Below are positions 1 to 61,227 of a stretch of 61,227 bases of DNA, piece after piece. The DNA is taken from contig DATCBN010000029.1 of assembly GCA_036511855.1 (NCBI GenBank), positions 1 to 61,227 of the forward strand. The letters are read 5' to 3'. Origin of the DNA: Candidatus Eremiobacteraceae bacterium. GTDB taxonomy: Bacteria > Vulcanimicrobiota > Vulcanimicrobiia > Eremiobacterales > Eremiobacteraceae. The notes beneath the pieces were generated by a model. It did no database searches. It saw only the letters and a program-made list of their open reading frames with translations, and was not told the DNA's origin. Position 1 is the stretch's first letter, and each line of letters begins with the position of its first letter. Made by a program: the position numbers and the translations under genes.

Positions 1-943
1 GGTTGGCATCTGCCGACACGTCGCCGATGGTGCGCATCGAGCAACCTGTGTCATGCTGCCATGCAGGTTTCGGGAAGACTTGGCTGCAGCCGCTGCCGGC
101 GCCCGACCAAACCGTCTCCGTCCATCCGCGCGTGCCGCCGCCTCTTTGCAGAGTGGTGCCGCCAACAGCTGTCACGTATTGCGAACCGGCAGGGAACTGC
201 GGGCCGTAGCCGCCGTCGCCGGTGCTCGCCGTGATCATATGCCCCGGATGGTGGTAGGCGTAGTTGTTTCCGCCTTGGCCGCCGGACTCGCCGCCGCCGT
301 AGCTATTGCTGATCGCGTTTGCGCCCAGCCGAGCAGCTTCATCGACCGCCAGCGCGAGCGAGTGGAACGAATTATCGTCGCCTTCGACGAGCAGGATGTG
401 GCAGTTCGGACATATCGCAGACACCATGTCCACGTCGAGCGAGATCTCTTGCGCCCATCCCGAGTTCGGCCCAGGATAGTGGCCGCGCACTCCGCGTTGA
501 TTCACTTTGCGGAAGCAGTGGTTTGCAGTGGAGCATACGCTCAATCCGAAGTTTGAACGGTAGATCGCAAGATCAGACTCTGCGGTGGGATCGTCAAACG
601 CGTCGACGATGCCGACGGTCTGGTTGGCGCCCTTCGTCGCAGAAGGTAGATTGTAGGCGGATTGGAGATCCGTGGGGCCGTAGCCGCCGACGTCGGGCGT
701 GATGTGGCCGCCGATGTCGGTTCGTACGTATGAGAAACAGCGCGCGTAGCCTTCTTGGACTGCGCCGCAGACTTGGCGGATGTTCGGGTCCATGCTGCGC
801 GCGACGAGCTGGCCGAAGCTGCCGCCGAGTGGGGTGGTGCCTCCCGACATTTGCGGAATAGCGCTTGAAGCTCCATGACTGCCGCATGCCGCTAACAGCA
901 AGGGCAACGCCAAAAGCGCGACCGGGCGAAGAAAACGGTGCAT
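1..943 (-). CDS. Sedolisin-like (S53) serine-carboxyl peptidase, lipoprotein, C-terminus cut by window edge
   Basis: Only the first 314 codons are in the window; the reading frame stays open to the left edge. The ATG at 943 has a strong GGAGG site just upstream. The N-terminus is a lipoprotein signal: hydrophobic residues 7-18, then lipobox LAAC with Cys20, so the enzyme is probably anchored to a membrane outside the cytoplasm. After it comes a subtilase-type fold start (QTVGIVDAFDDP, residues 108-119). Glu166 and Asp170 form the ExxxD spacing of the sedolisin catalytic pair, and AVGGTT (259-264) is typical of the core. The catalytic serine would lie beyond the edge. The family digests proteins, often at acidic pH. 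Function as an exported scavenging protease is inferred. Assignment to S53 rather than classical S8 rests on the Glu/Asp pair. Confidence 0.8.
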   Translation of the reverse strand, partial: MHRFLRPVALLALPLLLAACGSHGASSAIPQMSGGTTPLGGSFGQLVARSMDPNIRQVCGAVQEGYARCFSYVRTDIGGHITPDVGGYGPTDLQSAYNLPSATKGANQTVGIVDAFDDPTAESDLAIYRSNFGLSVCSTANHCFRKVNQRGVRGHYPGPNSGWAQEISLDVDMVSAICPNCHILLVEGDDNSFHSLALAVDEAARLGANAISNSYGGGESGGQGGNNYAYHHPGHMITASTGDGGYGPQFPAGSQYVTAVGGTTLQRGGGTRGWTETVWSGAGSGCSQVFPKPAWQHDTGCSMRTIGDVSADAN

Positions 944-1052
944 CCGTGGCCTCCTACATTAAAGTTGAACAAAGCAGAATTAGCGGACGAGAGTCCGGTA
1001 GCGGTGCTTGGCATTCAATTGTCACTTTTTACGGGGTAGGCCTGTCGCTGAG

Positions 1053-1075
1053 TGGTCCTAATTATATTGGGACCA
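1053..1075. promoter_or_regulatory. Inverted repeat between divergent genes (possible operator)
   Basis: In the 204-base gap between the sedolisin gene and the ammonia-lyase gene, TGGTCC and GGACCA form perfect 6-base arms around an 11-base AT-rich centre. The centre contains TATATT, which could be a -10 element. The position and symmetry suggest a regulator site, but no regulator gene is adjacent and no matching -35 box is obvious. Confidence 0.3.
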
Positions 1076-1147
1076 TCCGCCTCATTTGCTGCTGAAAAGT
1101 TCACAGCGAGTGGAGGGCGTCTAGCCTTCTTGAGGTAAGCCGCGACG

Positions 1148-2119
1148 ATGCACGTGCAGTCCGTGGATGCATCCGATATCCGCTCCGCCGCAGATCGATT
1201 GAAGGGCGTGGCGCATCGCACGCCGGTCTTGACGAGCACTGCTCTAGACCACGTTGCCGGCGCCAGCGTCTTTGTCAAGTGCGAGAATTTCCAACGGGTA
1301 GGCGCGTTCAAGTTCCGTGGCGCCTACAACGCGCTCTCCAAACTCGACCAAGATGAACGGCGCCGCGGCGTCGTAGCATTTTCATCCGGAAATCACGCAC
1401 AGGGCGTCGCGTTGGCGGCGCATCTGCTCAAGATCGACGCGACGATCGTCATGCCGGCCGACGCCTCGCGCATGAAGCTAGAAGCGACGGCGGGTTACGG
1501 CGCTAAGGTCGTGACCTACGACCAACGCACCGAAGACCGGGAAGCGATCGCCCGGAGATTGGTCGACGAAAGCGGTGCGACGCTGATACCGCCATATGAC
1601 CACCCCGATATCATCGCGGGCCAGGGTACGGCGGGGCTCGAGCTTTGCGAGGACGTCGTTGATCTTGACGTCATCCTCGTGCCGCTTGGGGGCGGCGGAT
1701 TACTGGCAGGCACTGCCACCGCGGTGAAAGACATGCAACCCAAGTGTGAAGTCTACGGCGTCGAGCCGGAAGCTGCAAACGATTGGTATCTGTCATGGGA
1801 ACTCGGTGAGCGCGTCGCGATCGCTGCACCGGACACCATCGCCGAAGGCGTGCGCACGACCGAACCCGGCAAAGTGCCGTGGCCGATCGTGCGTGCTCGT
1901 GCCGCCGGCGTGCTGCTTGTGAGCGATGATGAGATCTGCGCCGCCATGCGCTTCGCGGCGCAGCGTTTGAAGATCGTCGTCGAACCGGCGGGCGCCACCG
2001 TGCTTGCGGCGGCGATGTCACGGCGCATTCCGTCGAAGCCTAAGAGAATCGGCGTCATCGTGAGCGGCGGCAACGTGGACCCCGAGACATTCGCCGCGCT
2101 GTGCGCGCGGGGCGCCTAG
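1148..2119 (+). CDS. Threonine/serine dehydratase-type PLP enzyme
   Basis: The 323-residue product is a fold-type II PLP enzyme that removes ammonia from threonine or serine, or racemizes serine. The PLP-binding lysine is Lys55 in FKFRGAYNA. SSGNHAQG near residues 79-86 and the glycine-rich VPLGGGGLLAG near 177 bind the cofactor phosphate. The length matches single-domain catabolic threonine dehydratase, serine racemase and hydroxyaspartate ammonia-lyase. There is no C-terminal ACT regulatory domain as in biosynthetic IlvA, so feedback inhibition by isoleucine is unlikely. The ATG at 1148 has a GAGGT site about 11 bases upstream. It may be transcribed with valS, which starts 42 bases downstream. 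The exact substrate cannot be decided from sequence alone. Confidence 0.88.
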   Translation: MHVQSVDASDIRSAADRLKGVAHRTPVLTSTALDHVAGASVFVKCENFQRVGAFKFRGAYNALSKLDQDERRRGVVAFSSGNHAQGVALAAHLLKIDATIVMPADASRMKLEATAGYGAKVVTYDQRTEDREAIARRLVDESGATLIPPYDHPDIIAGQGTAGLELCEDVVDLDVILVPLGGGGLLAGTATAVKDMQPKCEVYGVEPEAANDWYLSWELGERVAIAAPDTIAEGVRTTEPGKVPWPIVRARAAGVLLVSDDEICAAMRFAAQRLKIVVEPAGATVLAAAMSRRIPSKPKRIGVIVSGGNVDPETFAALCARGA

Positions 2120-2161
2120 CGGAGGGCAGGGCCGCGGCCTACGCGACCGAACAAAGAGCGC

Positions 2162-4783
2162 ATGACGCAAACATCGGGCGCGATGCTCGACAAATACGAT
2201 CCGGCGGCGATCGAATCGTCATGGTACGAGCGGTGGGAAGCCGCCGGCTTGTTCCATGTCGAGCCCGATCCTTCCAAACCTCCATTCGTCATCGCGATGC
2301 CGCCCCCGAACATCACCGGCCGCGCGCACATGGGGCACGCTTCCACCTACACGCCGATGGACGTCCTCACGCGTTTTCACAAAATGCTCGGCGACAATGC
2401 GGTCTGGCTTCCCGGTCAAGACCACGCCGCCATCGCCACCCAAAACGTGTTGGAGAAGAAGCTCGCAGGCGAAGGACGCACGCGCTTCGACCTCGGACGT
2501 GACAAATTCGTCGAACTTTTCTGGGAGTGGCGAAAAGAGTACGGCGGCATTTTGTACCAGCAGTTCCGTGCGCTCGGATTCGGGCCCGATTGGGAACGCG
2601 ATCGATTCACGATGGACGACGGCTTGAGCAAGGCGGTCATCCACGTCTTCGTCGCATTGTATGAAGAAGGTCTCGTCTATCGCGGCACGCGGCTGATCAA
2701 CTGGTGTCCGCGATGCACGTCCACACTGTCCGACTCCGAAGTAGAGCGCGAAGACCGGCCCGGCGTGCTGTATCACGTGCGCTACCGCGATGCCGCGGGA
2801 GGCGAGGGCCTCGTCATCGCGACCACGAGACCCGAAACCATCTTCGCCGACGTGGCCGTGGCCGTGCACCCAGATGACGCGCGCTACAAACATCTCGTCG
2901 GCACGACAGTGCAACGGCCGCTCTTGCCAGCGCCCATTCCGGTCATCGCCGACGCTGCAGTCGAGCGCGAGTTCGGCACGGGCGCCCTCAAGATCACGCC
3001 GGCTCACGATCAAACCGATTTCGAGATCGGAGAGCGGCATTCGCTGCCGTCCCCGACGGTCATCGGCTTCGACGGCGATATGACGGGCGATGTCGAGCCC
3101 GAATTCGCCGGCATGGAACGTTTTGCGGCGCGAACGCTCGCGGTGAAGCGTCTGCGCGAGCGGGGAGCGCTCGTGGACGAACAGCCGCACGTGGTCAATG
3201 TGGGGCTTTGCTATCGCTGCGATACCGTCGTCGAGCCGCTCCTTTCTTTGCAGTGGTTCGTGAAGATGAAGCCGCTCGCAGCGCCCGCGCTCGAGTCGTC
3301 TCGGTCCGGTCGGCTTGGGTTCACGCCCGAGCGTTACCGGCGCATCTATGAAGAGTGGTTGGAGAAGATCCGTGACTGGAACATCTCACGCCAACTCTGG
3401 ATCGGTCACCGCCTGCCTGTTTGGTATTGCGCGGACGACCATCCCACGGTGGCGAAAACACCGCCGCCGCAGTGCGCCGTTTGCGGAAAACAGGAGCTCC
3501 GCCAGGACGAAGACACGCTCGACACGTGGTTCTCAAGCGCGTTGTGGCCGTTCTCCATCCTCGGTTGGCCCGATGAGACGCCGGAGTTGAACGCGTGGTA
3601 TCCCACGCAGGTGCTCGTCACGGCGCGCGAGATTCTATTCCTTTGGGTGGCACGAATGGTGATGATGGGACGCCACTTTGTAGGCCCCGAGCCGTTCCGA
3701 GACGTGTTCGTCACCCCGCTCATCATGGACGAGCAGGGCCGCAAGATGAGCAAGTCTTTGGGAAACTCGCTCGATCCGATCGAGCTCGTCCGCGACTACG
3801 GCGCCGACGCGACGCGCTTCGGCACGTTCTCTCAGATGCACGCCGGCCAAGACGTTCGCTACGCGGTCGCGCGTTGCGACGATGCGAAAAGATTTTGCAA
3901 TAAGCTCTGGCAAGCGGTCCGGTTCGCGCTGCAGACATTTCCGGAGCTCGGCGAGCAGCACTCCCAGCCGGCGCTGCCGCCGGACAGCGAGCTCACGCTC
4001 GCCGATCGCGCGCTCCTGCACGGATTGGCCGAAACCACGGATCGCGTCACAGCGGCGTTGGAGTCGTACGACTTTTCCGAGGCGGCCGAGACGCTATACT
4101 CGTTTGTCTGGCATCAGGTGTGCGACGTCTATGTCGAAATCGCAAAGGACCGGGCACCCTCGCGCGTGCCGGTTTTGGCCACGCTGTTGACCACCGTGCT
4201 CAAGTTGTTGCATCCGTTGGTCCCGTTCGTCACCGAAGAATTGTGGCAACGATTGCCGCACGAAGGCGACTTCATCGGGCAAAGCCGGTGGCCAAGTCTT
4301 TCGCCCGCACGGCGCGACGCGCGCGCTGCAGCGGATATGGTTCGCCTCTTGGGTTTTGTGGAGACCGTTCGCGCGCTGCGCGCGGTTCCGAAACTTCCCT
4401 ATCGCGAGCTGCGCGACGTGCACGTCAACGGCGCCGATGCGGAATTGTCCGCACTGCTCACAAGCGAACGAGGTACGCTCGAGCGGCTCGGCCGAGTCGC
4501 CGGAGTTCACTTCGACGGCCGTCCGCCGCACGCGCTTTCACGGCGGTTCGGCGCGGTGGAAGTTCTGCTGCCGGTCGACTCGGCGTTCATAGACCGCGAG
4601 AACGCGGCGCTGCGTTCCGTCATCGAAAAATCCGAAGCCGAGATCGCGACCATCGAGCGCAAACTCGGGTCGTCCGGATTCGTGGCGAAAGCGCCACCCG
4701 AGGTAGTGACAAAAGAACGCGAGCGCCTCGCGGAGCTGCACGCCGGCATCGCCGCATCGCGCGAGCGCCTCGCCGGCCTGTAG
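2162..4783 (+). CDS. valS: Valine--tRNA ligase
   Basis: This class I aminoacyl-tRNA synthetase charges tRNA-Val in the cytoplasm. The 873-residue length is normal for ValRS. The HIGH-type motif is PPPNITGRAHMGH near residues 47-59 and the KMSKS loop is near 527-531. The editing (CP1) domain between them includes ATTRPET, and Cys pairs at NWCPRC and CAVCGK suggest bound zinc. The C-terminal end (from about residue 800) is the charged coiled coil characteristic of ValRS. The start at 2162 follows AAAGAG; a second ATG seven codons later is possible. The gene sits between an amino-acid dehydratase and a GNAT gene, an ordinary housekeeping context. Confidence 0.97.
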   Translation: MTQTSGAMLDKYDPAAIESSWYERWEAAGLFHVEPDPSKPPFVIAMPPPNITGRAHMGHASTYTPMDVLTRFHKMLGDNAVWLPGQDHAAIATQNVLEKKLAGEGRTRFDLGRDKFVELFWEWRKEYGGILYQQFRALGFGPDWERDRFTMDDGLSKAVIHVFVALYEEGLVYRGTRLINWCPRCTSTLSDSEVEREDRPGVLYHVRYRDAAGGEGLVIATTRPETIFADVAVAVHPDDARYKHLVGTTVQRPLLPAPIPVIADAAVEREFGTGALKITPAHDQTDFEIGERHSLPSPTVIGFDGDMTGDVEPEFAGMERFAARTLAVKRLRERGALVDEQPHVVNVGLCYRCDTVVEPLLSLQWFVKMKPLAAPALESSRSGRLGFTPERYRRIYEEWLEKIRDWNISRQLWIGHRLPVWYCADDHPTVAKTPPPQCAVCGKQELRQDEDTLDTWFSSALWPFSILGWPDETPELNAWYPTQVLVTAREILFLWVARMVMMGRHFVGPEPFRDVFVTPLIMDEQGRKMSKSLGNSLDPIELVRDYGADATRFGTFSQMHAGQDVRYAVARCDDAKRFCNKLWQAVRFALQTFPELGEQHSQPALPPDSELTLADRALLHGLAETTDRVTAALESYDFSEAAETLYSFVWHQVCDVYVEIAKDRAPSRVPVLATLLTTVLKLLHPLVPFVTEELWQRLPHEGDFIGQSRWPSLSPARRDARAAADMVRLLGFVETVRALRAVPKLPYRELRDVHVNGADAELSALLTSERGTLERLGRVAGVHFDGRPPHALSRRFGAVEVLLPVDSAFIDRENAALRSVIEKSEAEIATIERKLGSSGFVAKAPPEVVTKERERLAELHAGIAASRERLAGL

Positions 4784-4793
4784 TGGTGCATCG

Positions 4794-5348
4794 ATGATCG
4801 TCGCGCAGACACCCCGGCTCACGTTGCGCCCGTTTGCGCTCGCCGACGCGGCGCAGCTCGCCTGGATCTACTCGGATCCCGACGTGATGCGCTACATCCC
4901 GCCTGGTGCGCCGTGGGACCAAGCCAAGGTCGAGCGCTTTGTGGCGATATGCCAGGAGCGCTACGAGACGCCGGGCTTCGGCATGTGGGCGGTGGTTTTG
5001 CGCGACATCCCGGAGAAGATCGTGGGCCACTGCGGATTGCAGCACCTGGCCAAGACGGAGAACGTGGAGATCGCGTGGATTTTCGGAAAAGAGTATTGGA
5101 ACCGGGGACTGGCGACCGAAGCGGCGCGCGCGGTCGTCGGTTACGGCTTTGGTGAACTCGGACTTCCACGCATCGTCGCCGTCGCAGAGCCGCCCAACGG
5201 CGCGAGCTTTCGGATCATGCAGAAATTGGCGATGACGTTGCAAGGTCCCGTGCGCTACTACGACCGCGACTTGACGATGTATGCGCTCGAAGCGCGAGAT
5301 TATGCCGCAGCGCGGAAGGCCGCAACCGGTCCCGAAGCGAACAAATAA
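4794..5348 (+). CDS. GNAT-family N-acetyltransferase (RimJ/RimL type)
   Basis: The 184-residue protein has the layout of RimJ/RimL-like acetyltransferases. It begins with TPRLTLRPFALAD, has a central ERYETPGFGMWAVV strand region, and the acetyl-CoA-binding stretch around EYWNRGLATEAARAVV (residues about 101-116). The NGASFRIMQKL segment near 140 is the late motif of the group. Members acetylate ribosomal protein N-termini, amino acids or small molecules; the substrate here is unknown. The ATG lies ten bases after the valS stop, so co-expression with valS is likely. Confidence 0.88.
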   Translation: MIVAQTPRLTLRPFALADAAQLAWIYSDPDVMRYIPPGAPWDQAKVERFVAICQERYETPGFGMWAVVLRDIPEKIVGHCGLQHLAKTENVEIAWIFGKEYWNRGLATEAARAVVGYGFGELGLPRIVAVAEPPNGASFRIMQKLAMTLQGPVRYYDRDLTMYALEARDYAAARKAATGPEANK

Positions 5349-5396
5349 GCCCGGCTCCTCCAAGATTCATCTCGGTCGAAAGGGCTGGACTCCACC

Positions 5397-5951
5397 GTGA
5401 AGACGACCACCGCGTCCGCGCTCCGTGAGAAGCTCGTCGTATTCTCGTCTGCCGCCGTCCAGCGCACCATCGAACGGCTCGCACACCAGATTCTCGAACC
5501 GAACGGCGCGAGCGAGAACCTCATGCTCATCGGCATCCGCCGGGGCGGCGAGAACCTTAGCCGGCGCATTTCCGCCGAGATCAAGAAACGCACCGGGGTG
5601 GCCGTCCCCGTCGGCTTTCTCAACATCAACCTCTATCGCGACGACGACGCACGACGCGACCTTCCGGATAGCGACATCGCGGCAGACGTCACCGGCCTGG
5701 AGCTGGTCCTCGTGGATGACGTGCTCTTCACGGGCCGCACCGTGCGCGCCGCGCTGGACGCCTTGACCGATCGCGGCCGGCCATCGGCCGTCCGCCTGTG
5801 CGTGATGGTAGACCGGGGCATCCGCGACCTGCCCATCCAGGCCGACTACGTCGGACGGTTCGTGCCCACATCGCGCGCCGAACGCATCGTGGTCGATCTG
5901 CGGCCAGAACCGAGCGACAGCGACCGGGTCATCATCTGCGAGCGCGCATGA
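5397..5951 (+). CDS. pyrR: PyrR bifunctional protein: pyrimidine operon regulator / uracil phosphoribosyltransferase
   Basis: PyrR proteins sense UMP/UTP and bind pyr mRNA to promote attenuation, and many also convert uracil plus PRPP to UMP. The 184-residue length is typical. The PRPP-binding loop LVLVDDVLFTGRT spans about residues 103-115, and LIGIRRGGENL near 44-54 is the family's other conserved block. It uses a GTG start at 5397. It is the first gene of the pyr operon and its stop overlaps the pyrB start (ATGA), so translation is coupled. I could not find a convincing PyrR-binding stem-loop or terminator in the 48 bases upstream, so the regulatory half of its role is inferred from family and position. 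Confidence 0.93.
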   Translation: MKTTTASALREKLVVFSSAAVQRTIERLAHQILEPNGASENLMLIGIRRGGENLSRRISAEIKKRTGVAVPVGFLNINLYRDDDARRDLPDSDIAADVTGLELVLVDDVLFTGRTVRAALDALTDRGRPSAVRLCVMVDRGIRDLPIQADYVGRFVPTSRAERIVVDLRPEPSDSDRVIICERA

Positions 5952-6862
5952 CCAAAGCGCGCCACCTCCTCGATCTCGACGACGCGACCCGCGCCGATAT
6001 CGAGAAGTTAGTGGCGCGTGCGCTCGAACACAAGCGAGGCGTCGAAGGCGCCGCCCGCCTGCTCCAAGGCCGGATGATTCTCGGGATGTTCTTCGAAGCC
6101 AGTACGCGGACCGCGCTGTCGTTCGCTGCCGCCGGCATGCGGCTCGGCGCGCATTGGCTCGATTTCAATGCGTCGTCGTCGTCCCTCGCCAAAGGCGAAA
6201 GCGTCGAAGACACGATGCGCACGGTGCGCGCGATCGGCGTCGATGCGATCGTGGTCCGGCACGCCGAGAGCGGCTTTCCCCACGAAATGGCTCGCCACTT
6301 CGACGGCAGCGTGATCAACGCCGGCGATGGCCGCCACGCGCATCCCACGCAAGGCATCCTCGACGCCGTGACGTTGATAGAAGAATTCGAGACGCTCGAT
6401 GGCCGCCATCTGGTCGTCGCCGGAGACGTCGCCCATAGCCGCGTCGCGCGTTCTTCAGCGCGCGCGGCCTGGCTGCTCGGCGCGAAGGTCACACTCTGCG
6501 GCCCGCCGTTGCTCTTGCCGGCTATGGCGCCCGGGTGGGGATTCGCATCGCTCGCCACCGATCTCGATTCTGTTCTTCCGTCCGCCGATGCTGTGATGCT
6601 GCTGCGAATCCAAAAGGAGCGCAGCGACGGCACGGAGCTGCCGCCGTTCGCCGACTTGGCGGCCTGCTTCGGGCTGGACGAACGCCGGATGGCTACGCTC
6701 GCACCGCACGCGATCGTGATGCATCCGGGACCGGTGAACCGAGGCATCGAGATCGCGTCGCGACTGGTCACGCACGAGCGGAGCCGCATCGAGCGGCAAG
6801 TCAGCAACGGCGTGTTCGCCCGCATGGCTGTGCTCGAGTCGTGTCTGGCTGGGACCTCATGA
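5948..6862 (+). CDS. pyrB: Aspartate carbamoyltransferase catalytic chain
   Basis: PyrB joins carbamoyl phosphate and aspartate to make N-carbamoyl-aspartate, the committed step of pyrimidine synthesis. The 304-residue chain has the carbamoyl-phosphate loop FFEASTRT (about 48-55), the second-site loop region SSSLAKGES near 79, DGRHAHPTQG near 126, and the closing block HPGPVNRG near the C-terminus. The start is set by the ATGA overlap with pyrR at 5948, although the frame is open further upstream. No pyrI regulatory subunit is in the operon. The stop overlaps the next start (ATGA), continuing the coupled arrangement. Confidence 0.95.
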   Translation: MTKARHLLDLDDATRADIEKLVARALEHKRGVEGAARLLQGRMILGMFFEASTRTALSFAAAGMRLGAHWLDFNASSSSLAKGESVEDTMRTVRAIGVDAIVVRHAESGFPHEMARHFDGSVINAGDGRHAHPTQGILDAVTLIEEFETLDGRHLVVAGDVAHSRVARSSARAAWLLGAKVTLCGPPLLLPAMAPGWGFASLATDLDSVLPSADAVMLLRIQKERSDGTELPPFADLAACFGLDERRMATLAPHAIVMHPGPVNRGIEIASRLVTHERSRIERQVSNGVFARMAVLESCLAGTS

Positions 6863-8136
6863 CTTCGCACGAGAATCGCGACTTCGTGGGCGCGCGCGTC
6901 GTCGATCCCACGCAGGGCTTGGATGCGATCCGCACGATCGTCGTGCGCAATGGCGTCATCGCGGCTCTGCGCGATGACGCGCCGATCTCTTCCGATCAAA
7001 CCGTCGAACGCGTCGACTGTGCGGGCATGATCTTAAGCCCGGGATTTATCGATCCGCACGTGCATCTGCGCGAACCGGGTGACCAGCACAAGGAAACGCT
7101 CGCGTCTGGTCTGGCGGCTGCGGCTGCCGGCGGTTTCACCGCAGTCGCTGCCATGCCCAACACGAAGCCGCCGTGCGACAACGCGGACGCCGTCCGGCGG
7201 CTGCGCGCCGCTGCTGCGCTCGCGGGACTTGTGCGCTGTTATCCGGTCGGGTCCGTGACGTTAGGACTTGAAGGCCGCGCTATCGCGGGCTTGCGGGAAA
7301 TGGCCGCGGCCGGCGCGGTCGCTTTTTCCGACGACGGGTCGGCCACCGCGTCGCTCAAGGCGCTGTATCACGCGGCGCGGCTCGTCGCGGACTTGCCGCA
7401 ACCGTTCTTGTCGCATTGCGATGATCCGTCATTCGCGGGCTCGCTGATGCACGAGGGCGCGGTGGCCGACCTGCTCGGCGTCGCTGGGAATCCGTCGCTC
7501 GCCGAAGCCGCGATCGCCGCGCGGGATCTTCTCGTGGGGCAAGCGACGGGCAAATCGTGGCACCTCTGCCATGTGAGCGCCCGGGAGACCGTGGATGTCC
7601 TTCGCTGGGCGCGCTCGCGCGGAATAGTGGCAACGGGAGAGGCCACTCCCCATCATCTCCAATGCGACGAAAGCCTGCTGCGCGGATTCAATTCCCGGAT
7701 GCGCGTCCATCCGCCGCTGCGGACCAAGCAGGATGTCGAGGCATTGCGCGACGCCGTCCGAGACGGAACGATCTCGATTTTCGCGTCCGATCATGCGCCA
7801 CATACAGAAGAAGAGAAACAGCAGCCGTTCGCCCATGCCGCCGTCGGCTTCAGCGGTCTCGAGACGGCGGTCGCCGCGACGTTTGACGCGCTGCGCGACG
7901 TTCCGCTGAACACGATGATCGCAAATTTCTCGACCAATGTCGCCGCGCTGTTAGGTGTTGCAGGCGGCACGCTCAAAGTGGGTTCGCCTGCCGATATCAC
8001 CGGACTGTACCTCGATCGACCGTGGAAGGTCGATCCACATGCGTTTCGATCGAAGGGCCGCGTGACGCCGTTTGAAGGGCGGACGTTCGCCGTCAGGCCG
8101 GCGCTCACGGTCGTCGCCGGCGTCGTGATCACTTGA
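6859..8136 (+). CDS. pyrC: Dihydroorotase, class I
   Basis: The 425-residue zinc amidohydrolase cyclizes carbamoyl-aspartate to dihydroorotate. The metal motif DPHVHLREPG is at about residues 65-74; AMPNTKPPCDN, LSHCDD and the late FASDHAPHTEEEK complete the class I dihydroorotase signature. The usual carboxylated lysine is not apparent: the equivalent region reads AFSDDGS, as in class I enzymes that use aspartate. The start at 6859 overlaps the pyrB stop; the upstream extension of the same frame is coding for PyrB in another frame and is ignored. The stop overlaps the carA TTG start. Confidence 0.95.
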   Translation: MTSHENRDFVGARVVDPTQGLDAIRTIVVRNGVIAALRDDAPISSDQTVERVDCAGMILSPGFIDPHVHLREPGDQHKETLASGLAAAAAGGFTAVAAMPNTKPPCDNADAVRRLRAAAALAGLVRCYPVGSVTLGLEGRAIAGLREMAAAGAVAFSDDGSATASLKALYHAARLVADLPQPFLSHCDDPSFAGSLMHEGAVADLLGVAGNPSLAEAAIAARDLLVGQATGKSWHLCHVSARETVDVLRWARSRGIVATGEATPHHLQCDESLLRGFNSRMRVHPPLRTKQDVEALRDAVRDGTISIFASDHAPHTEEEKQQPFAHAAVGFSGLETAVAATFDALRDVPLNTMIANFSTNVAALLGVAGGTLKVGSPADITGLYLDRPWKVDPHAFRSKGRVTPFEGRTFAVRPALTVVAGVVIT

Positions 8137-9221
8137 GCCGCCCGGCGCTTCTTGTGCTCGCGGATGGCGCGGCGTATCGCGGAGATGGATTGGGCCCGGA
8201 CGGCATGGCTGAGGGTGAGGCGGTGTTCTTCACCGGGATGACCGGCTACGAAGAAGCGCTCACCGATCCGTCGTACAATGGCCAGTTGCTGGTATTTTGT
8301 TATCCGCTGATCGGCAACTACGGCGTCGATCCGGCGGTTCGCCAACACCGTCGAATCGTCGCGGGCGGAGTAATCTGCAAACGGATGACGCGGCATCCAA
8401 GCCATTGGCGAAGCACCGGCTCGGTTCCGGATTGGCTGGATGACGCAGGCGTTCGCGGCATCGAGGGCATCGACACACGCGCGTTGGTGACGAGGCTCCG
8501 CGAGGAAGGAACGATGCGTTCGGTGCTCGCGGTCGGTGACGCGGCGGTCGCCGGGGCGCCGGCTGCTCTCGCGACGTACTTACGCAAACCGCTGGCGACC
8601 CCAGACCTTGTCGACGCGGTCTCCGCCAAAGGCGAACCCACGCGCGGAAGCGGCCCCGTTCGAGTGGCGCTGCTCGACTGCGGCGTCAAAGACAATATCG
8701 CCAACTATTTGGCGGCCGAAGGAGCGGTCGTGCTCGAAGTGCCGTACGACACCACGTTCGACGAGATCCTCGCACTTCGTGTCGACGGGCTTCTGGTGAG
8801 CAACGGCCCGGGCGATCCGTCGGAACTCGGTGTCGTCGTGGAGACGTTGCGGCGCGCGGTCGCGCACCGGACCATGCCCACGTTCGGCATATGTCTCGGT
8901 CACCAACTGTTGGCGCTCGCGCTTGGCGGCAAGACGTTCAAGATGAAGTACGGTCATCGCGGCGGGAATCAGCCGGTGCAGGATGTCCGCACCGGCAACG
9001 TCATCATCACCGCGCAAAACCACGGCTACGCGGTGGATGCGGCGTCGCTGCCGTCCGACGTCGAGCAGACCATGATCAATCTGAACGACGGCACGAACGA
9101 GGGATTGCGGCATAGGACGTTGCCGGTCGAATCGGTGCAATTCCACCCCGAGGCGTCCCCCGGGCCGGGCGATGCGCGCGGCGTCTTCAAAAGGTTTGTG
9201 GATGTGATGCGCCGTGGCTGA
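8133..9221 (+). CDS. carA: Carbamoyl-phosphate synthase small (glutaminase) subunit
   Basis: CarA hydrolyses glutamine and passes ammonia to CarB. The 362-residue protein has the N-terminal CarA domain ([18 protein letters not shown]) and a class I glutamine amidotransferase domain. The nucleophile Cys is in GICLGHQ, near residue 254, and the catalytic His-Glu is in QFHPEA, near residue 338. Translation appears to begin at a TTG (8133) that overlaps the pyrC stop as TTGA; this start gives the expected N-terminus. Its own stop overlaps carB by eight bases. Confidence 0.96.
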
Positions 9222-12200
9222 GACGCCTCGTTCGGTCTTGGTGGTGGGTTCCGGGCCGATCATCATCGGCCAAGCCGCGGAATTCGACTACGCGGGCGTG
9301 CAAGCGTGCCGGGCGCTGCGCGAAGAAGGCTGCCGGGTCGTGCTCGTCAACTCGAATCCGGCCACGATCATGACCGACCCGGAGATGGCAGATGCGGTGT
9401 ACCTCGAACCGCTCACGCCCATCTACGTCGAGTCGATCATCGCGCGCGAGATGCCCGATGCGATGCTCGCCACGTTGGGCGGACAGACGGGCCTGAATCT
9501 CGCGGTCGCCTTGGCCGAGCGGGGCGTGCTCGAACGATACAATGTCCGCCTCCTCGGCACGCCGTTGCGGACGATTCGCATCGCCGAAGATCGCGATCTG
9601 TTCAAGAAGGCGATGATTGCGATCGGCGAGCCGGTGCCGGCGTCGGTCATCGTCACCGAGATAGCGCAAGGCATCGCGTTCGCGGAGGAGGCCGGCTACC
9701 CGCTCATCATCCGCCCCGCGTACACGCTCGGCGGAACGGGAGGCGGCATCGCCTACGATCGCACAGAGCTGATTGAGATACTCAAATCCGGCCTCAAGGC
9801 GAGCATCATCCATCAGGTGCTGCTCGAGACCTCGCTGTTGGGTTGGAAAGAAGTCGAATACGAAGTCCTGCGCGACGGAGCCGACAACTGCATCGTCGTC
9901 TGCAATATGGAAAACCTCGACCCTGTGGGCGTTCACACCGGCGATTCCATCGTCATCGCGCCGTCGCAGACGCTTTCGGACCGCGACTATCAGCGACTGC
10001 GAACCGCCGCGATCAACATCATCCGGCATCTCAACGTCGAGGGCGGCTGCAACATCCAGTTCGCGCTGGATCCGCACAGCGATGCCTACCAGATCATCGA
10101 GGTCAACCCGCGGGTCTCGCGTTCGTCCGCGCTCGCGAGCAAAGCGACGGGTTATCCAATCGCGAAGATCGCGGCGAAGATCGCTTTAGGAAAGCGTCTC
10201 ACGGAGATACCCAATCCGGTGACCGGTGTGACGACGGCGGCGTTCGAGCCCACGCTCGACTACTGCGTCGTCAAGATCCCGCGCTGGCCGTTCGACAAGT
10301 TTCCGCTGGGCGACGCGCGCCTTTCAAGCCAGATGAAGTCCACCGGCGAAGTCATGGCAATCGGCCGGACGTTTTCGCAGGCGGTGATGAAAGCCGTCCG
10401 CGGGTGCGACATCGGCCGCGACGCGCTGACGGGCTGGAAGTTCGGCCAGTGGAGCGACGACGAGCTCGACGACGTGCTGCGCGCACCCACGCACGAGCGG
10501 CTTTTCGTCATCGCCGAAGCTTTGCGGCGCGGGCGCACCGTCGAGTCGATCGCGGAGCTCACCGCCATCGACCCGTTTTGGCTGTGGGAGTTACAGGAGC
10601 TGGTCGAGACCGAAGAGCGGTTGCGCGGCGAGACTGCAAGCGAAGCCGTCGTCGGCGCCAAGCTGCAAGGATTCGCCGATACCACGATCGCGCGGCTCTC
10701 CGGCCTTCTGCTCGTTGATGTGAAGGCTGCCGGCGCGGCTGCCTCGAGCAACGCGTATAAGATGGTCGACACCGGCGCGGCGGAATTTCCCGCACGATCG
10801 CCCTACTACTATGCGACGGCTGGTGAAGAAGACGAGATGAGACGTCCGGCAGGCCGAAGCGTCGTCGTCGTCGGCAGCGGGCCGATCCGGATCGGTCAAG
10901 GCATAGAGTTCGACTACTCGTGCGTCCACGCGGCGTGGGCGCTCAATGAGGCGGGCGTCGCGTCGATCGTCCTCAACAACAATCCGGAGACGGTCAGCAC
11001 CGATTTCGACATTTCGGATGTGCTGATCTTCGAACCGCCGTGCGTCGACGAGGTCGAGGCTGCCGTTCGCGCGACCGGAGCCGAAGGCGTCTTGCTCGGC
11101 TTCGGCGGACAGACGCCGATCAATCTTGCGCGAGAATTGACCGCGCGCGGCATCCGCGTTCTCGGCTCGGATCAAACGGCGCTAGACTTGGCCGAGGACC
11201 GGCAGAAATTCGACGACGTATTGCACCGTCTTGGTGTGGCTCGGCCGGAGGGGCGGGCTGCGCTCTCTTTCCGCAAGGCGCGTGAGATCGCTCGAGAGCT
11301 CGGGTTCCCCGTTCTCGTCCGTCCTTCATACGTGCTCGGCGGTCGCGGGATGGAGATCGTCTTCAATGAGGCGCAACTTGCGGCATACGCCGAAAGCGCG
11401 CCGCCTATCGAGCCGCACGCGCCCTTGCTGGTGGACAAGTACATTTCCGGCATCGAGGTCGAAGTCGATGCCGTCTACGACGGCGAGTCGATCGTCATCC
11501 CGGGCATTTTCGAACACGTCGAGCGCGCCGGCATCCATTCAGGCGATTCGATGGCTGTGTATCCGACGCAGACCATCGGGTTTGAGATGGAGGCTCGCAT
11601 TGCGCGGGTCACGGAAGCGCTCTGCGCGGAATTGGGTATCCGCGGGCTCATCAACATTCAATTCATCGTACGCGACGGCGACCTATACGTCATCGAAGCC
11701 AACCCACGGGCGAGCCGCACAGTGCCGATCATCGCAAAACTCACGGGGGTTCCGCTGGTCGCGGCCGCCGCTCGCGTCGCGCTCGGTGAGAAGCTCGCAG
11801 ACATGGGCTTGCCACTCGGACTCGCTGCGCGGCCGGCGTTCGTCGCCGTAAAAGTACCGGTCTTCTCGTTCGCCAAGCTGCGTCGCGTCGAGACCATGCT
11901 CGGCCCTGAGATGAAGTCGACGGGCGAAGTGCTGGGGATAGACGATTCGTATGCGGGAGCGCTGCTTCGCGGCCTCATCGGCGCCGGCATCGCGCCGCCG
12001 CCGCCGGGAGGGCGGATATTGCTTTCGGTTTCGGATGCGGAGAAGTCGGAGGCGTTGCCGATCGCGCGCGCGTTCGTCGAGATGGACTATCACGTGTACG
12101 CCACGCCGGGCACTTGGCGGCTGTTGACCGATGCCGGCATCGCAGCCGAGCGGGTGAATAAAATACAAGAAGGATCGCCGCATGTCGTCGATCTCATCAT

Positions 12201-12420
12201 GGACAACGGCGTCGACCTCGTCATCAACGACGCGGCGAGCACGTCTTCGTCGCAGAGCGACGGCTACCGGATCCGCCGCGCCGCCGTTGAAGTCGGTGTC
12301 GCGTGCCTCACGTCGCTCGACACCGTTCGCGCGCTGCTGCTCGCCCTCGCGGCCCGCACCGACGTCGCGCCGTCCGTCCGCCCCCTGCAAGAGTACGTCC
12401 ACCCGCTGCTCGCGTTGTAG
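9214..12420 (+). CDS. carB: Carbamoyl-phosphate synthase large subunit
   Basis: CarB makes carbamoyl phosphate from bicarbonate, ammonia and two ATP, feeding PyrB and possibly arginine synthesis. The 1068-residue length is standard. Two homologous halves are visible: each begins with a [14 protein letters not shown] block (near residues 9 and 550) and contains an ATP-grasp domain ending in EVNPR or EANPR. The C-terminal 140 residues form the MGS-like allosteric domain that binds UMP or ornithine in other bacteria. It uses a GTG start overlapping carA. It is the last gene of the pyr operon; no clear hairpin terminator follows. Confidence 0.97.
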
Positions 12421-12608
12421 TTCAAGCTCGGTTCTTTAAGAGGACAGTAGAGTATTCAGAATAATGATTCGTCAGGGAGCCCACGCAAAAAGAACGATAT
12501 AGCCGCATTTCATGCAGGCGTATAACGGTGGTCATGCCCGCTGTTTGGGCAGGGCTTTGCCGGTGGCCCTTGGAGTGGATCTCGCAGTATATTTGCCTCT
12601 CATGGAAA

Positions 12609-12706
12609 TGGTGTGCGGGCGGTGGGATTCGATCCCGGAAGGCCTCCCGCCAAGGAAACCAAACGGACTCAAGCCGTTCGCGTCTAGAAATGTGACACGC
12701 CCGCAT
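12609..12706 (-). other. tRNA-like element, probably a degenerate class II (Leu/Ser-like) tRNA
   Basis: Read on the minus strand, a perfect 8-base-pair outer helix joins 12698-12705 to 12614-12621, followed by a genome-encoded CCA at 12611-12609. A 5-base-pair stem with a 7-base loop (CTTGAGT) gives a putative TGA anticodon after U33, and TAGACGCG upstream is typical of tRNA-Leu D arms. A long variable region follows. Against a working tRNA, the D loop lacks the GG pair, the T loop reads ATCGAAT instead of TTC-type, and the T stem has only three pairs. A decayed tRNA gene is the simplest reading; an unusual tRNA with a long acceptor stem is an alternative. Confidence 0.35.
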
Positions 12707-12781
12707 AAAGCAAAACGCCTCGTGGCGCTCAGCCTTGTACGTAAAATAAGCAAGCGATGATTGCCCTCCACATAAAGAACG

Positions 12782-12806
12782 GGGCAAGCGTTGCTTGCCC
12801 TAGTAC
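12782..12806. repeat. Palindromic repeat, single unit (GGGCAAGC family)
   Basis: One 8-base-arm palindrome, GGGCAAGC-GTT-GCTTGCCC, followed by the TAGTAC boundary found at other copies of this family (24055, 33618, 36926, 43487). It lies downstream of the MATE gene. This copy is a half-element without the usual inverted partner. Confidence 0.75.
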
Positions 12807-12836
12807 GGTTGCCCGAGTACGGTTGCATTTGTACGG
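12803..12836. repeat. 14-base tandem repeat, about 2.4 copies
   Basis: GTACGGTTGC recurs at 12803 and 12817 and GTACGG again at 12831, a strict 14-base period. It starts inside the TAGTAC boundary of the palindromic repeat and ends just before the MATE stop codon. It may reflect local slippage at the repeat edge. Confidence 0.6.
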
Positions 12837-12845
12837 AATCGGTGA

Positions 12846-14258
12846 CTATGGGTTTGCGGCGGTGGCGGCGAGCAGCATCTCGTGGCGCTGCCGTTTCCAC
12901 ACAAACGTGTAGTACAACGTCTGCAATGAAAGTGCGACGATGAATGCCGCCGGATATCCGTACCAGATTCCGGCAAGGCCGATATGCCTGGAAAGCATGT
13001 AGGCGACAGGCACCTCTACGAGCCAGATTGCAGCGATTCCGTTGATGGTGGGCCACAATACCGTGCCGCTGGCGCGCATGATGCCCGACAGCACGGCTGA
13101 GTTGCCGAAGATGAGGTAGCTCCACAAGGTGATCATCAGCAGTTGGTGCGCCACCGCGACCGTAGCCGGATTCGTGATGAACAGCGAGACGAGATCGGTC
13201 GCGAAGATATAGCATAGCCCTATGAGCACGGCGCCCACGGCATAGTTCAGTGCAACGCCCGCGTGTACGACGCGGCGCAAAAGGTCCTCGCGTTTCGCGC
13301 CGATGGCCTGGGCGCCGAAGATAGACGCCGCAATGCTGATGCTGACCGCGGGGAACTGCACGTAGCTCACGATCTGGTTCACCGCTCCGTACGCCGCGGT
13401 TGCGGTGGATCCAAAATGATTCACAAACGTGATGACGGCGACTTCGGACAGCGAGATCATCACCACTTGAATGCCCGTCGGGAAACCGATGCGGACGAGC
13501 TGCACGAAGATCGGCCACCGGATGCGCAAGTTGTGGATGGTCTCCGAATCCAGCGCGAGGGGATGTTTGATGGCGCGCAGATAGATGATGAGCGCGATCA
13601 AGCCGACGGTGTTCGCGATGTCAAACGCGAGGCCGGCACTCCCCACGCCGAGTTGCGGCAGACCAAACCAGCCGCGGATGAACGCCGGCGTGATCACAAG
13701 GCTGAGTATAGTCGTCAGGATCAAGAAATAGAGCGGCGTCGTTGCATCGGCGGTGCCGCGCATGAACGTGACGTAGCCGATGAAGACAAAGGCGAACGGC
13801 ATGCCCAAAAAGATGAGCTTCGCGTAGCCTTCGGCGGCGTCGAGGATGTTCGCCGGTGTGCCGAGTGCGAGCATCGCCTGGTGCGCGAAGAGGGACCCGA
13901 ACACAGCCACGCCGATTCCGAGCAACAGACAGACGGTCACGGTGGTGCCTGCGACCTGCTTGAGGCGGTGTTCGTCGCGCGCGCCGAATGCTTGACCGAT
14001 GAGCACCGTGCTGCCGGTGGTCAACCCGATCAGGAACGAGATGAGGAAGAAGAGCACCGGGAAGAACGACGACGTCGCGGCGAGGCCGTCCACACCGATC
14101 ATGCGGCCGATGTAGATGCTGATCACCGTGCCCGAGGCGGATTGCAAGAGATTGCTGATCGTGAGAGGCACGAGAAAGAGAGCCATCACCTGCCACAACG
14201 GCTTGGATTCGTCGAAGATCCCTCGCGGCGGACCAGACTGCGGTTGACGCGTTTGCAT
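12846..14258 (-). CDS. MATE-family multidrug/toxin efflux transporter
   Basis: The 470-residue inner-membrane protein has about 12 hydrophobic helices in two related halves, as in MATE exporters, which expel cationic compounds using Na+ or H+ gradients. Family features include the opening MALFLVPLTISNLLQS, the loop IGRMIGVDGLAATS (about 51-64), the GQAFGARDE block near 88, and the matching second-half block AQAIGAKREDL near residue 314. The ATG at 14258 faces away from the PBP gene across a 102-base gap that must hold both promoters. No regulator is adjacent, so the substrate is unknown. Confidence 0.92.
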   Translation of the reverse strand: MQTRQPQSGPPRGIFDESKPLWQVMALFLVPLTISNLLQSASGTVISIYIGRMIGVDGLAATSSFFPVLFFLISFLIGLTTGSTVLIGQAFGARDEHRLKQVAGTTVTVCLLLGIGVAVFGSLFAHQAMLALGTPANILDAAEGYAKLIFLGMPFAFVFIGYVTFMRGTADATTPLYFLILTTILSLVITPAFIRGWFGLPQLGVGSAGLAFDIANTVGLIALIIYLRAIKHPLALDSETIHNLRIRWPIFVQLVRIGFPTGIQVVMISLSEVAVITFVNHFGSTATAAYGAVNQIVSYVQFPAVSISIAASIFGAQAIGAKREDLLRRVVHAGVALNYAVGAVLIGLCYIFATDLVSLFITNPATVAVAHQLLMITLWSYLIFGNSAVLSGIMRASGTVLWPTINGIAAIWLVEVPVAYMLSRHIGLAGIWYGYPAAFIVALSLQTLYYTFVWKRQRHEMLLAATAANP

Positions 14259-14360
14259 AGGCTGACATACTATCGACGCGGCTGGTCGGCGAGCCTTCCA
14301 GCATGACTCAAACTAGAAGCGGCAAGGTCGAGTGCCGGCACTCTTGGAAGTCCGGTTTTT

Positions 14361-15755
14361 GTGCGCCGTCGTCTCCTCAATATCGCTGCCGCGTTCGTCG
14401 TGCTCTTCGCCTTGCTCGCTGCGCAAGAAGCGCGCGTGCAACTGGTGGATCGCGCCGCCATCGACGAACGGAGTGGAAACCCGAGATACGCGCAGGGCAA
14501 TGCCGCTCGCGGCGAACTCCTCGACGCGACCGGCGTTCCGCTCGCGTACAGCAAAGGCGGGAAGCGGATCTATCCGGCGGGCCCGGCGCTCGCGCAGATC
14601 GTCGGCTACTCCTCGCCTGTCTACGGCGAGTCGGGGCTTGAAGCGGCGTTCGACACGGTGATCTCGCCGGTGTCGAGCGGCGCGGACGCGGCGGGTATCG
14701 ATGGATTGCTCCGACATCAGGACAAGCAAACCGTTCGAGCCGGTTCGGTCGTGCTCACGTTGCGGCGCGATATCGCCGCCGTCGTCGACGCGGCCATGCC
14801 GGCGGGCGTGCGCGGCGCGGCCGTCGTGCTGGATCCGCGCACGGGCGCCGTTCTGGCCGTCGTGAACCGGCCGACGTTCGATCCGAACGATGTTGAGAAA
14901 TCGTTTTCCGGCCTCCGAACCCGACCCGACTCGCCATTGCTCGATCGCGCGCTCGACGGCTTGTATCCGCCCGGCTCCACTTTCAAGATATTCACGGCCA
15001 GCGCCGCACTCGACCGCGGCGCGATCGATGTCTCCGACACGTTCAGCGATCCCGGCTACTTCCAGATCGGTCAGTACAGCGTGCACAACGACCAAAACGA
15101 AGTGACCGGTACGCAAGATGTCACCGGCGCGTTCGCACTGTCGAGCAACGTCGACTTCGCGCAGATCGGCGTCAAATTGGGCACTGACGATTTCTACGCA
15201 TACCTGCAGCGGTTTGGAGTCGGCGGCGACATCGGATTGCCCGTTCCGGTCTCGCGCGACGACGTGCCCCCGGTGACGTCGATCTCCCCATCGGAGCTGG
15301 CCCAGATGGCGTTTGGCCAAGGCGGGTTGACGGTCACGCCGATGCGGATGGCCCTCATCGCGTCGGCGATCGCGAATCGCGGTACCATGATGAGGCCAAT
15401 GCTGCTCAAGGAGATCCGCATTCCCGGCAGACCTCCTCTGCGCATACCCGCTTCGGTCTGGGGCCGGCCGGTCTCAAGCGACACCGCCGACGAGGTGCGA
15501 TCCATGATGGAGGCCGTCGTCCGATACGGTACCGGCACCGCAGCCGCGTTGCCGTCGGTCACCGTCGCGGGCAAGACGGGCACGGGCACGCACAACGGGG
15601 CGCCGCCGGACGCGTGGTTCGTCTGTTTCGCGCCGGCTGAAGCACCCCGGCTCGCCGTCGCTGTGTTGGTGGAAGACGCGGGATACGGCGGCGCGGTGTC
15701 CGCTCCCATCGCACGCGCAATTCTCCAAGGATCGCTGCCGCTTTATCCGCGTTGA
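14361..15755 (+). CDS. Penicillin-binding protein transpeptidase (PbpA/FtsI type)
   Basis: This 464-residue enzyme crosslinks peptidoglycan outside the inner membrane. Residues 5-20 form one N-terminal anchor helix. The active-site motifs are PGSTFK with Ser206 and Lys209, SSN near 260 and KTGT with Lys405. The region before the transpeptidase domain is short, like PbpA of the actinobacterial pbpA-pknB clusters rather than full-length FtsI. It uses a GTG start at 14361. The next gene is a PASTA kinase, the same neighbourhood as PbpA-PknB, suggesting the two act together in wall growth. No FtsW/RodA partner is in the window. Confidence 0.93.
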   Translation: MRRRLLNIAAAFVVLFALLAAQEARVQLVDRAAIDERSGNPRYAQGNAARGELLDATGVPLAYSKGGKRIYPAGPALAQIVGYSSPVYGESGLEAAFDTVISPVSSGADAAGIDGLLRHQDKQTVRAGSVVLTLRRDIAAVVDAAMPAGVRGAAVVLDPRTGAVLAVVNRPTFDPNDVEKSFSGLRTRPDSPLLDRALDGLYPPGSTFKIFTASAALDRGAIDVSDTFSDPGYFQIGQYSVHNDQNEVTGTQDVTGAFALSSNVDFAQIGVKLGTDDFYAYLQRFGVGGDIGLPVPVSRDDVPPVTSISPSELAQMAFGQGGLTVTPMRMALIASAIANRGTMMRPMLLKEIRIPGRPPLRIPASVWGRPVSSDTADEVRSMMEAVVRYGTGTAAALPSVTVAGKTGTGTHNGAPPDAWFVCFAPAEAPRLAVAVLVEDAGYGGAVSAPIARAILQGSLPLYPR

Positions 15756-15821
15756 CGAATTGTCTTTGCCGCGTCTGCCAAGGCAGCAGCGTGCAAACCG
15801 TCGAAACGGCAATCCCGGGGC

Positions 15822-17912
15822 ATGATATACAACAATCGATACCGGGTGGACGCGAAGATCGGCGAGGGCGGGATGGCCTTCGTCTATCGCGGCTATGACC
15901 TTTTGCTTCATCGGCAAGTCGCGATAAAAGTGCTCAGGCCGCAATTCGCGGCAGATGAAGACTTCGTGCAACGCTTCTATCAAGAGGCGCAGGCCGCCGC
16001 CCGGCTCAGCCATCCCAAGATCGTCAATACGTACGATGTGGGCGAGAACGACGGCATCAATTACATCGTGCAGGAGTACGTCGGCGGCGAAACCCTTGCG
16101 GCGCTGATCGAACGCGAAGGCAAATTGCCCGAAGCCGCCGCCATTCGCTACACGCAGCAGATCTGTCGCGCGCTCTCGGCGTCGCACCGCGCCGACCTTC
16201 TCCATCGCGACATCAAGCCGTCGAACATCCTCGTGACGCCCGATGACGACGTTCGCGTCGCCGACTTCGGGATAGCCGGCGCCGCCGAGACGCAAGGCAC
16301 GGCGAGCGACGCGATCATGGGCTCCGTGCCATACTGCGCGCCGGAGGTGTTGGCGGGCGACGCCCTCAGCGAAGCCACCGATTTGTACAGCGTCGGCGTC
16401 GTGATGTATGAAATGGTCACCGGCAAGCGGCCATATCCCGGCGAGTCGGCGCAAGAAGTCGCGGCGGGGCAGGCGAGCGGTGCGGATGCGGAAGCGCTCG
16501 CGGTGAGCGTCTCGCCGGCATTGGGCGCGATCATTCTGAAGCTCATCGATCCGGCGCCGAAAAATCGTTATCAAACCGCTGGAGAATTGCTCGGCGCGCT
16601 GCGCCGCGTCGCGCGCGGCGAGTCCAACGCCGACGAGGACGAACCGGGCCTAGACAGTCCGACGGCGGTCATACGCCGTCGCTCCGCCGCCCGGCGCGCT
16701 TCAGTGGCCGCCGACGACGCAGCGCCGGCCACATGGAGCGGCCGCCGGCTGGCGATCTTCGCTGCAGCCGCCTTCGCAATCGTACTCATCGTCGCGGGCG
16801 TCTTCACGGCCATGCAAAGTTCTGCGCGCGGCCTTCGCATGCCCGATGTAGGAGGTAAGGCCGTCTCCGATGCTGTCGATCTGCTTCATCAATCCGGCAT
16901 CGATGACGTGTCGATCAAACAGCATCCGGATCCCAAAACCCAGGCCGGGTTGATCGACGGCACCGAGCCGCCGGCGGGTTCGGCGATGCGGCCGACCGAC
17001 CGGGTCACGTTGATGGTGAGCGCCGGGCCGCAAAGCACAGCCGTTCCAAACGTTGTCGGAAAGAATCTGAAAACCGCCACGGCGACGCTTGCGGCCGCGG
17101 GATTTTCCGTGCAAGTCGGCACCACCATCCATTCGTACAGCGTGCCGGTAGGTGCGGTCGCAAAAACAAATCCGGGCGCCGGGTCGCCGGCCGAAAAATC
17201 GGGCACCGTCGTATTGTTTCCGAGCAGCGGTCCGCAAGCCGTCTCGGTGCCGAACGTCGTGTCCTTGACCGATGGCGACGCGCGAGCCGCACTGACGAAG
17301 CTGGGTTTGACGATGCAAGTCGCTCAGGTTGTCGCAAGCGACAACATTCCTGCGCACACGATCATCGATCAGGATCCGACCGGCGGCACGCCGGCAGAGC
17401 CGCACTCGGCAGTGATGGTCACGGTCAGCGGCGGGCCAAACGCGGTCGCGGTGCCGAGCGTGGTCGGCGGAACGGTTGACGACGCGCGCCGCGTGCTCAG
17501 CCAGGCCGGACTCGCGGTCGGGAATATCGCGCAGGCGATGGATTCGGGCACGACGCCGGGAACCGTGGTCAGCCAAAATCCGCAGGCAAACGCGCAAACG
17601 GCGCAAGGCGGCACGGTGGATCTCGTGATCGCTGCGAATTCGGTCGCAAGTCCACTACCCGAACCGGCGACCAGCGCTTCACCGGCCGATCAAGGCAAGT
17701 CTCCCATGGTGATTCCCAACGTCCTCGGCATGACTGTCGACGCTGCACGGGCGGTGCTCGAAAAGGCAGGCTTCACCGTCGCCAAAGTGATTCTCGCGCC
17801 AGGTAGTCCGCCGGACGCCAAAGTCGTCGCCACCGATCCGCCGATGGGCGGCGTTCCGCCGTCGGGCGTGACGGTCGTCAATCTGGTGCTTGGCCCGCAG
17901 CCGGGCCACTGA
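15822..17912 (+). CDS. PASTA-domain serine/threonine protein kinase (PknB/Stk type)
   Basis: The kinase is predicted to sense muropeptides or lipid II and phosphorylate cell-wall and division proteins. The cytoplasmic kinase domain spans about residues 7-265: glycine loop GEGGMA (14-19), Lys36, HRDIKPSN (128-135) and DFG (148-150). A single transmembrane helix covers about 310-330. Five extracytoplasmic PASTA repeats follow, each starting PDVGG, PNVVG, PNVVS, PSVVG or PNVLG and ending near residue 696. Ser/Thr-rich and Arg-rich linkers flank the helix. It lies 66 bases after the PBP gene and three bases before ruvC, so it may be co-transcribed with the DNA-repair genes. Confidence 0.95.
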   Translation: MIYNNRYRVDAKIGEGGMAFVYRGYDLLLHRQVAIKVLRPQFAADEDFVQRFYQEAQAAARLSHPKIVNTYDVGENDGINYIVQEYVGGETLAALIEREGKLPEAAAIRYTQQICRALSASHRADLLHRDIKPSNILVTPDDDVRVADFGIAGAAETQGTASDAIMGSVPYCAPEVLAGDALSEATDLYSVGVVMYEMVTGKRPYPGESAQEVAAGQASGADAEALAVSVSPALGAIILKLIDPAPKNRYQTAGELLGALRRVARGESNADEDEPGLDSPTAVIRRRSAARRASVAADDAAPATWSGRRLAIFAAAAFAIVLIVAGVFTAMQSSARGLRMPDVGGKAVSDAVDLLHQSGIDDVSIKQHPDPKTQAGLIDGTEPPAGSAMRPTDRVTLMVSAGPQSTAVPNVVGKNLKTATATLAAAGFSVQVGTTIHSYSVPVGAVAKTNPGAGSPAEKSGTVVLFPSSGPQAVSVPNVVSLTDGDARAALTKLGLTMQVAQVVASDNIPAHTIIDQDPTGGTPAEPHSAVMVTVSGGPNAVAVPSVVGGTVDDARRVLSQAGLAVGNIAQAMDSGTTPGTVVSQNPQANAQTAQGGTVDLVIAANSVASPLPEPATSASPADQGKSPMVIPNVLGMTVDAARAVLEKAGFTVAKVILAPGSPPDAKVVATDPPMGGVPPSGVTVVNLVLGPQPGH

Positions 17913-17915
17913 CGC

Positions 17916-18419
17916 GTGCGTATCCTGGGCATCGATCCGAGCTTGTACTCGACCGGCTACGGCATGATCGACACGAGCGGTCGCGAGCTGCGGCTCATCG
18001 AAGGCGGCGTGCTCGCGCCAGGCAGATCGGCGGCGTTGCCGGAGCGGCTCGCTGAATTGCAGCGCGGACTGCTGGACGTGATCCGGTCGTTGAGGCCGGA
18101 TGCCATGGTTGTAGAAGAGATATTCTCGCGCCCCGCTTTTCCGCGCACCGCGATCCTCATGGCACACGCGCGCGGCGCGCTCGTGTGCGCGGCGGCATTG
18201 CGCGGTTTGCCCGTGTACGACTATGCGGCCACGCGCGTCAAGCGCGCGCTCGTGGGCAGAGGGGCCGCTTCGAAAGCCCAGGTGGCGGCGATGGTGGTGC
18301 AGACGCTGCGGCTTCGCAAAGCGCCGGACCAGACGGACGTGACCGACGCTCTGGCGCTAGCCATCACGCACGCACGGCGCAGTGCGCCGGGAGCCGTGTC
18401 TCGCGGGTCGCAGCGATGA
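17916..18419 (+). CDS. ruvC: Holliday junction endonuclease RuvC
   Basis: RuvC cuts four-way DNA junctions in recombination repair, working with RuvAB. The 167-residue length is normal. The acidic active site is visible: Asp7 in LGIDPS, Glu in VVEEIF near 69, and the pair of Asp residues in DQTDVTDALA near 141-147. The GTG at 17916 begins the canonical MRILGIDPSLYSTGYG. Its stop overlaps the ruvA start (ATGA). Confidence 0.96.
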   Translation: MRILGIDPSLYSTGYGMIDTSGRELRLIEGGVLAPGRSAALPERLAELQRGLLDVIRSLRPDAMVVEEIFSRPAFPRTAILMAHARGALVCAAALRGLPVYDYAATRVKRALVGRGAASKAQVAAMVVQTLRLRKAPDQTDVTDALALAITHARRSAPGAVSRGSQR

Positions 18420-19048
18420 CCTTTTCGCGAATCGACGGTACGCTGCGCGAACGAGGCGAGAACACGGTACTGATCGAGACCGCCGGGCTCTCCTATTCGA
18501 TACTGCTGCCCGGGTGTGTCGCAGACAAGCTCAGCGCAGTCGCGATCGGCGACCCGCTGCGGCTTGAGATATTTTCATACCTACAGATCGACGGCAACCG
18601 CGGCACCGCCAACTACGTCGGATTCACGAACACCGTTGAGCGAGATTTTTTCGAAGCTCTGCTCACGGTCGCGAGCATCGGACCGAAAACGGCGGCTCGC
18701 GCGTTTTCCAGGCCGATGGCGGAGATCGCGCGGCGCATCGATGAAGGCGACCACGCGAGCTTGCGCGGCCTTCCGGGTATCGGCGCCCAAAAAGCCAAGG
18801 ATATCATCGCCAAATTGCAAGGCAAGGTATCGCGCTTCGGCCTCATCCGCGGCGAAGAGGACGGCAAGCGTCCGGCCGCACATCCGGATTTCGTCGCCGA
18901 AGCGATCGACGTACTGCTGCAATTGCAATACCGGCGCGGCGAAGCCGAGCGCATGGCTACCGAGGCGATGGCCGCCAACAAGGGGATCGCGAACGCTGAA
19001 GACCTTCTCGCGGAAATCTACAAGCAACAGCGGCCGGCCGCGCCGTGA
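18416..19048 (+). CDS. ruvA: Holliday junction helicase subunit RuvA
   Basis: RuvA binds the junction and loads RuvB motors. The 210-residue product has the N-terminal OB domain (MTFSRIDGTLRERG), the central double HhH domain (LLTVASIGPKTAARAF and LRGLPGIGAQKAKDIIAKL) and a short C-terminal domain that contacts RuvB. The start at 18416 is set by the ATGA overlap with ruvC; upstream codons in this frame overlap ruvC and are not part of the gene. Its stop overlaps the next GTG start. Confidence 0.95.
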   Translation: MTFSRIDGTLRERGENTVLIETAGLSYSILLPGCVADKLSAVAIGDPLRLEIFSYLQIDGNRGTANYVGFTNTVERDFFEALLTVASIGPKTAARAFSRPMAEIARRIDEGDHASLRGLPGIGAQKAKDIIAKLQGKVSRFGLIRGEEDGKRPAAHPDFVAEAIDVLLQLQYRRGEAERMATEAMAANKGIANAEDLLAEIYKQQRPAAP

Positions 19049-20025
19049 ATATCCTCGTCATCGGAGGGACTCGGTTTCTCGGCCCTCATTTTGTCAGAGC
19101 GGCATTGGCGAGAGAGCACCAAGTGACGGTGTTCAACCGCGGGTCGCGGCGGCTACCGGAAATGCCCGCTCTGCGCCAAGTGCACGGCCACCGGCGCCGC
19201 GACCTCGATTCGCTGAACGGAGGCTGGTACGACGTCGTCGTCGACACGTGCGCTTTTCATCCGAACGAAATCGCGGCGTCTGCATCGGTGCTCGAAAAGA
19301 GATGTGCGCGCTATTGTCTCATCTCATCCGTGAGCGTCTATTCAGGCGAGTCGGGCGATCTCGACGAGTCCGCAGCAGTCGCCGACCCGCCCGTACCCGT
19401 GCCCGATGCGATGACGCTCGAGCACTACGGCGCGCTTAAAGCGCTCTGTGAGAGCCGCGCACGAGACGCATTCGCGGCCAAGCTGCTTGTCGTGCGCCCC
19501 GGCCTCATAGCCGGTCCGGACGACACAACCCATCGTTTTGCCTACTGGGTTCGTAGGATCGCGCGCGGCGGCGACGTCGTCGCGCCGAGTCCGCCGGACG
19601 CGCCCGTTGAGTTCGTCGACGTGCGCGATCTCGCCGCGTGGCTTCTGCTCGCGCTCGAGCAACGATTGTCGGGCACGTATAACGCAGACGGACCCGCGCG
19701 CCGGACGACGATGTCGGAATTGATGGACGAATGCATCGCCGTACTTGGTTCCGATGCTCGCCTGCATTGGATCGACCCACAGCGGCTTTTGGATTTCGGC
19801 GTCGAGCCGTGGGTGGAGCTGCCGTTGTGGATACCACAGGCGGCCGGCGGGTTTCTGACGTTCGATTCCTCGAAGGCACGGCGCGACGGTCTTGCGTGCC
19901 GGCCGATCGGCGCCACGATCGCCGCGGTGCGTGCGTGGGACCGCGAGCACGGACGGCCCGACGATGCGGTCGCAACGCTGACCGCCGAAAAGGAAGCGGC
20001 CGTGCTGCGCTCGTGCGAACTTTGA
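19045..20025 (+). CDS. NAD(P)-dependent epimerase/dehydratase-like protein (SDR, atypical)
   Basis: The 326-residue protein begins with the dinucleotide-binding loop VIGGTRFLGPHF (residues 5-16), like reductases and epimerases of the extended/atypical SDR group. SSVSVYSG near 94-101 corresponds to the active-site serine region. The usual YxxxK reads HYGALK, keeping both Tyr and Lys. The C-terminal half (from about 215) resembles substrate-binding regions of nucleoside-diphosphate-sugar epimerases. The substrate is unknown. The GTG start overlaps the ruvA stop, so it is translationally coupled to ruvCA and separates them from ruvB. Confidence 0.8.
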   Translation: MNILVIGGTRFLGPHFVRAALAREHQVTVFNRGSRRLPEMPALRQVHGHRRRDLDSLNGGWYDVVVDTCAFHPNEIAASASVLEKRCARYCLISSVSVYSGESGDLDESAAVADPPVPVPDAMTLEHYGALKALCESRARDAFAAKLLVVRPGLIAGPDDTTHRFAYWVRRIARGGDVVAPSPPDAPVEFVDVRDLAAWLLLALEQRLSGTYNADGPARRTTMSELMDECIAVLGSDARLHWIDPQRLLDFGVEPWVELPLWIPQAAGGFLTFDSSKARRDGLACRPIGATIAAVRAWDREHGRPDDAVATLTAEKEAAVLRSCEL

Positions 20026-20348
20026 ATAGACGAATCCGCTAGTCAGGAGCCGTCTGGAAACCCGCCGCGGATTTCTCCCGGGTCTCCAAGCGTGCATCGC
20101 TCTGCGATGCCTTGATTGTAGATGCGGCGGATCGCCGGACGGTCGCCAAGCGCAGACGGACGGACGAGCGTAGTCATTGTGTGGCATTTTTTGACACGAC
20201 AACTATGCACCGCCGTACCGAAGTCGGAAGAAAGCCGCATCACGTTGGCCTTTTGGCGGTATCGCGCAGCATAACCAGCAAAGATATGTGACAGGTTACT
20301 GACGGCCGACATACAAATAGCACCGGAGCACACCGGGGAGATGCGAAC
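20026..20348. other. Intergenic region between epimerase and ABM genes
   Basis: This gap of 323 bases contains the GNAT relic at 20040-20177 on the minus strand. The remainder, 20178-20348, probably holds the promoter of the downstream ABM gene; a TACAAA-like -10 near 20308 and a GGGGAG site just before 20349 are the only signals seen. Confidence 0.5.
20040..20177 (-). pseudogene. Broken N-terminal fragment of a GNAT acetyltransferase
   Basis: A 44-codon minus-strand frame starting at 20177 reads MTTLVRPSALGDRPAIRRIYNQGIAER (shown here as pieces: RPSALGDRPAIRRIYNQ, then GIAER), which is the start of the phosphinothricin-acetyltransferase type of GNAT. After AERC the frame runs into nonfamily sequence. 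Shifting frame there gives RLETREK, which continues the family pattern, so a frameshift has occurred, and the rest of the gene is missing. It is a relic rather than a working gene. Confidence 0.5.
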
Positions 20349-20723
20349 ATGATCGCGCGCGTTTGGAAGGGCACGACCACGGCGGAAGACGCGCAAGCGT
20401 ATGCCGACTGCATGACCGCGACCGGCGTCACCGAGATCGAGTCGCTACAAGGCAATCGAGGCGTCATTGTCACGCGCCGCATCGTCGAAGGCGTCGCGGA
20501 ATTCACGTTCGTCAGTTTATGGGATTCCATGGATTCGATTAAACGATTCGCCGGACCAGCGCCGGAACGGGCGGTTTTCTATCCGGAGGACGACCGGTTC
20601 TTAGTGACGCGTTGGCGCAGCGTGGAGCATCACGAAGTCGTCGGCGGACACGTGGCAGGCCACCGCTCCGGTGCGCCCAATACCATAGACCATGCCGCCG
20701 CGCAAACCCACGATCCACGGTGA
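20349..20723 (+). CDS. Antibiotic biosynthesis monooxygenase (ABM) domain protein
   Basis: The 124-residue protein opens with MIARVWKGTTTAEDAQAYAD, the strand-helix start of the dimeric alpha/beta barrel ABM family, and its FTFVSLWDSMDSIKRFAG section (about 58-75) is the matching second half. Members include small quinol or haem monooxygenases and stress proteins; many have no known substrate. The last 32 bases overlap the start of ruvB in another frame, so the C-terminal 11 residues are shared DNA. It appears to be an insertion between ruvA and ruvB. Confidence 0.75.
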   Translation: MIARVWKGTTTAEDAQAYADCMTATGVTEIESLQGNRGVIVTRRIVEGVAEFTFVSLWDSMDSIKRFAGPAPERAVFYPEDDRFLVTRWRSVEHHEVVGGHVAGHRSGAPNTIDHAAAQTHDPR

Positions 20724-21756
20724 TCAGACGGGCGACGCGTCCACGCGCCGCGCGATCGTCAGCCCGGAGGAAACCGTTGAAGAACAGATCATCGCCGTCA
20801 CGCTTCGTCCGGCAGGCTTCGATCGTTACGTAGGACAGACCGCAGTCGTCGAAAATCTGAAGATCTCGATCGAAGCGGCCAGACGGCGCGCCGAACCCCT
20901 CGATCACGTACTGCTCCACGGTCCTCCTGGTCTAGGGAAGACCACGCTGGCGAACATCATCGCGCGCGACCTCGGCGCGACGTTTCATCAGGTATCCGGG
21001 CCGACGCTAGAACGGCCCGGCGATCTCGTCGGCATTCTGACGAACTTGCAGCGCGGCGACGTGCTGTTCATCGACGAGATCCACCGTCTCCCGCGTGTGG
21101 TCGAAGAATTTCTGTATCCGGCGATGGAAGATTTCGCCATCGATTTCATGGTCGATAAGGGCGCATACGCGAAGACGATCAAGATCAGCCTTCAGCAGTT
21201 CACGTTGATCGGCGCCACCACGCGCGTCGGCATGCTGTCGGCGCCGCTGCGCGACCGATTCGGTATCGTCCATCACCTGGAATACTACAGTGCGGACGAG
21301 CTGCACACAATCGTCACCCACTCCGCAGACGTCCTCGGCGTCGCGCTCGGTCGCGACGGCGGCCGCGAGATCGCCGGGCGTGCACGTGGCACGCCGCGCA
21401 TCGCCAACCGGTTGCTGCGCCGCGTCCGCGACTTCGCTGAAGTCAAAGCCGGCGGTGCGATCGACCGCGAAGTGGCCCAGGCGGCGCTCCAACTCGAACG
21501 CATCGACCTGCTCGGGCTTGATCCGCTCGACCGCGCGTTTCTCCACGCGCTCATCGGACAATACAATGGCGGACCGGTTGGCATCGGCGCACTTGCCGCA
21601 AGCCTCAGCGAAGAAGAAGCGACGTTGGTGGACGTCGTGGAGCCCTATTTGATGCAGATCGGCTTCTTGCAGCGCACCGCCGGGGGCCGGCGCGCGACGC
21701 CCGCCGCAAAGGCGCATATCGGAGCGCCCGCAAACGACCCGCCGCGATTGCTTTGA
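20692..21756 (+). CDS. ruvB: Holliday junction branch-migration motor RuvB
   Basis: RuvB is the hexameric AAA+ ATPase that pulls DNA through the RuvA-bound junction. The 354-residue product has Walker A GPPGLGKTT (near 76-84), Walker B LFIDEIH (near 125-131), sensor 1 IGATTR, the arginine finger region LRDRFG, and the C-terminal winged helix that binds DNA. The ATG at 20692 is the only sensible start; it lies inside the preceding ABM gene, and about 25 extra residues precede the conserved LRPAGFDRYVGQ. Its stop overlaps the TTG start of the SpoIID gene. Confidence 0.96.
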   Translation: MPPRKPTIHGDQTGDASTRRAIVSPEETVEEQIIAVTLRPAGFDRYVGQTAVVENLKISIEAARRRAEPLDHVLLHGPPGLGKTTLANIIARDLGATFHQVSGPTLERPGDLVGILTNLQRGDVLFIDEIHRLPRVVEEFLYPAMEDFAIDFMVDKGAYAKTIKISLQQFTLIGATTRVGMLSAPLRDRFGIVHHLEYYSADELHTIVTHSADVLGVALGRDGGREIAGRARGTPRIANRLLRRVRDFAEVKAGGAIDREVAQAALQLERIDLLGLDPLDRAFLHALIGQYNGGPVGIGALAASLSEEEATLVDVVEPYLMQIGFLQRTAGGRRATPAAKAHIGAPANDPPRLL

Positions 21757-22976
21757 GATTGCGCGAACGCGCCGCCGCTTGCCAAAGCGATGGCTGGAGA
21801 TACCTTGCGTGGGGCCAAGTAGCCGTGATCGCGCTATGCGCGCTTGTTCCCACGCCCGCACGAGCCGATGAGCCCGTTCGCATCGCTGTCGCGAGGCACG
21901 TGCACGCCACCGTCATCGCATCGGAGTCGGCGCTGCTGGTCCGGCCGCTCGACCAAAGCGTCCTCGGGCTACCGTTCGTCGCGCCGGACCTCGCGACCGT
22001 ACTGGATCTGCGAGCGGTCGCCGGCCGCCTCATCATCGCGGGATCGATCCCCGCCGGTCAAAAGATCGCCATCGTCTCCCCGCTTGGTTTGCCGATCGCC
22101 GTCGACGGAATGCCCTACCGCGGCAGCTTCATCGTGCAAGTCGATCCCGACGGCGAGATCACGGTCGTCAACGTCATCGATCTGGAGCAATATCTGTACG
22201 GCGTCGTCGGCAGCGAAATGCCTGCGTCGTGGCCCGCCGCGGCGTTGAAGGCCCAGGCCGTCGTCGCGCGCACGTATGCGATCGGGCGGCTCGGCATCCG
22301 CGACGATGTCGGCTACGACTTGGTGGCTGGTGAAGCGGATCAGGCGTATCGCGGCATCGATGGCGAGTCCCCTGCGGTGATCGCCGCGGTGGACTCGACG
22401 CGCGGCGCAATCCTGGTCTACGACGGGCAGATCGTGCACGCGTACTACTCCGCCGATGATGGCGGATATACCGCGGACGGAGCGGCGCTATCGGATCCGC
22501 AACCATATCTCGTTCCGCTTCGCGACCCTTATGCTGCGGGTTCACCAGACCGCTATTGGTCGGCGTCGGTCAACGCCGCCGAGTTTGCGCAATCGGTCAA
22601 CGCGCTCATCGCTCCCGTCGGCTCGCTGACTGGGGTCGCAATGGGTGCCACCGATAGCTCGGGCCGGCTGCGATCTGTTCTGCTGACGGGTTCGGTTGGA
22701 AGCGCGGCACTATCCGGTTTTGATTTCCGGCGGCTGGCGGGCCGCCATCTCGTTCGCAGCACGCGAATCTCATCCGTCGCGCTGAACGGTCGCGTGATCC
22801 GCGTGATGGGGACCGGCTTCGGTCATGGCGTCGGCATGTCGCAATGGGGCGCACGGACTATGGCGGCGGATCGCTTCGATTATCCGGGCATTCTGCGCTT
22901 TTATTTCAGAGGAACGGCGCTCACCACGATCGCCGATGCGCCGAGCAATGCGCCGCTGACGAGCAACGGTCCGTGA
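21753..22976 (+). CDS. SpoIID/LytB-domain protein (peptidoglycan lytic transglycosylase-like)
   Basis: The 407-residue exported protein has an N-terminal hydrophobic segment ending in ARADE near residue 39. The SpoIID domain follows: VNVIDLEQYLYGVVGSEMP (about 139-157) contains the conserved catalytic-type Glu, then AQAVVARTYA, and the ending GTGFGHGVGMSQWGA (near 352-366) is diagnostic. Family members cleave glycan strands; in spore formers SpoIID remodels the wall during engulfment, but non-sporulating bacteria also carry it. The TTG start overlaps ruvB and its stop overlaps queA. The same order ruvB-spoIID-queA is known from clostridia. Confidence 0.92.
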   Translation: MRLRERAAACQSDGWRYLAWGQVAVIALCALVPTPARADEPVRIAVARHVHATVIASESALLVRPLDQSVLGLPFVAPDLATVLDLRAVAGRLIIAGSIPAGQKIAIVSPLGLPIAVDGMPYRGSFIVQVDPDGEITVVNVIDLEQYLYGVVGSEMPASWPAAALKAQAVVARTYAIGRLGIRDDVGYDLVAGEADQAYRGIDGESPAVIAAVDSTRGAILVYDGQIVHAYYSADDGGYTADGAALSDPQPYLVPLRDPYAAGSPDRYWSASVNAAEFAQSVNALIAPVGSLTGVAMGATDSSGRLRSVLLTGSVGSAALSGFDFRRLAGRHLVRSTRISSVALNGRVIRVMGTGFGHGVGMSQWGARTMAADRFDYPGILRFYFRGTALTTIADAPSNAPLTSNGP

Positions 22977-24031
22977 CCGCACCGTCCGCCGCGAGCGTGG
23001 ACGAACATCGCACGGCCGCATACGAATACGCGCTGCCGCGCGAGCTGATCGCACAGAGGCCAACCGAGAAACGCGACGGGTCGCGGCTGCTGGTCGTGCC
23101 GCGAGACGACGCCGTTCGTCACCGCCACTTCTCCGAAATCCGCCGAGAGTTGCGGCCGGGCGACCTTCTCATCGCAAACGATGCGCGCGTGTTGCGTGCA
23201 CGTCTTCGCGCCACCCGCGCCGGCGGAGGCGCGGCCGAAGTGTTGCTCTTGCACCCGGCGGACACGGCCGAATCGTGGGAAGCGCTCGTGCGCCCGGGCC
23301 GGCGCATCAGGCCGGGCGAACTTCTAAAGCTCGCGGAGGGCGCGACGATTGAGATCGGCGATCGGACGCCTGGAGGCGGCCGGGTCGTACGGTTCGCTGG
23401 GATCAGCGCGGACGATGCGATGAGCCGCTTCGGAACCATTCCACTTCCGCCGTATATAACCGAGCCGCCGGCAGATGCCGGCGAACGTTATCAAACGGTT
23501 TATGCGCGCAAGGCCGCGGCCGCGGCCGCGCCCACGGCGGGTCTTCACTTCACCGAGGAACTGTTAGACCAGCTACGCGCCGATGGCGTGGAGTGGGCGA
23601 CGCTGACGCTGGACGTCGGAGCCGGAACGTTCGCGCCGGTCACGGCCGACGACATCCGCATGCATGTCATGCACCGCGAGCGCTACGAAATTCCGGCGTC
23701 CACTGCTAACGCGGTCAACGCAGCGCGCACGCAGGGAAGACGCATCGTCGCCGTCGGCACGACTTCGTTGCGCGCGTTGGAATCGGCGGTGAACGAAGAT
23801 GGCCGTATAACGGAAGGCGCAGGTACAACGGGGATCTTCATCTATCCGCCGTTCGCTTTTCGCGCCGTCGACGCGTTGATCACCAATTTCCATCTGCCGC
23901 GTTCCACGCTCCTCATGCTGGTCTGCGCGTTCGCGGGCCGCGAACGGATGCTTGCGGCATATCAAACCGCCGTCACCGAACGTTACCGGTTCTTTTCCTT
24001 CGGCGACGCCATGTTCGTCGAACGCGCCTAG
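22973..24031 (+). CDS. queA: S-adenosylmethionine:tRNA ribosyltransferase-isomerase
   Basis: QueA transfers and rearranges the ribosyl of SAM onto 7-aminomethyl-7-deazaguanine in tRNA, giving epoxyqueuosine. The 352-residue product matches the family: YEYALPRELIAQRPTEKRDGSRLLV at the start (split: YEYALPRELIAQRP, then DGSRLLV), LLIANDARVLRARL near 66, FGTIPLPPYI, TAGLHFTEELL and the end block TNFHLPRSTLLMLVCAFAG. The GTG at 22973 overlaps the SpoIID stop. No tgt follows, unlike in clostridia; a repeat element and a convergent gene come next. Confidence 0.96.
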   Translation: MTAPSAASVDEHRTAAYEYALPRELIAQRPTEKRDGSRLLVVPRDDAVRHRHFSEIRRELRPGDLLIANDARVLRARLRATRAGGGAAEVLLLHPADTAESWEALVRPGRRIRPGELLKLAEGATIEIGDRTPGGGRVVRFAGISADDAMSRFGTIPLPPYITEPPADAGERYQTVYARKAAAAAAPTAGLHFTEELLDQLRADGVEWATLTLDVGAGTFAPVTADDIRMHVMHRERYEIPASTANAVNAARTQGRRIVAVGTTSLRALESAVNEDGRITEGAGTTGIFIYPPFAFRAVDALITNFHLPRSTLLMLVCAFAGRERMLAAYQTAVTERYRFFSFGDAMFVERA

Positions 24032-24054
24032 CTCTGCAGGAGGGTGAGCAACCC

Positions 24055-24108
24055 GTACTAGGGTGAGCAACGCTCACCCAATTGGGCAAGCGATGCTTGC
24101 CCTAATAC
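24055..24108. repeat. Palindromic repeat element, paired hairpins (GTGAGC and CAAGC types)
   Basis: Two hairpins, GGGTGAGC-AAC-GCTCACCC at 24061-24079 and GGGCAAGC-GAT-GCTTGCCC at 24084-24102, sit between GTACTA and CCCTAATAC boundaries. A half unit (GGGTGAGCAACCC) precedes at 24042-24054. It lies between the convergent ends of queA and the NFACT gene. Confidence 0.8.
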
Positions 24109-24118
24109 GGGCGCCCTG

Positions 24119-25834
24119 TCATATCTTGCGCGGTGCGACGAGCACCGTCTTGAAATCCGTGTACCAGACAAGTCCGGGCCGGCCTTTACCCTGCTTGCGC
24201 ACGTGTTTGCGCTGGGTGAAGTCCACTTCCACCTTTCCCGCGGCGGCGCCGCGGCTCTGGCCCGCAGCCAGCGCGGCCGCAGCGAGTATGTCGTCGTCGG
24301 TCGCCGTCGAACGGCCGTCCGGCGCTCGAATCACCACGTGAGCGCCCGGAATGCCGCGCGCGTGGAACCAGAGATCGTTTGGCCCGGCCACGGAAAACGT
24401 GACGCGCTCGTTGTCTTTGGGTGATCTTCCGACATGCGCGATGGCACCGCTCGGAAGCGCCACGGTGCGGTCCTTGCGTGCGGGAGAGCGGGCGCCCGCG
24501 GCAGTGCGTTGCGATCGCCGCAGATTGATGGCCTCGGCGACCTCGTCGAACGCGCCGGGATCGCCGGTCTCTTCCGCGCGTTCTACTTCCCAGAGCATCT
24601 GCTCCCACAAAGCGCGGTTGGCTTCGAGCGCGAGCAGGCGCTCGGCGATCCGCGGAAGACCGCTGCGCGCTTTGCGGAAGCGCTTGAAATACGCTTGCGC
24701 ATTCTCTTTGGGATCGAGAAGCGGGTCGAGGACGATCGTCGTTCCATCGCGGGTCGTGAAGAAGTCTTGGCCGGACGTCAGCTCCGACAGATGGGCGTAG
24801 ATCGCGTCTCCCGAGATGCGCAGCGAATCGGCTTCGGCCGCCGCCACCTGCGCGGCGCGCAATCGCGCAGATTCGTCGGCGCACCGGGAAAGCATGACCC
24901 CCAACCGCTTGCGTAGCGCTGCCGCAAGCGGCGCATTGCGGCGGCGGCGCGCGAAGGAAAGCTCCTGTGCGCACACTTCGTTCAGCGACGCGTGCGATTC
25001 AGCGGCCCCCGGCGCCCAGCTGAGGGGGACGCAATGACAGGCAACCGCGGTTCCGCCGCGCATGTACGCGAAGACCGGCGCGTGAATGTCGGCCGCGCAT
25101 CGAGCGACGTCCGTCCGCAATGCCGACCATTCTTCCAGTGTGCGGGCGAGCGACGGCGCGGCGTCGCCGTCGCGCAATACACGTTGGATGACCTCGCGCG
25201 CAAGCGGCGGAGAACACGACGGTTCGGCGATGCTCAGCCTGCGGGCAAGCTCGCGCGGTTCGCCGCCTGCCGCTCGTTCGGCGTCGAGTGCCGGGATTCG
25301 AGCAGCAGAGTCGGCGGAAGTATTACGCGCCGGCGGCGGTTCGTACGGCTTGCCGGCTGCGACGTCGCGCGCACCTTCTGCACCTTCGATCGTTTTTGCC
25401 ACAGCCAATACCGTGAATCCGCCGCCATCGATCGGGCGAAGGACGAGCGCGTTCGCTTTGCGCGGTTCCAACTCGAACACGAGTCGATGCCGGGAAGGCA
25501 CGCCAAACGCCGAACGAGAAGTCAAATCCACGTTGATTATGCGGTCGTGCGGAACGGCGTGGACGGCCTCGACCGTGGCATTGCGCAAGAGCGCGGCCAC
25601 AGCGCCCGTCCAACCAGCGGGGCCGCTTTCGTATTCTTCGGCATCGCCCTCGACAGCGGCTAGCAGCGGACCTTCGGGCGCCAGCGAGGCGATGAGCGCC
25701 ACTTGCGTACCGCGCCGGTGACACGCCATTGCAAGTCCCAGCGGCTCACTTCGCAACGACTGGACGCGGGCGCCACGCAGGCGCTCGTCCAATTCAAGTG
25801 CCAGCCGGCCGACGAGCCAGACGTCGAGTGTCAT
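24119..25834 (-). CDS. NFACT-family protein (RqcH/FbpA type)
   Basis: RqcH-type proteins bind stalled 50S subunits and add alanine tails to nascent chains for degradation. The 571-residue product has the NFACT-N domain (MTLDVWLVGRLALELDERL at the start), a helical middle with a coiled coil near residues 310-430 that includes LDPLLDPKENAQAYFKRFRKA-type sequence, and the C-terminal NFACT-R domain with GAIAHVGRSPKDNERV and LWFHARGIPGAHVVI (about 495-510), also called DUF814. I chose the ATG at 25834 because the family begins there; the frame extends 42 codons further without homology. It faces gmk across a 50-base divergent gap. Confidence 0.92.
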   Translation of the reverse strand: MTLDVWLVGRLALELDERLRGARVQSLRSEPLGLAMACHRRGTQVALIASLAPEGPLLAAVEGDAEEYESGPAGWTGAVAALLRNATVEAVHAVPHDRIINVDLTSRSAFGVPSRHRLVFELEPRKANALVLRPIDGGGFTVLAVAKTIEGAEGARDVAAGKPYEPPPARNTSADSAARIPALDAERAAGGEPRELARRLSIAEPSCSPPLAREVIQRVLRDGDAAPSLARTLEEWSALRTDVARCAADIHAPVFAYMRGGTAVACHCVPLSWAPGAAESHASLNEVCAQELSFARRRRNAPLAAALRKRLGVMLSRCADESARLRAAQVAAAEADSLRISGDAIYAHLSELTSGQDFFTTRDGTTIVLDPLLDPKENAQAYFKRFRKARSGLPRIAERLLALEANRALWEQMLWEVERAEETGDPGAFDEVAEAINLRRSQRTAAGARSPARKDRTVALPSGAIAHVGRSPKDNERVTFSVAGPNDLWFHARGIPGAHVVIRAPDGRSTATDDDILAAAALAAGQSRGAAAGKVEVDFTQRKHVRKQGKGRPGLVWYTDFKTVLVAPRKI

Positions 25835-25884
25835 AGACGAGAGGACGAAGCATTCTGAATCCCGCTGCCATCGGTCGAGAATCG

Positions 25885-26469
25885 GTGCTTCTGGTTGTAT
25901 CCGGGCCTTCCGGCGTCGGCAAGGACAGTCTGATCGAAGAATTGCGGCGTCAGGAACCAACGCTCGCGTATTCGACGTCGGCCACGACCCGCGCAGCGCG
26001 CCCCGGCGAAATCGACGCGATCCATTACTTCTTCATTTCGCGAGCGACATTCGAGCGGATGATGGCTGAGGATGCGTTTATCGAGACGCGCGAATACGCC
26101 AACAATCTTTACGGCACGCCGAAGCAGTTCGTCCTGGACGCGCTGGCGGCCGGCCGCGATGTGATTATGAAGCCGGAAGTCAACGGCGCTCTCGCGATCA
26201 AACGCGCTTTTCCGCAAGCGGTGCTTGTATTCTTGACCGCGCCGTCGGACGACGCGCTGGCGCAGCGCTTGGAGCGGCGCAGCACCGAGACGCCCGCCGA
26301 CATCGCGCGACGGCTCGAGATCGCGAAATTGGAAGAGCGTTTCGTGATCGATTACGACTACCTCATCGTGAATGACGCGCTTGAAACCGCTCTCGGCCAA
26401 TTGCGCGCCGTATTGACGGCCGAGCGATTGAGAGTCGCCCGGCTTCGGGCTAAGGACAGGAGCGCCTGA
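25885..26469 (+). CDS. gmk: Guanylate kinase
   Basis: Gmk phosphorylates GMP to GDP. The 194-residue protein has the P-loop SGPSGVGKDS (6-15), STSATTRAARPGEIDAIHYFF (split STSATTRAARPGEID, HYFF) for GMP binding, and NLYGTPK near 74-80. Two details are unusual: the P-loop ends in GKDS rather than GKGT, and the usual DVQGA block reads EVNGA. The GTG at 25885 is the first standard start codon; a few more residues upstream could be translated from a rarer codon. The glmS gene follows after one base, so the two are co-expressed. Confidence 0.9.
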   Translation: MLLVVSGPSGVGKDSLIEELRRQEPTLAYSTSATTRAARPGEIDAIHYFFISRATFERMMAEDAFIETREYANNLYGTPKQFVLDALAAGRDVIMKPEVNGALAIKRAFPQAVLVFLTAPSDDALAQRLERRSTETPADIARRLEIAKLEERFVIDYDYLIVNDALETALGQLRAVLTAERLRVARLRAKDRSA

Positions 26470-26470
26470 G

Positions 26471-28303
26471 ATGTGCGGCATCGTTGGGTATATCGGCAAA
26501 CGCGACGTGGTCGGGGTTCTGCTCGACGGCCTGCGACGCCTGGAATACCGTGGTTACGACTCGGCGGGTGTGGCCCTCGTCGATGGCAACGACATCGTCG
26601 GCTGCAAGCGCGTCGGCAAGCTCGGCAATCTCGAGGAGGCGCTGACGCGCCACCCGCTGCACGGCACGATCGGCATCGGGCATACGCGTTGGGCTACCCA
26701 CGGCCGGCCGTCCGACGAAAATGCGCACCCGCATATGGATTGCAGCGGCCGGATCGCCGTCATCCACAACGGCATCATAGAGAATTTCGCCGCGTTGCGA
26801 GCGGACCTCATCGGCGAGGGTCATAAATTTGTGAGCGAGACCGACACCGAAGTGCTCGCCCATCTCCTTGAGGAAGAATTTAGAGACGGGGACTTGGTGG
26901 CGGCCGTTCGGCGCACGCTCGCGGTCGTCAAAGGCGCGTACGCGCTCGGCGTGCTCTCGGCCGACGATCCCGAGCGCATCGTCTTCGCGCGCAACGGCGC
27001 CTCGCCGCTCATCGTCGGCTTGGGCGACGACGAGATCTTCGTGGCCTCCGACATCCCCGCGATCCTCCACTACACGCGCAAGCAGCTCATCATCCAAGAG
27101 GGAGAGGTCGTCGTCGTCACGCGCGGGGGCGCGGAGATCACCACATTTGACGGCGAGAAAGTGACCCGCGAGATCACCCACGTCTCATGGGATGTGCGCG
27201 CGGCGGAAAAGGGCGGCTTCAAGCATTTCATGCTGAAGGAGATCTACGAGCAGCCAAAAGTGGTCCGGGATACGCTCGCCGGCCGGATCGACGAAACAGG
27301 TCTCGTCCATCTTCCCGATATCGGCATCTCCGATTCCGACCTTCTGAAGATAAAGAAGATCACTATGTTCGCCTGCGGCACGGCGTATCACGCCGCAGTG
27401 TACGGCATGTATCTCATCCGGCAACTGGCCAAACTTCCCGTCGAGCTCGAGCTGGCCTCCGAATTCCGCTACGCCGATGCGGTGGTCGAACCCGACAGCC
27501 TCGCTATCGCGGTCTCGCAAAGCGGCGAGACGGCCGACACGCTCGAGGCGGTGCGCATCGCGCGAACCGGCGGCGCAACGGTGCTCGGCGTGTGCAACCG
27601 CGTCGGGTCTTCGCTTTCGCGCAGCGCGCACGGCGTGCTCTACACGCATGCCGGACCGGAGATCGGCGTCGCCGCCACCAAGACGTTCACCGCGCAATGC
27701 GTCGCCATGGCGCTCCTCGCGCTCCATCTCGCGCGCCTTCGCGGCACCGTCGACCGGGCAACGCTTGAGGAGATCGGCAACGCGTTGCAAGACCTTCCGG
27801 CGCTTGTCGATCAGGCGCTGAACGTCAATGAGGAGGTCATCCCCGTCGCGAGGCGCTACGCGAAGGCGCAGAGCGTGCTGTTCCTCGGCCGACACGTGAA
27901 TTTTCCCATCGCGCTTGAGGGCGCGCTGAAGCTCAAAGAGATCTCGTACATCCATGCCGAGGGCTACGCCGCGGGCGAGATGAAGCACGGGCCGATCGCG
28001 CTGCTCGACGAAAACGTTCCGTGCGTCGTCATCGCCACGCGCGGCCCCGTGCAGGAGAAGGTCCTGAGCAACATGTCCGAGGCCAAAGCGCGGGAGAGCC
28101 GCATCATCGCGATCGCCAACGCCGACGATTCCGGCGTCCTCGAGACCGCAGACGTGGTGCTCACGGTGCCCCAGACGCATCATCTCGTCGCGCCGATCGT
28201 CAACGTCGTGCCGCTGCAGTTGCTCGCCTACCACATCGCCGATCGTAAGGGGTGCGATGTCGATCAGCCGCGCAACCTCGCCAAGACGGTAACTGTGGAA
28301 TAG
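26471..28303 (+). CDS. glmS: Glutamine--fructose-6-phosphate aminotransferase (isomerizing)
   Basis: GlmS makes glucosamine-6-phosphate, the entry to peptidoglycan and lipopolysaccharide precursors. The 610-residue length is standard. Cys2 in MCGIVGY is the glutaminase nucleophile after removal of Met; GHTRWATHG near 73-81 and HNGIIEN near 98 belong to the same domain. Two SIS sugar-isomerase domains follow (FACGTAYHA near 300, SQSGETADT near 350), and the closing NLAKTVTVE is the family's C-terminal signature. No glmS ribozyme can fit: only one base separates it from gmk. Confidence 0.97.
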
Positions 28304-28313
28304 CGGTGCTTCG

Positions 28314-29096
28314 ATGATTTCCTCCGGACGCGAAGGCGGCCGCGCCGACGACGAATTGCGGCCGGTCGTGATTCAGACGGGCTATCTCCGGTTTGCCAGC
28401 GGATCTGCGTTGGTCTCTTTCGGCGAGACCAAGGTGTTGTGCGCGGCGGCGATCGAGGATCGCGTGCCTCCGTTTCTCAAGGGCCAAGGCGTCGGCTGGG
28501 TGACGGCCGAGTACTCCTTGTTACCGCAAAGCACTGCGGACCGGACGCCGCGCGAATCGTCGAAAGGCCGCGTCGGCGGACGCACGCACGAGATCCAAAG
28601 ATTGATCGGGCGCTGCCTGCGGTCCGTCGTCGACACGCGGGCGCTTGGCGAACGGACGGTGACGCTCGATTGCGATGTGATCCAAGCAGACGGCGGCACG
28701 CGGACCGCGTCGGTCACCGGCGCATTCGTCGCTCTCTGCCTCGCGCTTTCGAAAGTGCGAGCTGCGGGTACGCTGCGAGGATGGCCGGTCGTCGACTGGC
28801 TGGCGGCGGTATCCGTGGGCGTCGTCGGCGGGCGCCCCTTGCTCGACCTCGACTATCAGGAGGATTCGCGAGCGCAAACGGATATGAACGTCGTCATGAC
28901 CGGCGATGGACGCTACGTCGAAGTGCAAGGCACGGCAGAAGATGAGCCGTTCAGCAAGAACGAGCTCGATCGGATGCTCGCGCTTGCCGGCCGCGGCATC
29001 AGCGCTTTGATCGACGCGCAGCGCGGCGCGCTGGCGGAATTCGGATTGCCCAACTTCGGCGGCAAAGCGGTTGCGGCAAAGGTTGGCAAGCCGTGA
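28314..29096 (+). CDS. rph: Ribonuclease PH
   Basis: RNase PH trims tRNA 3' ends by phosphorolysis. The 260-residue protein has the expected start after a short lead, then [30 protein letters not shown], the arginine-rich [21 protein letters not shown] (about 79-99) that contributes to phosphate binding, [16 protein letters not shown], and [19 protein letters not shown]. Its stop overlaps the GTG of the next small gene, linking it to the lipid-transport operon downstream. Confidence 0.95.
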
Positions 29097-29428
29097 GTAC
29101 GGCTCATTCGGCGGGACCGGCCCTCACCGATCTGGTCGACGCCTTTCGCATCACCGACCGCAGCCTGCAGCGAGCGCGCGAACGCCTCCGTGTCGAAGCG
29201 TCGCCGGATTCCGACGCGGAGTTCAGGCGTCACGCCCAGCGCTATTTCGCCTCGCTCGAGCGCGAGGCCCGAAACCATTTGGCCGATATCGATCGCAAGC
29301 TCGACGAACTCTATCAGCGGCAGTACAATCTGCAGGCGGAACGTGGAGTCGCGGAACGGCGCCTGGCCGGCGCGCGCGGCGTGCTCTCGGCGCTGCGCGA
29401 AACCGCCGGCGGGGAGGCCATCCTATGA
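29093..29428 (+). CDS. Small coiled-coil protein of unknown function, mla operon
   Basis: I do not recognize this 111-residue protein. It has no signal peptide or membrane helix and is strongly charged. Residues about 20-100 are predicted largely helical, with heptad-like spacing ([16 protein letters not shown], then [14 protein letters not shown]), so it likely forms a coiled coil. The GTG start overlaps the rph stop and its own stop overlaps mlaE (ATGA), so it is made in step with the transporter permease. A cytoplasmic partner of MlaE/MlaF, in the place of MlaB, is possible, but it shows no STAS-domain sequence. Confidence 0.7.
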
Positions 29429-30207
29429 GCGTCGCGGCTCACAATCCGGAGATCCCCGGCATCGACAATATCCGGCGCTTCTTCGCATACGCGGGCGGCA
29501 TGTCGATGCTCTTGGCCGACTCGTGCCGCTACATCTTCACGCTGCGATTCCGATTCAGCGAGGTGATGCACCAGGTCTATTTCCTGGGCGTGCAATCGTG
29601 GCCGATCATCATCTTGACGTCGCTGTTCACCGGCATGGTCATTTCGCTTGAGGCGGCGGCTCAAGCCGTCGCGTACGGCTTCGCCACGTTCATCGGCGGC
29701 ACCGTGGCATCGGGCGAGATCCGCGAGCTCGGTCCCATGCTCACCGGCATCGTGTTCGCCGGACGCGCAGGAGCCGCCGTCACCGCTCAGCTAGGATCTA
29801 TGGTGGTGACCGAGCAAGTCGAAGCGCTGCAATCCATGGGCGTGAGTCCGGCAAAGGTACTGGTCGCACCGCGCCTTCTGGCTTGCATCATCACCGTGCC
29901 CATGTTGACGATATTCGCGGATATCGTCGGCGTGCTCGGCGGGTTGTACATGGCGGAGTGGCAGGTGCATCTCGCACCTACGATCTACTGGCGGTCGGTC
30001 CAACAGATGGTCATCATGGACGACTTCTACAAGGGGCTGTTCAAAGCTGCCGTATTTGGTTTGATCGTCGCGTTGGTCGCCTGCTTCGAGGGGCTCCGGG
30101 CGCGCGGCGGCGCCGAAGGCGTCGGCAAGGTCACGACGAGTGCGGTCGTCACGGCGATCATCCTCATCTTCGGATTCAACTTCGTGCTGTCGTTCCTATT
30201 CTTCTGA
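29425..30207 (+). CDS. mlaE: MlaE-family lipid ABC transporter permease
   Basis: MlaE permeases form the inner-membrane channel of MCE lipid transporters. The 260-residue protein has about five to six hydrophobic segments and the family core: FTGMVISLEAAAQAV (about 71-85), IRELGPMLTGIVFAGRAGAAVTAQLGSM (split IRELGPMLTGIVFAGR, AGAAVTAQLGSM) and EQVEALQSMGVSP. The start at 29425 is fixed by the ATGA overlap with the coiled-coil gene; the upstream part of this frame is shadow. The ATPase gene follows after nine bases. Confidence 0.94.
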   Translation: MSVAAHNPEIPGIDNIRRFFAYAGGMSMLLADSCRYIFTLRFRFSEVMHQVYFLGVQSWPIIILTSLFTGMVISLEAAAQAVAYGFATFIGGTVASGEIRELGPMLTGIVFAGRAGAAVTAQLGSMVVTEQVEALQSMGVSPAKVLVAPRLLACIITVPMLTIFADIVGVLGGLYMAEWQVHLAPTIYWRSVQQMVIMDDFYKGLFKAAVFGLIVALVACFEGLRARGGAEGVGKVTTSAVVTAIILIFGFNFVLSFLFF

Positions 30208-30216
30208 TGGCCGGCC

Positions 30217-31023
30217 ATGATCGATCGTAGCGATCCGAGCCATCTCGAAAAGCCCGCCCAGCTGCCGCCGGACGACGTCGCCGTCAGCCTGCAGTGCGTG
30301 GAGATGCGCTACGGACCGAAGATCGTGCTCTCGGATTGCTCGATGGACTGCAAACGTGGCGAGATCACGTGCGTCATCGGGTTGTCGGGGGCCGGCAAGT
30401 CTTCCATCTTGCGGGTCATCAACGGACTTCGGCGGGCGCACCGGGGCCATGTGTTCATCAACAAAGTCGAAACCACGCACTTGAGCGAACGCGCGATGAT
30501 CGACATCCGCAAGAAGATGGGCTTTGCGTTTCAATACTCGGCGCTGTTCGACTCGCTGACCGTCGGCGAAAACGTGGGCTATCCCTTATACGAGCACACG
30601 ACGCTTTCGAACGACGAGATCCGGGCACGCGTCGATCAGACGCTGGAGGCGCTCGGCCTCGAAGGCGTCGATAAGAAGATGCCTGGCGAGATGTCGGGCG
30701 GTATGCAAAAACGCATCGGGTTCGCGCGCGCGGTCGTGAACGATCCCGAGATCATCCTCTTCGACGAACCCACAACCGGACTCGACCCGATCATGACGCA
30801 CGTGATCACCGACACGATCAAGCGGATGCAGACGAAGCTCAAGGCGACGTGCGTCGTCGTCTCGCACGATATGCCGTCGGTCTATGCGATCGCCGATAAT
30901 ATCGCGATGCTCTTCGAAGGCACGATCATCGAGTACGGCCCAGTAAGCCGCATCAAGGCTTCGAAGAACCCGATCGTACAACAATTTCTTGAGGGCAGCG
31001 AAGTTGGCCCGATCCCGATATAG
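30217..31023 (+). CDS. mlaF: MlaF-family lipid ABC transporter ATPase
   Basis: The 268-residue ATPase powers lipid movement between the inner membrane and the MCE protein. Walker A is GLSGAGKSS (near residues 49-57), the Q-loop is AFQYSALF, the signature is MSGGMQKR, Walker B is IILFDEPTTGLDP and the switch His is in VVVSHDM. The QYSALFDSLTVGENV sequence is typical of the MlaF/MKL branch. It sits between mlaE and the MCE gene, 17 bases before the latter. Confidence 0.95.
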   Translation: MIDRSDPSHLEKPAQLPPDDVAVSLQCVEMRYGPKIVLSDCSMDCKRGEITCVIGLSGAGKSSILRVINGLRRAHRGHVFINKVETTHLSERAMIDIRKKMGFAFQYSALFDSLTVGENVGYPLYEHTTLSNDEIRARVDQTLEALGLEGVDKKMPGEMSGGMQKRIGFARAVVNDPEIILFDEPTTGLDPIMTHVITDTIKRMQTKLKATCVVVSHDMPSVYAIADNIAMLFEGTIIEYGPVSRIKASKNPIVQQFLEGSEVGPIPI

Positions 31024-31040
31024 CCGCGGAGGGCGTTGAC

Positions 31041-32546
31041 GTGGGCAGCCAAATACGCGTGGGAATCTTCACCATCCTCGCCCTGGCGGGCGCGGTGGCG
31101 GTTTACTACGTTCTCGAACACTCCAAGCACGCGGGTTACGACATCGGGGTGCATTTCAAGAACACCGCCGGACTCCAGTCCGGCTCGGCGGTGCAGCTGG
31201 CCGGCGTGGACGTCGGCGTCGTGAGCGACGTCCGGCTGCTGCCCGACCAGACCGCGGTCGTTATCTGCAACATCAATCCTGCGAACGATATCTATCGCGA
31301 GTCGACGTTCATCATCACCACCACGTTGACCGGCCAATCTTCCGTTCAGATCTATCCGCCGAAAGTTCTGGCAAAGGCCACGAAACTGCCGCACGAGATT
31401 GGAAACGAGGCGGAAATGCCCGAGGGTGAGCTGCCGCCCTCGCTCGCCGACCTGGCCACCGAGGGCGAATCGCGGCTGCATTCGCTCGACGCCACCATCG
31501 CGACGGTTAACCGCGAATTGCCGCGGATAACGCGGGCCTTTTACGGCCTGGCAAATCATAGCGACCAGCTTGTCGTTCATGCAGACAGCACGCTCGTCCG
31601 GTTATCGGCCGATCTAGACGCGACCGTGTCCGACCTCAACCGTGTGGTCGTCACGAGCGGGGCAAACCTGCAGCAGGTCACGGCCAGCACGAATGGGATG
31701 ATCGGCGACAACCGCAAGCGCATAAATCTGCTGCTGGAAAATCTGGCAGCGACGTCGACGAGCGCTCGACGGTCTATGGAAAATATCGCTGCGATCACAT
31801 CGGACCCGTCGCTGAAGAAAAATCTATTGTCCACCGCGGATAGCATCTCGGCAGCGGCTGCCCAAATAAAAGCCATCGCAACCGATGTGCACAGCATCAC
31901 GGGCGACCCAGACGTCCAATCCAATCTGAAAGGGGCAGTCGGCAATCTAAGCGCCGCCATCGCTCGAGCGAATTTGCTGTTGGGAAATTTCGCAAACGAC
32001 TCCGGGAACGGCGCTCCGCAGAACGGGCGAGGGCAGCCGCCGTCGTCACCGGGGCCACAGCCAAAACCGGGTGCTAACGGCGGAACGCCGGGCCCACTTG
32101 TCTCACAACCTGCGGCGGTCCGGAAAGCCCGCCAAGGCTTAGCGTTGCTTTCGACAAGCATCAGGGAGACATGGAGCAACGCAGGCGGGGGTCCCGCAAG
32201 CGACATCAACCTGACGTTGCTGCCGAGCCTTGGCTCGCACGTGACGCTCGGTGCGAACGATCTCGGCTACCACACGACCTACAACGCCCTGTTCGAGACA
32301 TCGCGTTCGCCAGGACTCACGCTTTCCGGCGGCATCCTTTACTCTACGCTTGGTTTGAAGGCCGTGCTCAACCCCAGAGGCATCATCGCTCTCGACGCTC
32401 GGCTCTACGACGCCAAGCATCCGAAGTTCGACATTTACGGAAACCTGCGCCTGAGCGAGCGGCTCCGTCTATTCTACGGAGAACGCAACGCGCTGCTGAA
32501 CAACGGTCCACGCCTCCCGTCCTTTGGCATCGAGCTGAAGAATTAG
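31041..32546 (+). CDS. mlaD: MCE-domain lipid transport protein (MlaD type) with C-terminal beta-rich, barrel-like domain
   Basis: The 501-residue protein is far longer than proteobacterial MlaD (about 180). Residues 7-24 form one inner-membrane anchor. The MCE domain (about 35-115) includes FKNTAGLQSGSAVQLAGVDVG (split FKNTAGLQSG, VQLAGVDVG). A long helical stretch follows to about 315, rich in Ala, Leu and Asn. A Pro/Gly/Asn linker covers about 316-352. The last 114 residues (388-501) alternate polar and hydrophobic positions in short strands (INLTLLPSLG, LTLSGGILYS, IIALDARLYD, FDIYGNLRLS), which looks like an outer-membrane beta domain. This matches the envelope-spanning MlaD described from diderm Firmicutes such as Veillonella. 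The GTG start at 31041 directly precedes the anchor helix. Confidence 0.88.
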   Translation: MGSQIRVGIFTILALAGAVAVYYVLEHSKHAGYDIGVHFKNTAGLQSGSAVQLAGVDVGVVSDVRLLPDQTAVVICNINPANDIYRESTFIITTTLTGQSSVQIYPPKVLAKATKLPHEIGNEAEMPEGELPPSLADLATEGESRLHSLDATIATVNRELPRITRAFYGLANHSDQLVVHADSTLVRLSADLDATVSDLNRVVVTSGANLQQVTASTNGMIGDNRKRINLLLENLAATSTSARRSMENIAAITSDPSLKKNLLSTADSISAAAAQIKAIATDVHSITGDPDVQSNLKGAVGNLSAAIARANLLLGNFANDSGNGAPQNGRGQPPSSPGPQPKPGANGGTPGPLVSQPAAVRKARQGLALLSTSIRETWSNAGGGPASDINLTLLPSLGSHVTLGANDLGYHTTYNALFETSRSPGLTLSGGILYSTLGLKAVLNPRGIIALDARLYDAKHPKFDIYGNLRLSERLRLFYGERNALLNNGPRLPSFGIELKN

Positions 32547-32553
32547 GTTTTCG

Positions 32554-33624
32554 ATGCGACTGGAAACCATCGCGGTGCATGCAGGCACGGAACCGAGCCC
32601 CGGCGTGGGCGCGGTGACGCCGTCCATCAATCTCTCAACGATCTACGAACGTGGCGCGGATGGCGGTTACCCACACGGCCATTCGTATGCTCGTCGCAGC
32701 AACCCGAATCGGTCGGCGCTGGAGCGCACGTTGGCGTCGCTCGAGGGCGGTGTGGACGCGGCCGCCTTCGCATCGGGTTCGGCGGCGACCCATGCTGTTT
32801 TCTCCGCGCTCGGCCGCGGCGCGCACGTCGTCGCGCCGGCCAACGCCTACTACGGCACGCGCGTCATCCTCACCGACCTCTTGGAACCCTGGGGCCTTCG
32901 CGCCACGTTCGTCGACATGAGCCACGCCGCAGCGGTGCGAGACGCACTGACGTCCGAGACGAAACTCGTTTGGATCGAATCGCCGGGCAATCCGATGCTC
33001 GACGTCGCGCCCATCGAGGCGATCGCGGCGTTCGCAAAAGCTGCAGGCGTCGCGACCGCGTGTGACAACACGCTCGCCACGCCGGTTTTCCAGCGGCCGT
33101 TCGAGTGCGGCGTCGATCTTGCGGTCCATGCCACCACAAAATATCTAGGCGGCCACAGCGACGTCATTGGGGGCGCCGTCGTGACGCGGCAATCGTCAGC
33201 GCTGTTCGATCGGATCCGCCACATCCAGCATGCGGCCGGCGCCGTGCCGTCACCATTCGAATGTTGGCTCGTGCAACGGGGAATCAGGACGTTGCCGTAC
33301 CGGATGCGCGCGCACTCCGCCAATGCCGGTGTCGTGGCGGCCTTCTTGCGCGCCCATGCAAATGTCGAGGCCGTGCATTATCCGGGATTTGGCGGAGTGC
33401 TCTCGTTTCAGGTACGAGGCGGCGAAAAGGAAGCGATGGGCGTGGCCGCGCGCGTCCGGCTGTTCACACGCGCGACTAGTTTCGGAGGGCCCGAGAGCCT
33501 CGTAGAACATCGTGCATCGGTGGAAGGGCCCGATACGAAGACACCGCGCAATCTGCTGCGCCTGTCGATCGGGCTGGAGCATCCCGACGACCTGATCGAG
33601 GACCTCGCCGCCGCACTGTACTAG
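32554..33624 (+). CDS. Cys/Met metabolism PLP-dependent enzyme (cystathionine synthase/lyase family)
   Basis: The 356-residue enzyme belongs to the trans-sulfuration family that includes cystathionine gamma-synthase, beta- and gamma-lyase. The Schiff-base lysine is Lys196 in HATTKYLGGHSDV; SYARRSNPN near 44-52 and ASGSAATHAVF near 73-83 bind PLP. Its small size and the GGxPESL-type C-terminal block (FGGPESLVEH) are usual. Which reaction it catalyses cannot be read from sequence. Its stop codon TAG lies inside the boundary of a palindromic repeat, whose first hairpin plus T-run probably terminates this transcript. Confidence 0.9.
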   Translation: MRLETIAVHAGTEPSPGVGAVTPSINLSTIYERGADGGYPHGHSYARRSNPNRSALERTLASLEGGVDAAAFASGSAATHAVFSALGRGAHVVAPANAYYGTRVILTDLLEPWGLRATFVDMSHAAAVRDALTSETKLVWIESPGNPMLDVAPIEAIAAFAKAAGVATACDNTLATPVFQRPFECGVDLAVHATTKYLGGHSDVIGGAVVTRQSSALFDRIRHIQHAAGAVPSPFECWLVQRGIRTLPYRMRAHSANAGVVAAFLRAHANVEAVHYPGFGGVLSFQVRGGEKEAMGVAARVRLFTRATSFGGPESLVEHRASVEGPDTKTPRNLLRLSIGLEHPDDLIEDLAAALY

Positions 33625-33676
33625 GGCAAGCATCGCTTGCCCATTTTTTCCGGGCAAGCGATGCTTGCCCTAGTAC
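33618..33676. repeat. Palindromic repeat element: 25-base perfect inverted repeat, with terminator-like hairpin
   Basis: Two 25-base arms, 33618-33642 and 33652-33676, are perfect inverted copies around a 9-base spacer ATTTTTTCC. Each arm contains its own hairpin, GGGCAAGC-ATC-GCTTGCCC or its reverse. The first hairpin followed by six T's is an intrinsic terminator for the plus-strand PLP gene. The element's outer GTACTAG supplies that gene's stop codon. Confidence 0.85.
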
Positions 33677-33696
33677 GCTTGCCCTCGACGACCGGA

Positions 33697-35844
33697 TCAC
33701 GTGCCGGCGCCGCCGCCGATGCGCAAGACGTACTTGACGATGAGCCGGTCCAGGGTGGCGCTTGCGGCCGGGGTCCCGAAGTTGATGAACAGCTCGTCGC
33801 TGTTGTGAAACCGCTCGTGAAGGCCGACCGCGAGGTTGATGCCCGGTGCGGCGAATCCGCCGTTTCCGTTGACTGAGCGAAGCGCGATCGACACGTTCGT
33901 ATCCGGACCGAACGACTCGCCGATGCCTATGCGTCGCAGCAATTGTCCGTCGTTAGAGCCGTTGTCAAATCGCTCGTGCGTGCCGTCATACTCGAGCGTG
34001 AGGTTGAAGCGCGTTCCAAGTGCCCGCGACGTAGACGACGCGAACTGCTGCAGGTAGAAATTCGAAAACCGGCCGGCGCCGTACGACGCGTCCACCGGTG
34101 ACGGGGTGCCATCGCGATACCCCAAAGCAAGCGTGGTCGCATTGAACGGAAGCGCGACGCCGCCCGTGAAGATCGGATCGTCGAACTCGCTTGTAGCTTG
34201 AGAGAGGCTGACCTGCACCAGGTCCGGGAACACGAAATCGACGTTGCCGAAGAAATCGGCGGAATGCACCGTTCCATCGCGCGCGAGTAGCCGGTCGCCG
34301 GCGAGGAACGAGGTGAACGACTTCACGCCCGCCCACGTGGTGTTCGAATCGAACGTGTAGATGGGCCCCCGGGCGTCGTTGAATGGCGTGATGCCGTCGA
34401 GCGGCGAGTAGCCCGGGCTGATGTCTTCGTAGCCGTACAGCCATTCGTAGTTCGGCTTGTGCACGTCGACGAATCCGTTGCGTTCGTAGCCGAATGCCTG
34501 AGGGGCAAGCGACAGATTGCTGGTTTCGAGCGCCTGATTGTAGCCGTAGACGAATCCGCTGGCGAGATCGCGGCCTTTGAAGCCCGACTCGACGGTGGAA
34601 TCGTCGCCGATATCGTGGTGCGCCAAGACGCCGTCCACCCAGTACGCAAAAGTGCCGTCAGACAATTGGTGATTGAAGCCGAACGCGCTGTCGTCGATGG
34701 CGGAACCATCCGGTGCGAGGCCGCGCACGTTGAGCAATCCGATCGATTGCAGGCCGTACGTGCCTTCCAGTTTGAGACCGCGGTCGAACGTGCCGATGCC
34801 GGGCGTGTAGAACACCTGATAGGCAGGCCCTGAAAGCCCACCCTCCGGCGCTTGAGATGGCGAGAAGTATTGCGCGCCTTGTGCGAAAAACGGCCGGTAC
34901 TCGTTGAGATTCCGGCGGAATTCCTGCGGCGCGATGGTCTGCTGGTCCACTTCGACGTTGGAAAAATCCGGGTTCAGCGTTCCGACGACTGAGATGGTGT
35001 TGGTTGTGGGATACGTGAAATCGAGCCCGTAATTTCTGACCGGTTGATCGGTAAACGCTCCGTTAGCCTGCTGGAACTGCTTGCGGTCGCTTCCGGCGCT
35101 TTCCAAACCGTAGAGTTCCGCGCGCGGCTGAGGTCTCGCTGCCCGCGTTTTGATATCGACGCCGGTGAGCGACGGCCAGAAACGAGCATCGGTGAAGAGC
35201 GGATATGCAGGCGGCTGGGCGTCTTGCATCACGCCGTTATACGCCCAGGTGTAATGCTCGCCGACCGCCGCGACGCCGCGTATGAAACTAAAGCGCCAAT
35301 CGTGGCCGCCGCTTGCGCGCAGCACTTTCAGCGGAATGACCAAGACGGCGTTCCATGCGGTGCCATTGACGCTTGCATATGCTCGCCACGGCGGGTCGTA
35401 TCGCGTCGATTCGCTGGCTTGCTGATAACGGACGCCGCGCGGCGTCGTCTCGAAATAGTAGACCTGGGTGCCGTTGCCGGACGGGTCCAGTCCGACGCCG
35501 ACGAAATCGTCCTGGCCGAAGCCCACGTTGTTCGTGGTTTGCGCGGCGTGGATCTGAGCGCCCGATTGCTCGCTGCGAAACGCGACATAGATGTTGTCGG
35601 CGTCGTACAGCACCGACGCGGTGGTGGCGAGCGGCGCGACGACGTGGGTGGTGATGTCGTAGAAGCCGGTCACCGAAAGCGCTTTTTGCCAAACCGGATC
35701 CGCTAAAGACGCGTCGCTCTCACTTGCAGGCGTGCCGCGCACCGCGGCAAACGAGGCCGTGCGAGCCACCGAAGCCTGCGCGTGCGCCGGCAGCATCGCG
35801 ACCATAGCCATCCCGACGATGACTGCATAGAGCGGCCGTCCCAT
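33697..35844 (-). CDS. DUF5916-type outer-membrane protein with N-terminal carbohydrate-binding-like domain
   Basis: The 715-residue exported protein has a signal peptide (MGRPLYAVIVGMAMVAMLPAHA, cut near residue 24 after AHAQA). Residues about 40-210 resemble the CBM9-like domain found in DUF5916 proteins (SLADPVWQKA, VLYDADNIYVAFRS). The rest is rich in alternating, aromatic strands ending at an Arg/Gly tail and is predicted to be an outer-membrane barrel (GTLNPDFSNVEVDQQ and FRRNLNEYRPFFAQG are typical family blocks). Ligand and role are unknown. I chose the ATG at 35844 because AAGGAG lies just upstream and it starts the signal peptide; the frame extends 15 codons further. Confidence 0.82.
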   Translation of the reverse strand: MGRPLYAVIVGMAMVAMLPAHAQASVARTASFAAVRGTPASESDASLADPVWQKALSVTGFYDITTHVVAPLATTASVLYDADNIYVAFRSEQSGAQIHAAQTTNNVGFGQDDFVGVGLDPSGNGTQVYYFETTPRGVRYQQASESTRYDPPWRAYASVNGTAWNAVLVIPLKVLRASGGHDWRFSFIRGVAAVGEHYTWAYNGVMQDAQPPAYPLFTDARFWPSLTGVDIKTRAARPQPRAELYGLESAGSDRKQFQQANGAFTDQPVRNYGLDFTYPTTNTISVVGTLNPDFSNVEVDQQTIAPQEFRRNLNEYRPFFAQGAQYFSPSQAPEGGLSGPAYQVFYTPGIGTFDRGLKLEGTYGLQSIGLLNVRGLAPDGSAIDDSAFGFNHQLSDGTFAYWVDGVLAHHDIGDDSTVESGFKGRDLASGFVYGYNQALETSNLSLAPQAFGYERNGFVDVHKPNYEWLYGYEDISPGYSPLDGITPFNDARGPIYTFDSNTTWAGVKSFTSFLAGDRLLARDGTVHSADFFGNVDFVFPDLVQVSLSQATSEFDDPIFTGGVALPFNATTLALGYRDGTPSPVDASYGAGRFSNFYLQQFASSTSRALGTRFNLTLEYDGTHERFDNGSNDGQLLRRIGIGESFGPDTNVSIALRSVNGNGGFAAPGINLAVGLHERFHNSDELFINFGTPAASATLDRLIVKYVLRIGGGAGT

Positions 35845-35951
35845 CAACTCCTTACGAATTAGTTGCACGCGCCTTCGTTCGGAGCACAAGCGGACTTCAT
35901 CCTGCTTCCATTCAAAGAGCGACAGCCTTTGTGAAGACCCGGAGGACGACC

Positions 35952-36911
35952 ATGCAATATCGCAATCTCGGCCGGTCTGGCGTTAAAGTGTCAGCCGTTG
36001 GCCTTGGCTCGTGGCTGACCTATGGCGGCAGCGTCGAGGCAGACACGGCCGCCGCTTGCATCGCGCGCGCCTATGACAAGGGTGTGACGTTCTTCGACAC
36101 CGCCAACGTGTACGGGCGCGGCCGCGCAGAAGAAGTCGTTGGCGGCGCATTACGGACCTATCCTCGCGATTCGTACGTCCTTGCGACAAAGGTGTTCTTC
36201 CCCATGGGCGAGGGACCGAACGACCACGGTCTATCGCGAAAGCATGTATTCGAACAATGCAGCCGGTCGCTCAAGCGGCTCGGCGTCGAATACGTCGATC
36301 TTTACCAGTGTCATCGCTATGACGTCAACACGCCGCTCGAGGAGACGTGCCAAGTCATGGACGACCTCATACGGCAGGGCAAGGTGCTATATTGGGGCAC
36401 CTCCGAGTGGACGGCCGATCAGATATTGCGCGCCGTGTCGATCTGCAAAGAACGCGGTTGGTCACGGCCCGTCAGCAATCAGCCGCAATACAGCGCGCTT
36501 TGGCGCCACATCGAAGCGGCAGTGCTCCCGATGTGCGAGAGTCTCGGCATCGGAAACGTGGTATGGTCGCCGCTCGCCATGGGCGTGCTCACCGGCAAGT
36601 ATCAGTCGGTCAAGAACGCTCCCGCCGGTACGCGTGCGGCCGGCGCATCGGCCGACATGATGGATAGCTTCTTCAAGCAAGACGTGCTCGACGCCGTGCA
36701 GCGGCTCAAGCCGATCGCACAGGAACACAAAGCGTCGCTCGGACAGCTATCGCTTGCATGGTGCCTGCGGCAACATGCGGCGTCGAGCGTCATCGTCGGC
36801 GCGACGAAGGCCGACCAAGTCGATGAGAACGTGGCGGCAGCCGATCTGCATATCCGACCGGAGACATTTGCGGAGATGGACCGGATCCTTATCCCCGTCG
36901 CAAACGCGTGA
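35952..36911 (+). CDS. Aldo/keto reductase (voltage-gated K+ channel beta-subunit-like group)
   Basis: The 319-residue TIM-barrel oxidoreductase uses NADPH to reduce aldehydes or ketones. The catalytic Asp-Tyr are in FFDTANVYGRG (about 47-57), the Lys in LATKVFFP (about 78-85) and the His in YQCHRYD. LGRSGVKVSAVGLGSW at the start and SSVIVGATKADQVDEN near the end are family landmarks. The sequence is closest in feel to the KCNAB/YghZ type, which often acts on methylglyoxal-like compounds. The ATG at 35952 has GGAGG upstream; seven codons of open frame before it are disregarded. Confidence 0.92.
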   Translation: MQYRNLGRSGVKVSAVGLGSWLTYGGSVEADTAAACIARAYDKGVTFFDTANVYGRGRAEEVVGGALRTYPRDSYVLATKVFFPMGEGPNDHGLSRKHVFEQCSRSLKRLGVEYVDLYQCHRYDVNTPLEETCQVMDDLIRQGKVLYWGTSEWTADQILRAVSICKERGWSRPVSNQPQYSALWRHIEAAVLPMCESLGIGNVVWSPLAMGVLTGKYQSVKNAPAGTRAAGASADMMDSFFKQDVLDAVQRLKPIAQEHKASLGQLSLAWCLRQHAASSVIVGATKADQVDENVAAADLHIRPETFAEMDRILIPVANA

Positions 36912-36925
36912 TTGCCGGTCGTTCC

Positions 36926-36982
36926 GTAGTAGGGTGAGCAACGCTCACCCAAATACGGGGCAAGCGATGCTTGCCCTAGTAC
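36926..36982. repeat. Palindromic repeat element, paired hairpins
   Basis: GGGTGAGC-AAC-GCTCACCC (36932-36950) and GGGCAAGC-GAT-GCTTGCCC (36958-36976) lie between GTAGTA and TAGTAC boundaries. The arrangement is the same as at 24055. It separates the convergent ends of the aldo/keto reductase and TonB-receptor genes. Confidence 0.82.
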
Positions 36983-37009
36983 ATTCACCCTCCTACAGGG
37001 CGACAAGCT

Positions 37010-39484
37010 TCAATACCGGCGGGTCAGCACTAAGGTGACCGCCCTGCCTTGTAGCGAGAAAGCATCGGTGGGCAGGGGACCGTCCGCACCTCCGTACGGT
37101 CGCCCCTGATCCGCAAGCGTGAAGCGGTCATCGTATGCGTTCGTGAGATTCGTTCCGTATAATCCGATGTCGAACACCCTCCCGCGCAAGGCGACGCCGG
37201 CATGTATGGTGGCATATGCGGGCCGGTTGAGTTCGTTGAACGCATCCTCGTACGAGGCGCCGATCTCGTACGCGAACCCCAGTCCAGGGTCACGTTGCAG
37301 CGAGAGCACTGCCCGATGCAGGGGCACGCCGGCCGACTGTTCGCCCGGAACGATGGTGCCGTCTTGGAAGTCCGGACTCACGGACGTCACGAACGAACTG
37401 TCAACGCTGTAGGCAAAGCGCACAACCGTCGACGCGGCGACGGCGCGTTCGGCGCGGAACTCGATGCCGCGATAGACCGCGCCACCGGCGTTGATCGGAA
37501 AGCTTTCGCATTCTTGCGGCGGCGGGTTGTTGGGTGGAAGACACTGAACGGGCGGAAAGAAGCGCACGGCCGGAGTTCGCACGTTCGTCTGGTAGACGTC
37601 GAAGTCGAAACGCGTATTGTGCTCGGCGCTGAGCACATGTGCGATGCCAAGGTCGTAGTCGGTCGCGTGGTCCGCTTTCAAATTCGGATTGCCCACGTTG
37701 ATGAAACCGTCGGCATCCGGAGGCGGCAGTTCCGATGGAAGAAATAGCTCCGGAAGTTGAGGCGATTGAAATGTGATGCCCGCCGAGACGCGGACCGCGG
37801 TTTGCGCGGTCGGCGTCCACACGAGACCCAAACGAGGATCCGTGCTCGATCCAAAGCTGGAGAAGTTGCTGAAGTACAGGGCCGCGCTGTAGTGGAGTTT
37901 CGGCGTCGTGTCAAACGCGTAGCGAACGACGGCCGATCGCTGCGTCTGCGTGAGTTCGGGGAGCGGCTGCGGTCCGGAGCCATCGTCGAGCAGCCCGATC
38001 CGGCGGCCGCGCGATTGGTCCGGCGTTCCGCCGATCAACGTCTGCGTGTCAAGGCGCTCCGAACGCAGATCGAATTTGATTGAAAATGTTCCCTGTGCAA
38101 GCGTGCGGTCGAATTGCAACGTGTCGTCAGCCGAAAGATCGTGCGTGTTGAAAAGATACGGCGTGGTGCTCGATGCCGGACCTTCGACAGATTGATCGGC
38201 CAGCGAGGTGAGGTGACGGAACACTGCGGTCGTCGGATACTGACCATCGGTGTCGGGTTGTCCGAGCGGCATCTGGACGTCAAGCCCGTACGCGCTGTCG
38301 TGCGCTTGCAGCGATGACCCGGCGAAGCTGTTGAAGACCGGCGGCTCCTCATCGGCAGGACCGGCACCGTCGTCACCGCCCCCTTCGTCGGATGCGACAA
38401 CCGACGACATTGCGGCCGAGAGATCGCGGTACTCGCTCTGATCGCGAACAGTGAATCCGACGTAGCTGCCGCGGAGTCCAAGGTCGTACCGGAGTTTGAG
38501 CAAGCCCGTGCTGCCGTCGACGGCGCTCCCGACGGTATCCGTGTCGCCGTCGGTGTTCAAAATCGACTGCCCGTTGACTTCGCCTTGGCTCGTCGTGCGA
38601 TGAACCGAGAACGCGTACCCGAGGCGAGCGGCGGATCCCGTTGCCTGCAACGTTTCGCCAAAAGCTCCGTACGAACCAACGGACAGGCGGATGAGACCCG
38701 CCCCTTGAGCCGTAGGATCGAGCGTGCGCACGTTGATCGCGCCATCGATGGTGTTCGGCCCCACGAGCGACGACGGACCGATTCCGTAGACAAGCTGCAC
38801 GCCGGCGAGTTCCGCCGGATCGACGAGCGACAGATCAAATGAGCCTGTGCCGCCGCTGTTGACGGAGTGGCCGTCGATGTCGACAAGCGTTTCTGTTGGG
38901 TCCGGCCCTCGAAGCGCGACCACAGCCGGCGCGGCGGGATTACCACCTGCGGGCCTGATGACGGTGACGGAAATAGCATCTTGCGATATCAGATCGGCGA
39001 CGCTGGTGCCTCCGCTTGCCGCATACTGTTGCGACGCCAGCTCCTGACTCGGCACCGACGACGTCGAGAGCGCCTCGCCGGCCCGCGTCGTCACGTGTCC
39101 GAGTACGACAAGCGAAGACGTCGAGCGGACGAGCTCGATTCGGACATCGGTTTCCTGGCCGCCGCGGATCTCAATGGTGCGGCCTCCGACCGGGGCGTAT
39201 CCGGCCGCAGTCACCGACACGTCGTAGATCCCAGGTGCGAGGCCTGTAAGTCTGGTTACTCCGCCGGGATATGTGAGAAACGACCGGACGACTTTGTTTC
39301 CGCGCAGCGTGACAAATGCACCGGAAATTGTCCGGTTGTCGGCGCTCAGGACCACGACGGTGATCTCGCCGGTGGCCGGCTCGGAAATTGCCGCAAGTGG
39401 GGCGACGAGAATCACGCACAGCATTGCTGCAATTGCGGCTGTGTGCGTGCGCGCGCAAGCTCGAAGTATCTCGAGAAAGACCAT
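37010..39484 (-). CDS. TonB-dependent receptor with N-terminal carboxypeptidase-regulatory-like domain
   Basis: The 824-residue protein is predicted to be an outer-membrane barrel importing a ligand with TonB energy. A signal peptide covers about 1-35. A CarboxypepD_reg-like beta-sandwich (about 38-117, AFVTLRGNKVVRSF, APGIYDVSVTAAGYAP) precedes the plug domain (VADLISQDAISVTV, VALRGPDPTETLVDIDGH near 195-212). The barrel ends in LVLTRRY, with a terminal aromatic residue as usual for outer-membrane proteins. The family mostly takes up siderophores, vitamin B12 or glycans; nothing nearby identifies the ligand. A GGAG site precedes the ATG at 39484. A membrane-protein gene lies 43 bases upstream on the same strand. 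Confidence 0.9.
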   Translation of the reverse strand: MVFLEILRACARTHTAAIAAMLCVILVAPLAAISEPATGEITVVVLSADNRTISGAFVTLRGNKVVRSFLTYPGGVTRLTGLAPGIYDVSVTAAGYAPVGGRTIEIRGGQETDVRIELVRSTSSLVVLGHVTTRAGEALSTSSVPSQELASQQYAASGGTSVADLISQDAISVTVIRPAGGNPAAPAVVALRGPDPTETLVDIDGHSVNSGGTGSFDLSLVDPAELAGVQLVYGIGPSSLVGPNTIDGAINVRTLDPTAQGAGLIRLSVGSYGAFGETLQATGSAARLGYAFSVHRTTSQGEVNGQSILNTDGDTDTVGSAVDGSTGLLKLRYDLGLRGSYVGFTVRDQSEYRDLSAAMSSVVASDEGGGDDGAGPADEEPPVFNSFAGSSLQAHDSAYGLDVQMPLGQPDTDGQYPTTAVFRHLTSLADQSVEGPASSTTPYLFNTHDLSADDTLQFDRTLAQGTFSIKFDLRSERLDTQTLIGGTPDQSRGRRIGLLDDGSGPQPLPELTQTQRSAVVRYAFDTTPKLHYSAALYFSNFSSFGSSTDPRLGLVWTPTAQTAVRVSAGITFQSPQLPELFLPSELPPPDADGFINVGNPNLKADHATDYDLGIAHVLSAEHNTRFDFDVYQTNVRTPAVRFFPPVQCLPPNNPPPQECESFPINAGGAVYRGIEFRAERAVAASTVVRFAYSVDSSFVTSVSPDFQDGTIVPGEQSAGVPLHRAVLSLQRDPGLGFAYEIGASYEDAFNELNRPAYATIHAGVALRGRVFDIGLYGTNLTNAYDDRFTLADQGRPYGGADGPLPTDAFSLQGRAVTLVLTRRY

Positions 39485-39527
39485 AGCAGAACCAGCTCCT
39501 TCGATGCGTGTTCGAGGGGGTTACGCC

Positions 39528-40223
39528 TTAGACGAAGAGGAGCGGGGGTGCGCGCTTTCCGGCGCGGGTCGAGAGAATCGAGATGGGCGCGGCGAACGAT
39601 TCGAGTGAAAGCGCGGTTCGAATGCCGCGCGGCGAGCCGCCCGGATGCCGGGCGCCGATAAGGATAGCGCAGACGATCTCGATGATGGCTTCGTGCGCTG
39701 CGGCAAGAGCCCGCAATAGTTGTGAGACCGCAGCGCCGATGCAGGCCGATATCGCGAGCGTGACGCCGCTGCCGAGTGGAATAGATCCCCCAAGCACGTC
39801 GGCGAAGTCGTCGATGCGGACGCCGTCGAGCAGAGCATCCATGGATTCCATCGCCATCAGCGCGATCAGTGCTAGTACCATGACAGTGGCCGCGAAGCGC
39901 CACACGGGCAACGCGAGCACCGGCTGCGCGAGCGCGCGAAACGCGGTTGCCGATGCATGCGAGCCGTCGAGCGCCGACCACAAGAAGCGAAGGACGCCGG
40001 CGATGGCGATGACCAAGACCAAGACAAAGGCGAGGGCACGCGATTCGTGGGCCATGCCGTCATACGAGTCACGAGGGAGGGCAAAGTCACCGATCAGGTC
40101 GATTGCGGAATGGGTCGCTGCCGCCGCGGCAAGAGAGGCAAGCACGACGACTGCGACGAGAAAAGCTGCCGGCGCGATCCGCGACAGGGATTTGTTGGAT
40201 TGCGCTCCGGCGGGGACTGGCAT
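39528..40223 (-). CDS. Predicted inner-membrane protein of unknown function, upstream of a TonB receptor
   Basis: I do not recognize this 231-residue protein. It has about four hydrophobic helices (near residues 17-37, 63-84, 108-128 and 150-167) with short loops, and an Arg-rich C-terminal tail. It is the first gene of a two-gene unit with the TonB-dependent receptor 43 bases downstream. This suggests a role in the same uptake or sensing process, but it shows no ExbB, ExbD or TonB sequence. Confidence 0.7.
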   Translation of the reverse strand: MPVPAGAQSNKSLSRIAPAAFLVAVVVLASLAAAAATHSAIDLIGDFALPRDSYDGMAHESRALAFVLVLVIAIAGVLRFLWSALDGSHASATAFRALAQPVLALPVWRFAATVMVLALIALMAMESMDALLDGVRIDDFADVLGGSIPLGSGVTLAISACIGAAVSQLLRALAAAHEAIIEIVCAILIGARHPGGSPRGIRTALSLESFAAPISILSTRAGKRAPPLLFV

Positions 40224-40310
40224 AGCGCGCGTTTCGGCACCTTAAAGCGCATCGCTTTCAGTTGACCCTAGGAATTTCGACCCGCAGGAAACGGTGGCCC
40301 GGCAGCAAAC

Positions 40311-40330
40311 ACCTAATTCGTTAGTTAGGT
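40311..40330. promoter_or_regulatory. Predicted BlaI-type operator
   Basis: ACCTAATTCGTTAGTTAGGT is a 20-base site with 6-base inverted arms (ACCTAA/TTAGGT) and an inner inverted repeat (CTAA-TTCG-TTAG). It ends 15 bases before the ATG of the BlaI-type repressor. BlaI/MecI repressors bind such dyads over their own promoters, so autoregulation of the repressor-peptidase pair is likely. The match to the known MecI box is only in overall form. Confidence 0.55.
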
Positions 40331-40345
40331 TGACGGGAGACCCAA

Positions 40346-40732
40346 ATGGCAAGAAAAAAATCTGCAACCCTCACGGAAGCGGAGCTTCGGCTCATGGATA
40401 TCGTGTGGGAGAAAGGTAAGGCCACGGTCGGCGACGTCGTCGAAGCTTTACCCGGTAGAACACCGCTCGCGTACAACACGGTACTCACCACCATGCGAAT
40501 TCTCGAACAGAAGGGCTACGTCCGGCATCACGAGTCGGGGCGCGCTTTTGTCTATGCTCCGATCGTCGATCGCGAGCAGGCACAACGCAGTGCGGTCAAA
40601 CAGCTCGTCACCCGGTTCTTCGACAATTCGCCGGGTTTGCTCGCGCTCAACGTCTTGGAGAACGAGAAACTCGATGCAAGTGAAATCGACCGCCTGAAGC
40701 GGATCATCAAAGCTAGCGAAAGCGCCGACTAG
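40346..40732 (+). CDS. BlaI/MecI/CopY-family transcriptional repressor
   Basis: The 128-residue repressor has the winged-helix DNA-binding domain of BlaI (LTEAELRLMDIVWEKGKATVGDVVEAL, given as LTEAELRLMDIVWEKG then VGDVVEAL; about 9-36) and the LAYNTVLTTMRILEQKGYV recognition helix (54-72). The C-terminal helices form the dimer and contain the segment usually cleaved when the sensor fires. Its stop overlaps the start of the M56 peptidase gene by one base, the standard BlaI-BlaR1 arrangement. No beta-lactamase is in the window, so the regulated process is unknown and need not be antibiotic resistance. Confidence 0.93.
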   Translation: MARKKSATLTEAELRLMDIVWEKGKATVGDVVEALPGRTPLAYNTVLTTMRILEQKGYVRHHESGRAFVYAPIVDREQAQRSAVKQLVTRFFDNSPGLLALNVLENEKLDASEIDRLKRIIKASESAD

Positions 40733-43479
40733 TGGATTCTGCGCTGGCGGCGTTCGAGGCTATCGCAAGCCACGCCGCAGGCGCGCTATTGGCCGGTGTC
40801 GCTTACGCATTGCCGGTCGCGATCGTCGCGTGGGCCACAGTCCGGTTGCTGCCTCAATGCAACGCCGCCACGCGTTACGGAATCTGGCTTGCCGCTCTCG
40901 TGGCCACGCTTGCGCTCGATCCGCTTCCCGGACACCCGTTCATCGCCGGCGACGCTTCGATTTCCGGCGGCCGGGTTTCAAGCGTCCATCGCCCGGCGCT
41001 TACGCCGAGTACGGCAGATGCCTCCACAAATGTTCTCAGCGGCGGCCTGGGCGCAAGAGCCATTTCCGCGCTCAGCGGCCCAAACGCGGCACCACTGCCT
41101 TCCAACAAACCAATCGTCACCTTGAACGGCGATTGGGCGGTCGCGATATTCTTGGCATGGTATCTGGTCGCCACGGCGCTTATCATCCGGCTGATCGTGG
41201 GGCACATCCGCCTGCAACGCATCAAGGACCGCGCGGTTCCATTGGGCGCATCGTATCAGATGCGTCTCGCTGAATGGCTGCGTGCCTCGAGGGGTTCTCG
41301 CGTTCCGAGATTGCTCGTCTCCGGCGCAGTTGAAATCCCGGTAGCGATCGGACTCTTCCATCCCGCGATCGTCTTGCCGGCCGACCTCGTCGAACATCTC
41401 ACCGAAAGCGAATTCGACCAGATCGGCATGCACGAGCTCGCGCACGTGCGGCGGTATGACGATTGGACGAACCTTCTCCAAAAGATCGCCGAGACGTTGC
41501 TGTTTTTCAGCCCGGCGATTTTCGTGATCGGCCGCCAGCTCAGCATCGAGCGGGAAGTCGCGTGCGACGATTGGGTGGTCTCGGCTACCGGCGGAGCCCG
41601 GCCATATGCCAACTGTTTGACGCGTCTCGCGGAGCTCGCGGCGGCGCGTCCAGTCACCGCACTCCCCACACTTGGCGCCGTCTTCACCCAAAAGCAGATT
41701 TTCACTCGTATCGAGCGGCTGCTGGATCGTACCCGCGATACCCGGCCGCAAGTGGCGGCGAGCGTCGCTTGGGCCGCGGTCGGCGGTCTCATGGCCGTCT
41801 TGATCTTCGCGTCGCAACTGACGCCGCTCGTCGCGGTGTCGGCAACCCGTATCGGGCTTCCGGTCGCGGCTTCACAAAAGCCGCCCGGCGGCACGCACGC
41901 AGCGCTCCTCGCGATGCGCTCCGGCAACGACGATTCGAATGTCCGCGTCCGCGCGGGAAGCACAGCCGCATGTCCGTGCGTGGTGCAGCCGCGACGACGG
42001 CCGGCAATCGCGCGCAGGGGAGCCGTGCGAAGCGACATCGTGGTCGTGCCCTTGGCTTCTCGGGTTCAACAAGTCGCCGCGATCGCGTTCACCGACGCGA
42101 CGCCCGTCACGCCGGTCGACACCGTCAAGTCCGAGCTCGCCGTGCTTGCAAATGCTCCGGGAGAAGAAGAGCGGCTGGCGGCCGTCAGCGCGCTCGCTCC
42201 GCACACCGGTGACGTGAAGGTGCGCGAGGCTCTGCTTCGTGCGCTCAGCTCCATCAACGACGAGTCAGTGCGCCTGAACATCGTCGCCGCGTTGGCGCCG
42301 TACGCCGACAGTTCCGATGTCTTGCGCGTTTTTGGAAAGATCCTGCGCGAAGGCGATGACGAGCCGGTCGCGCTGAACATCATCTCGGCTATGACGCCGG
42401 CCGCGTCTCGCGCCGCCGCGATGGAATCGCTTGCCGACGTGCTCAATTCGACGCAAGATGAGGCGGTCGGATTGAATGCCCTGGCGGCGGTCGCACCCTA
42501 TGCCGGACACCGTCCGGTGCAAGTCGCGCTCATCGGTTTGATGCGCAACGGCCGGTCGGAAGCGTTGCGCCTCAACGCCGTCGCCGCGCTTGCACCGCAC
42601 GCCAATCTAACTCTCGTGCACCGGGCTTTTGTTGACGCGCTCGATCTGGATCTCGCGGGCGCAGAACGGGCGAACATCAAAGCGGCATTGGGCATCGCTC
42701 CGGCGGCGACCCAGGTCGCGAACAGCGATTCCACGTGGCTGACACCGGAACCAAGCGCTGACAAAGCGGCGGTTCCCGGCAAGGAGCTTTTGGTCGGCGA
42801 CGTCTCGGCAACGGGAACGGTGCGCATCGATAACGTCCATGGCGATATCGAAGTCATCGGTTGGGGCCGCGCGTCAGGCGAAGTGGACGCCTCGGTCCAG
42901 GGCGATCCGAACGCGATCCGTGTGTACGGCACTTTCGAACACGGCGATCTCCGGGTCACCTCAACGCAAGTCGACGACAAAGCGAGCGTCTCCGTGAATT
43001 ACGTCGTCCATGTGCCGGCCGGCGCACACGTCATCGTCACCACGGTGAGCGGCAACATCATCGTGCGCGGCGTGACCGGCGCGGTGGACGCGACTTCAAC
43101 AGAGGGAAACGTTGATGTCAACGGTGCTCACGGTCCCGTCAGCGCGTCGACGATGAGCGGCAACGTGCACGCCACCGGCCTGCGCGGAGATTCAAAGCTC
43201 AAGACTATATCCGGCGACGTGCAGGCCGAATTCGACGAGCTCGACGGCGCGCAAGCGGTTGAAGCGGAATCCACGGCCGGCACCGTAACGATCGTGATGC
43301 CCGCCAACTCGTCCGCCCACATCACCGCCGAGACTCTGACCGGTGCCATTCATTCGTGCGCCGGCGACCATGTCAACAACGATTCGCCAGGTTCCAGCGT
43401 TGACAAGACCACTGGAGCCGGGACTGCCAGAGTCGATCTCCACGCGGTCAGCGGCGACATCACCATCTCGTCGCATTAG
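40732..43479 (+). CDS. M56 (BlaR1-type) membrane metallopeptidase fused to HEAT repeats and a DUF4097-like beta domain
   Basis: The 915-residue protein has an N-terminal M56 unit: helices near 15-38, 45-63 and 138-160, then HELAH near residues 234-238 and EREVACDDW near 276-284 as zinc ligands, and a final helix near 345-368. Normally a penicillin-binding sensor would follow. Here a Pro/Arg-rich linker leads to about four to five HEAT-like helical repeats (about 470-660; repeating LNIVAALAPYA-type units) and then a DUF4097-like beta-helix with repeating SGNV, EGNV, SGDV turns (about 685-915). It probably senses an extracytoplasmic signal and cleaves the BlaI-type repressor; the signal is unknown. 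GTG start. Confidence 0.85.
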   Translation: MDSALAAFEAIASHAAGALLAGVAYALPVAIVAWATVRLLPQCNAATRYGIWLAALVATLALDPLPGHPFIAGDASISGGRVSSVHRPALTPSTADASTNVLSGGLGARAISALSGPNAAPLPSNKPIVTLNGDWAVAIFLAWYLVATALIIRLIVGHIRLQRIKDRAVPLGASYQMRLAEWLRASRGSRVPRLLVSGAVEIPVAIGLFHPAIVLPADLVEHLTESEFDQIGMHELAHVRRYDDWTNLLQKIAETLLFFSPAIFVIGRQLSIEREVACDDWVVSATGGARPYANCLTRLAELAAARPVTALPTLGAVFTQKQIFTRIERLLDRTRDTRPQVAASVAWAAVGGLMAVLIFASQLTPLVAVSATRIGLPVAASQKPPGGTHAALLAMRSGNDDSNVRVRAGSTAACPCVVQPRRRPAIARRGAVRSDIVVVPLASRVQQVAAIAFTDATPVTPVDTVKSELAVLANAPGEEERLAAVSALAPHTGDVKVREALLRALSSINDESVRLNIVAALAPYADSSDVLRVFGKILREGDDEPVALNIISAMTPAASRAAAMESLADVLNSTQDEAVGLNALAAVAPYAGHRPVQVALIGLMRNGRSEALRLNAVAALAPHANLTLVHRAFVDALDLDLAGAERANIKAALGIAPAATQVANSDSTWLTPEPSADKAAVPGKELLVGDVSATGTVRIDNVHGDIEVIGWGRASGEVDASVQGDPNAIRVYGTFEHGDLRVTSTQVDDKASVSVNYVVHVPAGAHVIVTTVSGNIIVRGVTGAVDATSTEGNVDVNGAHGPVSASTMSGNVHATGLRGDSKLKTISGDVQAEFDELDGAQAVEAESTAGTVTIVMPANSSAHITAETLTGAIHSCAGDHVNNDSPGSSVDKTTGAGTARVDLHAVSGDITISSH

Positions 43480-43486
43480 CTAGTCT

Positions 43487-43581
43487 GTAGGAGGGCAAGC
43501 ATCGCTTGCCCGATCCAAATATGTAGGAGGGCGAGCATCGCTCGCCCAAAAAAAAGGGGCAAGCGATGCTTGCCCTAGTAC
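43487..43581. repeat. Palindromic repeat element, three hairpins
   Basis: Hairpins lie at 43493-43511 (CAAGC-ATC), 43529-43547 (CGAGC-ATC, with compensating base changes in both arms) and 43557-43575 (CAAGC-GAT), between GTAGGA and TAGTAC boundaries. Eight A's before the third hairpin are a T-run on the minus strand, so this hairpin can terminate the minus-strand gene ending at 43622. Confidence 0.85.
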
Positions 43582-43621
43582 AATGGCCCTCAAAGGTCCT
43601 CAGATATATATCGCTGGCGCC

Positions 43622-44302
43622 TTATTCCATAGGCTTTTTGGCGGTTGCCGACGGCTTCACGTTGGGATTCTTTTCGGCGAATACGCCGGTGGGGTTCGGC
43701 ACGACCCAGAATTCGAGGTCCCACAAGTCGGGGAAAGAAAAGACCGTCTTGACATCGCTTGCCGACTTGGCCTTGCCGGCCTTTACGACGTCGGCTGCGG
43801 TGGGATGTGCGGCCGACCCTCCATCCTTTGTGATCGTACCGTTGAGGATGTAGCCGTACTGCGTCGCCCCAAGGGCCTTTGCGGCGACTAAGTAGTGGAC
43901 GTGCGATTCGAACTCGAACCAGCGGGCCGGAAGAATCCCCCACTTGCTCGGATGCGTGCTGCTTGTCTTTAGCCACGAATAGTCGACGCCTATGAGATTT
44001 CCTTTCACGTCGTACCAAACTTGGCTCGGGTGCGTCTCATCGCTGTTCCAATTTTTAGGGTTGACCCAACTGATTGCGCCGGTCGAATCCTCGTCTGTGT
44101 ACCGGAAGTAGCCGGCCTTCGCTGCGAGTGTGGTTGTGCCGTACAGTTTTTGAAGCTCCGCTGTCGAGCGCGTGACGAACGGGAGCTCGGCCGCGGTCGG
44201 CGTGTTCGGAGGGGACGCAGGTTTTGCCACCGCGTTATTTGTCGCGGCGAATAGGATGATGGCCGCGCTCAGTGCGAGCGCCGCCGCTATTTTATTTTTC
44301 AT
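43622..44302 (-). CDS. Secreted protein of unknown function, paired with M1 peptidase
   Basis: I do not recognize this 226-residue protein. It has a clear signal peptide (MKNKIAAALALSAAIILFAA, cleavage near AVAKP). The mature part is rich in aromatic residues: FRYTDEDSTGAISWVNPKNW near 67-86 and LPARWFEFESHVHYLVAAKA near 124-143. It keeps two His and several Asp/Trp in the centre, which could bind metal or a small ligand. Its ATG overlaps the stop of the M1 peptidase gene, so both are made together and both are exported. It ends just before a terminator-like repeat. Confidence 0.7.
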   Translation of the reverse strand: MKNKIAAALALSAAIILFAATNNAVAKPASPPNTPTAAELPFVTRSTAELQKLYGTTTLAAKAGYFRYTDEDSTGAISWVNPKNWNSDETHPSQVWYDVKGNLIGVDYSWLKTSSTHPSKWGILPARWFEFESHVHYLVAAKALGATQYGYILNGTITKDGGSAAHPTAADVVKAGKAKSASDVKTVFSFPDLWDLEFWVVPNPTGVFAEKNPNVKPSATAKKPME

Positions 44303-46821
44303 GGGGCGCGGTTCGTCGGGCCGCGCCGCGATTCCGCCCGCAGTGAAGCGATCGAGCTTTGGACGATCGTGCGGTAGAACGGGTAGTCGGGACTCGTCAG
44401 CAGCTCGCGCTGGAGCGCGACGACAGCCGACGGAACGCCCATCCGGCCGAGCGCGCCGGCCGCGGCAAATTTAATCGCAAGGTCCCGTTCTTGCAAGAGA
44501 CCCGCAACGAAGGACGCCGCCTCTCGATCCTTCCTGCCCGCTCGCGCGAGCGCACGGACCGCTGCAGGGCGCGAGTCGTCGGGCGCGCCGTAGCGCGCGT
44601 AACGTTCGAGCAGCGGAATCGCTGCCCGCCCATCAATACGTGCGAGGGCGCCGAGGGCAGCGCTCGCAATCTCGCCAGTTGCCTCGTCGTTCGCTGCCGC
44701 ACTTAGCATCATCGCGTGTGCGCTCTTTATTTGAAGCTTGCCGAGCGACGTAATCGCGGCAGCCATCGTCGCGTACGACGGATCGTACGCCGCGTGCCGA
44801 ACGAGCGCGGCGATTGTCGCGGCGTCCGCAGGTGCCTCGCTCAGCGCCTGGGCGGCAGCGGTTCGCATCTGCGGCGGGCCGGCATCGAAATAGTGGAGCA
44901 GCAGCGGGCGCGCGCCGGCTTTTGAAGGGTTCAGTGTGCCGAGAACTTCGGCGCGTTCGTCCACGTTGCGCTCGCGCACAATGAATGCCGCAAGTGAAGG
45001 CAGATTCGCCGGCGTCTGCGGCAACTCTTCGGATGCATCCAAGCGGTCGATCATCGCTGCCGCATGATCCATTCGGAAACGCAGTTCGGTGGGGCTCGCG
45101 TGATCGATCACGGCTGCGAAGACTGCGCCGTTCGCGTCGAAAATGACCGATGCCGCCCGCGAGGCGGGATCGCTTGCAGATGCCGGGTGAGCTGGTATCG
45201 TGAAATCCTGGCTTCGCGCGCTGTCGGAAACCGTCGTCTCAAAGCGACGGCCGTCGCCGTACAGCACTTCGACAGGCACGGGCATGCTGAAGACTGTCGG
45301 CGTGTTCCAGGCCGCGCTTTGCGTCTGGTCGACGTGGATATGAATATATCCGGTGTTGTGGTCCGCGCGCCAACGCACATCGTACTCAGGATAGCCGGCG
45401 CGATAGAGCCATTCGTTGACGAACCACGAAAGGTCGCGGCCGGTCGCGTGCTCGAACGCGGATTCCCATTCGCTCGTATCGGCAGGCTTTGTCGCGTACG
45501 TTTTGAGAAACGCCGTCTGGCCCTTGCGATACATCGCGTCGCCGAGCATCACGTTCAACATGTGGAGGACGACCGCGCCTTTTTCATAGGTCGTGCCGTC
45601 GAACATGTCCATGGGCGAGCCATAGGATTCGGTGACGATCGGCCGGCGATACGCGACATCTTGACCGAGCGCTCCGGCGGCGATCCGGTGCATGTCCATG
45701 GCGAACGCGTCGTCGCCGAGCGCATGCCGGCGATAAAGCGCTTCATAGTATGTGGCGTAGCCCTCGTTCAGCCAAAGCTGGCCCCAGTCGGCGCACGTCT
45801 CGTCATCGCCCCACCACTGGTGAGATAGTTCGTGCGCCACGCCGCCGCCGGCGAAACCATCGAGTTCGGCGCGGCGGTCGTGCCGCTTGCCTCCGAGCAT
45901 CGTCGCGCTGACGTTTTCAAGGCTCCCGAACGAGTCGCTCTCAATGCCGACCTCCGCATATTTCTCCCACGGATACGGCACGCCGTTGAAGCGCTCGAAG
46001 AATTCCACCGCATCGGGCGTCATGCGCCAGTTGTCCGCGGCGGCGAGGCCGGAGCCTCTCGCGGCGTAGTACGAAATCGGCACGTCGCCCGCGTGCGTCG
46101 AGATGTGGTCGAAATAGCCGGCATAGATCGCGGTCAGGTATGTCGAGTGCGGCACGTTTTCGGTCCACGTGAACGTGGCGCTGTGATGCGCGCGATCGTG
46201 CGTCACCGATACGAGCCGGCCATTGCTCACGACGGTCTGCCCTTCCGGCACCGTCGTGATCGTTTCCGTCGTGGCCTTTTCATCGGGCCAGTCATACGTC
46301 GGAAACCAGTGGCGATTGGAATCTGGTTCGCCCGCCGTCCATATCTCGGTTGGCCTGTTCGGATAGACTTTGTCCGGCAGAAAGAAGTAGATCCCGAGTT
46401 TTGGCGATGCGGAATAGCGCGCTTCGACCGCATAGCGGCTGAGGGCCGGGGCGGCCGTCGGCAACAAGACGCGCAGCGTCTGGCCAAACGTTTGATATTT
46501 CAATTTTGAGCCGCCGGCGATGCCGACCCAAGAATACAGCAACCCATCGGAATCGAAGTCGATCCACGAAGTGAGATCGTGTAGAACTGTGACGACGTTG
46601 GTGACGTCGCCGGTGAGCGACCCGTGCGTTTCGTCGAGGTTGACGCGAATCTTGACGTGCTCGAGCCGGTACGCGTGGTAGCGCGGATGGTGCAGCACGG
46701 CCGCGCCGGCGCCGAATGGAACTCTGCCGTCGCCCGTGCCGGCTTGTGCCGTCTGGAGCGTGGCCACCACGAGCCACGCGCCGAAGATCGGCGCCCAGGC
46801 ACGCAAATGCGCGGTCGGCAT
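44299..46821 (-). CDS. M1-family metallo-aminopeptidase, exported
   Basis: The 840-residue exported peptidase (signal peptide about 1-27) removes N-terminal residues from peptides. The zinc site is HELSHQWWGD near residues 329-338 with the downstream Glu in LNEGYATYYEALY; GGVAHELSH replaces the usual MVxHE but keeps the catalytic Glu. The exopeptidase loop usually GAMEN reads SLENVSA. The C-terminal third (about 600-830) is a HEAT-like helical array. GGAGG precedes the ATG at 46821. It is translationally coupled to the secreted protein downstream. Confidence 0.92.
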   Translation of the reverse strand: MPTAHLRAWAPIFGAWLVVATLQTAQAGTGDGRVPFGAGAAVLHHPRYHAYRLEHVKIRVNLDETHGSLTGDVTNVVTVLHDLTSWIDFDSDGLLYSWVGIAGGSKLKYQTFGQTLRVLLPTAAPALSRYAVEARYSASPKLGIYFFLPDKVYPNRPTEIWTAGEPDSNRHWFPTYDWPDEKATTETITTVPEGQTVVSNGRLVSVTHDRAHHSATFTWTENVPHSTYLTAIYAGYFDHISTHAGDVPISYYAARGSGLAAADNWRMTPDAVEFFERFNGVPYPWEKYAEVGIESDSFGSLENVSATMLGGKRHDRRAELDGFAGGGVAHELSHQWWGDDETCADWGQLWLNEGYATYYEALYRRHALGDDAFAMDMHRIAAGALGQDVAYRRPIVTESYGSPMDMFDGTTYEKGAVVLHMLNVMLGDAMYRKGQTAFLKTYATKPADTSEWESAFEHATGRDLSWFVNEWLYRAGYPEYDVRWRADHNTGYIHIHVDQTQSAAWNTPTVFSMPVPVEVLYGDGRRFETTVSDSARSQDFTIPAHPASASDPASRAASVIFDANGAVFAAVIDHASPTELRFRMDHAAAMIDRLDASEELPQTPANLPSLAAFIVRERNVDERAEVLGTLNPSKAGARPLLLHYFDAGPPQMRTAAAQALSEAPADAATIAALVRHAAYDPSYATMAAAITSLGKLQIKSAHAMMLSAAANDEATGEIASAALGALARIDGRAAIPLLERYARYGAPDDSRPAAVRALARAGRKDREAASFVAGLLQERDLAIKFAAAGALGRMGVPSAVVALQRELLTSPDYPFYRTIVQSSIASLRAESRRGPTNRAP

Positions 46822-46905
46822 GGTACGCCTCCGAAAAGTCGTGTTGATCCGACAATTCCTTCGTGTGAACTAGGACGCCTTGCGAAGTTGGATGAAGCCC
46901 AAGAA

Positions 46906-47343
46906 ATGCGCGAGCAGCTAGGAGTGGTCGAAAGCGACGGTCAGGCTAGCAAGCTCAGAGACGTAAAATCGTGGCCCGTGACGATCGTGGCCTCGTTCTT
47001 CTTGCTGCAAGGCCTTTTGCAGGGGTATTCTGCACTGGGCTACAGCCGGTTGATCGGAGAACCGATGATGTCAGGCGCTGCTCTTGGATCCGCCGTCCTT
47101 TGTGGAATCGCGAGTGTCCTATTGGTCGTCGCGGGCGTTGGGCTTTTCGCGCGAATCAAAGCATGTCTTATGCTCGCTGTTGTCTTGGCCGGTTTGAACC
47201 TGCTGAATGCGGGTAACCTTGCGGCCGAAGCGTTTTTCAGACCGACGCCTTCAGCCGTCGCGGTCGCACTCGGATTCGTTGCGGCCGGTTTTCTTCAGTA
47301 CATGATCCTGCGAAGCAAGGCGACGACCGCGCTCTTCGAATAG
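46906..47343 (+). CDS. Small four-helix membrane protein of unknown function
   Basis: This 145-residue protein has about four hydrophobic helices (near residues 23-45, 55-77, 80-100 and 112-133) and no family I recognize. The ATG at 46906 is a cautious choice; the frame is open further upstream into the divergent peptidase gene, and a GTG at 46924 is possible. It lies 84 bases from the M1 peptidase start, transcribed in the other direction, and converges on csaA. Confidence 0.55.
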   Translation: MREQLGVVESDGQASKLRDVKSWPVTIVASFFLLQGLLQGYSALGYSRLIGEPMMSGAALGSAVLCGIASVLLVVAGVGLFARIKACLMLAVVLAGLNLLNAGNLAAEAFFRPTPSAVAVALGFVAAGFLQYMILRSKATTALFE

Positions 47344-47353
47344 ACCGAGCGGA

Positions 47354-47704
47354 TCAGTAGACGCTGCCGCCGATCGGCACCGCGAAATCTGGCGACAAGA
47401 GCACGACGTTGCCGCTTTCGTCGGCGACGCCCAAGACCAATGCTTCACTGGTGAAATCGGCGATGCGTTTGGGCGCGAAATTGACGACCGCGAGAACGAC
47501 CTTGCCAACCAGGGACTCCGGCGTATAGAGGCTCGTGATTTGCGCGCTCGATCGCTTCATTCCAACGTCTGGACCGAAGTCGATCGTCATCTGATACGCG
47601 GGTTTACGCGCTGCGGGAAACGGCTCGACGGCAACGATCCGGCCCGCGCGCATATCCAGTTTTTCAAATTCGGCATACGTGATTATTGGCTTAGACGCGC
47701 TCAT
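47354..47704 (-). CDS. csaA: CsaA-type tRNA-binding domain protein
   Basis: The 116-residue protein is a stand-alone tRNA-binding OB fold like CsaA and the C-terminal domain of MetRS. ITYAEFEKLDMRAGRIVAVEPFP (split ITYAEFEKLDMRAG, RIVAVEPFP) opens the fold, and PAYQMTIDFG, SSAQITSLY and VLAVVNFAP follow in order. CsaA has chaperone-like activity in Bacillus; the real role may involve tRNA. I use the ATG at 47704, which begins the family sequence; 51 further codons upstream have no homology. Confidence 0.88.
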   Translation of the reverse strand: MSASKPIITYAEFEKLDMRAGRIVAVEPFPAARKPAYQMTIDFGPDVGMKRSSAQITSLYTPESLVGKVVLAVVNFAPKRIADFTSEALVLGVADESGNVVLLSPDFAVPIGGSVY

Positions 47705-47857
47705 CGACGCCGGGTTTGCGGTAGCGGCTCCGTATTCATTCAGGTTGCTAAACCCGCCGACGATGATGATCTTTTCGGCGATCGCGTCAGCGGCCAGGTC
47801 TGTCACGACCGAGGCTAACGGTCTCAAGGCCGGGCGGCGAGCCCGTCGAAGGCGCAA

Positions 47858-48292
47858 ATGGTGGGAATCTTTACCGTTCAGCGGCTAACGGCCGAGATCA
47901 AGCTATCGGCCGCCAAGTCCGTGGCGATCGTGGCGGGTCTCGTCTTTTGCGAAGGTCTTTGGGCGCTGTGGAGTTTGTCGTCCGGATTTGGACTATATCG
48001 ATTCGTCGTCAACGCGAGCGTCCTCGGACTCATCGCCGCTCCCCTGCTGCTTGCCGGAAGCCGGATCGGATACTGGTACGCGCTCGTCGATATGACGTTC
48101 AATGCCATTTGGAGCGCTGCCTCGCTGACAATACTCGTTTGGGTTGAGTTCTACAAATTGTCCACCGGTGGTCCTGTGGGGGATGGTCTTGAATCGGGTC
48201 TGATGATCGTCGTCATATTCGGCCTTCCAATATCATGGTTGGCTGTGCGGCTGCTTCGAAGCGAGGACGTTCGCATTAAATTCAACGTGTGA
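47858..48292 (+). CDS. Small membrane protein of unknown function
   Basis: This 144-residue protein has about four hydrophobic helices (near residues 20-40, 47-67, 72-97 and 112-132) and a short charged tail. No family is recognized. It is divergent from csaA across 153 bases and converges on a hydrolase gene eight bases downstream. It resembles the 46906 protein only in size and helix number. Confidence 0.55.
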   Translation: MVGIFTVQRLTAEIKLSAAKSVAIVAGLVFCEGLWALWSLSSGFGLYRFVVNASVLGLIAAPLLLAGSRIGYWYALVDMTFNAIWSAASLTILVWVEFYKLSTGGPVGDGLESGLMIVVIFGLPISWLAVRLLRSEDVRIKFNV

Positions 48293-48300
48293 AGCGCTCG

Positions 48301-49161
48301 CTAGATGTGCGAGTCCAGCGCTTCCATCGCGATCGAGTACACTAACTTCGCGGCGTTCGGATACGTGGTCGGGTCCATGATGTCGTGGCACCAACCCAAG
48401 TTGCGCAGCTCTCGCCAGTTGCAATTGGCGCCGCTTGCAGTCCACAATTTCGCGAGATCATGCGAGACCGAGTTGTTCTGACTGGGATCGTCGCAGTTCA
48501 CGATAACGGAGATGTGCGCAGCGCGCGGGCGTTTGCCCACCGCACGTCTCATGACATCCTGACCCAAGCGTAGCAATTCGGCGACCGCATGGGTAGGATA
48601 GCGCGGATAGGCATGCATGGGCAGCTGGGCCGCGCGTTCCCAGATGTTCCACCACAACCATGCGTTGGGCACGGCAGCCAGGGTCTCACCGATCAAACTG
48701 CTCAACCGGTGCGGCGTGAGCTTAAGGCCCATAAACGGCGCGATTGCCGTGACGCTATGCAGATCGTGTGTCTGGCCGAGCCACGCTGCCATGACGCCGC
48801 CCATCGAAAAGCCGAGCACATCGACCCGTTCGCCCAGTGAGCTTGCCGCCACTAGACCGTCCGATGCGGCGGTCTTCAGATCCGCTTCGCGCAAGCCGGC
48901 GAGCGCGTTCGTCATGCGGTCGCGTAGGCCATGGTGCGGCAGGCGAGGGATAAAGACGTTCCAACCCCGCGCGAATGCGAGCTCGCCCAGGTCGCTCATC
49001 TGGCGCGGTGAGCTTGTGAATCCGTGCAGAAGAAGAAGAGCACGATCAGTCCGGCGGCCATGTGTGAGGACGCGCGTCGCCGACTGCGGGTTCGCTGCCG
49101 GATCGGCTGCGTCGGCAGCAGCCATTCGCTCGAGCGCGCGCACGGACTCTTCAAACGTCAT
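48301..49161 (-). CDS. Alpha/beta hydrolase (esterase/lipase-like)
   Basis: The 286-residue enzyme has the alpha/beta hydrolase fold: oxyanion segment LLLHGFTSSPRQM (about 43-55), nucleophile elbow GFSMGG with the Ser near residue 119, an Asp in VNCDDPSQNN (near 224) and a His in GWCHDIMDP near 258. The arrangement resembles monoacylglycerol lipases and carboxylesterases. No signal peptide is seen, so it acts in the cytoplasm. The Xer recombinase gene ends nine bases upstream on the same strand. Confidence 0.85.
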   Translation of the reverse strand: MTFEESVRALERMAAADAADPAANPQSATRVLTHGRRTDRALLLLHGFTSSPRQMSDLGELAFARGWNVFIPRLPHHGLRDRMTNALAGLREADLKTAASDGLVAASSLGERVDVLGFSMGGVMAAWLGQTHDLHSVTAIAPFMGLKLTPHRLSSLIGETLAAVPNAWLWWNIWERAAQLPMHAYPRYPTHAVAELLRLGQDVMRRAVGKRPRAAHISVIVNCDDPSQNNSVSHDLAKLWTASGANCNWRELRNLGWCHDIMDPTTYPNAAKLVYSIAMEALDSHI

Positions 49162-49170
49162 CCGCGGTGC

Positions 49171-50082
49171 TTATGAGTCTTTGTCGCGCGGGTGCGAATC
49201 TTCGTACGTCTGGCGCACGTGTTCCATCGAGACATTGGTGTAGATCTGAGTGGTGGACAAGTTTTCGTGCCCGAGAAGTTCTTTGATGACCATCAAATCG
49301 GCGCCGCGCTCGAGCATGTGGGTGGCAAAAGAATGGCGCAACGTATGCGGTGATGCAGCGCGTTCGATGCCGGCGGCCTGTTTGAACGCCGCGAACTGAT
49401 ACCGGACGGCGCGCGCGGTCAGGCGCCCGCCGCGCTTGCTGACGAACAACGCTTCGGTCTGACAGTGCGGCCGGACATTTAGATATCGGTTCAGCGCGCG
49501 CAGCGCGGTCTTGTTCATCAAGACCATACGCTGCTTGTTGCCTTTGCCCGTGACCCGCATGACCCGACGTTCCCTATCCACGTCACCCATGCTCAATCCG
49601 ACAAGCTCCGCGATTCGGACTCCCGCCGCATACATGAGTTCGAAAATCGCATGATCGCGGGAGAAGAGGAACTCGTCATCCACGTGCACTTTCGCACTCA
49701 GAAGCCTGCCGACTTCGCGCTCCGACAGGATCTTCGGAAGTTTGCGCGGCTCCTTGGGCGGCTGCAGCTCCATGATCGGATTGTCCGGGCGCCGGCCCGA
49801 GCGCTGCACGAACTTGTAAAACGAGCGCAGCGAAGCGATTCGGCGCCGGACCGCCGAAGCGGTGTACTTGCGCTGACCCATCAGCGTCATCACGTACTTG
49901 CGCGCGTCGATCAGCCCGGCTTTCAGCAACTTGGCCTGCGAGCGGTCTTTGTCTAAGAACCGCGCAAAATCGTCAAGATCGCGTGAATATTCCTCCGCCG
50001 TACGCGCCGACAAGCCGCGCTCGAGGCGTATATACGCCGAGAACTCCTCGATGATCGCCACGGATTGCGTGCTTTTGGCCAC
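49171..50082 (-). CDS. Tyrosine recombinase, XerC/XerD type
   Basis: XerC/D recombinases resolve chromosome dimers at dif. The 303-residue product has the N-terminal SAM-like domain (FSAYIRLERGLSARTAEEYSRDL in pieces: RLERGLSARTAEEY) and a catalytic domain with Arg156 (AGVRIAEL), Lys180 (TGKGNK), His246 and Arg249 (HTLRHSFATHML), His272 (LLGHENL) and the nucleophile Tyr281 (TQIYTNV). The GTG at 50082 is preferred: AGGAAAGGGGG lies just upstream and it starts the family sequence, whereas the longer form would begin at a TTG without a site. Length and completeness favour a housekeeping Xer over a phage integrase. Confidence 0.9.
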   Translation of the reverse strand: MAKSTQSVAIIEEFSAYIRLERGLSARTAEEYSRDLDDFARFLDKDRSQAKLLKAGLIDARKYVMTLMGQRKYTASAVRRRIASLRSFYKFVQRSGRRPDNPIMELQPPKEPRKLPKILSEREVGRLLSAKVHVDDEFLFSRDHAIFELMYAAGVRIAELVGLSMGDVDRERRVMRVTGKGNKQRMVLMNKTALRALNRYLNVRPHCQTEALFVSKRGGRLTARAVRYQFAAFKQAAGIERAASPHTLRHSFATHMLERGADLMVIKELLGHENLSTTQIYTNVSMEHVRQTYEDSHPRDKDS

Positions 50083-50174
50083 GGCCGCCCCCTTTCCTGA
50101 CGTCGTCTTCCACTTCCCCAAATGATTGTTTGGGGAAGTCGGGGTTTCCTGCGAAGCCTACCGAATATAAGGGT

Positions 50175-50693
50175 ATGCTCGATGAGTCTGCCCCCTTCTC
50201 TCGATCCCTGAAGACGCTGGTCCGTACAATCAGGCTAACTGATCGGCGGATGGTTGTCGCGGCTGTCGTACTATTTTGGAGTTCGCCTCTGGGCTCGCTC
50301 CCTGCCAGCGCTGTTCAGGCATCGGCGTCAATTCACGGGATTGTCAGAGATGTTCAAGGCAGTCCGATTGGTGGCGTTAGGATTTATGTGGAGACCGGCC
50401 CTAACAACGGGTCGATCGCGACAACTTCTCGCGACGGAACGTATCGATTCCTTGGATTTGAGCCAGGAGCATACGAGTTGTATTTCTCGAAGGACGGATA
50501 TGACTCTCGAGTTGCGCTTTTCGAACTCTGCCCTACTGAAAATGCTGTTGTCGATCCAATGTTGCTTTCAAGACAGACCATTCTGGACGAGCGCGTATAT
50601 GGTAAGGTAACGAGCCTTTCGAACGCGGTCAGCGGAGTTTATTCGATCAACGATAGTGATCCAACCGAGCCCGCCCGGGCATTGTGCCTCTAA
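50175..50693 (+). CDS. Exported carboxypeptidase-regulatory-like domain protein, lower GC
   Basis: The 172-residue product has a hydrophobic export segment (VVAAVVLFWSSPLGSLPASA, about 26-45) after an Arg-rich stretch. A CarboxypepD_reg-like beta-sandwich follows: SIHGIVRDVQGSPIGGVRIYV, given as IHGIVRDVQGSPIGG; then TTSRDGTYRFLGFEPGAYEL. The base composition is visibly lower in GC than in the flanking genes, hinting at recent acquisition. The start at 50175 is tentative. Its stop overlaps the next ATG (TAATG), so the two genes are coupled. Similar domains occur at the N-termini of TonB receptors; as a separate protein the function is unknown. Confidence 0.65.
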   Translation: MLDESAPFSRSLKTLVRTIRLTDRRMVVAAVVLFWSSPLGSLPASAVQASASIHGIVRDVQGSPIGGVRIYVETGPNNGSIATTSRDGTYRFLGFEPGAYELYFSKDGYDSRVALFELCPTENAVVDPMLLSRQTILDERVYGKVTSLSNAVSGVYSINDSDPTEPARALCL

Positions 50694-51196
50694 TGGCGTC
50701 TGGGCATCAACCCAACATCGGCGATGCGGAGCATGAACTTCGCCGAGCGATGCGCGGAGCACTCGCGGGCGGCACGGCCGTCGTATTGGCGACGGTTTCC
50801 AAAGACGGCATCCCGGCGACCGCGTTGTGCACGTGGGTCGTGGCGGTCGATACGGGCAGCATTGCCGTCGCACTCGATCATCGCAGTTCCGCGTATGTCA
50901 ACATAGCAGCGGACAGCACGTGCGTGGCAATGGAGATTCTCGCCGAGGATCTAGTGATCGCAGCGCGCGGTGACGCAAAGGTCGCGCGGCAGACGATGCG
51001 CAGCACGCCGTTTCCGTGCGCTGCTGTGGTCGTGGCCATCAGCGAGATCCGGGACCACTCCGTCCGCGGCATTCGCTTCTACGCCCCGACGTACGCTTTC
51101 GGCGACGACAAGCAGCACCGGGGAGACGTCGAGCGCGCCGTGTTTGCGGAGTTGGCCGGCGTCCTGGACGAACCGGAGACCTTAGGGTCTATTTAA
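50693..51196 (+). CDS. Pyridoxamine 5'-phosphate oxidase-like flavin-binding family protein
   Basis: The 167-residue protein resembles the split-barrel PNPOx-like family: VVLATVSKDGIPATAL (about 29-44) is the conserved first strands, followed by IAVALDHRSSAYVNI. Members bind FMN, F420 or haem and reduce varied substrates, so the substrate here is unknown. The ATG at 50693 overlaps the previous stop; a TTG nine bases earlier is the alternative. The gene ends convergent with the CoA-binding protein, overlapping by four bases. Confidence 0.72.
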   Translation: MASGHQPNIGDAEHELRRAMRGALAGGTAVVLATVSKDGIPATALCTWVVAVDTGSIAVALDHRSSAYVNIAADSTCVAMEILAEDLVIAARGDAKVARQTMRSTPFPCAAVVVAISEIRDHSVRGIRFYAPTYAFGDDKQHRGDVERAVFAELAGVLDEPETLGSI

Positions 51197-51666
51197 GCGC
51201 GCCACCGCGAACTGATCACGCCTGAGTTCATCCCTGCGGTACTCAAGCCGCCGTGGAAGCGCGCGTGTTCCACTTTCATGCAACGATCGACGACGACGGT
51301 CAACCCGGCGTCATCTGCGATCTTGATCGCCTCGTCATTGATCACGCCGTACTGGAACCAAATAGCTTTTGCGCCTGCCGCGATGGCGTCGCGCGCGACG
51401 GCCGGCGTCTCCGACGGCTTGCGGAAAACATCGACGATGTCTGGCGGCCCCAGAGCGGTCGTAAATGCTGCCAGCGTTGGATAACACGGCACGCCGTCGA
51501 TATTCGCGTAAGCCGGATTGACGCCATATGCCTGGACACCGTGAGCGCGCAAGTACTTATACACGAAATAGCTGGCCCGCAACGGATTGGCGCTCGCCCC
51601 GATCACGGCGACGTTTCGGGCGGAGGCGAGCAGATCGCGGCGCTGGCCGGCTGTCGTCAGAATCAC
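51193..51666 (-). CDS. CoA-binding domain protein (YccU type)
   Basis: The 157-residue protein is a Rossmann-like CoA-binding unit: VAVIGASANPLRASYFVYKYL (in part VAVIGASANPLR, about 19-30) starts the fold, GVNPAYANIDGVPCYPTL matches the second strand, and VDVFRKPSETP and KAIWFQYGVINDEA complete it. Stand-alone proteins of this kind are widespread and poorly understood. The GTG start overlaps the stop of metY (GTGA), so it is the second gene of a coupled pair with an O-acetylhomoserine sulfhydrylase. Confidence 0.9.
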   Translation of the reverse strand: MILTTAGQRRDLLASARNVAVIGASANPLRASYFVYKYLRAHGVQAYGVNPAYANIDGVPCYPTLAAFTTALGPPDIVDVFRKPSETPAVARDAIAAGAKAIWFQYGVINDEAIKIADDAGLTVVVDRCMKVEHARFHGGLSTAGMNSGVISSRWRA

Positions 51667-52973
51667 GAGACCGGTGCCGCTGCGAAGCGACGGACGGCCG
51701 CGAATCCCTGCTCGAGATCCCAGATGAGATCGTCGGCGTCTTCGAGCCCGACTGAGAGCCTGATCATATCAGGCGTGATGCCGGCGCCCGCCGCTTCTTC
51801 TTCTGTCAATTGTTGATGCGTGGTGGACATAGGGTGGATCACCAGACTCTTCGCGTCTCCGACATTTGCGAGATGACTCCAGATCTCCAACGCCTCGATG
51901 AAGCGCACGGCCGCCTCGCGGCCGCCGCGTGGCGCAAACGTGAATATAGACCCAGCCCCACGAGGCAGGTACCGCAGGGCAAGCGCATGACTTGGGTTAT
52001 CTTTTAGGCCCGCGTACTTCACCCAGGCGACATCTTGATGACCGGCGAGAAAGTCTGCCACTCGTCGTGCGTTGGCGACGTGCGCCTCCATGCGGATCGC
52101 GAGCGTCTCAAGACCTTGCACGAGGAGCCATGCATTCATGGGCGAGAGACAAGCGCCGACGTCGCGCAACACTTCAGCCCGTGCGCGCATGAGGTAGGCG
52201 TACTCACCAAACGTCTCCGAGAAATTGAGGCCGTGATAGCCCGGGCTCGGCGACGAGATGAGCGGATGGCCTCCCGCGGCCCAATCGAACTTACCCGACT
52301 CCACCAATACGCCGGCGATGACCGTGCCGTGTCCGCCGATGAACTTGGTGGCCGAGTGCACTACGACGTCGGCGCCGTGCTCGATCGGCCGGCACAGGTA
52401 CGGCGAAGCGAACGTGTTGTCGATGATCAACGGCACGCCGCCGTCGTGCGCCGCATCCGAAAGCGCGCGCAAGTCGGCGACCGTGCCGATCGGGTTGCCG
52501 ATCGTCTCGGCGTACATCGCCTTCGTGTTGGGTTTGACCTTAGCTCGCATCGCTGCCGGATCGCCGCCCGGAACAAAAGTGGTCTCGATGCCCAATCGCT
52601 TCAACGTCACCGAAAATTGCGTGATCGTTCCGCCGTAGAGGTTCGCCGACGCGACGATATGGTCGCCGGCTTGCGCGACTGTGAGTATCGCCACGATCTG
52701 CGCAGCTTGTCCGGAAGCGGCGGCAACCGCGCCAAGGCCGCCCTCGAGGCTGGCCATCTTCTCCTCGAACGCGGCGACGGTCGGGTTCGAGATCCGCGAA
52801 TAAACATCGCCGTAGGTCCGCAGCGCATACAGATCGGCGGCTCTTTCTGCCGATTCGAAGACGTAGCTCGACGTCATCGTAATGGGCAGCGCACGCGAAC
52901 CGCTCGTGCGGTCCGGCGGCGTGCCTGCGTGCAGCGCGCGGGTTCGAAATCCGAAAGTTCGATCGTGTGACAT
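51663..52973 (-). CDS. metY: O-acetylhomoserine aminocarboxypropyltransferase/sulfhydrylase
   Basis: MetY makes homocysteine from O-acetylhomoserine and sulfide, for methionine. The 436-residue length and long C-terminal half are typical of MetY. The PLP lysine is Lys210 in HSATKFIGGHGT; YSRISNPTVAAFEEKMASLEGG (as YSRISNPTV and EKMASLEGG) and PSPGYHGLNF are characteristic, and the end HPMSTTHQQLTEEE with RLSVGLED is shared with close relatives. It is coupled to the CoA-binding gene downstream and its start overlaps the divergent DUF2332 frame. Confidence 0.94.
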   Translation of the reverse strand: MSHDRTFGFRTRALHAGTPPDRTSGSRALPITMTSSYVFESAERAADLYALRTYGDVYSRISNPTVAAFEEKMASLEGGLGAVAAASGQAAQIVAILTVAQAGDHIVASANLYGGTITQFSVTLKRLGIETTFVPGGDPAAMRAKVKPNTKAMYAETIGNPIGTVADLRALSDAAHDGGVPLIIDNTFASPYLCRPIEHGADVVVHSATKFIGGHGTVIAGVLVESGKFDWAAGGHPLISSPSPGYHGLNFSETFGEYAYLMRARAEVLRDVGACLSPMNAWLLVQGLETLAIRMEAHVANARRVADFLAGHQDVAWVKYAGLKDNPSHALALRYLPRGAGSIFTFAPRGGREAAVRFIEALEIWSHLANVGDAKSLVIHPMSTTHQQLTEEEAAGAGITPDMIRLSVGLEDADDLIWDLEQGFAAVRRFAAAPVS

Positions 52974-54052
52974 ATCTCACCAGGGTTACCGCTTCGGCGC
53001 GCACGAACCTCCGGTTAGTGAACGGGGCGACACCAGAAGCGGAAGCATACGAGCACTTTGCGCGGACTGCCCGCGATTCGAGCCCGCTCTACGAGCATCT
53101 TGCCCAGCGGGTTGCGATCGACACCCAGCTCTTGGCGCTGACCGGGAATGTTCGCCCGCGGCATCTTCAGCCAAACCTGCTCTTCGCAGCCGTCCATTAT
53201 CTCTTGCTCGAAGGGGCGCAGTCCGATCTCTCGCGTTCGTACACGACGATAAGCGGCGCGACGTCATTCGAACCCGACGTCTTCCGGCATTTCCGGATCT
53301 TCTGCATTGCGCATGCGGACGAAATCCGCGCCCTCACATCGACGCGCCGCGTGCAGACCAACGAAGTACGGCGTTGTGCTTCGCTCGTGCCGGCGTTCGC
53401 CAGCGCCGCGAACGTCCTCGGCACACAACGTGCCGCGTTTGTCGAGATCGGCGCCAGTGCGGGTCTCAATCTTCAATGGGACCGCTACCGTTGCGACTAC
53501 GACCGCGATCTCGCGTGGGGCGATCCTTCGGCGCTCGTGCGCTTCGAATGCGAGTTGCGCGGCGGCAAGTACCCGGCCGTGCGCCCTTTGCCTGCGATCG
53601 TGCAGCGCTACGGCATCGACATCGACCCATTGGACGTCCGCAACGCCGAAGATGTCTTGTGGCTTAGGGCGTTGACGTGGCCTGAATGCACGGACCGGCT
53701 GGAGTTGCTGGAGCGCGCGATCGACGTGGCGAGAGCCGAGCCGCCCACCCTCATCGCGGGCGACGCCGCGGAGGTCTTTCCGGTGGTCGTCGAAAGCATC
53801 GCGCCCGATCTGGCCGTCATCGTCTACCACAGTTTCACGATGAACCAATTTGGAACCGAGCAACGCGAGATGCTCGAAGACGCGCTCTGCGAGCTCGGCG
53901 CGCGGCGCCCTCTAGCGCGTGTGGGATTCGAATGGCCGGTCGGCGCCGAATTCCCGGTCCTGTCGTTGACGAACTACTCTGCGGTTCAGATCGACCGCTC
54001 CATGCTCGCCATGTGTCATCCGCACAGCACGTGGATGCGTTGGGTGGCTTAG
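52967..54052 (+). CDS. DUF2332 family protein
   Basis: The 361-residue product matches the uncharacterized DUF2332 family. Typical blocks are PNLLFAAVHYLLL (about 69-81), LVEIGASAGLNLQWDRY-type sequence (VEIGASAGLNLQWDRY, about 165-180) that resembles a SAM- or nucleotide-binding strand-loop, and VVYHS...QF and RVGFEW near the C-terminus. The biochemical activity is unknown. The longest frame begins with a GTG at 52967 inside the metY start; a GTG at 53018 fits the family start better and would avoid the overlap, so the N-terminus is uncertain. Confidence 0.82.
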   Translation: MTYLTRVTASARTNLRLVNGATPEAEAYEHFARTARDSSPLYEHLAQRVAIDTQLLALTGNVRPRHLQPNLLFAAVHYLLLEGAQSDLSRSYTTISGATSFEPDVFRHFRIFCIAHADEIRALTSTRRVQTNEVRRCASLVPAFASAANVLGTQRAAFVEIGASAGLNLQWDRYRCDYDRDLAWGDPSALVRFECELRGGKYPAVRPLPAIVQRYGIDIDPLDVRNAEDVLWLRALTWPECTDRLELLERAIDVARAEPPTLIAGDAAEVFPVVVESIAPDLAVIVYHSFTMNQFGTEQREMLEDALCELGARRPLARVGFEWPVGAEFPVLSLTNYSAVQIDRSMLAMCHPHSTWMRWVA

Positions 54053-54061
54053 ATCTTTGGA

Positions 54062-56188
<2,127 letters not shown>

Positions 56189-56329
56189 GAAACTTCTACT
56201 CCTCGCGAAGGCGCTGACTCTCTATTAATATCATCGGTTGGCGTTCGAGCAAAGGAAAGTCGCAGCCCTTCGGGAGCCCGGCCGAGGCCTAACCCGTCCC
56301 GTAAAACGCACTCCTGCGCTTGGAATTCG

Positions 56330-57265
56330 TTAGGCTGAGAGAGACCCCAACGCGTCCACAAGCTCCTTCACCGCGCTCGCGCTCTTCTGCAGCGCTGCCG
56401 ACTCGTCTTGAGTGAGCTTCAGCTCGATGACCGCCTCGAGGCCCTTCGCGCCCAATTTGCACGGCACGCCGATGAATAGGTCGCGCAGGCCGTATTCGCC
56501 GTTCAAGTTCACGGCGCAGGGCAAGATCTTATGCTTGTCGCGCAAGATGGCATCGACCATCTCCGTGATGGCTCGCGCCGGCGCATAGTACGCGCTGCCC
56601 GTCTTGAGCAGGGCGACGATTTCTCCGCCGCCTTTTGCCGTGCGGTCCACGATACGCTCGATCGTCTTCGCGTCGAGGAGCTCCGTGATGGGCACACCCG
56701 CGACCGTGGAGTACCGCGGCAGGGGGACCATTTGGTCGCCATGCCCGCCGAGCACGGCACCGTATACATTGTCGACGCTGACGTTGAGCTCCATGGCGAT
56801 GAACGTGGCAAAGCGCGCGGCATCCAGCACGCCGGCCATCCCGAGGATGCGCTCGCGTGGGAAGCCGCTCTTCTGGCGCGCCACTTCGCACATGGCATCG
56901 AGCGGATTCGTGACGATGATCAAAATGCAATTGGGCGAGAGCTTGATCGCGCTTTGCGTGGCGCTGCCGACGATCGCCGAATTCACCTTGAGCAGATCGT
57001 CGCGCGACATCCCTGGTTTGCGCGGAAGGCCTGCGGTGATGACGACGATGTCGGAATCCGCAGTCGCTTCGTAATCGTTGCTCCCGGTGATCCGCACGTC
57101 GGCGCCTTCGACGGGCAGCGACTCTTGGAGATCGAGCGCCTTGCCTTGCGGCACGCCTTCGACGACGTCGACCAGGACCACGTCCGCGAGCTCCTTCGCA
57201 GCTATCCAGTGTGCGGTGGTCGCTCCGACGTTTCCGGCGCCGACAATGGTCACTTTCTTGCGCAT
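56330..57265 (-). CDS. mdh: Malate dehydrogenase (LDH-like type)
   Basis: Mdh interconverts malate and oxaloacetate with NAD+ in the TCA cycle. The 311-residue product has the nucleotide-binding [11 protein letters not shown] (8-18), the substrate arginine loop [14 protein letters not shown] near 78-91, VTNPLDAM near 118 and the catalytic His in GGHGDQMVP near 174. The loop Arg in PRKPGM distinguishes malate from lactate use and supports Mdh. AGGAG precedes the ATG. The upstream gap to the anti-sigma gene includes a strong hairpin. Confidence 0.95.
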
Positions 57266-57370
57266 ATCGCTCCTCTGAGTGCAGTTGCAATTTCACGTGT
57301 TTTACCGCAGACGCGCGAATGTGTCCTTGATTCCGGCCGTCAGCGATGCGGTGAATGTCGTACGCTAGTA

Positions 57371-57395
57371 GGGGCCGACTTTTATGGTCGGCCCC
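57371..57395. terminator. Strong 9-base-pair hairpin after the anti-sigma gene
   Basis: GGGGCCGAC and GTCGGCCCC form a perfect stem around a 7-base loop (TTTTATG). It lies 32-56 bases past the stop of the minus-strand anti-sigma gene, so it may end that transcript. No T-run follows on either strand, so it is not a standard intrinsic terminator. Confidence 0.5.
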
Positions 57396-57426
57396 GCTTG
57401 CCCCGTCTTTTGGCGCTAGCCCACCT

Positions 57427-58266
57427 TCACAACAGTGTCTTCTTCATCATGAAGCCGCTGGTGGGATGCGCGCTGCCCTGCGGCGGCTCCATGGAAAATG
57501 CCACCACATCGCCTGCTTCTAACGGCATCGGCATTTCTAACATCGCGACTCCGGTCGGTAAGACGGGCGCACGATGGAATGTTCCCTTACGGATGATCCA
57601 TACCTGATACTTCATGCCATGCGGTGCGGACGGAATGTTCGCGATGAGCGTGGCATTTTTCTTGTTCGGCGGCTGGACGAACATACAGTGCCAACGACGC
57701 GAGCCGGTGCCGCCGCTCATATCCCAGACCTTGCCGTGCGCCACATCCGCGACGACGCCGTGCACGTTTTTCGCATCCGCCGCGATCTCCGCGTAAGCCG
57801 CTCTTGCAAAGGCGAGTTGCTCTTGCGCCTTCGCCGCCTGCGCTTGCATTTCGGCCATGTGACCCGCCGCCGCGCTGCGCGCCTGCATCGTTCCCACTCC
57901 GAATCCGGCGGCGATCAGCAACAGGGCAGCGGCGGCGGCGCCCCAATAGCGCGACCACGACGATTTCTCTTGCCGCAAGGACCGCGGAAGATCGTCGCCC
58001 GCGCTTTGTGCGTTGCGCCGCAGCCGTGTCTCGGCTTTGAGTTCGCCGCCGGCCAGATCGAGAATGCGCCGTTTGAGGGAGGGCGACGGCTCGACGCTTT
58101 CGCACGAAAGCGGCAACACCCGCACCGTGCCCCGCATGTCGGCGACAATGGCGGCACACGCCGGGCATCCGGCGATATGGTCCTCGACCGTCCGTGCTTC
58201 ATCGACCGTCACGGCATCCAAGGCATACGCGCCCGACAATTCGGCGATCGCATCGTGATCCATCAT
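57427..58266 (-). CDS. Zinc-type anti-sigma factor (RskA-like)
   Basis: The 279-residue protein binds the ECF sigma factor encoded just upstream. The anti-sigma domain (about 1-60) has the zinc motif HIAGCPACAA (His-x3-Cys-x2-Cys, near 30-39). One transmembrane helix follows near 110-130 and the C-terminal RskA domain is extracytoplasmic (about 160-279; YQVWIIRKGTFHRAPVLPTG as partly VWIIRKG). Release usually follows proteolysis after an envelope signal. The ATG at 58266 overlaps the sigma stop; the upstream open frame overlaps the sigma gene and is not used. Confidence 0.9.
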   Translation of the reverse strand: MMDHDAIAELSGAYALDAVTVDEARTVEDHIAGCPACAAIVADMRGTVRVLPLSCESVEPSPSLKRRILDLAGGELKAETRLRRNAQSAGDDLPRSLRQEKSSWSRYWGAAAAALLLIAAGFGVGTMQARSAAAGHMAEMQAQAAKAQEQLAFARAAYAEIAADAKNVHGVVADVAHGKVWDMSGGTGSRRWHCMFVQPPNKKNATLIANIPSAPHGMKYQVWIIRKGTFHRAPVLPTGVAMLEMPMPLEAGDVVAFSMEPPQGSAHPTSGFMMKKTLL

Positions 58267-58838
58267 GCGCCGGTAACCCCCGCTTCCGGCTGCTCCAGCA
58301 ATGCCTTGAGTTTTTGCAATCCCATGCGCATGCGGCCTTTGACCGTGCCGAGCGGAACGTTCATGAGGCCGGCGATCTCGACGTGGGTATAACCGGAGAA
58401 AAACGCGAGCTCGATGCTCTTGCGCTGATCCGTCGGCAATCGCGAAAGCGCGCCGCGCACGGCGTCGCCCGTGAGTCTGGACCACACGACTTGCCACGTG
58501 CCGGGTTGTTCGGATTCGCGGTCCTGCGCTTCATCGATCGGAAGCAGATTCGGCGTGTTGGCGTGCGAGCGCAGTTTGTCGATCGACCGGTGATGCACGA
58601 TCGACATCAGCCATGTGCGCGCGCTCCCGCGTTCGCGCCGAAACGACTTGGCTTGGCGCCACACCGACAAAAATGCGTCTTGGACGACATCTTCTGCCGT
58701 GCCGCGATCGCCGAGGACGCGGTAGGCCATCGAAAAAGCAACTCGATGATAGCGGTCGTAGAGTGCGTCGAGCGCGCTCAATTCCCGGCCTGCCAGCGAG
58801 GTTATCAGGTCTTCGTCGGAACGTTCCGGGCGGTTCAA
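58263..58838 (-). CDS. ECF RNA polymerase sigma factor
   Basis: The 191-residue sigma-70 family factor has region 2 (ALYDRYHRVAFSMAYRVLGDRGTAEDVVQDAFLSVW, for example YRVLGDRGTAEDVVQDAF near 38-55) and region 4 (LPTDQRKSIELAFFSGYTHVEIAGLM as LPTDQRKSIELAFF and GYTHVEIAGLM, with VPLGTVKGRMRMGL). It resembles SigK/SigL-type factors that pair with RskA-like anti-sigmas. The start is a TTG with AGGGGG upstream. It is translationally coupled to its anti-sigma gene. Its target genes are unknown; the divergent outer-membrane gene is a candidate. Confidence 0.93.
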   Translation of the reverse strand: MNRPERSDEDLITSLAGRELSALDALYDRYHRVAFSMAYRVLGDRGTAEDVVQDAFLSVWRQAKSFRRERGSARTWLMSIVHHRSIDKLRSHANTPNLLPIDEAQDRESEQPGTWQVVWSRLTGDAVRGALSRLPTDQRKSIELAFFSGYTHVEIAGLMNVPLGTVKGRMRMGLQKLKALLEQPEAGVTGA

Positions 58839-59006
58839 TTAAGTGCGCCCCCTATCGTACTATCTACGCGCGGGCGTTGGCTTTGGATGTGCATAGCTAG
58901 CGCGTTGGCGATTCGCCTCAGTCGCTTCCTTTCACCGCTCGCCGGGATATCGCTCCCAAGCAGCGAACGTCGGGCGCGCAATAGTCGCTCGAGTGAGAGG
59001 ACGACG

Positions 59007-59885
59007 ATGCGCCGCTTTGCCGTTCTCGCAGTCGCGAGCGTAGTGTTCTCCTTGACCGCGAAGCCGGCCGGCGCAGACACGACGCCCCAACTCTCATCGG
59101 GTCCCGCTCCGAGTGCTACTCCCACTGCAGCGCCCGCGGCCGCGCTGCCAGATCCTTGTTCGAATATCAGCGCGTATGTCTCGCGACCTTCGGTCAGTAG
59201 CTCGGTGTGCGCCGTTAAATCGGGGCAAGTCGTGCTTGAAACCGGTTACTCGTCCACGACGACGACCGGCGCGGGGGCCAATTCCACAACCAATGTTCCG
59301 CAGTCGTTCGTCCATATAGGAATCGGGCCTCGGATCGAGATCGACCTGACGCCTCCGTCTGCCGAGATCATGAACAACGGCATCACTCGGACCCCGGGCA
59401 CGAGCGACATCGGAGTCGGATTCAAAGCGGTGCTTGGCTATTCGTCGCGTGCGCTCTACGGTTTCGGCGTCTCGATGACGATGCCGACGGGGAATGCGGC
59501 GTTTACGAACGGTGCCGACACCTACGAGCTGATCCTCAACGGCGCGTACACGTTGACTAGTCAACTCTCGTTCTTCGGCACCGCGGGATTCGCTTCGCTC
59601 TACGGCACAGATGCCAATGGCAAGCCCGTGCGCTTCGGCTCGTTCGTTCCGTCAACGGGTGCCGCGTACTCGCTTCCGTCGAATTGGTATTTGTACGTCG
59701 AAGGCGCCAACCTCGGAAAGGCGTCGCCGAACGCCGGCAGCCGCGGCCTAGTCGACTATGGCATGCAAAAAGTCTGTGGGCGCGTGCAATTCGACGCTGA
59801 AGTCGGCAACGCGCTGAACGTGGTGAATGGGTCACGCTTCCACTACGTCGGGTTCGGCGCCAGCGCACTGTTCGGCAAGAACTGA
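59007..59885 (+). CDS. Predicted outer-membrane beta-barrel protein (transporter-like)
   Basis: The 292-residue exported protein has a signal peptide (MRRFAVLAVASVVFSLTAKPAGA, about 1-23) and a Pro/Ala/Thr linker. The rest alternates short beta strands (GQVVLETGYSST, SFVHIGIGPRIEIDL, YGFGVSMTMPTGN, YELILNGAYTLTS). This is the pattern of the outer-membrane transporter/porin family also seen as phenol-degradation-associated proteins. The ATG at 59007 has GAGAGG upstream and starts the signal peptide. It is divergent from the sigma/anti-sigma pair and may be under its control. The stop lies eight bases from the convergent tRNA-Gln. Confidence 0.75.
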   Translation: MRRFAVLAVASVVFSLTAKPAGADTTPQLSSGPAPSATPTAAPAAALPDPCSNISAYVSRPSVSSSVCAVKSGQVVLETGYSSTTTTGAGANSTTNVPQSFVHIGIGPRIEIDLTPPSAEIMNNGITRTPGTSDIGVGFKAVLGYSSRALYGFGVSMTMPTGNAAFTNGADTYELILNGAYTLTSQLSFFGTAGFASLYGTDANGKPVRFGSFVPSTGAAYSLPSNWYLYVEGANLGKASPNAGSRGLVDYGMQKVCGRVQFDAEVGNALNVVNGSRFHYVGFGASALFGKN

Positions 59886-59892
59886 ATCAGAT

Positions 59893-59965
59893 CTGGGGCG
59901 GTAGGATTCGAACCTACGGTAGGCAGATTCAAAGTCTGCTGCCTTACCAGCTTGGCTACGCCCCA
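59893..59965 (-). tRNA. tRNA-Gln (TTG anticodon)
   Basis: On the minus strand a 73-base cloverleaf is complete: acceptor TGGGGCG/CGCCCCA, D arm with GGTAAGGC, anticodon stem CAGA/TCTG with loop CTTTGAA giving anticodon TTG, and T arm GTAGG-TTCGAAT-CCTAC with a perfect 5-pair stem. Discriminator is G. CCA is not encoded. Confidence 0.96.
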
Positions 59966-60078
59966 TCACGTGCGCAGAGCCGTATTCTGTCTAGGTTTGC
60001 CGTTTGGCCTTCATTGGCGGCCGATGACCGGCGCGACCACATCGCAGAAAACTAGCAGTCGAATACGCTCGACTCGAG

Positions 60079-60660
60079 TCACACCTCGCTTGGCAGCGCA
60101 ACGCCGTCCTCGTTCGCCCACGGATCTCTGAGCGGGATTCGTGGCGCGCCTATTGGATAATCCGCGCGCGGATTGTTAGTCATCCATGCCCGTGCCTGCA
60201 CCGTGAGATACTCGAAGCTTCCGAAAAAAGTATTCACCCCGCCGGTTCGCGTGGCGATCAGCGCTATGGCAGGTTCGAGCACGTCCCAGTGAGAGACGAT
60301 AACCCTGCAAAACTGAGCGACGAAAGCCTTACGGTCGACGGCGCCCGCGCGATAGCATCTTCCCCAGGTCTCGAAGAGATTCAGAATGACGACCTCGGGA
60401 TGCTCAGATCTGTCGAGCGGGCCCGACCGAAGTTCCTTCCGGAACGGCGGTTCTTTGAGGCATTCCGCGAGTTCAGATCGAACGAAATGAAATGCGTCGC
60501 GAAACTCCGCCCCCTCGTAGTCTTGTGCCAGACCTCGCATCCACTGGACTTGATTGCCACTGCGAAGATGCCGCAATTGTACGACCGCGATCACAGCTGT
60601 CGCCGCGATCACGATGAACGTGCCTATTTGCGATAAAGAGGCCACGCCATCGAGAGACAT
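60079..60660 (-). CDS. Membrane-anchored protein, possibly DUF4760-like
   Basis: The 193-residue protein has one N-terminal helix (SQIGTFIVIAATAVIAVVQL, about 10-29) and a mostly helical cytoplasmic part. The pattern of an anchor followed by FVRSELAECLKEPPF and VVILNLFETWGRCYRAGAVD resembles the small DUF4760 group of unknown function. The ATG at 60660 has GGAGG eight bases upstream; a start 13 codons earlier is less likely. It is downstream of the NlpC/P60 gene but separated from it by a terminator. Confidence 0.65.
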   Translation of the reverse strand: MSLDGVASLSQIGTFIVIAATAVIAVVQLRHLRSGNQVQWMRGLAQDYEGAEFRDAFHFVRSELAECLKEPPFRKELRSGPLDRSEHPEVVILNLFETWGRCYRAGAVDRKAFVAQFCRVIVSHWDVLEPAIALIATRTGGVNTFFGSFEYLTVQARAWMTNNPRADYPIGAPRIPLRDPWANEDGVALPSEV

Positions 60661-60745
60661 CACACCATCCTCCGTTGCCAGCGGATTCGCGTGGAGCACC
60701 GACCGCGCCTTGGGTCCTCGATCGGGCGACAGCGCCCGCGGGCAT

Positions 60746-60777
60746 TAAAAAAAAGCGGCCGAGTGAACTCGACCGCT
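60746..60777 (-). terminator. Intrinsic terminator of the NlpC/P60 gene
   Basis: On the minus strand an 11-base stem (AGCGGTCGAGT with AC[T]CGGCCGCT, one mismatch) and a 2-base loop is followed by eight T's. It lies 30-60 bases after the NlpC/P60 stop and before the next gene on the same strand. Confidence 0.88.
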
Positions 60778-60806
60778 AGAGGGCAACTTTGAGGCTTCGT
60801 GCCGTT

Positions 60807-61227
60807 TTAGACCTTGGCCAAACGTCGTGCGCCAAGATATCGAGCCGAGTAGTAGTCTTCTGCGAGTTGGTCGACGCGCACGCCGTTAGAGGACGACGCG
60901 TGGACGAACCTTCCGTTGCCTAAGTAGATGCCGACGTGCGACGCGCCCAGCGCGTAGGTCTGGAAGAACACGAGATCGCCGGCCCGGAGATCTTGCGTCG
61001 AGACGTGCCGGCCCGATTCGTATTGCGCGTCCGCCGTGCGCGGCAAGTAGATGCCGTTTTTCGCGAACACCGCCCAGACGAATCCAGAGCAGTCCACGCC
61101 GCCGAACGAAGTGCCGCCCCAAACGTAGGGAACGCCGAGGTAGCGGAGCGCGGTGCCGGTGATGCGGGCATCGAAGGTGAGCGCTTGTTGCGCGAACTCA
61201 AACGATGCGACGACCGGTGGCGCGGAT
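60807..61227 (-). CDS. NlpC/P60 cell-wall endopeptidase domain, N-terminus cut by window edge
   Basis: The frame is open to the right edge, so only the C-terminal 140 residues are seen. The window starts inside or just before the catalytic domain. The Cys nucleophile is in GGVDCSGFVWAVF, the His in ASHVGIYLGNGRFVHA, and LPRTADAQYESG and LRAGDLVFF are standard. NlpC/P60 enzymes cut gamma-D-Glu-diamino acid bonds in peptidoglycan stems. A GTG inside the conserved block gives an apparent short gene from 61097, but the preceding residues RYLGVPYVWGGTSFGG are also family sequence, so the gene is longer. Confidence 0.93.
   Translation of the reverse strand, partial: SAPPVVASFEFAQQALTFDARITGTALRYLGVPYVWGGTSFGGVDCSGFVWAVFAKNGIYLPRTADAQYESGRHVSTQDLRAGDLVFFQTYALGASHVGIYLGNGRFVHASSSNGVRVDQLAEDYYSARYLGARRLAKV

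Follow-up and report, generated by a model that had tools for sequence, protein, structure and literature searches.

Can a single MlaD protein span a bacterial envelope by itself, from the inner to the outer membrane? The question is raised by a gene in the window analysed here, a 61,227-nucleotide stretch of an Eremiobacterota genome whose named relatives are listed as Candidatus Eremiobacterota or Vulcanimicrobiota. The open reading frame, whose frame and coordinates were confirmed (Table 1), begins with a GTG at 31041, eight bases downstream of a GGAGG box, and encodes an elongated MlaD of 501 residues. An initial annotation of this DNA had described an anchor helix followed by one MCE domain, a shaft, a Pro-rich linker and a beta-rich tail, encoded in an mlaE-mlaF operon, and this order of domains and genes is what we find. 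The Pfam MCE/MlaD model PF02470 matches residues 32-106 (E=5e-11), and this protein is the only one with an MCE match in its own 3.07 Mb genome. A full-length AlphaFold2 model, built with 18 relatives, places the anchor in a helix at residues 3-27 and has Mce1 of M. smegmatis and MlaD structures as its top Foldseek matches. Directly upstream lie mlaE and mlaF, recognised by PF02405, TIGR00056 and PF00005; the mlaF product has the NCBIfam MlaF model as its top match in that collection, with a score below that model's equivalog cut-off. The ATG of mlaE at 29425 overlaps the stop codon of the preceding open reading frame, ORF111 (ATGA), and the order gmk-glmS-rph-ORF111-mlaE-mlaF-mlaD is largely kept in the named Eremiobacterota loci, as far as the contig extends. 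Two large proteins encoded near the operon on the minus strand resemble outer-membrane proteins: a DUF5916/CBM9-like protein at 33697-35889 and a TonB-dependent receptor at 37010-39484.

Table 1. Features of the mla locus, in window coordinates, with the domains of the elongated MlaD.
Feature	Position	Strand	Evidence
111-aa conserved ORF (ORF111), possible Mla accessory	29093..29428	+	upstream of mlaE in 15/17 named Eremiobacterota loci
mlaE, MlaE-family permease	29425..30207	+	PF02405 E=3.5e-72; TIGR00056
mlaF, ABC ATPase	30217..31023	+	PF00005 E=2.5e-31; MlaF model is top NCBIfam match
elongated mlaD, proposed trans-envelope MCE protein	31041..32546	+	ORF; PF02470; phylum-wide homologues
inner-membrane anchor helix, residues 3-27	31047..31121	+	helix in model; hydrophobic segment
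MCE/MlaD domain, residues 32-106	31134..31358	+	Pfam; Foldseek matches to solved MlaD structures
helical shaft, residues 135-315, four helices	31443..31985	+	periodicity 3.58; helices in low-pLDDT model
Pro/Gly-rich flexible linker, residues 316-368	31986..32144	+	no secondary structure, low pLDDT; conserved prolines
ten-stranded beta-barrel domain, residues 369-501, predicted outer-membrane	32145..32543	+	AF2; structural matches; face pattern, C-terminal signature

In the reading that we favour, and consider probable, this protein is the MlaD of a three-part MlaE-MlaF-MlaD lipid transporter and spans the envelope unaided. Its N-terminal helix would anchor it in the inner membrane on MlaE, and six copies, if known MCE proteins are a guide, would form an MCE ring from which the amphipathic helices could come together as a hydrophobically lined tunnel through the periplasm. 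Slack would be provided by the Pro-rich linker, and the fold and C-terminal signature of the ten-stranded barrel suggest that BAM would insert one such barrel per subunit into the outer membrane. With MlaF supplying the power, lipids, the presumed cargo, would then travel through this tunnel and need neither the MlaC shuttle nor MlaA in the outer membrane. This reading draws on the domain order, homology, the operon, the barrel prediction and the absence of MlaA and MlaC; counted against it are the narrowness of a ten-stranded barrel relative to a phospholipid, the low pLDDT and proline breaks of the shaft, the matches of the tail to soluble barrels, and an ending in N or T.

The shaft is modelled as helices 135-205, 212-249, 256-286 and 290-315 with a pLDDT mostly of 35-55, and the helical region of Veillonella MlaD is likewise without a confident model (PMC10665443). 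Family-averaged hydrophobicity over residues 135-315 repeats with a period of 3.58 residues, which was equalled in 0 of 1000 shuffles, and the helical moment exceeds the strand moment in 120 of 169 thirteen-residue segments of the shaft, compared with 7 of 121 segments for the tail. Judged by this periodicity the shaft is helical, with a low-confidence model and with breaks at prolines 256 and 290, both conserved in 90% of relatives. The long helical shaft of the initial annotation thus stands in part: helices do separate the MCE domain from the tail, in the model as in the periodicity, but there are four of them rather than one unbroken helix. Placed end to end, their 166 residues at 1.5 Å each would reach about 25 nm; the periplasm of V. 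parvula has been measured at 24.2 nm (PMC10665443). Between shaft and barrel, the linker proposed earlier is indeed present as 53 disordered, Pro/Gly-rich residues, with prolines at 333, 337 and 341 in 69-86% of relatives.

It is on the shaft that the stronger of the alternatives turns, namely that the outer-membrane barrel is only a tether and that lipids exit from the shaft before reaching the outer membrane, by way of an open groove or loose helices and with no continuous tunnel. This differs from the favoured reading solely in the route taken by the lipids, and we regard it as possible though rather unlikely. It would accommodate the low pLDDT of the shaft, its conserved proline breaks and the long disordered stretch before the barrel, and for the Veillonella protein modelling gave a groove as well as a tunnel, with the barrel of that protein described by the authors as too narrow for a phospholipid (PMC10665443). 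It sits less easily with the helical stripe, which keeps its phase over the whole of residues 135-315, and with the related Mce1 and PqiB structures, which are closed helical tunnels (PMC10665443).

The bridge would also require the tail to be a membrane barrel, and here the prediction is considerably more confident than for the shaft. Modelled alone with AF2, residues 364-501 fold into ten strands (pLDDT 90, pTM 0.80), the same as those of the full-length model, where they occupy 370-379, 386-393, 399-408, 413-423, 426-433, 436-443, 449-456, 462-470, 475-482 and 492-500, with a pLDDT mostly above 80 and short loops on both sides of the barrel. The C-terminal beta-rich domain of 114 residues that had been proposed is therefore beta-rich as claimed, with its ten strands at 370-500, but it starts near 369 and not at 388. 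A sequence search of the PDB with the tail alone gave nothing convincing. Most Foldseek hits of the tail model are barrels of the outer membrane or designed transmembrane barrels, at modest E-values, and in a second structural alignment the best match was OpcA (Z 16.0, 2.8 Å, 135 residues), followed by a Legionella porin (Z 15.3), Pla (Z 14.8) and the designed ten-stranded transmembrane barrel TMB10_163 (Z 13.9). Soluble ten-stranded barrels match as well, at lower scores (Rv2717c Z 12.1, nitrobindin Z 11.9, FABP4 Z 8.8). The suggestion of a barrel in the initial annotation is thus supported: what is predicted is a ten-stranded barrel that most resembles those of outer membranes, rather than a soluble globular fold.

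As soluble barrels also fit the fold, the fold is by itself insufficient to establish membrane insertion, and the sequence of the tail has to be considered. In all ten strands, taking alternate residues, the more hydrophobic face is 65% VILMFWYC and 5% charged, whereas the opposite face is 23% VILMFWYC and 25% charged; a soluble calycin/nitrobindin-like barrel, with a polar outer face and a hydrophobic interior, may have two-faced strands as well. The C-terminal position falls on the hydrophobic face; the terminal residue is F, Y or W in 39 of 49 phylum sequences, and in many relatives the ending, such as FGLQYQF, resembles the LGLVYQF end of E. coli OmpC. Outer-membrane proteins have a C-terminal aromatic residue, which faces lipid. 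We infer an outer-membrane barrel because the strands are two-faced and the C-terminal aromatic lies on the face that in outer-membrane proteins is directed at lipid; the tail, then, is predicted to be a barrel, and its insertion in the outer membrane is suggested by the fold matches, the two faces and the C-terminal signature. The MlaD proteins of the query's own genus end in LKN or VKT (window positions 32520-32543 for the protein here), so that the last residue is N or T and the terminal aromatic has been lost.

This loss is one of the points that could be cited for an alternative in which the tail is a barrel soluble in the periplasm, similar to nitrobindin or the fatty-acid-binding proteins, that encloses a lipid and passes it to some other outer-membrane partner, with the protein itself not crossing the outer membrane. 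The short loops on both sides of the barrel would suit such a domain, as would the Z scores of 9-12 of soluble ten-stranded barrels against the tail model. We nevertheless consider it improbable: the top-ranking matches are outer-membrane barrels, at higher Z and almost complete coverage, the C-terminal residue falls on the hydrophobic face as in the OmpC-type signature, most relatives have the terminal aromatic, and the Veillonella barrel, on its own, goes to outer-membrane fractions (PMC10665443).

If MlaD bridges the envelope, the parts that do this work elsewhere should be dispensable, and the absence of MlaA and MlaC is what the idea of a one-protein bridge predicts. Neither was found in any of the 148 phylum genomes tested (0/148), the query's own genome being among the negatives, while the E. 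coli and Caulobacter controls were positive. This supports the idea, and the proposal in the initial annotation that functions split among several proteins in proteobacteria are united here fits the absence of both from genome and phylum. The split, E. coli-type arrangement is rejected because MlaA and MlaC are absent, and with neither an MlaC shuttle nor an MlaA lipoprotein the six-component E. coli Mla system is not the one carried by these 148 genomes. The genome does encode an Omp85/BamA-type protein, TamB and LpxC, and the cultured relative Vulcanimicrobium alpinus has a Gram-negative wall and an outer membrane covered with LPS (PMC9758169). The genes for TamB and the Omp85/BamA-type protein stand side by side in the query genome (C43:19230-22677). 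In V. parvula, Mla and TamB have been proposed to move lipids in opposite directions (PMC10665443).

A homologue, whole or in part, is present in 60 of the 61 genomes formed by the query and its 60 nearest relatives. Across the phylum, an MCE match was obtained in 141 of 149 genomes and a match to the tail profile in 137 of 149, a distribution that rules out chance, and several of the genomes without a tail match are incomplete or have the gene cut by a contig end. The exception is one family of the phylum, with three genomes, whose MCE proteins, as read, have a different, barrel-less end (KNPRKYLTVQ...F) and repeats of a GKGTLG-like motif, with mlaE/mlaF-type genes nearby; here replacement by another type of MlaD is possible. 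In the 239 genomes of other phyla that were searched, 191 carry an MCE protein and 34 match the tail profile at E<=1e-3, giving 171 matching genomes in all. All 13 of the other-phylum tail matches examined are MlaD-type proteins, read as 422 to 547 residues long, that carry the tail at their C-terminal end or close to it; nine have both mlaE and mlaF as neighbours, two more have one of these genes, and at the other two loci neither was recognised in the stretch taken. The tail profile of Eremiobacteria aligns with the tails of other phyla at an hhalign probability of 99 (E=3.6e-18). A plasmid collection searched with a tail taken from a different class of the phylum gave no match, and no relative was confirmed in viral contigs. 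Bacterium HR32, which is not labelled Eremiobacterota, has a tail-bearing MlaD behind mlaE and mlaF.

The Eremiobacteria class forms a single clade, fully or almost fully supported, in the tree of the MCE domain as well as in that of the tail, and both leave the deeper branching order unsettled; as far as these sequences go, this is consistent with, though not proof of, an old common inheritance of MCE domain and tail. That the tail was joined on by accident, or in this genome alone, through an assembly error or a recent domain gain, has next to no likelihood and is rejected by its distribution over the 137 phylum and 34 other-phylum genomes and by the recovery of the class in both trees, with no finding in its favour.

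How does this protein compare with those already characterised? The elongated MlaD of V. parvula has a TM helix, an MCE domain, a helical region and a ten-stranded barrel, with the barrel found in outer-membrane fractions and the MCE part in the inner membrane, and barrel-bearing MlaD has already been reported across diderm Terrabacteria (Grasekamp et al., 2023; PMC10665443). By this published description the protein here is alike in having a single MCE domain behind a TM helix, a helical region and a predicted C-terminal ten-stranded barrel, and in its MlaE and MlaF partners with no MlaA or MlaC (PMC10665443). It differs in length (501 versus 419 residues), in its longer helical part (about 180 versus 150 residues), in its 53-residue Pro/Gly-rich linker and in the phylum to which it belongs. 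With the MlaD of E. coli (MlaFEDB) it shares the MCE fold and the MlaE/MlaF context, but that protein is a barrel-less one of 183 residues whose partners are MlaB, MlaC and MlaA. Mce1 of Mycobacterium smegmatis (8fed, 8fef) likewise has a TM helix, an MCE domain and long helices; it is, however, a heterohexamer with one small shared barrel to which each subunit contributes one strand (PMC10665443), in contrast to a complete barrel per subunit here. PqiB and LetB/YebT of E. coli are MCE proteins that match the MCE part by sequence, and PqiB has a helical tunnel, but in these proteins each chain has more than one MCE domain, and an outer-membrane barrel is lacking.

The architecture is thus a known one, of the Veillonella type, and what is new, and well supported, is its nearly phylum-wide presence in Eremiobacterota, where it is the rule. 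Eremiobacterota, WPS-2 and Armatimonadota all go unmentioned in the main text of Grasekamp et al. (2023; PMC10665443), and a full-text literature search for Eremiobacterota together with MlaD yielded no relevant paper. The earlier suggestion of a bridge design across diderm Terrabacteria holds in that the design is present here, but, its spread having been published already (PMC10665443), the present finding adds to an existing conclusion. The one-protein envelope bridge proposed from Veillonella would be the usual MlaD in Eremiobacterota, and a sequence profile of its barrel tail picks out MlaD proteins in other phyla as well. This lends support, short of proof, to the published view of MlaEFD with a barrel-tailed MlaD as an old version of Mla.

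A further feature of the locus is ORF111, which is predicted to be helical and has a conserved core around RYF..LEREA..HL.D.DRRL....Q..FNL.AERGVA.RR, with no family in Pfam or NCBIfam. The MlaB of E. coli is a STAS protein. It is tempting to speculate, tentatively, that ORF111 might be a new cytoplasmic subunit of the barrel-type Mla in Eremiobacteria, in the place of E. coli MlaB, in which case the system would consist of an MlaD bridge together with a lineage-specific regulator.
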